Below, one piece after another: positions 1-33,780 of a DNA stretch of 33,780 bases. The notes beneath the pieces were generated by a model that had not been told where the DNA came from, searched no databases, and was given only the letters and a program-made list of their open reading frames with translations. The stretch is from Verrucomicrobiia bacterium (GTDB taxonomy: Bacteria; Verrucomicrobiota; Verrucomicrobiia; Limisphaerales; UBA11358): positions 1 to 33,780 of the forward strand of contig JANWKE010000067.1 in NCBI GenBank assembly GCA_025451535.1. Reading direction: 5' to 3'. The position numbers and the translations under genes are program-made. How positions within the stretch are numbered: the stretch's first letter is position 1; every line of letters starts with the position of its first letter.

Positions 1-112
1 CTCCCTCTCCGCCGCGAAGCGGGGGAGAGGGCTGGGGTGAGGTGGCGTGTTGGATCGGTTGCCCCTCGCCCCGACCCTCTCCCCGCTCCTGTGTCGCGAG
101 GCGAGGGAGAAG
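1..112. repeat. Palindromic dispersed repeat inside uvrB (GGTGAGG hairpin family)
   Basis: Two GC-rich units face each other. The first pairs CCCTCTCC with GGGGAGAGGG (about bases 2-29) and is followed by the tag CTGGGGTGAGG. The second starts with the inverse tag CCTCGCCCCGACC, and its CCTCTCCC arm can pair with GAGGGAGA near base 110. The same hairpin-plus-TGAGG tag occurs at 11733-11766 and 12213-12364. The element is read in the uvrB frame without a stop. Confidence 0.75.
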
Positions 113-1324
113 AAAACTCTGCCCCGACCATTCGAGTTCACGTTTGGCCGGAGTGGCACTGACATAAATCGTCTGACCCTGCATTCCTTGAAATTCCTCG
201 AACTTCAGCGGACGATTATCGAGCGCGCTCGGCAGGCGGAAACCGTATTCGACCAACACTGTCTTTCGCGAGCGGTCGCCTTCGAACATCGCACCGATTT
301 GCGGAACGGTGGCGTGCGATTCGTCAATCACCAGCAGGTAATCGTTCGGAAAGAAATCAATGACGGTCGCCGGCCGCGAACCGGGCGGGCGACCGGCGAT
401 GTGGCGCGAATAATTTTCGATGCCGGAACAGACCCCCATTTCCTCCATCATTTCCAGGTCAAATTCCGTGCGTTGCTTGATACGCTGGGCTTCGAGTAAT
501 TTGCCATTTTTCTCGAACCAGACGATGCGCTCGCGCAATTCCTCACGGATGGCCAGGGCGGCGCGTTTCATCTTGTCAGCGGTGGTCACGAACTGTTTAC
601 CCGGGAAAATGGTCACGGCGTTGAGCGTTTCGGTTTTGCCTCCGGTTAACGGCTCAAAACGCGTCAACCGTTCGATTTGCTCGCCGAAAAATTCAACGCG
701 CAGGCCGTCTTCGCGACCGGCAGGGCGCACTTCCACCGTATCGCCGCGCACACGGAAATGGCCGCGCTCAAAGGCGATGTCGTTGCGGTCGTATTGCAAA
801 TCCACGAGGCGCGTGAGGAGTTGCTCGCGCGAAATGTCGGTGCCGACCCGGATGGGAATGACCATCGCTTCGTAATCCTCCTTGCTGCCGATGCCGTAGA
901 TGCACGACACGCTGGCGATCACCACCACGTCGCGCCGTGAAAACAATGAACTCATTGTGGAAAGCCGCATCCGCTCGATTTCCTCGTTTCGGCTGGAATC
1001 CTTCTCGATGAACGTGTCGGTGCGCGGGATGTAGGCTTCCGGCTGGTAATAATCGAAGTAGCTGACGAAGTATTCGACGGCGTTGTGGGGGAAAAAGCCC
1101 TTGAACTCGGCGTAAAGCTGCGCCGCCAGCGTCTTGTTATGCGAAATGACGAGCGTGGGCTTATCCACGTTCTTGATGACATTGGCAATGGCGAACGTCT
1201 TGCCGGAACCGGTCACGCCGAGCAGCGTCTGGTGTTTCGCGCCGGACAAAACGGCCTCCGTCAGCTTCGCAATGGCTTGCGGCTGGTCGCCGGCGGGTTT
1301 GAAGGGCGCGACAAGATCAAACAT
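1..1324 (-). CDS. uvrB: Excinuclease ABC subunit B (partial, 3' end outside window) with in-frame repeat
   Basis: UvrB is the damage-verifying helicase-like subunit of nucleotide excision repair; it is loaded by UvrA and recruits UvrC. The frame opens at an ATG at 1324 and stays open to base 1 (441 codons). Residues 36-43 are the Walker A motif GVTGSGKT. The damage-binding hairpin region [12 protein letters not shown] lies near residue 95, followed by a DESH box and the helicase motif SATP at 389-392. Up to SGQ near residue 402 the protein is a clear UvrB. After that the family's expected VVEQ..RPTGL segment is absent. Instead the frame reads through a palindromic repeat ([22 protein letters not shown]) to the window edge. 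No good ribosome binding site precedes the ATG. Identification is secure; whether UvrB sequence resumes beyond the repeat cannot be seen here. Confidence 0.95.
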
Positions 1325-1370
1325 GCAACGTGAAGGTAGAAGCGCGGCCGGCGGGAGTCAATCCGGGCCA

Positions 1371-1386
1371 TGGCACAGTTGTGCCA
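1371..1386. promoter_or_regulatory. Palindrome upstream of uvrB, possible operator
   Basis: TGGCACA-GT-TGTGCCA is a near-perfect dyad with seven-base arms, about 47 bases upstream of the uvrB start. Its size and position suit a repressor site. It does not look like a GAAC/GTTC-type LexA box, so an SOS role is not supported by sequence alone. The rest of 1325-1544 shows no gene. Confidence 0.3.
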
Positions 1387-1544
1387 CCGTTTCATTGGGT
1401 GAAGCAACTGATGCGCTGGCTTGCAAAGATCAACCTTCGCAGAGCTCCGCGGCGACCAGCGCTCCCCCGAAGGTGACCAAACGGACCGCCACTGGCCGAT
1501 CGACCGGGTGGTGGAACGCCCCAGACCGACCGGGAGATGGCCCG

Positions 1545-2075
1545 TCAGAATTTAATACCCACACCCACGGTCAACAGGTTGGCCAAAATGCCGCCGCTCA
1601 GGCCCTGGTGCATGAGCAGGGTCGGCTGATAAGACGCCTTGGCGAACCAGCGGTCGTTGATGTCCCAACGCAGACCAAGGTCCAGATTCGCGCTATAAAG
1701 GCAGTCGGAAGCGTCCGGTGCATAATATAATCCGGCACCGATGCCAAAGAACGGCGTCACGGGTTTTTTGAGGATATTGTAGTCCAGGGCGAGATGTCCC
1801 GACAGGAGCGCCGTGCTCCCTCCGACACCTTCGAATTCCGCCCCGAGCGCTCCAGCCCCGAATTCCCCGCTGAGGTTGAGTTGGTCGTAGATGTTGTAAC
1901 CCACGCCCACTCCGGCCTCATAGGCCGACACATCCACCAGGGCGATTTTTCCGTACATCCCGAAGACGTAGGTGTCCCATTTGCCCTCGCGGGAAAACTC
2001 ATTTGTCTGACTCCAGCCAGTCATGGCGCCCAGAAACGGAAGCAGCGCGATGCCCAATAATGTCAGTTTTTTCAT
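1545..2075 (-). CDS. Small outer-membrane beta-barrel protein
   Basis: The 176-residue product starts with a signal peptide (MKKLTLLGIALLPFLGAMTGWSQ). It continues as alternating polar/hydrophobic strands rich in Gly and aromatic residues (for example GVGVGYNIYDQLNLSGEFG, FFGIGAGLYYAP, NLDLGLRWDINDRWFAKASY) and ends in the typical outer-membrane terminal Phe (VGVGIKF). This is the pattern of an OmpA/OmpW-like eight-stranded barrel. The ATG at 2075 was chosen over an upstream in-frame start because it begins the signal peptide and follows purine-rich AGAAAGAACCACT. The gene has its own promoter candidate at 2202-2232. No ligand can be assigned. Confidence 0.75.
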   Translation of the reverse strand: MKKLTLLGIALLPFLGAMTGWSQTNEFSREGKWDTYVFGMYGKIALVDVSAYEAGVGVGYNIYDQLNLSGEFGAGALGAEFEGVGGSTALLSGHLALDYNILKKPVTPFFGIGAGLYYAPDASDCLYSANLDLGLRWDINDRWFAKASYQPTLLMHQGLSGGILANLLTVGVGIKF

Positions 2076-2201
2076 AGTGGTTCTTTCTCTTTCTTCTGTC
2101 TGTTCGGTCGACGGCCCGACCCGGCGGTTGATTTCGGTGAACGTAATGCCCTGGGACCCTTCCCGGGAGAGCAAAAGCAATGACCATAGTCCCTGCCTGA
2201 T

Positions 2202-2232
2202 GTATTAGACATACTTTGTAACAATATGTCAA
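2202..2232 (-). promoter_or_regulatory. Promoter and overlapping dyad for the outer-membrane barrel gene
   Basis: On the minus strand a perfect TTGACA (2227-2232) and a TAATAC (2202-2207) are 19 bases apart, a slightly long sigma-70-type promoter about 125 bases before the ATG. Between and over the boxes is a dyad, GACATA-N11-TATGTC (2208-2230). Such a site would block polymerase if bound by a repressor. The surrounding AT-rich patch stands out from GC-rich neighbours. The rest of the 2076-2403 intergenic stretch shows no gene. Confidence 0.5.
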
Positions 2233-2403
2233 CGACAAGTTTTTATAATTGTATTCGCTCGCGGCGAACTGCTCGGGCTGGTGACAGGCAGCCGAGTCGA
2301 AGTTGTCAACTCCGGACAGACGGGCACACGAAAGGGGCCGGTGACACAGCGGTGGGCGGATTGAAACTTCTCCGGAGGGCCGGACTGGTTTATCCTGCCG
2401 GCC

Positions 2404-3699
2404 GTGAACGCTGATTCCTGGTGCCGTGGCGTCACTCCCTACCAGTGGCTGGTGCTTTTGGTTGCGTGGCTGGGCTGGGTGTTCGATTCGATGGATTCCA
2501 CCATCTACGCCATGGTTCTGCAACCGGCCTTGCAAGACCTCATGCGCTCCTCCGGCGGTGGAACGGTCGCCACCGATGTCATTGGCTGGTACGGTGGAAT
2601 CATTTTTTCCATTTTCCTGATTGGCTGGGCGATCGGCGGAGTCCTGTTTGGCGTGTTGGCGGACCGATTTGGTCGGGCCAGAACGCTGATTTTTACGATT
2701 CTAATTTACGCGCTGTTCACCGGCCTGGCAGCGCTGTCGCAAACCTGGTGGCAACTGGCGCTGTTCCGGTTCATCACGGCGCTCGGCATCGGAGGTGAAT
2801 GGGCAGCCGGCGCGGCGCTGGTGGCCGAGGTCTGGCCGGAGGACAAACGCACCCGGGCCGCGGGTCTGCTGCAATCGGCCTGGGCCGGAGGATTCCTGGT
2901 GGCGGCCATCCTCAATTTGTTTCTGCGTAATCATGGCTGGCGCCCCATGTTCGTGATCGGCATCGCGCCGGCCATCGTGGCGGTCTTTGTTTTTTTGTGG
3001 GTCAGGGAACCGGAACGCTGGGTCAAGGCGCGTGCCGAAGAACGCCAAAGCGGGGGCACGTCCCGCAACGCGGGATCAAAACTGGCGGAGCTGTTTGCGC
3101 CGGGATTGGCGCGCTCCACCTGGGTCGGTTCCGGGCTGGCGTTTGTTGCTGTGTTCGGTTTGTGGGGTGCCACGAACTGGACGCCGACGCTCATTCGCGC
3201 CTTGCCGGATTTGCACGGTCTGAGCGCGTCCGAACTCACGAGTCGCGTCAGTTACGCGACCATGCTGCTGAACGTCGGAGCGCTGGCCGGTTATCGGAGT
3301 TTCGGCCCGCTGGCCGACCGCGTGGGCCGGCGGCGCGTCTTTGCCCTGATGTGCCTTGGCAGTCTGGTCATGTTGCCGGTCACGTTTCTGACGCCGCGGA
3401 CCTACACCCAGGTGTTGTTGCTATTGCCGTTGCTGGGCTTTTTCAACAACGGCATTTTCAGCGGCTTTCCCATCTACCTGCCGGAATTGTATCCGACCCG
3501 GATTCGCGCGACCGGTGCCGGCTTTTGTTTCAACATCGGTCGCGCGCTGGCCTCCGCCGGGCCGTTTGTGACCGGCTATCTGGTCATGGTGCTGGGCAGC
3601 TTTGGTCTGGCCGCCAGCGCCGTGGCATTGATTTATCTCGTCGGGCTTTTGATTCTACCGTTTGCCCGCGAAACCAAAGGCCAGCCGCTCCCGCCTTGA
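2404..3699 (+). CDS. MFS transporter, metabolite:H+ symporter type
   Basis: The 431-residue inner-membrane protein has about twelve hydrophobic helices. The MFS loop motif is seen after helix 2 (GVLADRFGRART) and again in the second half (GPLADRVGRRRVFA). The stretch GIGGEWAAGAALVAEVWP is typical of sialate/aromatic-acid:H+ symporter-like members, and ELYPTRIRATGAGFCFNIGR is the corresponding motif in the C-terminal half. Likely substrates are organic acids or sugar acids, but this cannot be fixed from sequence. The start is a GTG at 2404, the only suitable start before helix 1; no strong ribosome binding site is visible. An esterase gene follows 68 bases downstream. Confidence 0.85.
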   Translation: MNADSWCRGVTPYQWLVLLVAWLGWVFDSMDSTIYAMVLQPALQDLMRSSGGGTVATDVIGWYGGIIFSIFLIGWAIGGVLFGVLADRFGRARTLIFTILIYALFTGLAALSQTWWQLALFRFITALGIGGEWAAGAALVAEVWPEDKRTRAAGLLQSAWAGGFLVAAILNLFLRNHGWRPMFVIGIAPAIVAVFVFLWVREPERWVKARAEERQSGGTSRNAGSKLAELFAPGLARSTWVGSGLAFVAVFGLWGATNWTPTLIRALPDLHGLSASELTSRVSYATMLLNVGALAGYRSFGPLADRVGRRRVFALMCLGSLVMLPVTFLTPRTYTQVLLLLPLLGFFNNGIFSGFPIYLPELYPTRIRATGAGFCFNIGRALASAGPFVTGYLVMVLGSFGLAASAVALIYLVGLLILPFARETKGQPLPP

Positions 3700-3767
3700 A
3701 GGAGACAAGGACGGTTTTTGGTTGAATTGGTTGTCAGCTTCCCTAAATTTGCGGCTTTATTTGAACC

Positions 3768-4643
3768 ATGAAAACCGTCATTGCCCTGGCAGTTTTAATT
3801 TCCTCTTCGATTATGTCACATGCTGAAGTTATTTCTCCCATTCCGCTCTGGCCGAACGGGGCGCCCGGCGCGCTGGGCACCAGGGCTCAGGATGTTCCCA
3901 CTATCACACCGTATCTGCCCGACGCCACGAACAAGACGGGCGCGGCGATGGTGATTTGTCCCGGCGGCGGGTACGCGCACCTCGCGCCGCATGAAGGCAA
4001 CGATTACGCGCTCTGGCTGAACCAGCACGGCATCACTTGTTTCGTGCTGAAATACCGGCTCGGTTCGGGCGGGTATCATTATCCGGTGGAATTTGAGGAC
4101 GGGACACGCGCCATGCGTTGGGTGCGGGCGCACGCCGCAGACTACAAAATTGATCCGGATCGCGTCGGTATCATGGGTTCGTCGGCAGGCGGGCATATGG
4201 CTTCGATGCTCCTCACGCATTTTGATTCCGGCAATACGAACTCGGCTGACCCGATTGAGCGGCAAAGTTCACGGCCGGATTTGGGCATTCTTTGTTATCC
4301 GGTCATCACCATGGGTGAATATGCCCACCAGGGTTCCAGGGATAATTTGCTGGGCAAACACCCTTCGAGAAAGCTGGTCAAGCTGCTCTCCGGTGAATTG
4401 CAGGTGAAAACGAACACGCCGCCGTGTTTTATCTGGTGCACCTACGAGGACAAGACCGTGCCGATGGAAAACAGCCTGATGTTCGCCGAGGCGCTGCGGA
4501 AAAAACATGTGCCGTTCGATTTGCACATTTACCAGAAGGGCGGCCACGGCATGGGGTTGAAGGACAAACCGCCGTTCGCGCATCCGCATCCGTGGGCCGG
4601 TGATTGCCTGTTCTGGCTGAAAGCGCAAAATTTTGCGGAATAA
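3768..4643 (+). CDS. Secreted alpha/beta-hydrolase, acetyl-xylan-esterase-like
   Basis: The 291-residue protein has a signal peptide ending near SHA-E (residue 20), so it is probably periplasmic or secreted. The alpha/beta-hydrolase triad is visible: Ser139 in GSSAG, Asp228 in CTYEDKTVP and His260 in GGHG. PGGGY at 65-69 provides the oxyanion hole. The layout (WPNGAPGA near the N-terminus, YHYPVEFEDGTRAMRWVR) matches the BD-FAE/Axe-type carbohydrate esterases that remove acetyl or similar groups from plant polysaccharides. That suits the other polysaccharide enzymes in the window. The exact ester substrate is not determined. A repeat-derived hairpin with a T-run follows the stop codon. Confidence 0.8.
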   Translation: MKTVIALAVLISSSIMSHAEVISPIPLWPNGAPGALGTRAQDVPTITPYLPDATNKTGAAMVICPGGGYAHLAPHEGNDYALWLNQHGITCFVLKYRLGSGGYHYPVEFEDGTRAMRWVRAHAADYKIDPDRVGIMGSSAGGHMASMLLTHFDSGNTNSADPIERQSSRPDLGILCYPVITMGEYAHQGSRDNLLGKHPSRKLVKLLSGELQVKTNTPPCFIWCTYEDKTVPMENSLMFAEALRKKHVPFDLHIYQKGGHGMGLKDKPPFAHPHPWAGDCLFWLKAQNFAE

Positions 4644-4657
4644 ACCCTGCTTCGTCG

Positions 4658-4737
4658 GTAGCCGCCGACGTGAGGAGGCGGAATTGGACTGAAATTCCCC
4701 CCTTTCATCCGCCTCGTTACCTCGGCGGCTACTTTTT
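4658..4737. repeat. GTAG-headed paired inverted repeat, likely also a terminator
   Basis: The left arm begins GTAGCCGCCGACGTGAGG (4658-) and the right arm ends CCTCGGCGGCTAC (to 4732); about 21 of 25 bases pair. The hairpin is followed directly by TTTTT, so it can stop transcription of the esterase gene. The GTAG/CTAC ends recall REPIN elements recognised by RAYT transposases. A related element lies at 9551-9619. Confidence 0.6.
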
Positions 4738-4830
4738 GACAGACAGTTGGGCGCAAACAAACTTGCTTCTGAACCCGCCGGTTATTAGTTATGGGCATCG
4801 ACATGGTGTGATGGTTGCGCCGCTCAATCT

Positions 4831-5829
4831 ATGATCCGTTCATTCGCCTTTACCACGCAGGGACGCCTGCACACGCGGGACATAGATTTGTTCCTGATGC
4901 CGACCCTGTTGGCGGACACGAATCTTTTCCTGTGGGTAGATTTTGAAAATCCGACGCCGGAGGAGGTGCAGAAGATTCTGGCCGGCGTGTTTCATTTTCA
5001 TCCGCTGTCCATCGAAGATTGCACCGCCGTCAACTCGTCGCCCAAGGTCGAGGAATATACGCCCAAGGAGGGCGATCTGTTCACGCCGTACCTGTTCATG
5101 GTGATTCATTCGGTGGATTACAACCGGCGGAACGGGAAATTTGCCACGAGCGAACTGGATTTCTTTCTCGGCAAAAACTTTCTCGTTACCTACCACCAGC
5201 AGCCGCTGCGCCCCGTCTCGGTGATTGAGGAACGTTGCATGCAGGGGGCCATGCAGATTGCACGTGCGCCCGACCGGGTGGCCCATTCGTTGCTGGACAT
5301 GCTGGTGGACGGTTATAATCCGGCGCTGGATGATCTGGCGCTGGAAATCGCCAACGTGGAGGAAAACGTCCTGCATCATCCCGGCAAGGAGACCTTTAAT
5401 CACATCCTCCAGCTCAAAAAGAAGGTGTTGGTTCTGCGGCAAATCATCAGCCCGCAGAGCGAAATCCTGGCGCGCTTCGCGGCGGGCGAATTCAAGCTGA
5501 TCCGCCCGCAGCTCGTGCCGTATTTCCGTGACGTTTACGATTCCCTGCGCCGCATCAACGAACTGGCGCATACCTACACCGATTCCCTGACCGGCATTTT
5601 GCAGGTCTATCTCAACATGTCCTCCAACCAGACCGGCGAGGTTGTCAAACTGCTTACCATGATCACCGTCATCACCACGCCGCTGATGATGATCGGCACC
5701 TGGTACGGGATGAATTTCCACGACATGCCGGAATTGAGCTGGAGGCACGGTTATTGGGTCGCCGGCGTCATCATGATCCTGTCCACGGGCCTGACCTACT
5801 GGTATTTCAAGAAGAAGAAGTGGTTTTAG
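4831..5829 (+). CDS. corA: CorA-type magnesium/cobalt transporter
   Basis: The 332-residue protein is of the usual CorA length. It has a large N-terminal cytoplasmic domain and two C-terminal helices (about 270-289 and 310-326). The family signature GMNF is at 293-296, right after the first helix, and the chain ends in a lysine-rich tail (KKKKWF). It should form the pentameric inner-membrane channel for Mg2+ uptake. The coiled-coil stretch around 180-260 corresponds to the long stalk helix. It stands alone between repeats, and no Mg2+-responsive leader was recognised. Confidence 0.93.
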   Translation: MIRSFAFTTQGRLHTRDIDLFLMPTLLADTNLFLWVDFENPTPEEVQKILAGVFHFHPLSIEDCTAVNSSPKVEEYTPKEGDLFTPYLFMVIHSVDYNRRNGKFATSELDFFLGKNFLVTYHQQPLRPVSVIEERCMQGAMQIARAPDRVAHSLLDMLVDGYNPALDDLALEIANVEENVLHHPGKETFNHILQLKKKVLVLRQIISPQSEILARFAAGEFKLIRPQLVPYFRDVYDSLRRINELAHTYTDSLTGILQVYLNMSSNQTGEVVKLLTMITVITTPLMMIGTWYGMNFHDMPELSWRHGYWVAGVIMILSTGLTYWYFKKKKWF

Positions 5830-5836
5830 GCGAACC

Positions 5837-5977
5837 GTAGGACAGGCGTCGCGCCTGTCTCAAACTTGAAAAACTCCCGCTTGAGCGGTCCTGGCAACCG
5901 TCGCTCATACTCTACTGACTGCTGTGCCGATTTACCGAAAGATGGAGACAGGCGCGACGCCTGTCCCACGTGCCTAC
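5837..5977. repeat. REPIN-like element with GTAG/CTAC ends
   Basis: The left arm contains GACAGGCGTCGCGCCTGTC and the right arm (5945-5967) GACAGGCGCGACGCCTGTC; the arms are inverted copies with 22 of 23 bases matching. Each arm is itself a hairpin. GTAG precedes the left arm (5837-5840) and CTAC follows the right arm (5974-5977). The roughly 80-base centre shows no gene. It abuts the truncated toxin remnant. Confidence 0.7.
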
Positions 5978-6152
5978 GATTCCCCATCCGCACACTCATC
6001 GGGGATTGGGCATTCGCCGTTTGACGGGGAACTTTTTTGAAATCCGTGTCGGCCTGGACCTCCGGCTGGTTTTTCAAAATCGCGCCGGGTCGCTTTTGTT
6101 TCTGACGGCCGGCAGCCACGACGAGATTCAAAAGTTCCTTCGCGGAATTTAA
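5970..6152 (+). pseudogene. C-terminal remnant of a RelE/ParE-like toxin
   Basis: Sixty codons read RGLGIRRLTGNFFEIRVGLD, LRLVFQNRAGSLLFL and HDEIQKFLRGI. This order (basic strand, FEIRVG, LRLVF, HDEIQKFL) is that of the C-terminal half of plasmid-stabilisation/RelE-type mRNA-interferase toxins. The N-terminal helices are missing: just upstream is the REPIN-like element, which also supplies the only possible start (GTG at 5970). No antitoxin gene is present. A second, diverged copy of the last ten residues lies at 6269-6302. Most likely a decayed toxin gene interrupted by repeats; the family call is by motif resemblance only. Confidence 0.4.
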
Positions 6153-6186
6153 CGCCAAGACTCGGCGCAGCCAGGCCGCAACCAAA

Positions 6187-6260
6187 GGAGTGCGGACAGC
6201 TTTGTCCGCGTGTCCCAATCCAACCTGCAAGCATTTCGCGGACAAGGCTGTCCGTGCTCC
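6187..6260. repeat. Paired inverted repeat (GTGCGGACAGC family)
   Basis: The left arm, GGAGTGCGGACAGC then TTTGTCCGCG (6187-6210), and the right arm, CGCGGACAAGGC then TGTCCGTGCTCC (6237-6260), are inverted copies with about 22 of 24 bases matching. Each arm is internally palindromic (GCGGACA/TGTCCGC). It separates the two copies of the toxin C-terminal sequence. Confidence 0.65.
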
Positions 6261-6266
6261 GGGAAA

Positions 6267-6412
6267 ACCACGACGAAATTCAGAAGTTTCTGCGTGGGAC
6301 TTGGGGCAAAGGTGCTGAGTCGCAAATCGGAATAGAAACTGCTTTTGAGGTAACAGCTGACGCGGAATGGCGTCGGTTTTGTGGGGAAAGAGCGGATATA
6401 AATTGCGTTTAA
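6267..6412 (+). pseudogene. Second toxin C-terminus remnant with unrelated tail
   Basis: An open frame without its own start reads NHDEIQKFLRGTWGKGAES and continues for about 35 more codons to a TAA just before the next gene. Its first ten codons repeat the end of the toxin remnant at 6117-6150 with about seven base differences in 34, so it is an old duplicate and not a fresh target-site duplication. It is not a functional gene as seen. Confidence 0.3.
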
Positions 6413-7351
6413 GTGCCTAGGCCTGCTCCATTTTCAGTCACGCCAGATGCCGAAGATTACCTTCGGAGTCGTCTGAGCGAAATCCAACGTCAGGCAGAAC
6501 CGGTAATCATGATGGCTGCAAAATTAGGCGATGCGGTCGATGACCGTGGTGAGAAAATCCGGTACTGGTACGAAGGGGAGAGTTTTGATGTTTGTTATTT
6601 CGATCCTGCCGAACAGCCACAAGCAGAAGAAATTGAGTTGCTGGGGCGCAGCGTCTCCATCACCACGGAAGCATTGAAGCATCTTGCGGGGCAAACCTTA
6701 AAGCTTCGCCGTGTGAAATCAGGTTATGGGCTGATTGCTGATCAACATTACGTTCTGGTTGCGGATTCAGTATCACACGCGACCGATGCTTACCTGGACG
6801 GTGGCGATCGGATAATAGACAATCTTTCAATAGCGGCACTCACCGTTTTGGGTGGGTTTAGCAGCGTGGGAATTGTTTGGATACTGATTTGTGTTGTCGT
6901 TCCGCTGTTAAAGTCTAGGTTGAAAATCTCAGACGACGAATTCCTTTCATCGATTATTCCACTGTTCATTGTCGGTTGGATTGTGGGCGCAACCATCAGT
7001 TTCTTTTTATTTCGGTCGATCTTCAAAGCAAAAGGCAGGACGAGATATGTTCTGGAACGAACACAGGAAAAATATCTCGGACAAGTCGGCTTGAATGCGG
7101 ATCTAAGTATTTGGATTTTTTTTGGAATACCATTGCCATTGACAATTGTCTTGGCGATGGTTTTGGAACACTTCGCTCGGACCATTGGACAAAAAACTAT
7201 AGTCGTGTTTGTGGCTATTATGGTTGTGGGCATTCCGACCATGTATTTCCGTGACCGAATTCCACATAAAATTGTTGTCCGGCTTGGTCTTTTAGGCTGG
7301 GCGCTGACAATTCTGGGTGGCTATTGGTATTTCAAGACTTATGGCCCATAA
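6413..7351 (+). CDS. Unknown membrane protein with HesB-like N-terminal domain
   Basis: The 312-residue protein has a soluble N-terminal part (about 1-120) and five predicted hydrophobic segments (about 145-167, 183-205, 227-249, 256-273, 288-308). The N-terminal part begins FSVTPDAEDYLRSRL and runs to SITTEALKHLAGQTLKLRR then VKSGYGLIAD. Its order resembles the HesB/IscA fold (TDAA..L...L, then SLPYLDG, then SGF), but the iron-sulfur cysteines are absent, so any relation is tentative. The start is a GTG at 6413. Bases here are less GC-rich than in neighbouring genes, which could mean transfer. No function is assigned. Confidence 0.6.
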   Translation: MPRPAPFSVTPDAEDYLRSRLSEIQRQAEPVIMMAAKLGDAVDDRGEKIRYWYEGESFDVCYFDPAEQPQAEEIELLGRSVSITTEALKHLAGQTLKLRRVKSGYGLIADQHYVLVADSVSHATDAYLDGGDRIIDNLSIAALTVLGGFSSVGIVWILICVVVPLLKSRLKISDDEFLSSIIPLFIVGWIVGATISFFLFRSIFKAKGRTRYVLERTQEKYLGQVGLNADLSIWIFFGIPLPLTIVLAMVLEHFARTIGQKTIVVFVAIMVVGIPTMYFRDRIPHKIVVRLGLLGWALTILGGYWYFKTYGP

Positions 7352-7429
7352 TATTTGGCAGTAATTCGCACTTGCCATTCTTCGCATTTCCGCTATTATC
7401 TACATTGCCTGAACGCCGCGTGTGCGGAC

Positions 7430-7457
7430 CCGCCTCCGTAACAGTTTTTGGAGGCGG
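7430..7457. other. Hairpin in the rpsA leader region
   Basis: CCGCCTCC (7430-7437) pairs with GGAGGCGG (7450-7457) around a 12-base loop ending in five Ts. The T-run lies in the loop and not after the stem, so it is not a standard terminator on the plus strand. The 7352-7630 spacer otherwise shows no gene. The structure could belong to the rpsA leader, where S1 autoregulation acts in other bacteria. Confidence 0.3.
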
Positions 7458-7630
7458 CTTGACTGTCGCAGGAAACTGCGGCGAGGCAAGTGTTCATAGA
7501 GGCTGAGAAAAAGCAGTTAACCAATAACCTAACCTTTAACCTCCGTTGCCGTTTGCAGCGCCGGTAGTTAGGCAATGGAGCTTCGGTTCCCGCCGTTTGG
7601 ATCCCAAGTTCCCGCAGTTCAAATATCGTT

Positions 7631-9307
7631 ATGCTCACAATGGAAGAAGCCATGAAGCAAACCGGCTCGCTGCCGTTTGCCGCTGGCAATATCGTCAAAG
7701 GCCACATCATCGAAGTCCGCCCCAAGGAAGTCCTGGTGGACATCGGCTACAAAAGCGAGGGCGTCATCCCTGCCCAGGAATTCGAAGACATCAAAACCAT
7801 CAAGGTAGGCGACGAAATTGATGTCCTTATCGAAAAACTCGAAAACAAGGAAGGCACGGTCGTGCTCTCGCACGAGAAGGCCGAGTTCAAGCGCAACTGG
7901 GAACGCATCCTGACCATTTGCAACGAAGGCGGCACCATCCAGGGCAAGGTCAAGTCGGTCGTCAAGGGCGGCCTGGTCGTCAACATCGGCGTCGAGGCAT
8001 TTTTGCCCGCGTCGCAGATTGACATCATCACGCCGAAGAACCTCGCGTCGTTTGTCGGCAATACCTACGACTTCAAGGTCGTCAAAATCAACCAGGACCG
8101 GCAGAACATCGTGCTGTCGCGCCGCGAACTCATCGAGCAGGAACGCTCCGAGAAACGCGCCAAACTGCTGGCCGAGATGGTGCCGGGCGACATCCGTAAA
8201 GGCACGGTCAAGAACATCACCGATTTCGGCGCCTTCATTGACCTCAACGGCATTGACGGCCTGTTGCATATCACGGACATGAGCTGGGGCCGCATCGCGC
8301 ATCCGTCGGAACTCTTGAAGGTGGGCCAGGAAATTGACGTGGTGGTGCTGGACGTGAACAAGGAAAAGGAACGCGTCAGCCTCGGCCTCAAGCAGAAGAT
8401 GGCCAACCCGTGGGACAACATCGAAACGAAATTCCCCGTCGGCGCTCGCGTCAAGGGCAAGGTGGTCAACCTCGTGCCATACGGCGCGTTTGTGCAGCTC
8501 GAACCGGGCGTGGAGGGCCTCGTCCACGTCACCGAGCTCTCCTGGACCAAACGCGTGGCCAAACCCAGCGACATGCTCAAGGTGGACCAGGAAATCGAAG
8601 CGATTGTCCTGGGCATCAACCGCGAGGAGCAAAAAATTTCCCTCGGCATCCGCCAGTTGGAAAGCAATCCGTGGGACAACGCCGAAACCAAATATGCGGT
8701 CAAAACCCGTGTCAAAGGCAAGGTGCGCAATCTCACCAGCTACGGCGCGTTTGTGGAATTGGAGGAAGGCATTGACGGCATGATTCACGTGTCCGACATC
8801 TCGTGGACGCGCAAAATCAATCATCCGTCGGAAATTCTCAAGAAGGGCGACGAGGTCGAAGCCGTCGTGCTGGAAGTGGACCGTCCGAACCAGCGCATTG
8901 CGCTCGGCATGAAACAACTCGGCGAAGATCCGTGGGAGAACATTGACAAGCTCTACAAGGTCGGCGACGTGGTCCAGGGCAAGGTCACGAAGCTCGCCAG
9001 TTTCGGCGCGTTCATCGGCCTGCAACATGAGATTGACGGCCTCGTGCATATCTCGCAGGTCAGCGAGGAGCGCGTGGATAAAATCAAGAACGTCCTCAAG
9101 GTCGGGCAGGATGTCACCGCCCGTGTCATCAAGATTGACAAGGGCGAACGCCGCATTGGTCTGTCCATCAAAGCCGCCAGTTATTCAGACGAGCAGCTCA
9201 AGGAAGAGCAGAAGCTCCTCGACTCGCTCAAGCCCGGTGAAGATCTCGTGGCATTGCAGCACGCCTTCGACGCTGCCGACGAAGCGAAGCAGGATTTAAA
9301 GGAATAA
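7631..9307 (+). CDS. rpsA: 30S ribosomal protein S1
   Basis: The 558-residue protein contains six S1 RNA-binding domains, at about 18-88, 104-172, 188-258, 275-345, 362-432 and 449-520. The last four have the classic form K/QGKV..(L/I)..(F/Y)GAF(I/V).L...(I/V)(D/E)GL(L/V/M)H(I/V)(S/T). S1 binds the small subunit and helps it engage mRNAs, including those with weak ribosome binding sites; many genes in this window lack clear ones. Length and domain count equal those of the proteobacterial protein. The ATG at 7631 is used; MEEAM three codons later is an alternative. A strong terminator follows. Confidence 0.96.
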   Translation: MLTMEEAMKQTGSLPFAAGNIVKGHIIEVRPKEVLVDIGYKSEGVIPAQEFEDIKTIKVGDEIDVLIEKLENKEGTVVLSHEKAEFKRNWERILTICNEGGTIQGKVKSVVKGGLVVNIGVEAFLPASQIDIITPKNLASFVGNTYDFKVVKINQDRQNIVLSRRELIEQERSEKRAKLLAEMVPGDIRKGTVKNITDFGAFIDLNGIDGLLHITDMSWGRIAHPSELLKVGQEIDVVVLDVNKEKERVSLGLKQKMANPWDNIETKFPVGARVKGKVVNLVPYGAFVQLEPGVEGLVHVTELSWTKRVAKPSDMLKVDQEIEAIVLGINREEQKISLGIRQLESNPWDNAETKYAVKTRVKGKVRNLTSYGAFVELEEGIDGMIHVSDISWTRKINHPSEILKKGDEVEAVVLEVDRPNQRIALGMKQLGEDPWENIDKLYKVGDVVQGKVTKLASFGAFIGLQHEIDGLVHISQVSEERVDKIKNVLKVGQDVTARVIKIDKGERRIGLSIKAASYSDEQLKEEQKLLDSLKPGEDLVALQHAFDAADEAKQDLKE

Positions 9308-9332
9308 TTGCCACGGTAAAAATTCATTCGCG

Positions 9333-9365
9333 CAGGCGGGCCGGCAACGGCCCGCCTGTTTTTTT
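9333..9365 (+). terminator. Rho-independent terminator of rpsA
   Basis: CAGGCGGGCC (9333-9342) pairs perfectly with GGCCCGCCTG (9349-9358) around the loop GGCAAC and is followed by seven Ts. It lies 26 bases after the rpsA stop codon. Confidence 0.93.
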
Positions 9366-9392
9366 GTGACGACACTCGAAGACCGCTTGCGA

Positions 9393-9520
9393 CTTGGAGT
9401 GCGGTGGCTGTGACACCGCTTTCGAACGCCGCCAGCGCTGCGAAAACACCTTTTGTCCTTCACTTGTCCGTGTGAACCGACGAAAGCGGCGTCGCACCCC
9501 GTTTGCCGCCGCACTCCAAG
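9393..9520. repeat. Paired inverted repeat (CTTGGAGTGCGG family)
   Basis: The left arm CTTGGAGTGCGGTGGC then CACCGCTTTCG (9393-9424) mirrors the right arm CGAAAGCGGCGTCGC then GCCGCCGCACTCCAAG (9481-9520). The right arm carries a few extra bases. The 56-base centre has no gene. It fills most of the 330-base gap between rpsA and folA. Confidence 0.65.
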
Positions 9521-9550
9521 ACGCTCGCGCGAAATCGATTTCCAATCGAT

Positions 9551-9619
9551 GTAGCCGCCGACGTCAATCGGCGCGCGACTCGGAAGGCGCGGACTGATCC
9601 CGCAAAGCGGGACGGCTAC
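9551..9619. repeat. GTAG-headed paired inverted repeat
   Basis: Begins GTAGCCGCCGACGTCAATCG and ends GCGGGACGGCTAC, the same head as the element at 4658-4732. An internal hairpin (ATCCCGC/GCGGGA) lies near its right end. A short separate hairpin, ATCGATT-TCC-AATCGAT, sits just before it (9534-9550). Confidence 0.55.
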
Positions 9620-9637
9620 TAACGACAGCTAACCCAC

Positions 9638-10219
9638 TCATGAAACCAATGACTTATGCCGGTAATGCAAAATCTTGAACTCCGGTTCATCGCGGACTTC
9701 TTCGGCCAGGACAAACTTCTCGTCAAACGGCGGAAACAAGGTGTCACCCGGCACCTCCCGTTTGACGAGCGTCAGGTAAAGGTCAGAACAACGGGGCAGG
9801 GCTTGCTCATAAATCTGCGCGCCCCCGCAGATGAAGATGTCGTTGGGAAACTCCTCGGGATTCAACCGGTCCAGCGAGTTAAAAATCAAAATCTCTGTCC
9901 GCTGGTTTTTCTCCAGTTTGGTAAAGTGAAACTGGTAGGCGCGCTTGAGATAACGCCCGCCGCGCCATTCGTGGTACTGGCCGAAAATTTCCGGATGCGT
10001 CTTGATGAGCCGTTGCGGGTGCCGCGTAAGAATCATGTTTTTGCGGCTGGGCAGCGGACGGCCCAGGCTCTCAAATGTCTTGCGGCCCATCACGACGACA
10101 TTGCCCAGCGTCATTTTCTTGAACCACTTGAAGTCCTCCGGCAGGTGCCACGGGATTTTGCCGTCCGCGCCAATGACGCGGTTCAGCGACATCGCCGCAA
10201 TGGCTTGAAAGTGTTTCAC
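9638..10219 (-). CDS. folA: Dihydrofolate reductase
   Basis: Reduces dihydrofolate to tetrahydrofolate with NADPH, regenerating the cofactor oxidised by ThyA, whose gene lies directly upstream. Visible motifs are [12 protein letters not shown] (6-17), [11 protein letters not shown] (24-34, with catalytic Asp29), the NADPH-binding GRKTFES (45-51) and CGGAQIY (131-137). At 193 residues it is about 30 longer than typical DHFRs. The extra segment, around 82-108 ([13 protein letters not shown] region), lies before the ILIFNSLD strand. The GTG at 10219 (VKHFQAIAA) is preferred; an upstream in-frame start would take in dispersed-repeat sequence. Confidence 0.93.
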
Positions 10220-10231
10220 GGGCTGAGTTTT

Positions 10232-10289
10232 AACGCAAAGCCGCAAAGCCGCAAAGAATCTTTACTCTGCGTCTTCGCGTCTTTGCGTT
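10232..10289. repeat. Paired inverted repeat (AACGCAAAG family)
   Basis: AACGCAAAGCCGCAAAG at the left mirrors CTTCGCGTCTTTGCGTT at the right. It fills the thyA-folA junction, so if the two genes are cotranscribed the hairpin is in the message. Confidence 0.5.
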
Positions 10290-10298
10290 GAAAGTATT

Positions 10299-11093
10299 CT
10301 ATACTGCAATCGGCGCCTTGATGGCCGGGTGCGGGTCGTAACCCACCAGTTCAAAATCCTCGAACTTGAAGTCGTGGATGTTTTTTACCGCCGGGTTCAA
10401 TTTCATTTGCGGCAGCGGACGCGGCTCGCGGGACAGTTGCTGCTTCGCCTGTTCGAGATGATTTTTGTAAAGATGCAAATCGCCGAACGTGTGGACAAAT
10501 TCACCGGGTTTCAGTCCGCACACCTGGGCGATCATCCGGGTGAGCAGTGCGTAACTCGCGATATTGAACGGCACGCCCAGAAATAAATCCGCGCTGCGTT
10601 GATAAAGCTGACAGCTCAACTCACCGTCGAGCACGTAAAATTGAAACAGCGCATGACAGGGCGCCAGCCGCATCTGATCCAATTCGCCCGGATTCCAGGC
10701 AGTGACCAGGTGCCGCCGGCTGTCGGGGTTATTTTGGATTTGCGCGATCACGTCGTCAATCTGGTTGATGGCATGGCCCTCGGGTGTGCGCCAATTGCAC
10801 CATTGTGCGCCATAAATCGGGCCGAGGCTGCCGTCCGGGTCCGCCCACTCGTCCCAAATGGTCACGCCATGTTCGTGGAGATATTTGACGTTGGTATCGC
10901 CGCGCAAGAACCAGAGCAATTCGTAGATGATGGATTTGACGTGCAGCTTTTTCGTGGTGAGCAAGGGAAAATTGTTCTGCAACGGAAACCGTGCCTGGGC
11001 GCCAAACACCGAATACGTGCCGGTACCGGTGCGGTCGGCCTTGAACTTGCCGCGTTCCAGAACCAGCCGGAGCAGGTCGAGATATTGAACCAT
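10299..11093 (-). CDS. thyA: Thymidylate synthase
   Basis: Converts dUMP to dTMP using methylene-tetrahydrofolate and releases dihydrofolate, the substrate of the next gene, folA. The 264-residue length and numbering match the E. coli enzyme. The nucleophile is Cys146 in [12 protein letters not shown], the phosphate-binding RTGTGT is at 21-26, and [17 protein letters not shown] follows the active-site cysteine. The chain ends in the typical PIAV. Starts at the ATG at 11093. thyA-folA is a common gene pair. Confidence 0.96.
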
Positions 11094-11108
11094 CGCGAGA
11101 GAAATTTA

Positions 11109-11144
11109 ACCGCGAAAGACGCGAAATACACGAAAAAGAAATTT
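11109..11144. repeat. Single-arm dispersed-repeat-like sequence
   Basis: AACCGCGAAAGACGCGAAAT followed by an A-rich tail lies upstream of thyA and overlaps the end of the next minus-strand gene. It resembles half of the AACGCAAAG-type elements. The evidence is resemblance only. Confidence 0.3.
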
Positions 11145-11673
11145 AACTGTGCGAAGATTTGGAATGCCGCAAACGCCAGCTGTGGAAAATCCAAATCACA
11201 GGTAGAATACTGAACAAAAAAAGCGGATACCAAAGGCTTATCATTAACGTCCAAAGTGGACGCTCCTGATCATGCATCTGCCAATAACGAAAATAAATAC
11301 CCGGTAAATCACAGGCTTTTAGTTTGTCACTTGTGCTGTCCAAGTTGGTCAACGTTATCTGGCTGACGTCATAATCACCCGCATGCCAGCCTCGGCGAGT
11401 TTCATGAGTATCCTCACCGCCCAGGCTCATAATACTGCCCCTGTACGGCCCATATTGGACATCGTTGAAAATCACCAAACGGCCAAATGTATCTCCACTG
11501 AACCCTTTCCAAACACTGACGTGGAAATGTTTTGTAAGCGAAATCTTATGGTCCCAGGGAGTCACAGCAAATGTCGCAAGCCAAAGAACAAAAGTGCAAA
11601 CCGCCAGGATTGTTGAAACCAAAGCTGCCGAATTGAATTTCCCAAGTTTCACATTTATGACCTTATTTCGCAT
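11143..11673 (-). CDS. Unknown membrane protein, two helices
   Basis: The 176-residue protein has one hydrophobic helix near the N-terminus (about 17-38) and a second near the C-terminus (about 143-165). The roughly 100-residue loop between them, which starts with basic and aromatic residues, would lie outside the inner membrane. The last helix region, RPLWTLMISLWYPLFLFSI, is typical of small conserved membrane proteins in environmental bacteria, but I do not recognise a named family. The base composition is more AT-rich than in neighbours. It starts at an ATG and ends inside repeat-like sequence. Confidence 0.6.
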   Translation of the reverse strand: MRNKVINVKLGKFNSAALVSTILAVCTFVLWLATFAVTPWDHKISLTKHFHVSVWKGFSGDTFGRLVIFNDVQYGPYRGSIMSLGGEDTHETRRGWHAGDYDVSQITLTNLDSTSDKLKACDLPGIYFRYWQMHDQERPLWTLMISLWYPLFLFSILPVIWIFHSWRLRHSKSSHS

Positions 11674-11732
11674 TCGAGTTTCTGTCCAGTGTTCTTGGGG
11701 CGCGAATTTTCAGGTGGCGGTCGAGCGTATGT

Positions 11733-11766
11733 CCTCTCCCGGGGGAGAGGAAACAGGTGAGGGCGG
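11733..11766. repeat. Hairpin repeat unit upstream of the DUF559 gene
   Basis: A perfect hairpin CCTCTCCC-GG-GGGAGAGG (11733-11750) is followed by the tag AAACAGGTGAGGGCGG. The same hairpin and TGAGGGCG tag occur in both units downstream of the gene (12213-12364), and a variant occurs in uvrB. Confidence 0.75.
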
Positions 11767-11814
11767 TCGATAAAACTAACTTCACTTTTCCGTCGCAAAT
11801 ATTACTTTTTCCTC

Positions 11815-12207
11815 ATGGCCGATATCACCCGCGCCCGCGCACTTCGCAAAAAGGAAACCTGGGCGGAAAAGCTCATGTGGCGTTGGCTGCGTGATCGGCG
11901 TTTCAATACTTATAAATTCCGCCGCCAGCATCCGAAAGGAATTTACTATCTCGATTTCTTTTGCGAAGAAGCAAGCCTCGCCGTCGAACTCGACGGTTCA
12001 GGCCACGGCCATCCCGACCGGCAAAGTCACGACGCCGAACGTGAGAAATTCCTGACGTCACAAGGAATCAAGGTTTTACGGTTTTGGAATTCTCATTTAC
12101 GGCGAAACGCCCAAAGCATCCGGGACACGATTTTTGAAGAGTTGCAGGGGCGTGCGCCGCATCCGTTGCCGGATTACACAAGGCCGATATCGGGAAACGT
12201 TGGTTGA
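11815..12207 (+). CDS. DUF559 family endonuclease-like protein
   Basis: The 130-residue protein matches the DUF559 family, which has the fold of very-short-patch repair and other PD-(D/E)XK nucleases. Key elements are the helix TWAEKLMWRWLR (Glu18), YYLDFFC (Asp47), AVELDGSGH (Glu58, Asp60, His64) and IKVLRFWN. The arrangement of an acid, then a D-containing strand, then ExD, suits a metal-dependent nuclease. Residues 1-97 look complete; the tail after about 112 (GRAPHPLPDYTRP) is Pro-rich and runs toward the adjacent repeat. The gene has hairpin repeats of one family on both sides. Its substrate is unknown; self-mobility or repeat processing is my inference. Confidence 0.85.
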   Translation: MADITRARALRKKETWAEKLMWRWLRDRRFNTYKFRRQHPKGIYYLDFFCEEASLAVELDGSGHGHPDRQSHDAEREKFLTSQGIKVLRFWNSHLRRNAQSIRDTIFEELQGRAPHPLPDYTRPISGNVG

Positions 12208-12212
12208 ACATC

Positions 12213-12364
12213 CGCCCTCATCCCGGCCTTCTCCCCCGGGAGAAGGTGAACAATTCGCCGCCTCTTCGGAATGAGTAAGCCCGGATCTGGTGGACAGCCT
12301 CCGCAAACCCAAAAACAGCCAATAGCTGTTCCTTCTCCCGGGGGAGAAGGTCAGGTTGAGGGCG
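12213..12364. repeat. Paired hairpin element downstream of the DUF559 gene
   Basis: The left unit is CGCCCTCATCCCGG plus hairpin CCTTCTCCC/GGGAGAAGG (12213-12246). The right unit is hairpin CCTTCTCCC/GGGAGAAGG plus TCAGGTTGAGGGCG (12331-12364). They are inverted copies with tags facing outward, about 84 bases apart. The structure is that of a REPIN but with a TGAGGGCG tag in place of GTAG. Confidence 0.8.
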
Positions 12365-12488
12365 AGCGTAAAACCTAAATGGAAAGTTCCAGTCATCTTG
12401 ACGATTGGAGTCATCGGCCACGCCGCGTTTCTTTCGAGTGGTGAAATTTGCTTGCCCAACGATGTGGTTACACGGCCTATTTGTTGTC

Positions 12489-12971
12489 ATGCGTGAATTG
12501 CCTCACACCCATTCGTGCTTTGTCTGCGGCGAAAGCAATGCCGTCGGACTCAAACTACGCTTTGCGACCGACGGGCGTGTCGTGCAGACACGTTTCCGGC
12601 TGCGGCCTGCCCACATCGGGTTTCGCAACGTCGTCCACGGCGGCATTCTGACGACAGTGCTGGACGAAATCATGGTCTGGGCGTGCGCCGTACCAACGGG
12701 GCGATTTGCTTTTTGCGCCGAGTTGACGGTGCGGTTTCTGAATCCCGTCCGGCCCGACGACGAAATCATTGCCACCGCCGAATTGTTGACGAACCGCAGG
12801 AACCGGATTTTTGAGGCCAAAGGCGTGTTGGCCAATCCTTCCGGCCAGCCATTCGCTGAAGCGACAGGCAAATACTTCCCGATTCCTAAAAGCGATTTGA
12901 CCGGCATGATGACCGACTTGATTGGCGACACCAGCTGGTTGCGGGATGGCGCCGATTCACCGGCGCGTTAA
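12489..12971 (+). CDS. Hot-dog fold thioesterase, PaaI-like
   Basis: The 160-residue protein carries the PaaI/4HBT hallmark VHGGILTTVLDEIMVWA near residue 50, where the HGG loop and the following acidic residue form the acyl-CoA thioesterase site. ELTVRFLNPVRP is the matching strand of the hot-dog core. The N-terminus contains CFVCGESNAVGLKL, a Cys pair seen in a subgroup of these enzymes. The ATG at 12489 (MRELPHTHS) is preferred over an earlier in-frame ATG because the family similarity begins here. The substrate is unknown; general acyl-CoA turnover is likely. Confidence 0.82.
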   Translation: MRELPHTHSCFVCGESNAVGLKLRFATDGRVVQTRFRLRPAHIGFRNVVHGGILTTVLDEIMVWACAVPTGRFAFCAELTVRFLNPVRPDDEIIATAELLTNRRNRIFEAKGVLANPSGQPFAEATGKYFPIPKSDLTGMMTDLIGDTSWLRDGADSPAR

Positions 12972-13021
12972 TCAGGATTGTCGAAACGCGCCGCAAAAAG
13001 TAGCCTGCAGGAATTGACTCA

Positions 13022-13429
13022 ATGCGCATTCTCGCCCTTGATCACGGAACCAAACGCATCGGCGTCGCTGTCAGCGATGAAACCAAAACCATCGCGCAGC
13101 CGTTGGAATACATTGCCGCGGAGCCGTTCGCGGATTTTCTGGCGCGATTCAAAACATTGCTCGTCGACAAGGAAATCGATCTCGTGCTTATCGGCCTGCC
13201 GCGCAATATGGATGGCAGTTACGGTCCGGCGGCGCAAAAGGTCGAGGCGTTCGTCGCGGTGTTGCGGGGCGCTATCACCATCCCGATCAAAACCTGGGAC
13301 GAGCGGCTGACGTCAGCGCAGGCGAATCGGATTTTAATTCAAGGCAAGGTCCGGCGCGACCAGCGCAAAGAGAAGGTGGACAAAATGGCGGCGGCGATTT
13401 TGCTGCAAAGTTATCTCGACGGAATCTGA
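13022..13429 (+). CDS. ruvX: RuvX/YqgF RNase H-fold nuclease
   Basis: The 135-residue protein is of the usual length. It has the RNase H-like first strand ILALDHGTKRIGVAVSD with catalytic Asp7, the loop IGLPRNMDGS, and WDERLTSAQANRIL with the second acidic site. Family members act as Holliday-junction resolvase-like enzymes or in processing the 5' end of pre-16S rRNA. DKMAAAILLQSYLD near the C-terminus carries the last conserved Asp. It lies in a run of RNA-maturation genes (truA, trmL, tRNA-Val), which favours the rRNA role here. Confidence 0.92.
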   Translation: MRILALDHGTKRIGVAVSDETKTIAQPLEYIAAEPFADFLARFKTLLVDKEIDLVLIGLPRNMDGSYGPAAQKVEAFVAVLRGAITIPIKTWDERLTSAQANRILIQGKVRRDQRKEKVDKMAAAILLQSYLDGI

Positions 13430-13435
13430 TTTCAA

Positions 13436-13541
13436 ACCGCAGATGAACGCAAATGAACGCAGATTCTTGAAACACATTGGACTTCATGACTTTCGCAGAG
13501 CGGTTTTTATTTATCCGCGTCCATCCGCGTCCATCCGCGGT
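13436..13541. repeat. Paired inverted repeat (ACCGCAGATGAACGC family)
   Basis: ACCGCAGATGAACGC plus AAATGAACGCAGAT at the left mirrors ATCCGCGTCCATCCGCG plus TCCATCCGCGGT at the right (13513-13541). Each arm contains short tandem units. The right arm ends nine bases before the truA start codon and may affect its translation. Confidence 0.6.
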
Positions 13542-13549
13542 TAAATTTT

Positions 13550-14296
13550 GTGAAATTCAAACTCGTCATTGCCTACGACGGCACGGCTTACGAAGGCTGG
13601 CAGATGCAAAAGACCGGCACCGGCGTCCAGCAAAAGGTCGAGGAAGCGCTGGCGAAATTGTTTCCCGGCGCGCCGCGGCTTCACAGTTCCAGCCGCACGG
13701 ATACGGGCGTGCATGCGCTCGGGATGGTCGTGCATTTTGAGGTGCCGCGTGCCGAATTCAAAATGACGGTTCGCAAACTGGCGCTGGCGATCAATGCCTG
13801 GCTGCCGGAAGACATCCGGGTGCTGTCGGCCTCGCGCGCAGCGGAAAAATTTCACGCCCGATTTGACACGGCGGGCAAGCAATACCGCTATTTCGTCTGG
13901 AACCACACGGCCATGAATCCGCTGCTCCGCCACAGTGCCTGGCTGGTCACGCGCCCGCTCAATCTGCCTGCCATGCGCGCCGCCGCGCCCCTGTTTGTCG
14001 GACGGCGTGATTTCAAATCGTTCGCCGCCAATCGGAATTACGAAATGGAATCCACCCGGCGGAGGCTGACGCGGTGCGACATTAAAAAGTCCGGTCCGCA
14101 ACTGACGTTCATCATCGAGGGCGATGGTTTTCTTTACAAGATGTGCCGCGGCATCGTGGGCACACTGGTGCAGGTCGGTTTGGGCAAGTTTCCGCCGGCG
14201 GAAATCAAACGGATGCTGGCGAAGAAGGACCGGCGCATGGCTGGCATGACGGCGCCGGCGCATGGATTGGTCCTGTGGAAGGTCTTTTACAAATAA
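13550..14296 (+). CDS. truA: tRNA pseudouridine(38-40) synthase
   Basis: TruA converts uridines 38, 39 and 40 of the anticodon arm to pseudouridine. The catalytic Asp51 is in SSSRTDTGVHALG. YDGTAYEGWQMQ at 9-20, RYFVWN and FLYKMCRGIVGTLVQVG are standard family motifs. The 248-residue length is normal. The start is GTG at 13550 (MKFKLVIAYDG); no earlier start keeps similarity, since a repeat lies just upstream. It is followed by trmL and a tRNA gene, a tRNA-maturation neighbourhood. Confidence 0.95.
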   Translation: MKFKLVIAYDGTAYEGWQMQKTGTGVQQKVEEALAKLFPGAPRLHSSSRTDTGVHALGMVVHFEVPRAEFKMTVRKLALAINAWLPEDIRVLSASRAAEKFHARFDTAGKQYRYFVWNHTAMNPLLRHSAWLVTRPLNLPAMRAAAPLFVGRRDFKSFAANRNYEMESTRRRLTRCDIKKSGPQLTFIIEGDGFLYKMCRGIVGTLVQVGLGKFPPAEIKRMLAKKDRRMAGMTAPAHGLVLWKVFYK

Positions 14297-14300
14297 CCTG

Positions 14301-14366
14301 TAGTGAACAGTCAGCAGTCAGTAGCACGACCAACGTGTCTTGCTACTGACTACTGACCACTGACTA
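14301..14366. repeat. Paired inverted repeat between truA and trmL
   Basis: TAGTGAACAGTCAGCAGTCA at the left and TGACTACTGACCACTGACTA at the right (to 14366) are imperfect inverted copies around a short centre. Its right edge is two bases from the trmL start codon. Confidence 0.6.
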
Positions 14367-14368
14367 AT

Positions 14369-14836
14369 ATGCACATCGTCCTGGTTGAACCGGAAATTCC
14401 GCCGAACACGGGCAACGTGGCGCGGCTCTGCGCGGCCACGAGGACCACGTTGCATCTGATCGAGCCGTTTGGTTTCAAGCTCGATGACGCACAGCTTAAA
14501 CGTGCCGGCATGGATTACTGGCAGCACGTCGAGTGGCAGCGGTGGAAAAACTGGAGTGCGTTCGAGTCGGCTCACCAGGCCGACAGCGCCCGGTTTTGGT
14601 TCATCGAATCGAACGGGCCGAAACTTTACACGGAAGCAAAATTTTTGCCGGACGACTATCTGGTTTTCGGACGTGAAACCGCCGGGTTGCCGAAGCCATT
14701 GCTGGAACACAACCGCGGGCGCTGGCTGCGGATCCCGATGTTCAACGAGAAATCGCGTTCGCTGAACCTGTCGAACTGTGCGGCCCTGGTTTTGTTTGAG
14801 GCGTTGCGGCAGCAGGGTTTTAGCGGGGAGATTTGA
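14369..14836 (+). CDS. trmL: tRNA (cytidine/uridine-34-2'-O)-methyltransferase
   Basis: SPOUT-class methyltransferase that methylates the wobble ribose of some tRNA-Leu species using S-adenosylmethionine. The 155-residue length and motifs are diagnostic: the N-terminal VLVEPEIPPNTGNVARLCA, then VFGRETAGLP (motif 2), then IPMFNEKSRSLNLSNCAAL (motif 3, the knotted SAM site). Starts at an ATG directly after a repeat. It ends 42 bases before tRNA-Val. Confidence 0.94.
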   Translation: MHIVLVEPEIPPNTGNVARLCAATRTTLHLIEPFGFKLDDAQLKRAGMDYWQHVEWQRWKNWSAFESAHQADSARFWFIESNGPKLYTEAKFLPDDYLVFGRETAGLPKPLLEHNRGRWLRIPMFNEKSRSLNLSNCAALVLFEALRQQGFSGEI

Positions 14837-14878
14837 AGTTTGTCAAACCGGCGGCTCCTGCTACCTTGCCTTTCGGTC

Positions 14879-14954
14879 GGGCGCTTGGCGCAGTGGCTAG
14901 CGCGTCTCGTTTACACCGAGTAGGTCGGGGGTTCGAATCCCTCAGCGCCCACCA
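14879..14954 (+). tRNA. tRNA-Val (anticodon UAC)
   Basis: A 76-base cloverleaf with encoded CCA. Acceptor GGGCGCT pairs with AGCGCCC, and the D stem GCGC pairs with GCGC. The anticodon loop TTTACAC gives anticodon UAC, which reads GUA/GUG valine codons. The T arm GGGGG-TTCGAAT-CCCTC closes with one G-U pair. The first anticodon-stem pair is a T-T mismatch; the other four pairs are good. Confidence 0.95.
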
Positions 14955-14990
14955 GCCTTCGTTCAAAGCGTAGCCGAGAACGCGAAGGCT
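14954..14990. repeat. Hairpin directly after tRNA-Val
   Basis: AGCCTTCG (14954-14961) pairs with CGAAGGCT (14983-14990). It begins on the last base of the tRNA CCA, so it may help end or process the transcript. There is no T-run after it. The rest of 14991-15074 shows no gene. Confidence 0.4.
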
Positions 14991-15074
14991 GCCGCGTCGA
15001 AGTGAAATGAAGACGGGCCACGACATACGGTTTTTCACGGGTGCTCCAAACTACGGCTCGGCAAGCCAGCTGGA

Positions 15075-16313
15075 TCACTCTTCGGCCATGAGAGTTCCAT
15101 CACCGCGAAGTTTCATGCGTTGGCCACGCCACTCAACCGTGTTGCCCAGGAACGCGCCAAACCAAAGCGCCACTTGCAGCAAATCCTTCACCGGCACCAG
15201 CCAGAACGGTGAAACCAATCGGCGTTCCGGCGTGAATCGGCGTTGAAGATTTTGCGCGAGAGCGATCCGGGTTAAAAGAAATGCGATGGCCACAATCATC
15301 CCGCAAGGGATTCCGATGCCGACTCCGGAAGTCTGGAAGAAACCATAGTCCGTGGTCCGCGCGGTATTCACGGATAAACCCGGTAACTCTGATGCCAGCC
15401 ATAGCAAAGGCCAGAAAGTGGCATTGGCCAGGATGCTGAAAAAATAGGGCAGGGGTTGGCAGACGCGGATGGTGCGCGCCCAGCGGAGTTGATGATGCCA
15501 GACATCACGCCAATTCATCGGTGCGTCCCAGCATTCCACAACCATGGGACAGAGTGCGAGACCATGGCCTTTTTCGGCAATGCGATGACCAAGCTGGTAA
15601 TCATCGGCGAGACAATGGGCGAGGGACTTGAAGCCGCCAATTTCGGTCAGCGCCTTGCGGCGCACCAGAATGGCCGCGCCGAGTGCGAAATCGGGCGGCT
15701 TGAGGCTGGAGGCCTGCAATACCTGACTCCAAAAATCGGCGTTGATGGCGATGGCCTCCCAACGCATGGCCGTGGTGACGGGGTTCGCCAACCGGTAAAA
15801 ACAATTCACCAGCGCAGTTTTGTCATCTCGCAAGAGCGCAACCACATTGGCCAGGAAATCCGGCGGCACGCGCACGTCGGCGTCGCTGGCGAGAATCAAC
15901 TCGTATTTCGCCGATCGTTCGAGCTGGGCAAGTGTGGAAATTTTGCCGTTCGTTCCGAAGGTTTCGCTGCAGACGACGAGTTGTATGTCACGCCCCGGAT
16001 TTTTTTCGATGAGTTCGGGGACAATGCCGCAAACCGGATCGTTGGGATCGGCGACGCCAAACAGGATCTGCACCGGCCCGGCGTAGTTCTGATTGAACCA
16101 GCTTTGCAATGAGTCAGCGGTGGTCGCATCACAACCCTTGAGGGGTTTGAGCAAGGTGACCGCGGGGGCAAAGGAAGAATCGGCGGCGCGCTGGTGGAGG
16201 GGGAACCGCCGGGCGGCCAGCCATTGCCAGAGAGTAAGCGCCAGACTCAGGAGCGCGAGCGCGGCGAAGATTACATTGGCGAAATTCACCAGGGAGCAGG
16301 CAAGCGGGCTCAA
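15075..16313 (-). CDS. HpnI/ceramide-glucosyltransferase-like membrane glycosyltransferase
   Basis: The 412-residue membrane glycosyltransferase belongs to the GT2/GT21 type. An N-terminal helix (about 10-33) precedes the catalytic domain, with ASDADVRV (Asp144/Asp146, metal and sugar-nucleotide binding), CLADDYQLG (Asp237/Asp238) and HHQLRWAR (275-280, the QxxRW-type motif). Two or three C-terminal helices follow. This is the layout of HpnI, which adds N-acetylglucosamine to bacteriohopanetetrol, and of ceramide glucosyltransferases; the two cannot be separated here, and no other hopanoid gene is in the window. The TTG at 16313 overlaps the stop of the upstream GH42-like gene; GTG at 16289 is an alternative start. 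Confidence 0.7.
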   Translation of the reverse strand: MSPLACSLVNFANVIFAALALLSLALTLWQWLAARRFPLHQRAADSSFAPAVTLLKPLKGCDATTADSLQSWFNQNYAGPVQILFGVADPNDPVCGIVPELIEKNPGRDIQLVVCSETFGTNGKISTLAQLERSAKYELILASDADVRVPPDFLANVVALLRDDKTALVNCFYRLANPVTTAMRWEAIAINADFWSQVLQASSLKPPDFALGAAILVRRKALTEIGGFKSLAHCLADDYQLGHRIAEKGHGLALCPMVVECWDAPMNWRDVWHHQLRWARTIRVCQPLPYFFSILANATFWPLLWLASELPGLSVNTARTTDYGFFQTSGVGIGIPCGMIVAIAFLLTRIALAQNLQRRFTPERRLVSPFWLVPVKDLLQVALWFGAFLGNTVEWRGQRMKLRGDGTLMAEE

Positions 16314-18391
16314 ACCGCGGCAGCTGTATCCACCGGTTTGGGTTCGATGCGTTCGTCAAGGACCAGCACGCCGTGGGGCGGGATGTCGTAGTTGCCGGAG
16401 AACGTATTGCCCGTGAGGAAATCGTGCATCGGTTTGTAGAATTGGATGCGGAGGGGCGAGTTCTGGTGGTTGATAAGAAAGTAAACGCGCATTCCTTCCT
16501 TTTCGCGCATGCTGACTTCGACATTTTCCGGAACCTTGAGCAAGGGTTGCAACCCGCACATTTGACGCAGCCAGACGATGAGGTCATGGTAAAAATGCTG
16601 ATGGCTCATGGTGCCGATGTACACGGCCCGGCCGAGGCCGAAAGTGTTCATCGTTATGGCGGGTCGTCCGGCGTAAAAATCCTTGGCATAGGTTGCCAGC
16701 ACCTGGCAGCCCTTGGGCTCGATGATGTCGCACCAAAGCCGTGCCGGATGCACGTGGCTGGTGGGGAAGGCGCCCTTGAAGGTAAGGTGATTTTCTTCAC
16801 CGGGCGGAATGGGATCGAATTCCAACACCTCCAGTCCGAACAAATCGGTCATGTCATTCGGGTAACCCGTGTCGGGAGCAATACTATGTTCGTTGACGAG
16901 GCCGGTATTGAAGGTGCTGACGAGCGTGCCGCCATTTTGGACGTAAAGTTTGAGGCGGTCGGCCTCGCCGGCGGCCAGCAGATGCAGCGACGGCGCGAAA
17001 ACGATTTTGTATTGCGACAAATCCTCGGTCGGGCGCGCAAAATCCACGGGGATATTACGATCGTGGAGCGCGTTGTAGATGAGTTGAATGTGTTCGCGCA
17101 GGTTGAAAAATTTGTTGGGCTGCATCGGCTGTTGCAGCGTCCAATCGTTGTCGTGGGTATAAAGAATGCAGGTTTGCGCAACCACCCGGGTGTCCTTGAG
17201 CGCGGGCGCCAGCAGCTTCAACTCTTCGCCGATCTGGCTGATTTCCTTGAAGACACGGGTGTTGCCTTCGAGGTGGTGCGACAGGACCGCGCCGTAAAAT
17301 TTTTCGTTGCCGATGCGCGGCTGGCGCCAGTGATAATAAAGCACGCCGCACGCACCCCGGGAAATGAGCTGATAGGTAAACAACCGGATAATGCCCGGCC
17401 GCACCAGCGAGTTGACATCCTGCCAGTTGACCTGGCCGGCCTTCTGTTCAATGACCCAGAAACCGCAGTCGCCGTCGGGCGTTTTGACGCCGGTTTTTTT
17501 CAACGAGCGGAGAATGTCAATATCGCACGCCAGTTCGGAGGATTTGGTCTTGATGGCCGGCCGGCTTTCAACGGAAACAAAGTCCACCGCATCGGCCATA
17601 TCGAAGTGATCGAATTTCCGGTGGAGCGCGCGGAGGTTGACGGTAACGGGATGGTCGGGGCAAAGCTCATGGAGGACATCGGCCTGCATGCGAACGAAGG
17701 CCACGAGGGCATCGCTGCAAAACCGGTGCCAGTCCAGCAACAAAGCCGCGTTATGTGACGTGGGCGCGGACATGGGCATGGGCACGTCAGCGAAGGAGGA
17801 AACAATTTGTCCCAGGTAACGCAAGCCCAGCTGATCATTGAGGCGCTCGACGGTCTCGTATTTCAATTTCAGCCAGTTTTGCCATTCCAGGCGCGAATCC
17901 TCGTTGAACGACCATTCGGTCTGATGTCCACCGAGGCCGCTGTCGATCTGCCAGGCAATCAATTGCGGATGGTCCCCGAGCGCCTTGGCCATGTTTTCGA
18001 CCAGGCGTTTGGAGGCGTTCCAATAGGCATCATTGTTGAAGCACGCCGCCCGGCGTGTCCCTTCGTGTTTGACCAGGCCGCGCTCGTCAAGCGGCAGGAT
18101 GCCGGGGAACTTTTTTGCCAGCCAGATGGGCGGGGCGGCGGTAGGCGTGCCGAGGACAACCTTGATGCCGCGATTTTGCATGATGTCCATGACCCGGCGC
18201 AGCCACTGAAAATCGTATTTCCCCTCTTTGGATTCGCAGATGCCCCAGGAATATTCGCCGATGCGGACAACATTGATGCCGGCCTTGGCCATCAATTCGG
18301 CATCATGTTCCCAAGCTCCCTCGGGTTTGTCAGCGGTGCCGCTGTAAGGGAAGACCCACTGCTCAGGATAATAGTCAACGCCAAAAAACAT
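16310..18391 (-). CDS. GH42-like beta-galactosidase, acid/base residue replaced
   Basis: The 693-residue protein has the GH42 order. The N-terminus is FFGVDYYPEQW, and the TIM-barrel motifs VVRIGEYSWG and PTAAPPIWL follow. The nucleophile region is WVIEQKAGQVNW with Glu315. A trimerisation-like domain then begins near 400 and a beta-sandwich ends the chain. In active GH42 enzymes the acid/base residue is the Glu of a WQIDNEYG-type motif; here the motif reads WQIDSGLGGH (147-156), so both Asn and Glu are missing. Glu159 in HQTEW is the nearest acidic residue. No signal peptide, so probably cytoplasmic. A good ribosome binding site (GAGGTGAGG) precedes the ATG. Activity on galactosides is uncertain. 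Confidence 0.85.
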   Translation of the reverse strand: MFFGVDYYPEQWVFPYSGTADKPEGAWEHDAELMAKAGINVVRIGEYSWGICESKEGKYDFQWLRRVMDIMQNRGIKVVLGTPTAAPPIWLAKKFPGILPLDERGLVKHEGTRRAACFNNDAYWNASKRLVENMAKALGDHPQLIAWQIDSGLGGHQTEWSFNEDSRLEWQNWLKLKYETVERLNDQLGLRYLGQIVSSFADVPMPMSAPTSHNAALLLDWHRFCSDALVAFVRMQADVLHELCPDHPVTVNLRALHRKFDHFDMADAVDFVSVESRPAIKTKSSELACDIDILRSLKKTGVKTPDGDCGFWVIEQKAGQVNWQDVNSLVRPGIIRLFTYQLISRGACGVLYYHWRQPRIGNEKFYGAVLSHHLEGNTRVFKEISQIGEELKLLAPALKDTRVVAQTCILYTHDNDWTLQQPMQPNKFFNLREHIQLIYNALHDRNIPVDFARPTEDLSQYKIVFAPSLHLLAAGEADRLKLYVQNGGTLVSTFNTGLVNEHSIAPDTGYPNDMTDLFGLEVLEFDPIPPGEENHLTFKGAFPTSHVHPARLWCDIIEPKGCQVLATYAKDFYAGRPAITMNTFGLGRAVYIGTMSHQHFYHDLIVWLRQMCGLQPLLKVPENVEVSMREKEGMRVYFLINHQNSPLRIQFYKPMHDFLTGNTFSGNYDIPPHGVLVLDERIEPKPVDTAAAV

Positions 18392-18489
18392 AACCTCACC
18401 TCGGGGTTCATCAGGATACTAAAAGCAACCCGCCACGCTTGCAATCTCAAAATCACCGGCGTCGCCAGGGACAAAACGACGGACGGATT

Positions 18490-19272
18490 CTATTTGCCGA
18501 GCAACTTGTCGAGCCCTTTGATAATATTGCTGGTGCCGGCACCGGCGTTGTTGCCGGCGCCTTTCAGCAGGGTTCCCGCATTTTTTTCAATACCGGCCTT
18601 GCTGACGGCCTTCAGGGTAGCGGTCACAATGGCGTCCAGCACGCTCCGGGTCAATTCCGGCGCCGTGATGCCCTCCTGGTTCCTGCCCAAATTGACAAGA
18701 TGAATCGGTGGCAACGGAAGCGTCATTTGCTTTCCACCCAGGTCCGTCAGGCTGACATGAACCCTGGCGCCGGTGATGAGCAAATCGTCCACTTCAAGTT
18801 TCCTGGACGGTTTGGCTTGTGCGGGTGCGTTGGTTGAAGCCGTACTGGTCTGAGCGGGGTTTTTGGAGGCTTCCGTGACGTTATTCAGGATGGTGCTGAG
18901 ATTATTGCCGCCGAGACCACCTTCGAAAGTGATTTCGGGCGATTCAACATGAAGCGAGCGCACGACGATTTTGTCGGAAAGCACGGACAGGGGATTCACC
19001 CCCACGGAGATCAGTCCGGCGCTGATGGCTTGCGGGGTTTGATAACCTTCAGGGTTGCCGACGACCAAACCCTTGACGCTGGCCGAGCCGGTTAACAACG
19101 TCAGGTGCACTTCATCCAGTTTGACCGACACCCGGGTAATTTGGGGGCCGACGGTTTCAACACCTTTCTTGACGATGTCGCCAAGAAACACGCTGGCGAC
19201 AATGGCGCCAATGATGGCCAGAACCACCAGAATGAGGACCACACTCCAGAATATTTTTTCGAGCTTTTTCAT
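18490..19272 (-). CDS. AsmA-like membrane-anchored protein
   Basis: The 260-residue protein has an N-terminal membrane anchor (about 9-31), with the rest in the periplasm. The repeated beta-strand pattern VKLDEVHLTLLTGSASVKGL, VVGNPEGYQTPQAISAG and VVRSLHVESPEITFEGG is typical of AsmA/DUF748-type domains, which in larger proteins carry lipids between membranes. A low-complexity Ala/Thr/Pro linker (around 133-153) separates a second strand-rich section. The short length suggests a minimal member of the family. A clear ribosome binding site (AAAGGG) lies upstream of the ATG. The gene points the same way as the GH42-like gene 98 bases on. Confidence 0.7.
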   Translation of the reverse strand: MKKLEKIFWSVVLILVVLAIIGAIVASVFLGDIVKKGVETVGPQITRVSVKLDEVHLTLLTGSASVKGLVVGNPEGYQTPQAISAGLISVGVNPLSVLSDKIVVRSLHVESPEITFEGGLGGNNLSTILNNVTEASKNPAQTSTASTNAPAQAKPSRKLEVDDLLITGARVHVSLTDLGGKQMTLPLPPIHLVNLGRNQEGITAPELTRSVLDAIVTATLKAVSKAGIEKNAGTLLKGAGNNAGAGTSNIIKGLDKLLGK

Positions 19273-19325
19273 AAACGTACCCTTTCAATACTGCGTCCGG
19301 CTCCTCCGGGCAAACTCGAATTTAC

Positions 19326-19724
19326 TCACCGGGCGAGCAGCAAGCGAATCACTTCCACCAGTCTGTTGATTTGATACGGCTTGGCCAGAAAATGGTCCGG
19401 TTTGACCGGTGAATCGGCGTAAATGCTTTCATCCACGGTGCCGCTGAGAAGAATGGTTTTTTGCCGGGGGTTCAGCCGCTTGCATTCACGAATCAAATCC
19501 ATGCCGTTCATCTGTCCCATGGCGTAATCGGTGACGAGGACGTCCGGGGGAGATGGGGCGGCAGTGTATTCCGCCAGCGCCTCTTGTGGATCGCGGAACA
19601 GGCAAACCTTAAAACCCGTCGGCGCCAAAATCATTTCAGCCAAATCCAGTAATACTTGTTCATCGTCCACCACGTAAATTGTGGGCGGCGAACCGGTAAC
19701 GCCGTTGCTTTCAGGTTGACTCAT
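19326..19724 (-). CDS. Single-domain response regulator
   Basis: A receiver domain with nothing else: acidic pocket VVDDE (Asp20, Asp21), phosphorylated Asp66 in VTDYAM, Ser94 in LLSGT and Lys115 in LAKPY. At 132 residues it has no DNA-binding or enzyme output, so it works like CheY or as a phosphorelay shuttle. The ATG at 19724 is preferred over a TTG three codons earlier. No histidine kinase lies next to it; the only phosphoacceptor protein in the window is at 28770-29066. Confidence 0.9.
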   Translation of the reverse strand: MSQPESNGVTGSPPTIYVVDDEQVLLDLAEMILAPTGFKVCLFRDPQEALAEYTAAPSPPDVLVTDYAMGQMNGMDLIRECKRLNPRQKTILLSGTVDESIYADSPVKPDHFLAKPYQINRLVEVIRLLLAR

Positions 19725-19735
19725 GCTGGTCAAGA

Positions 19736-19751
19736 GTTATGAAAACATAAC
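19736..19751. promoter_or_regulatory. Dyad between divergent genes
   Basis: GTTATG-AAAA-CATAAC is a perfect short inverted repeat 12 bases upstream of the response-regulator start and within the 142-base divergent spacer before the DUF4912 gene. It could be an operator or a leader hairpin. The evidence is symmetry only. Confidence 0.25.
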
Positions 19752-19866
19752 TTGTCCCCGACGGCAAGCGCATTTGGGTGGTGAAATTCCCATTGCGTTG
19801 TTCGTGCTTCCACCGTAAAGTCCCGCATGGCATGAGGACATCGCCACGAAACAGGGATTTGCTGCT

Positions 19867-21234
19867 ATGAAAAGAAAAACGGCAACCGCGTCAATCAAAA
19901 AGAAGACAGCCACCCCAACCATACCTCCGCCTCGTGTCGCCGAAACCCTGTCCGAAGAAACCGCCACCAGCGCCAGCCCGGTCAAGCCGCCAAAAACCAA
20001 ACGTCCGACGTTTGGAAAATTGAAAAGCACCCTCGTTTCGGCGTTTGAAGCCGTTACCGCTCCCCGGAAAACCAAACGCGCCGTCAGACCCAAAATCGGT
20101 GGAACCGGCCGGCATAAACAAATTCAAGTTCCCGCCATTTTACTGGAGGGCGACCGGACTTCGCCATCTCCCGTCAGCGGTCCTGGCCAGAAATATGCGC
20201 TCGGTCCCGTGCCGCCATCGCAACAGTTTGAAACGGCCGAGGCCGACCTGCCCGAAAGTTACGGCACCCGCCAGTTGTTTTTGACCGCCCGGGATCCCCA
20301 CTGGCTGTACGCGCACTGGGACCTGACGCACGAGCAGCAAACGCGTTGCAACACGCGTTCCGCCGACGGCCATCTGGTTTTGCGCGTTTATGCGCACAGG
20401 ATTGAAGGCCATCCGATCAACGAAATCCACGTCCACCCGGAATCGCGCCACTGGTTTGCCCACGTTGAACGCGCGGGAGCTTCCTATGCCGCTGAACTCG
20501 GCTATTACTCGCCGGTCGGCAAATGGGTGCGGGTGGCCGCGTCCGCGGCCACGGTGACGCCGCCGGATGCGGTCTCGTCGGAGGGCAGCGCTGAATTCGC
20601 GACGATTCCGTTTGAATTCCCGTTCGCACAGCTGATGGAAATCATCAAGGCGGCCGTGCATGAACATCTTCCTCTGGCCGAGGCCCTGGAAGAGCTTCGG
20701 CGGCAGGGCCATCGCGACCTGCCGCGCGCGGGTTCCCACCTGGCTTCGGCCTGGACACCGCAACAGGAACAGGCGCTCGCGAAAATCATCAATATTGACG
20801 ACGTTCGCCGCGTGTGGATGGGGTCGCTCGAAATCACGGAATTAATCCGCCGCCGGCTGGCCCACGAAATTTCCTCGCTCGGGGCGTCGCAGTTCGGCAT
20901 CTCCAGTATTTCGAGTCCGTTCGGCGGTGTCGGATTAGCAAAAGGTTTCTGGTTCAACGTCAACGCGGAATTGATCATTTACGGTGCAACCGAGCCGGCG
21001 GCCAAGGTCACCCTTGGTGGCCACGAAATCAAATTGCGACCCGATGGTTCGTTCAGCTACCGCTTCGCGCTGCCGGATGGAAACTATGATCTTCCCGCCG
21101 TCGCTGTTTCAACCGATGGCACGGAGGCCCGCGCGGCGGATCTGAAATTCAGTCGCTCAACGGATTATCTTGGTGACGTCGGCGCGCACCCGCAGGACCC
21201 GTCATTGAAAGCGCCCTTGCCGGAAAACGTTTGA
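19867..21234 (+). CDS. DUF4912 domain protein
   Basis: The 455-residue protein has a Lys/Pro/Thr-rich, probably disordered N-terminus (1-95). A DUF4912-type domain follows (about 125-235), recognisable from LPESYGTRQLFLTARDPHW, LYAHWDLT and the strand VLRVYAH. A helical section (about 255-345) comes next, then an Ig-like beta domain (about 355-430, LIIYGATEPAAKVTLGG, DGSFSYRFALPDG). No signal peptide is seen. DUF4912 genes are often found beside GH57 enzymes, as here, so a role in glycogen or related alpha-glucan metabolism is inferred. The stop overlaps a TTG in the next frame, and coupling to the downstream genes is likely. Confidence 0.8.
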   Translation: MKRKTATASIKKKTATPTIPPPRVAETLSEETATSASPVKPPKTKRPTFGKLKSTLVSAFEAVTAPRKTKRAVRPKIGGTGRHKQIQVPAILLEGDRTSPSPVSGPGQKYALGPVPPSQQFETAEADLPESYGTRQLFLTARDPHWLYAHWDLTHEQQTRCNTRSADGHLVLRVYAHRIEGHPINEIHVHPESRHWFAHVERAGASYAAELGYYSPVGKWVRVAASAATVTPPDAVSSEGSAEFATIPFEFPFAQLMEIIKAAVHEHLPLAEALEELRRQGHRDLPRAGSHLASAWTPQQEQALAKIINIDDVRRVWMGSLEITELIRRRLAHEISSLGASQFGISSISSPFGGVGLAKGFWFNVNAELIIYGATEPAAKVTLGGHEIKLRPDGSFSYRFALPDGNYDLPAVAVSTDGTEARAADLKFSRSTDYLGDVGAHPQDPSLKAPLPENV

Positions 21235-21239
21235 CCTTC

Positions 21240-21470
21240 ATGGACGCGCCCCACCGCGGAGCCTTGATGCTGGTTCGCTTCATCGCCGTGGCGTTGATCG
21301 GTCTGGGCCTGATTCAACTGAGTTTGTCGTGGGTAGGAAGCCAAGCGCACCACGCGCCCATGAAAACACCTGATTTTGTGCTTCCCGCCATTCTCCTGGT
21401 GCTGGGAATTCTGGCTTTTATCAAAGCCGGTTCCCTGGCGAGATGGATTTCAAACAAACTGGACGAGTGA
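21240..21470 (+). CDS. Tiny two-helix membrane protein
   Basis: The 76-residue protein (from ATG 21240; a TTG at 21231 is possible) has two hydrophobic helices, about 9-30 and 44-62, joined by a short polar loop (SQAHHAPMKTPDF). It ends in a charged tail (RWISNKLDE). It sits between the DUF4912 gene (5 bases) and the GH57 gene (20 bases) on the same strand, so it is almost certainly cotranscribed with them. No family is recognised. Confidence 0.6.
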   Translation: MDAPHRGALMLVRFIAVALIGLGLIQLSLSWVGSQAHHAPMKTPDFVLPAILLVLGILAFIKAGSLARWISNKLDE

Positions 21471-21490
21471 CGGCAATGTTCTAACCGACT

Positions 21491-23065
21491 ATGCAAGGCT
21501 ATTTGTCCCTCGTGCTGCACGCGCACCTGCCATTTGTGCGGCATCCGGAGCACGAAAAATTTCTGGAGGAATCCTGGCTGTTCGAAGCCATCACCGAAGC
21601 CTACATTCCCTTGCTGCAGACGCTCGAAGGCTGGCGCCGCGACGGCATGGACACCCGCCTGACTCTTTCGCTCTCGCCAACGTTGTGCGCGATGCTGCTC
21701 GACCCGTTGTTGCGCGGACGTTACGAACGGCACTTGAACAGCCTCATCGAACTGGCGGAAAAGGAAATCCACCGCACGCATTGGGACCGCACGTTCCGTG
21801 AACACGCGTGGATGTATCATCATCGGTTCGTTTCGATTCGCGACACCTGGCGGGCCGGGGAAGGCAACCTCGTCGGTGCCTTCCGTCGATTACAGGACGA
21901 AGGGCACATCGAAATCGTCACCACCGCCGCCACGCACGCGTTGTTGCCGCTCCTGGCCGGCCATCCGCCGTCGCTGCGCGCGCAAATTCTGACAGCGCGC
22001 GACCATTATCGCAGTTGTTTTGGCCGTGACCCGGTGGGCATCTGGCTCCCGGAATGCGCCTACGTGGAAGGCGTTGAAGCTTTTTTGCAGGAGGCCAACA
22101 TCCGCTGGTTCATTCTCGACACGCACGGGGTGCTGCATGCGCGTCCGCGTCCGCGCTACAGCACGTTCGCGCCGATTTACACGCCCAACGGCATCGCCGC
22201 GTTCGGACGCGACTTCGATTCCTCGCGACAGGTCTGGAGCAAGCACGAAGGTTATCCGGGCGACGCGCGGTACCGCGATTTTTACCGCGACATCGGCTTC
22301 GATCTCGATTTCGACTACGTGAAACCGCACCTGCCGTCGCCGGAGAACCGCGGTTTTACCGGCATCAAGTATTACCGCATCACCGGCGGGGCGGGGGACA
22401 AGCAGATTTACCAGCGCGACCTGGCCTTGCAGGCGGCGGGTGAACACGCCCAACATTTTCTCGATGAACGCATCAAACAGGCCCAAGGCGTCGCCAGATT
22501 TCTGGACCGGCCGCCGATTGCGGTCGCGCCGTACGACGCGGAATTATTCGGCCATTGGTGGTATGAAGGGCCGGAATTTCTCGATTATTTCGCGCGCAAA
22601 CTGTTTTACGATCAGAAAGTTCTCACGCTCATCACGCCGAGCGAATATTTGCACCGCCATCCGACCAATCAAATCGCCGCACCCGGCGCTTCGAGCTGGG
22701 GGGAGGAAGGTTACTGGCGGGCGTGGCTGAACGAATCGAACGAGTGGATCTATCCGCACCTGCAAATCGCCCAGGAACGCATGACCGGGCTGGCCAAAAA
22801 ATTCCACACGGCGACCGGCCTGAAGGCGCGGGCGTTGCGGCAGGCGGCGCGTGAATTGCTGCTCGCGCAGGCCAGCGACTGGCCTTTCATTCTGCGCACG
22901 GGCACCAGTCCCGATTATGCGCGCCGGCGGGTGAAAGACCATTTGCTGCGCTTTATCGCCTTGCATGAACAGCTGACCGTCACGGCCGTGGATGAAAAAT
23001 GGCTGCGCGAATTGGAATCACGCGACAACCTTTTCCCGGACGTGCATTGGAGTTATTGGAAATAG
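21491..23065 (+). CDS. GH57 1,4-alpha-glucan branching enzyme-like protein
   Basis: The 524-residue protein is of the DUF1957/GH57 branching-enzyme type. The opening motif HAHLPFVRHPE is at 10-20. Nucleophile Glu188 is in GIWLPECAY, and acid/base Asp349 is in APYDAELFGHWWYEG; both are in the expected context. A helical C-terminal domain (about 405-524), rich in Trp and Tyr, completes the enzyme. It would transfer alpha-1,4 chains to make alpha-1,6 branches in glycogen. No signal peptide, so cytoplasmic. It ends an apparent operon of DUF4912 gene, tiny membrane protein and GH57 gene. Confidence 0.88.
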   Translation: MQGYLSLVLHAHLPFVRHPEHEKFLEESWLFEAITEAYIPLLQTLEGWRRDGMDTRLTLSLSPTLCAMLLDPLLRGRYERHLNSLIELAEKEIHRTHWDRTFREHAWMYHHRFVSIRDTWRAGEGNLVGAFRRLQDEGHIEIVTTAATHALLPLLAGHPPSLRAQILTARDHYRSCFGRDPVGIWLPECAYVEGVEAFLQEANIRWFILDTHGVLHARPRPRYSTFAPIYTPNGIAAFGRDFDSSRQVWSKHEGYPGDARYRDFYRDIGFDLDFDYVKPHLPSPENRGFTGIKYYRITGGAGDKQIYQRDLALQAAGEHAQHFLDERIKQAQGVARFLDRPPIAVAPYDAELFGHWWYEGPEFLDYFARKLFYDQKVLTLITPSEYLHRHPTNQIAAPGASSWGEEGYWRAWLNESNEWIYPHLQIAQERMTGLAKKFHTATGLKARALRQAARELLLAQASDWPFILRTGTSPDYARRRVKDHLLRFIALHEQLTVTAVDEKWLRELESRDNLFPDVHWSYWK

Positions 23066-23268
23066 CTGGAGGATCAATCCCAACCTGGTCCACGCTTCCC
23101 GGCGTCTGATCTGGCTGCTGAGACAGCCTCATTCTTGATTTGGAGTTCGATTCCGGCAAACCATCGCGAACGGAGCGTACCGGTGGAAAATTTCTTGAAA
23201 GAAAAGTCTTGGTGCCTGCGAGCTATAAAGGTAAGATGAAAGTATCAGCTAAAGAAAGGATTGTAAGC

Positions 23269-26200
23269 ATGAATCCCTTGTTTAGGAGGTGGCAACTGCC
23301 TGTGGTCACGGTGTTTGCAGCATTAATCTCTTTCCAGGCCCACGCATCTTTTCTCCAATTGATTTCGCCGCGCGATGGCTCCCTGTCACCCGTGGCCGGC
23401 GGCGGCGGTTCTTCCCAAATGCCGATTGTCAGCGCGGACGGACGTTATGTGCTCTTCGCCAGCACGGCGAACAATCTGACGCTGATGAGCAATGGCGCTC
23501 CGATGGCCGCTCCCGCCTTGCCGGCCCTGAACGTATTTCTTCGCGATCGGGCCAGCAACACCACCACGCTGGTCAGCGTCAATCTCACGGGATCCGGCGG
23601 TGGCAACGGCAATTCCGTGCCGTTTGGCATTTCCACCACCGGCCGGTTTGTTCTTTTTGAGAGTGCCGCCGGCAATCTGGTCGCCAACGACCCAAACAAT
23701 GCCCAGGACATCTTTGTCCGCGACGTGGTCAACGGCACGACGGCGCTTGTAAGCGTCAACACGAACGGGTGGAGCGGCAGCGGTGAAACGCGCGATCCGG
23801 TCATGACACCAGATGGCCGGTACGTCGCGTTCACCAGCGCCGCTGCTGACCTTGTGCCGGGGGACACGAACGGTATTCCTGACATTTTCGTCCGCGACCT
23901 GCAGGCGCAGACGACGACCCTCGTCAGCGTTGGCGCGACGTCAACGAGCAGTCCTTCTCCAAGCGGCAGCTCTGAAACGCCTGAAATCACACCGGATGGC
24001 CGGTACGTCGCCTTTTACAGCACCGCCACCAATTTGGTTCCCGGCGTCATCACGACCGGCGAAATTTATGTGCGGGATTTGGTCGCCCAAAACACCTTCT
24101 GTGTCAGCGCCAATGCCCACTTCATCTTCCAATTTGTGACCGGCGGAACGAACGAAGTTTCCTGCAATTTCAGCCTCAGCACCAATGGGCAATTTGTCGC
24201 CTTTGAAGCCTGTACCAACCCGCCGTCAGGCGCGGCTCTGCGCGGAATCATTCTCCGTTATAACATCCAGACCGGCTTGAGCGATGTGATTTGTTCGAAT
24301 GCCGCCGTGCTGGTTGAAAGCTTCGAAACCATCCACAACCTGGATATGACGCCTGACGGACGGTTCATCACGTATGCCGCCAATATCGGAAACACGTCGC
24401 TGACCAACACCGCGATTTATCTTTGGGACGCGCAGATTGGGAGGAACACGCTCGTCAGCCATGACCAAACCACCGGCGGACCGGCCAGCGGCGTTTGCGA
24501 CTCGCCGGTTGTCAGCACCAACGGACGATTCGTGGCATTTCTCAGCGGCGGCACCAATCTGGTTCCGAACGTGTTGAACGGACAGTATCACGTTTATTTG
24601 AGAGACGTGCAGGCCGGCACCACGACTTTGCAGGACGTGGACACAAACGGCACCGGGTTCGGTGTGATTTCTGCCACGGTTCCTAGCATGAGCAGTGATG
24701 GTAGTACCATCGCCTTCGAGAATGACGATTATTACTTCCTGACCAATAACGGCGTGAACAAACTCGTGCTAAATGATGGCAATCCCGACAGCGACGTCTT
24801 TTTGCGCGAACGGGCGGCGGGCTCGGCCGAATTGGTTTCGGCTCACGACCCGGGTCTGCCATCGGTGACGCCCATTGGTGGAGCCAGCGGCGTCGCCGCC
24901 GGTTCGCTCAGCGCCAATGGCCGGTACATTGCGTATTTCAGCGATGCCGACAATATTACTCCCAATGACACGAACGGGTGCCGTGACGTTTTTGTCCGCG
25001 ACTTGAGGGCCGACACGGATGTGCTTGTGAGCGTGAACACCAACGGCGTCACCGGCGACGGGATTTCCACCGATCCGGCCATCAGCGGCAACGGACGTTA
25101 CGTGGCCTTCACCAGCAGCGCCGATGATCTGGTCGCGAACGGCACGAATAAGCAGAACGTTTACCTGCGCGACTTGCAGGACGGGACCACCGCCCTGGTG
25201 AGTGTCAGCACCAATGGCATTGGTCCAGGCAATAATTCTTATTCGCCAATTATCAGCGCGGATGGGCGATATGTTTTGTTCCGCAGCAGTGCGCCGAACT
25301 TCGAAGAAAATCTCTTCCTGAGGGATCTGCAAACCGGGACCACGTATGCGCTTACGGCGCCCGGTTCCTCAACCAGTGTGTACCCGGCGGCTATGACTCC
25401 TGATGGCCGTTATGTCGCTCTTTGGGGGAGCATTCCTGGAGGTTCAGGCATCAACGTGTATGTCTGGAACACGGCGCTTGCCGCCATAACCTACACCAAC
25501 AGTCTCGCGGTGAATCTGAACCCGTTTTCTGCAATTTCCATCAGCCCGAACGGACAAAAAATTGCCTGCCTGCAAGGCACGTCGGGCGGATTATACGTCA
25601 TAGACGTGATTTCCAATACGACCACGACCATTCAATCCAGTAGTCAATCCGCCGGTGCATTTCTGACGCCCTTCGCCGCCTTGCAATTCAGCGGCGACGG
25701 GCGTTTTCTCACTTACGCCATGCGACCAAACCTCGTTCCGAATCAGAACGTTTACCTTTACGACTCCCAGGCCGGAACCAGCGTTCTCATCAGCCAAAAC
25801 CCCAACACACTTCTGCCCGCCAACGGCGCTTCGGACTCCCCGGACATCAGTACCGATGGCCGGTTCATTGCCTATCGCAGCGCCGCCAGCGACCTGGTGG
25901 CGGGCAGCACCAATGGCATTCCGCAGTTGATTGTTTACGACCAGTTGGCCGGATCGAATACCTTGCTCAGCACCGCTGCGAGTGGAACCGCCAGCGGGGA
26001 TAATCGCTCGCTGACGCCGGTGTTCAGCAGCGACGGCCGGACGCTCGTTTTCGCAAGTTGGGCTGCCAATCTGGCCGCCAACGATTTTAACCACTTCAGT
26101 GACGTATTTGCTTTTGAGTTCCTCTACGCGAACGTCACTTTGGGTGCTGCGGGCCTGGGACCGACCATCACGTGGCCGTACGTCTCCGGGCACAGTTATC

Positions 26201-26340
26201 AGGTCCAATACAAGAACAACCTGACGGACAATGTCTGGCAGCAGGTTGCCGGCACTATGAACATCAACGGCAACCAGGCTTCCTTGATGGATCCGGTGCC
26301 GGCTGCCGGCCAGCGTTTTTACCGGGTGGTTGCGCAATAA
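23269..26340 (+). CDS. Secreted PD40/WD40-like beta-propeller repeat protein
   Basis: The 1023-residue protein has a signal peptide (FAALISFQAHA-S). At least sixteen repeats of the PD40 type follow, each with a core like S.DGRYVAF.S.A.NLV and, in many, DTNG..DIFVRDL...TTLVSV. The number fits two or more beta-propellers. The last 70 residues (YVSGHSYQVQYKNNLTD, then WQQVAG, ending RFYRVVAQ) form a small beta domain common at the ends of verrucomicrobial surface proteins. The ATG at 23269 was chosen because it follows AAAGGA at a good distance and starts the signal peptide. Function unknown; binding of a surface polymer or protein is possible. Confidence 0.85.
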   Translation: MNPLFRRWQLPVVTVFAALISFQAHASFLQLISPRDGSLSPVAGGGGSSQMPIVSADGRYVLFASTANNLTLMSNGAPMAAPALPALNVFLRDRASNTTTLVSVNLTGSGGGNGNSVPFGISTTGRFVLFESAAGNLVANDPNNAQDIFVRDVVNGTTALVSVNTNGWSGSGETRDPVMTPDGRYVAFTSAAADLVPGDTNGIPDIFVRDLQAQTTTLVSVGATSTSSPSPSGSSETPEITPDGRYVAFYSTATNLVPGVITTGEIYVRDLVAQNTFCVSANAHFIFQFVTGGTNEVSCNFSLSTNGQFVAFEACTNPPSGAALRGIILRYNIQTGLSDVICSNAAVLVESFETIHNLDMTPDGRFITYAANIGNTSLTNTAIYLWDAQIGRNTLVSHDQTTGGPASGVCDSPVVSTNGRFVAFLSGGTNLVPNVLNGQYHVYLRDVQAGTTTLQDVDTNGTGFGVISATVPSMSSDGSTIAFENDDYYFLTNNGVNKLVLNDGNPDSDVFLRERAAGSAELVSAHDPGLPSVTPIGGASGVAAGSLSANGRYIAYFSDADNITPNDTNGCRDVFVRDLRADTDVLVSVNTNGVTGDGISTDPAISGNGRYVAFTSSADDLVANGTNKQNVYLRDLQDGTTALVSVSTNGIGPGNNSYSPIISADGRYVLFRSSAPNFEENLFLRDLQTGTTYALTAPGSSTSVYPAAMTPDGRYVALWGSIPGGSGINVYVWNTALAAITYTNSLAVNLNPFSAISISPNGQKIACLQGTSGGLYVIDVISNTTTTIQSSSQSAGAFLTPFAALQFSGDGRFLTYAMRPNLVPNQNVYLYDSQAGTSVLISQNPNTLLPANGASDSPDISTDGRFIAYRSAASDLVAGSTNGIPQLIVYDQLAGSNTLLSTAASGTASGDNRSLTPVFSSDGRTLVFASWAANLAANDFNHFSDVFAFEFLYANVTLGAAGLGPTITWPYVSGHSYQVQYKNNLTDNVWQQVAGTMNINGNQASLMDPVPAAGQRFYRVVAQ

Positions 26341-26369
26341 AACCTGGACTGAATCAAAGAAGAGCGAAT

Positions 26370-27263
26370 ATGAAAGCGCAAAAGAACGGCTTCACGTTGA
26401 TTGAGTTGCTGGTGGTTATCGCCAGCGTAACCATTCTGGCGGCCATGCTTTTGCCGGCGCTTGCCGGGACACGGCAGAATTCCCAGGTCATCGGATGTCT
26501 GGCCAACCAGAGACAGTTGGCCGCCGCGTGGATTATGTACGCCCGCGATCATAATGATGTTCTGGTTCCCAACCGGGGTCTTAACGGTGCCAATGGCGTA
26601 AATTACGCCGGAGACCCTCGACTGGAAGCCCAACTCCAACCCGGAGGTGCAAACGCGGATTGGTGTCCGGGCAATCTGCAGAATTTGCAATGCGTTCTGC
26701 CCGGCCCTTATCCGGGAGGTTCCAAATATAGTTGGTGGATACAGGCAGGTCTGCTCTATCCGTATATCAATAACTACAACGTTTACCATTGCCCGGCCGA
26801 CCATAGCATCGTTCCGCACGGCGGCGGAGCTTTCACCGCGCCGGCGTTGCGCACATATTCGATGAATAGCTGGGTGCAGCCCATGGATGCTCCAGGTTAC
26901 GCGACGACGGTTTGGAATGGCATCACCGGTTACCTCTTTTATACCAGGCTATCAAGCATGACCCGGCCCGGTCCAAGCAGGACTTTGGTTTTTATCGAAG
27001 AAAATCCCTACAGCATAAACGACGCCTTTTTTAACGTAGATCCGACAGAAACGACGGCTTGGGCCGATGTCCCGGCGGTCTTGCACGGCAATGCCAGCGT
27101 GCTGGCGTTTGCCGATGGACATTCCGACGCTCATCGGTGGACCGACCAGAGCATGATAACTGCAACGCCATCATCGCCGACCGGCACTGTGGGTGAATGG
27201 CCCGCAGACCCGAACTCGCAGGACATACGATGGCTGATTTCAGCCAGTACGGCTCCCCAATAA
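26370..27263 (+). CDS. Type II pseudopilin-like protein
   Basis: The 297-residue protein starts with a type IV prepilin leader: MKAQKNG then FTLIELLVVIASVTILAAM, with cleavage after Gly and methylation of Phe expected. The hydrophobic helix that follows packs in the pilus core. The C-terminal FADGHSDAHRW matches the HX9DG-like end of the very abundant pseudopilin family of Verrucomicrobia and Planctomycetes. The ATG at 26370 begins the leader; longer upstream reading is in the previous gene. It lies 29 bases after the PD40 protein, so the two are probably expressed together. No secretion ATPase is nearby. Confidence 0.88.
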   Translation: MKAQKNGFTLIELLVVIASVTILAAMLLPALAGTRQNSQVIGCLANQRQLAAAWIMYARDHNDVLVPNRGLNGANGVNYAGDPRLEAQLQPGGANADWCPGNLQNLQCVLPGPYPGGSKYSWWIQAGLLYPYINNYNVYHCPADHSIVPHGGGAFTAPALRTYSMNSWVQPMDAPGYATTVWNGITGYLFYTRLSSMTRPGPSRTLVFIEENPYSINDAFFNVDPTETTAWADVPAVLHGNASVLAFADGHSDAHRWTDQSMITATPSSPTGTVGEWPADPNSQDIRWLISASTAPQ

Positions 27264-27384
27264 ACGGGGTGGGCAAAGCAGGGTTCATCAAAAAGGTTTC
27301 ACGGTAATCGAGTCGTTACCACCACTTGAAAAGAGTTGGGGCGGGCTGCACAATCCGGGAAGTTCAAATTCAATCGCCCCAACC

Positions 27385-28737
27385 ATGAAAACCAGAAGCA
27401 ATTTCGCGCCGATACCAACGCGCGCCCCGGTCATTTCGCTGTTCCTGACACTGTTATTTGTGTCATTGGCCATCGTCAGCGCATGGGCGGCGGAATCGCC
27501 CGGGTCAGCGGGGGTTTTTGACGTCCGACAGTTCGGCGCGAAAGGCGATGGCAGGACTTTGGATACGGCGGCTATTCAGAAGGCGCTGGATGAATGTGGA
27601 ACCGTCGGCGGCGGCATCGTCCGGTTCCCTGCAGGGACGTATCTCAGTCAGCCCGTCTTCCTTCATAGCGATACGACGCTGCGACTCGAGGCCGATGCCA
27701 TTCTGCAGGCCACCGACAAACGCGCTGATTTCGTAGACCCGGAAAAGACCAACTCGTTCATCGCGTTCGTGAACGGAAAGAACCTTCGCGGCGTTGCCAT
27801 CATCGGTCCCGGCGTGATTGACGGCGCGGGTACGCCCTGGTGGGGACCGGCCGAGGCCGCGCGCCGCCGGACGCCGGGCTACGTGTTGCCCCGCCCCCGG
27901 ATGATTGCACTCACCGACTGCAACAACGTGCGCGTGGAAGATGTGACTTTGCGCAACTCCCCGCTCACCCATCTGGCGCTCACGGCCTGCGAGGAGGCCG
28001 TGATCAGCAATGTGACCGTCCAGACGCCGTCTGGCGCAGCCAATACGGACGCCATTGACCCCATCAACTGCAAAGCCGTTTTGATTACCCGCTGCCGCAT
28101 CAACGCCGGCGATGATAATATTTCCATCAAATCCGAGGGAGCGGTTCCGGGCCGCCCGTTTGCCAGCGAGGACATCACCGTCACGGATTGCGTTTTTCTG
28201 CATGGCCACGGCATGTCCATCGGCGGCGCGACCGTCGGCGGCGTGCGGAACGTAACGGTGCGGAACTGCACGTTTGAGAACACCGAGAATGGAATCCGCA
28301 TCAAATCGCTGCGCGGCCGGGGCGGTACGGTGGAGAATATCCGTTTCAGCGACATCACCATGACGAACGTGAATCCGGCCATCACCTTCACCTGCTACTA
28401 CATGACCAATTCCGCCGGTGACCCCGTGCAAAGATTCGCTCCCCCAAATGACCCGGCTCAACCCGTCCTCGAAACCACACCTGTCTTTCGCGACATTTGC
28501 GTCAGCAATCTGACTGCCACCTGCTCAAAATCCGCCGGCCTCATTATTGGATTGCCTGAAAGCCCGATCTCAAATGTCGTTCTGGAAAATGTCAGCATCC
28601 GGGCGGCAGCCGCCGGCCTGTCCATCCGGAATGCCAGGGGTATCCGGTTCAAAAATGTGGCCGTTGCCAATCAGCAAGGCCCGCCATTCATTCTGGAGAA
28701 CGCGCAAGTGGAAGGCTTGAAAGCAGACCGCCATTGA
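27385..28737 (+). CDS. GH28 polygalacturonase-like enzyme, secreted
   Basis: The 450-residue protein has a signal peptide (to about 35, ending SAWAA). The pectate-lyase-type start FDVRQFGAKGDGRTLDTAAI is at 45-64. The right-handed beta-helix of GH28 carries all catalytic motifs: NTDAID (Asp222), GDDN (Asp243, Asp244), GHGMSIGG (His275) and RIKS (Arg305, Lys307). It should hydrolyse alpha-1,4-galacturonan or a related pectic chain (rhamnogalacturonan, xylogalacturonan) outside the inner membrane. It follows the pseudopilin by 121 bases. A transcription factor for pectin use is not seen. Confidence 0.93.
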   Translation: MKTRSNFAPIPTRAPVISLFLTLLFVSLAIVSAWAAESPGSAGVFDVRQFGAKGDGRTLDTAAIQKALDECGTVGGGIVRFPAGTYLSQPVFLHSDTTLRLEADAILQATDKRADFVDPEKTNSFIAFVNGKNLRGVAIIGPGVIDGAGTPWWGPAEAARRRTPGYVLPRPRMIALTDCNNVRVEDVTLRNSPLTHLALTACEEAVISNVTVQTPSGAANTDAIDPINCKAVLITRCRINAGDDNISIKSEGAVPGRPFASEDITVTDCVFLHGHGMSIGGATVGGVRNVTVRNCTFENTENGIRIKSLRGRGGTVENIRFSDITMTNVNPAITFTCYYMTNSAGDPVQRFAPPNDPAQPVLETTPVFRDICVSNLTATCSKSAGLIIGLPESPISNVVLENVSIRAAAAGLSIRNARGIRFKNVAVANQQGPPFILENAQVEGLKADRH

Positions 28738-28769
28738 TGCCGGACCCTTTGGCCTGCGGGACCGTGGCC

Positions 28770-29066
28770 TCATGCCGCCGGCGGATCCAGCTCAAGTTTG
28801 GGGGCGCTGCGGACCAGCTCGGCGGCGCGATGGGCTGCATCCGAGATCTTCTTCAAAGTCGGCGCCAGGATGGTGTCTTCCTGATGTTTAACGAACAGGC
28901 GATCGGCGTGGCCCTGGACAACGGTGAGGAGATTGTTCAATTCATGCGCCAGGGTGAGTGATATGTGCCGGTCGGCATCGGCCCGGCGGTTTTCCTGGCG
29001 ATTATCCCCGCCGTTTGATTGCGACGGCGGAGCCATTTTTTCATCCGTTGATTCAGGATACGACAT
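28770..29066 (-). CDS. Histidine-phosphoacceptor domain protein without ATPase domain
   Basis: The 98-residue protein (from ATG 29066; ATG 29036 is a second choice) contains the H-box AHELNNLLTVVQGHADRL and the paired helix LKKISDAAHRAAELVRS of a HisKA dimerisation domain. The gene then stops; no ATP-binding domain follows before the convergent GH28 gene, and there is no sensor or membrane part. It could accept phosphate from another kinase, like a histidine phosphotransferase, or be a decayed kinase. The N-terminus is polar and probably unstructured. Confidence 0.65.
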   Translation of the reverse strand: MSYPESTDEKMAPPSQSNGGDNRQENRRADADRHISLTLAHELNNLLTVVQGHADRLFVKHQEDTILAPTLKKISDAAHRAAELVRSAPKLELDPPAA

Positions 29067-29204
29067 AAGGATTTGGCAAAGCACCCGGCGGGCCACATTT
29101 TGAAAATGGTTTTTCCGTTTTGGACGACAGGTTTGCACGGCTTTACTTTACCGCGACCCGTTGATTTTTGTTGAATGAGACAGGTTGTGCCGGGACGGGA
29201 CATA

Positions 29205-29294
29205 AAATGAAGAAGGCAGAAGTAAGAATGAAGAAGCAGTCCCACCATGACGCTTCCAGCTTGTTTCTTCATTCTGCATTCTTCATTCTGCTTT
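29205..29294. repeat. Paired inverted repeat upstream of lpxI
   Basis: AATGAAGAAGGCAGAAG plus AAGAATGAAGAA at the left mirrors TTCTTCATTCTGCATT plus CTTCATTCTGCTT at the right. Its right edge is three bases from the lpxI start codon. The 29067-29204 stretch shows no gene. Confidence 0.55.
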
Positions 29295-29297
29295 CAC

Positions 29298-30119
29298 GTG
29301 AATACCGCGCCCGCCTCCCTCGGCCTGATTGCCGGCAACCGCTCCTTGCCGCTCGAATTTGCCCGGCAGGCGCGCGTCGCCGGCATCAAACGCCTGGTTG
29401 CCGTCGCGTTTGAAAATGAAACCGACCCGGCGATTGCCCAACTCGTGGACGAAGTGGTCTGGCTCAAAGTTGGCCAGCTTTCCCGGATGATTTCCACCTT
29501 TACCGACCGCGATATCCGGCAATGCGTCATGGTTGGACAGATTGCGCCCAAAAATCTTTATGACCTGCGGCCGGATTTGCGGGCCATGGGGTTGTTGCTG
29601 CGTTTGAAAGAAAAGAATGCTCACACCATTTTCGGCGCCATTGCGGAAGAATTGAAGAAGGACGGCGTGGAATTGATCGACGCCACGCCATGGCTCCAGC
29701 CACTCATGCCGCAGGCGGGTTTTCAGCTTGGCCCGAAGCTTTCCGCCGAGCAAAAAGCGGACGTGGATTTCGGTTTTCGCATCGCCAAGGAAACGTCCCG
29801 GCTCGAAATCGGCCAGACGGTTGTGGTCAAAAGCGGCGTGGTGCTGGCGGTCGAGGGTTTTGAGGGCACGGATCAATGTCTCGCCCGCGGTGGCAAGCTG
29901 GCGGGCAAGGACGGCGGTGCGGTGGCCGTCAAGGTTGCCAGGCTCAATCACGACATGCGGTTTGACATTCCGTGCATTGGCGCGCAAACCCTGGAAACCT
30001 GTGCCGCCTCGGGGGTGGCCGTGCTCGCGTTGGAAGCCGGCAAGACGCTGTTGCTGGAACAGGAGACTTGCGGACCACTGGCCAAAAGGAATAAAATTTC
30101 AGTAACCGTGGTTGGTTAA
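29298..30119 (+). CDS. lpxI: UDP-2,3-diacylglucosamine pyrophosphatase, LpxI type
   Basis: LpxI hydrolyses UDP-2,3-diacylglucosamine to lipid X in lipid A synthesis. It replaces LpxH in many non-enteric Gram-negatives. Family features are the N-terminal LGLIAGNRSLPLEFARQAR, the block VMVGQIAPKNLYDLRPD and AVEGFEGTDQCLARGGKL. The C-terminal part includes ARLNHDMRFDIPCIGAQTLE. At 273 residues it has the usual length. The start is GTG at 29298 (MNTAPASLGLI); an earlier in-frame ATG would translate repeat sequence. It implies an LPS-bearing outer membrane. Confidence 0.9.
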   Translation: MNTAPASLGLIAGNRSLPLEFARQARVAGIKRLVAVAFENETDPAIAQLVDEVVWLKVGQLSRMISTFTDRDIRQCVMVGQIAPKNLYDLRPDLRAMGLLLRLKEKNAHTIFGAIAEELKKDGVELIDATPWLQPLMPQAGFQLGPKLSAEQKADVDFGFRIAKETSRLEIGQTVVVKSGVVLAVEGFEGTDQCLARGGKLAGKDGGAVAVKVARLNHDMRFDIPCIGAQTLETCAASGVAVLALEAGKTLLLEQETCGPLAKRNKISVTVVG

Positions 30120-30120
30120 A

Positions 30121-30209
30121 TCAGTTAAATGAGTAATCCGTTAACTGCTGATTGGCGCAGCCGGGTCGTTCAACTTATTTAACCAGTTACTCATTAAACA
30201 AATTACTGA
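30121..30209. repeat. Imperfect inverted repeat between lpxI and the next gene
   Basis: TCAGTTAAATGAGTAA plus CGTTAACTG at the left and CAGTTACTCATTAA plus ATTACTGA at the right are imperfect inverted copies. It fills nearly the whole 93-base spacer and ends at the next start codon. Confidence 0.45.
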
Positions 30210-30212
30210 CAC

Positions 30213-30719
30213 ATGCTCACCTCCCATGAACTCTTTGGTTTCATGTCGGCCAACCTGGCGAATGAAATCCTCAGTTTCACCCACGAGTCGGACAAGCCGA
30301 CCTACAAGGCCACGCTCGGCGCGGTGGCGCAGGCGCGTCATGTGCGCCCGGTGTTCCTGGAACGCCAGCCGCGCGCCCAATGTCATGCAGCCATCATTTC
30401 CACCCTGTCCCGGCCGGCGCTCGAAACCGCCGCCGCCACCCTCATCCGCGTGTGGCTCGTGAAAAAACAGCGCCAGATGCTCGTGGATTTTCTCAACGCG
30501 CTGGGCCTGCCCAACAACGAAGGCGTGGTGGATGATTTGCCGGCGACGATGGATGACGCGAAATTGAAGTCCGCCATCGAAGCGCTGCTGGCCAAATATT
30601 CCGGGGAAGCTGTGGCCGTTTATTTGAACGCCTTCAACGACATGAACGAGGCGAACTGGACGAACTTGAAAACGATGCTGGAAAGCGACGCGCGCCTGCA
30701 ACTGGGCGCGCCGGCCTGA
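30213..30719 (+). CDS. Conserved-looking protein of unknown function
   Basis: The 168-residue soluble protein appears all-helical. It begins HELFGFMSANLANEILSFTH and has LIRVWLVKKQRQMLVDFLNALG (about 81-102) in the middle. The C-terminal half is acidic and helical (MDDAKLKSAIEALLAKY, YLNAFNDMNEANW). No catalytic motif or membrane segment is seen. Base use matches the neighbours, and good coding bias suggests a native gene. I do not recognise the family. It lies between lpxI and gnd, which gives no functional hint. Confidence 0.65.
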   Translation: MLTSHELFGFMSANLANEILSFTHESDKPTYKATLGAVAQARHVRPVFLERQPRAQCHAAIISTLSRPALETAAATLIRVWLVKKQRQMLVDFLNALGLPNNEGVVDDLPATMDDAKLKSAIEALLAKYSGEAVAVYLNAFNDMNEANWTNLKTMLESDARLQLGAPA

Positions 30720-30917
30720 AGGGCAGAACCAACGCCAGACACAAAAGCACCGGGACTTTAAAGGTTGAAGGTTGGGCGCGCGGAAGCGCTTCAGGAAAGT
30801 CGTGCCTGCGCGTGTCCCAATTAAAAACGGGTGTCCGGCTGGAGAAAGACAAACAGGTTCCCGCAACCATCGGCCGGCGCGGATTCCAAAAAATTCAGTA
30901 CACAATTTTGGGTGAAG

Positions 30918-30984
30918 CCCATGCCGCTGGCTTGTTTTGCGAAAAAAGGCATTCGCAAAAAAACCGGCATGGGACCCTGTTTTT
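30918..30984 (+). other. Nested hairpin upstream of gnd, terminator or attenuator
   Basis: The outer stem CCCATGCCG (30918-30926) pairs with CGGCATGGG (30965-30973). The inner stem TTTTGCGAA (30935-30943) pairs with TTCGCAAAA (30952-30960) around an eight-base loop. ACCCTGTTTTT follows. It is about 80 bases upstream of gnd and 200 after the previous stop, so it may end that transcript or act as a leader structure for gnd. The rest of the 345-base spacer 30720-31064 shows no gene. Confidence 0.5.
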
Positions 30985-31064
30985 CATAAAAAACTGCTGG
31001 CGCGCCGGACGGGCTGTTGTATCGTCCTCTCTCTGTTTTTAACTTTTTTTAACTGATACGACAA

Positions 31065-32534
31065 ATGGAACCGCAAGCTGACATTGCATTGATTGGGCTG
31101 GCCGTTATGGGCCAGAATTTGATTTTGAACATGAACGACCACGGCTTCACCGTCGTGGCGTTCAATCGCACCGTTTCCAAGGTGGATGATTTCCTCAATA
31201 ACGAAGCCAAGGGCACCAAGGTCATCGGCGCGCATTCGCTTCAGGAAATGGCCGCACTGCTCAAAAAACCGCGCCGGGTGATGCTCATGGTCAAGGCCGG
31301 CCAGGCCGTGGACGAATTCATTGAGCACCTGCTGCCGGTGCTGGAGCCGGGTGACATTATCATTGACGGCGGCAATTCGCTGTTTGAAGACACCAACCGC
31401 CGCACGAAATATGTCGAGAGCAAGGGACTGCTGTACATCGGCACCGGTGTGAGCGGCGGCGAGGAAGGCGCGCGGCACGGTCCGAGCATCATGCCCGGCG
31501 GCTCACCCGCCGCCTGGCCGCATGTGAAAAGCATTTTCCAGGGCATCGCCGCCAAGGTGGACGATGGCTCGCCGTGTTGTGACTGGGTGGGCGAACAGGG
31601 CGCCGGCCATTACGTGAAGATGGTTCACAACGGCATCGAATACGGTGACATGCAGTTGATTTGCGAGGCCTACAACATTTTAAAAAACGGTCTTGGCCTG
31701 AACGCGGCCGAGATGCACGAGATTTTCAAGGAATGGAACACGGGTGAATTGGACAGTTACCTCATCGAAATCACCCGCGACATTCTGGCTTACCAGGATG
31801 CGGACGGCACGCCCCTGGTGGATAAAATCCTCGACACCGCCGGTCAGAAAGGCACCGGCAAATGGACGGTGCAGAGCAGTGCGGACCTGGGGATCCCCAT
31901 CACGCTCATTGCCGAGGCGGTTTATTCCCGTTGTGTTTCCGCGTTGAAAGACGACCGGGTGAAGGCGGCCAAGAAGTTGAAGGGACCCAAGCCGTTAATG
32001 AGCGTTGCCAAGAAGGAAGCAAAGAAGAAGGAGTTTATCACCGAAATCCGCGACGCGCTTTACGCCTCAAAAATTGTCAGCTACGCGCAGGGTTACATGC
32101 TCATGCGCGCCGCCGCCGCCGAACATAAATGGAACCTTAATTACGGCGGCATTGCGCTGATGTGGCGCGGCGGTTGCATCATCCGCTCGCGTTTCCTCGG
32201 CAAAATCAAGGAAGCCTTTGACAGCAATCCCCGGCTCACGAACCTGCTGCTCGATAATTATTTCCGCGGCGAAATCAAGCGCTGTCAGAAGAGCTGGCGC
32301 AATGTGGTGGCCGCGGCGGCGAAGAAGGGCATTCCGGTGCCCGCGTTCGGCACGGCGCTGGCGTTTTACGACCAGTATCGCAACGCCGTGTTGCCGGCGA
32401 ATTTGTTGCAGGCACAGCGCGATTATTTCGGCGCGCATACCTACGAGCGGGTGGACAAGCCGCGCGGCGAATTTTTCCATACCAACTGGACCGGCCGTGG
32501 CGGCACGACCGCTTCCAGCACTTACAACGCCTGA
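31065..32534 (+). CDS. gnd: 6-phosphogluconate dehydrogenase, decarboxylating
   Basis: Oxidises 6-phosphogluconate to ribulose 5-phosphate with NADP+ reduction and CO2 release (oxidative pentose phosphate pathway). The 489-residue protein is of the long type. It shows the Rossmann motif IGLAVMGQN (10-18), IDGGNS, the signature GTGVSGGEEGARHGPSIMPG (126-145), and the catalytic Lys185 and Glu192 in HYVKMVHNGIEYGDMQL. The C-terminal HTNWTGRGGTTASSTYNA region carries substrate-binding residues of the partner subunit. Starts at an ATG; a nested hairpin lies in the leader. Confidence 0.97.
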   Translation: MEPQADIALIGLAVMGQNLILNMNDHGFTVVAFNRTVSKVDDFLNNEAKGTKVIGAHSLQEMAALLKKPRRVMLMVKAGQAVDEFIEHLLPVLEPGDIIIDGGNSLFEDTNRRTKYVESKGLLYIGTGVSGGEEGARHGPSIMPGGSPAAWPHVKSIFQGIAAKVDDGSPCCDWVGEQGAGHYVKMVHNGIEYGDMQLICEAYNILKNGLGLNAAEMHEIFKEWNTGELDSYLIEITRDILAYQDADGTPLVDKILDTAGQKGTGKWTVQSSADLGIPITLIAEAVYSRCVSALKDDRVKAAKKLKGPKPLMSVAKKEAKKKEFITEIRDALYASKIVSYAQGYMLMRAAAAEHKWNLNYGGIALMWRGGCIIRSRFLGKIKEAFDSNPRLTNLLLDNYFRGEIKRCQKSWRNVVAAAAKKGIPVPAFGTALAFYDQYRNAVLPANLLQAQRDYFGAHTYERVDKPRGEFFHTNWTGRGGTTASSTYNA

Positions 32535-32542
32535 GCCTCCGC

Positions 32543-33780
32543 GTGGACGCTTTCACTTCAGAAAAGCGTTGGACGGAAAAATGCAGCAGGTCACCGGGTC
32601 TAGCGTGGCTGGACTCCCGGTGGGCCGGGCTGGCGGTGGTGGCCGTGGCGTTCGTCGCGATGGCAGCGGTTTCCTGGCGCAAATGGCCGGATGTGCTGAT
32701 TGACTTCGGGTTGCAACTTTACCTGCCGTGGCGAATCAGCCAGGGCGCAGTGCTGTACCAAGATTTGCATTATCTGGCGGGCGGTCCGTTATCGCAGTAT
32801 TTTAATGCGCTGTTGTTCAAAATTTTCGGTGCTTCGTTCAGCACGCTGATTTTCGCAAACCTCGCCATCACCGCCGCGCTGCTGGTTTTGATTTATCGCC
32901 GCTTTCTGGCGGCAGCTGATCGCTGGACGGCCACGACGATCTGCCTGGGCATTGTGCTGGTGTTCGCCTTCAGTGAATACCAGGTCGTTGGCAATTACAA
33001 TTATATCGCGCCGTATGCCCACGAGCTTTTTCATGGCCTGGTGCTTTCCATTCTGGCTATCGCTTTCCTGTCCGATTGGGTCAACAAACAAAAAGCCGGA
33101 TACGCATTCGCAGCCGGTTTCTGTTTCGGCCTGGTGTTTCTGACCAAACCGGAAATTTTTGTGGCGCTGGCCGCCGGGGTCATCACCGCATTCGTCCTTT
33201 TTCATGTCACGCGTGGGCTGAGGCCTTTTGTCGTTAAATCAGCGATGGCGTTTCTGGCGGCGGCGGTTATTCCGGTGCTGGGATTTTTTCTTTATTTCCT
33301 CCACAAGGAGGACTGGCGCGCGAGTTTATATTCCACCGCCTTTGCCTGGGCACCGCTGTGGCTGACGCCGGTTGCCCGGAATCATTTTTACCTGTGGTGT
33401 ACCGGATTCGACACGCCCGTTTCTCATCTCCGTGAAATGGTCATCCACTTTTTCTGCGTCGCGCTTCTGGTGGCGCTTTATGCGCGATTGTTCCAGCGCG
33501 AGACGGGTTTGGGAACGAAGCGGACCGCCCGGCTGGTGCTGATGATTCCGCTGCTGGTTGCGGCCGGTTGGTTCAACTGGCTCAACTGTGGCGCGTCGTT
33601 GCCGCTATTGGGCCTGGCCGCCTGGCTTCTGCTTTTGGGAAATTACCGGACCTTGTCGGTGGGACGGGAGATGACCTTCCCGCTTTTGTGGAGTGTGTTC
33701 GGCCTGGTATTGTTGGCGAAACTGGGATTATTTTCCCGTGTCTGGCACTATGGATTTGCTTTGGCCATGCCAGCGGCCAG
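32543..33780 (+). CDS. Membrane glycosyltransferase-like protein (partial, runs off right edge)
   Basis: The open frame begins at a GTG at 32543, eight bases after the gnd stop, and continues to the last base (412 codons). A short N-terminal tail is followed by about ten hydrophobic helices. The first extracytoplasmic loop reads DFGLQLYLPWRISQGAVLYQ then DLHYLAGGPLSQYFNALLFK. The pattern of an acidic residue just after helix 1, then GAVLYQDL and PLSQY, is that of GT-C fold lipid-linked sugar transferases (PMT/ArnT/RgtA-like). It would use a polyprenyl-phosphate sugar at the periplasmic face. The acceptor is unknown, and the C-terminus is outside the window. Confidence 0.7.
   Translation, partial: MDAFTSEKRWTEKCSRSPGLAWLDSRWAGLAVVAVAFVAMAAVSWRKWPDVLIDFGLQLYLPWRISQGAVLYQDLHYLAGGPLSQYFNALLFKIFGASFSTLIFANLAITAALLVLIYRRFLAAADRWTATTICLGIVLVFAFSEYQVVGNYNYIAPYAHELFHGLVLSILAIAFLSDWVNKQKAGYAFAAGFCFGLVFLTKPEIFVALAAGVITAFVLFHVTRGLRPFVVKSAMAFLAAAVIPVLGFFLYFLHKEDWRASLYSTAFAWAPLWLTPVARNHFYLWCTGFDTPVSHLREMVIHFFCVALLVALYARLFQRETGLGTKRTARLVLMIPLLVAAGWFNWLNCGASLPLLGLAAWLLLLGNYRTLSVGREMTFPLLWSVFGLVLLAKLGLFSRVWHYGFALAMPAA

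Follow-up and report, generated by a model that had tools for sequence, protein, structure and literature searches.

The uvrB gene of the window and its continuation on a second contig

The window, the whole stretch of DNA analysed here, comprises 33,780 bases and is the entire contig C67 of a 4.4-Mb draft genome (G000) assembled in 188 contigs, so that its base 1 is an end of the assembly. A uvrB gene starts at position 1324 on the minus strand and its frame remains open as far as base 1 (Table 1). The preliminary description of this DNA had read the product as a normal UvrB up to about residue 402, and profile searches bear this out: NCBIfam model NF003673 matches residues 2–403 and TIGR00631 residues 2–402, with bit scores below the full-length cut-offs, as expected for half a protein, and the Pfam UvrB_inter domain is matched in the same part. 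The frame then enters a hairpin repeat, as had also been described, and runs open through this GC-rich inverted repeat to the window edge. The Pfam UvrB domain has no match in the window and one in the genome, on contig C93, where the C-terminal half scores over the cut-off. Family models thus match on both sides of the insert.

Table 1. Positions of the uvrB gene, its insert and other repeats in the window
Feature	Position	Strand	Basis or remark
uvrB, N-terminal part, first 401 residues up to ELEWSG	122..1324	-	NF003673, TIGR00631, Pfam UvrB_inter
In-frame palindromic repeat insert within uvrB, window part	1..121	-	open frame, genome matches, fold z
Inverted repeat arm	22..42	.	86% complementary to 64–84
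Inverted repeat arm	64..84	.	pairs with 22–42
GTAG...CTAC REP dimer, outside uvrB	4658..4732	.	inverted repeat; family of the G248 and G181 uvrB inserts
GTAGGACAGGCGTC-type REP dimer, outside uvrB	5836..5970	.	inverted repeat; family of the G117, G035 and G037 uvrB inserts
CCTTCTCCC-type inverted repeat	12202..12375	.	weakly like the insert type of the window's uvrB

Positions 1–35 of C93 are identical to the reverse complement of window positions 1–35, and the same frame continues, reading VEVGRRPG, then VVELVVRPTGLIDP and the remainder of UvrB. The sequence VVELVVRPTGL resumes in frame beyond base 1, an outcome that the preliminary description had foreseen for a true insertion. The joined open reading frame encodes 719 amino acids, of which 48, residues 402–449, follow residue 401 as an extra segment. 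The insert is 144 nt long, its remaining 23 bases occupying positions 36–58 of C93, and its predicted fold lies 5.8 SD below dinucleotide shuffles (z = −5.76). The join is inferred from a 35-base overlap inside the repeat, and the true insert could be longer.

With so short an overlap, and with copies of the repeat elsewhere in the genome, the junction might be an artefact of assembly or binning in which two contigs that do not belong together, each terminating in the same repeat, have been brought together. The two halves are, however, complementary, with no UvrB residues missing or doubled. Furthermore, in two relatives (G022 and G024) an insert at this residue lies wholly on one contig, and the join is supported by a contiguous uvrB in a third (G291), whose insert at the same place is 81% identical to the joined one. 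The complementary halves in frame and the contiguous G291 insert led us to set the chimaera aside as very improbable.

The extra 48 residues lie beside the helicase core and the gene is split across two contigs, observations that would fit a pseudogene decaying in the window genome. The genome contains one UvrB N half and one C half, the other N-side match being weak, at 23%. Comparison with the two nearest relatives (dS 0.55–0.97) gives dN/dS values of 0.035 on the N side of the insert and 0.042 on the C side for G022, and of 0.045 and 0.025, respectively, for G024. The gene is therefore as constrained behind the insert as before it, with strong purifying selection on both sides, and it does not look broken. 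Decay is contradicted by these values of 0.025–0.045 and by the continuing frame; we have set it aside and regard it as the least probable of the explanations considered. The earlier proposal that UvrB tolerates the extra loop fits these data; the alternative offered with it, a broken gene, does not. The closest named UvrB (80%) is that of an uncultured Verrucomicrobia subdivision 3 bacterium, whose UvrB core is identical to that of a genome of the same genus (G029).

The repeat in the window genome and in other genes

The insert has the inverted-pair structure of REP/REPIN (BIME) elements and is dispersed in many copies, with 20 matches in its own genome, counting itself and C93; a GTAG...CTAC end pair is not present in it. 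The same type of repeat had been reported elsewhere in the window. This holds to the extent that the CCTTCTCCC-type inverted repeat is weakly similar, with local scores of 35, 34 and 31 against the inserts of G013, G291 and the window, respectively, where the shuffled maximum is 28. It does not extend to a true copy: the genome search finds no second copy of the uvrB insert in C67, and the strict CCTCTCCCC...GGGGAGAGG pattern is not found in the window. Two other repeats in Table 1 are more clearly related to uvrB inserts of relatives. The GTAG...CTAC dimer gives local scores of 62 and 48 against the G248 and G181 inserts (shuffled maximum 26), and the GTAGGACAGGCGTC-type dimer 54, 41 and 36 against those of G117, G035 and G037 (shuffled maximum 27). 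From this sharing of families, it seems that one pool of repeats circulates in the group. The inverted repeats at 6187–6260 and 9384–9529 were matched by no uvrB insert above shuffles.

The window's repeat is also read in frame inside conserved proteins in at least 4 of its 17 other places in the genome. The proteins hit, whose open reading frames were picked by eye, are an alcohol dehydrogenase, an HI0933-like flavoprotein, a 6-phosphogluconolactonase-family protein and a DpnI-family protein. These four lie on contigs C75, C5, C177 and C34 (loci L006, L019, L020 and L013). UvrA was examined in 30 genomes of the genus, 28 of which gave a match. It has two loops of variable length (L226–L255), and in five of the 28 genomes (G183 and G021; G001, G022 and G031) these were read by eye as containing repeat-like residues. 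Among the genes surveyed across genomes, UvrB and UvrA, UvrB is the stronger but not the sole case, so that it is special in part.

Genes for Y1_Tnp transposases are found in 28 of the 30 genus genomes, with seven matches in the window genome; no inverted or flanking repeats were found around the one Y1_Tnp gene of that genome that was examined, and this search linked no transposase to the window's repeat. The two genomes that lack Y1_Tnp, G011 and G077, have uvrB inserts with no hairpin signal (z of 0.05 and −0.22), and the matches listed for them include no other copy of the insert. Since two genomes are few, and since G018 has Y1_Tnp with a single-copy insert and G077, which lacks Y1_Tnp, has many matches to the repeat type of the window, the association of Y1_Tnp with hairpin inserts amounts to a hint.

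Inserts at the same UvrB site in relatives

The site lies between the short helix after the SATP motif and the strand beginning VVELVVRPTGL. In a set of 59 genomes, made up of the window genome plus 58 relatives, the search breaks many UvrB genes at this same residue, near 400, inside a single open frame. Of 293 genomes of the order covered by a wider survey, 268 gave a UvrB match. By our count, made from the split pattern and the loci read, some 53 of these 268 have an insert at the site; of the single-match genomes only a minority were read, so that short inserts may be missed.

We read 92 loci and excluded three (L152, L153 and L163) that gave no parse across the site; L153 (G010) and L163 (G212) end at or in it. 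An in-frame insert is present in 54 of the 89 parsed loci, in 15 families (f1, f3, f9, f16, f19, f26, f27, f29, f31, f47, f49, f51, f53, f58 and f62), and 35 loci have none, proportions that are not a population rate because the loci fetched were picked to include split genes. The inserts range from 18 to 79 amino acids, every sequence is different, and local similarity places them in 30 groups, 20 of them single. Their being all in frame is partly built in, since the parse requires an open frame; none of the 92 loci showed a frame broken at the site. On a tree of the UvrB core, the distribution of inserts needs 11 changes by a quick method, with at least five forced by starred branches.

About half of the inserts have a marked hairpin character. 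A fold z of −3 or below against dinucleotide shuffles was obtained for 26 of the 54 inserts, spread over eight families, and for none of 53 controls of equal length taken from the same genes; at 2 SD, the numbers are 29 of 54 and 2 of 53. GTAG...CTAC ends, as in REP dimers, are present in eight inserts, and 25 have no strong hairpin (z above −2), so that not all inserts at the uvrB site are repeats. At least 18 of the 26 inserts tested have further copies in their own genome among the matches listed. For the other eight (G022, G016, G291, G018, G011, G077, G005 and G111), the matches listed include no copy outside uvrB in the insert's own interval. The full lists give the insert itself as the sole match in its own genome for G018 and in its own interval for G016; G011 has one match in all, and the copies listed for G022 and G016 match a sister insert of the same family.

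The content of the site changes between close relatives. The window genome, G022 and G024 group together with core nucleotide identities of 82–89%, and their inserts align no better than shuffles; the inserts of G030 and G031 likewise differ where the cores are 93/87% identical. G030 and G208 have a common insert (97%). Conversely, the inserts of G024 (family f1) and G218 (f62) are 87% identical on cores of 78–80% identity, and the window genome and G291, though of distant lineages, have like inserts. Such likeness across distant lineages could reflect transfer of the segment rather than fresh insertion.

The edges of the inserts are partly common, R[QEA]SA...PG, a pattern suggestive of an old linker with a replaced middle, and plain linkers with no repeat character occupy the site in families f16, f19, f49 and f58. 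These features would also suit a native UvrB loop with a function of its own that resembles a repeat merely in composition. Such a loop is difficult to reconcile with outright replacement between sisters, with other copies in the genome and with the 35 of 89 loci that have no insert, and no conserved residues or fold have been seen so far across the inserts. We consider this explanation highly unlikely.

Named UvrB proteins show that length at this point can vary. Long inserts that do not look like repeats to the eye are found at the same point in UvrBs of Akkermansia and Chthoniobacteraceae. Among named UvrBs, 64 of 80 were parsed, of which 62 are without and two (L057 and L073) with a long insert at the site; a third named UvrB with one is L134. 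The long inserts of these three share the residues VGN..Y.P and look native. A model of the Akkermansia UvrB (37 sequences, mean pLDDT 82.6) superimposes on the solved UvrB structure 1t5l with Z = 49.1 and an rmsd of 3.1 over 591 residues. In this model, the insert is a disordered loop, with pLDDT below 50 at residues 411–435, between well-ordered flanks, helix 394–399 before it and strand 452–455 after it. Judged by this predicted structure, the loop would tolerate additional length.

A tolerated or a targeted site, and its relation to known repeats

Overall, we consider it probable, at roughly three chances in four, that a dispersed, REP/REPIN-like palindromic repeat dimer has inserted in frame into UvrB, at a loop where additional residues are tolerated. 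The insert would be translated and retained, forming a disordered loop on the protein surface. Y1 (RAYT-like) transposases would move such repeats, and arrivals that were out of frame or carried a stop would be purged, leaving only readable ones to be seen. Many lineages probably already had an older linker at the site, with RQSA...PG-like edges; a new repeat could take the place of its middle or extend it at little cost, and the content of the site would then turn over faster than species diverge.

Active targeting is a different possibility, in which the transposase, or recombination of repeat with repeat, prefers the DNA of the site or an old repeat there, making it a true integration hotspot. 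Similar inserts occupy the site in members of different families (G024, f1; G218, f62; G082, f47), and also in the window genome and G291, which is in keeping with such a preference, as is the figure of 53 in 268 matching genomes. Other genes are hit as well, however, including the loops of UvrA, and the Akkermansia-type inserts at the site, with no repeat character to the eye, point to tolerance. We therefore regard targeting as doubtful. It is similarly unlikely that UvrB is a dedicated landing site in the order, with unrelated repeat families steered to one loop and swapped between species, and with the resulting hypervariable segment, encoded by repeats, either tuning UvrB or benefiting the repeats through their position in the repair machinery.

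Several known systems come close to the present case. Rickettsia palindromic elements are in-frame palindromes inside essential genes, and the window's uvrB, read across both contigs, likewise has an in-frame palindrome inside a conserved gene; the comparison with these elements made in the preliminary description is apt. The phylum is another one, and where the present repeats are tagged, the tag is GTAG, in contrast to the CGTC that PMC3733652 gives for the elements of R. conorii. For the inserts of several relatives, the GTAG-tagged REP dimers described there are the closer parallel. According to that paper, REPs occur inside genes, many of them for DNA synthesis and repair; the examples include uvrB in R. 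conorii and uvrA in the verrucomicrobium O. terrae. The intragenic GTAG- and CGTC-tagged REPs correspond to tens of residues in the reading frame, and many of them lie in genes of nucleotide excision and recombination. About the same site is hit there only in recB of two Xanthomonas species, other genes of that category being hit at different sites. The likeness to the present case lies in palindromic repeats or dimers in frame in conserved repair genes, whereas here a single UvrB site is occupied in 15 families by changing repeat families.

REPINs and BIMEs, which RAYT transposases move, share with the inserts the pairing of short hairpins in inverted orientation, the GTAG...CTAC ends of 8 of 54 inserts and the Y1_Tnp genes of 28 of 30 genus genomes. 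The window's insert differs in having no GTAG...CTAC ends and in being intragenic, REPs being mostly extragenic (PMC3733652). A literature search, with most subscription journals outside its scope, found no report of one UvrB site refilled by changing repeat families. In-frame REPs in repair genes are already known (PMC3733652); the present case is of the same kind but concerns one site in many species with changing repeat families.

With 54 different inserts at one position and insert-free relatives as controls, the site makes a replicated natural experiment out of a scattered observation, that of REPs in repair genes. It becomes possible to measure how selfish hairpins turn into protein sequence, at what rate they are replaced, and whether they are tolerated in repair genes or guided to them. 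The repeats may also explain breaks in the assembly of uvrB in this group: the window, the contig with the C half in G010 and a second uvrB of G212 each stop at or within it. The last of these, a partial gene (L163, contig C296), stops at the contig end exactly at the site (…ELDWAR). A 792-residue UvrB frame in G134 (L193, contig C356) contains an in-frame internal duplication of about 195 residues, genuine or an artefact of assembly, in which the SATP motif occurs twice.
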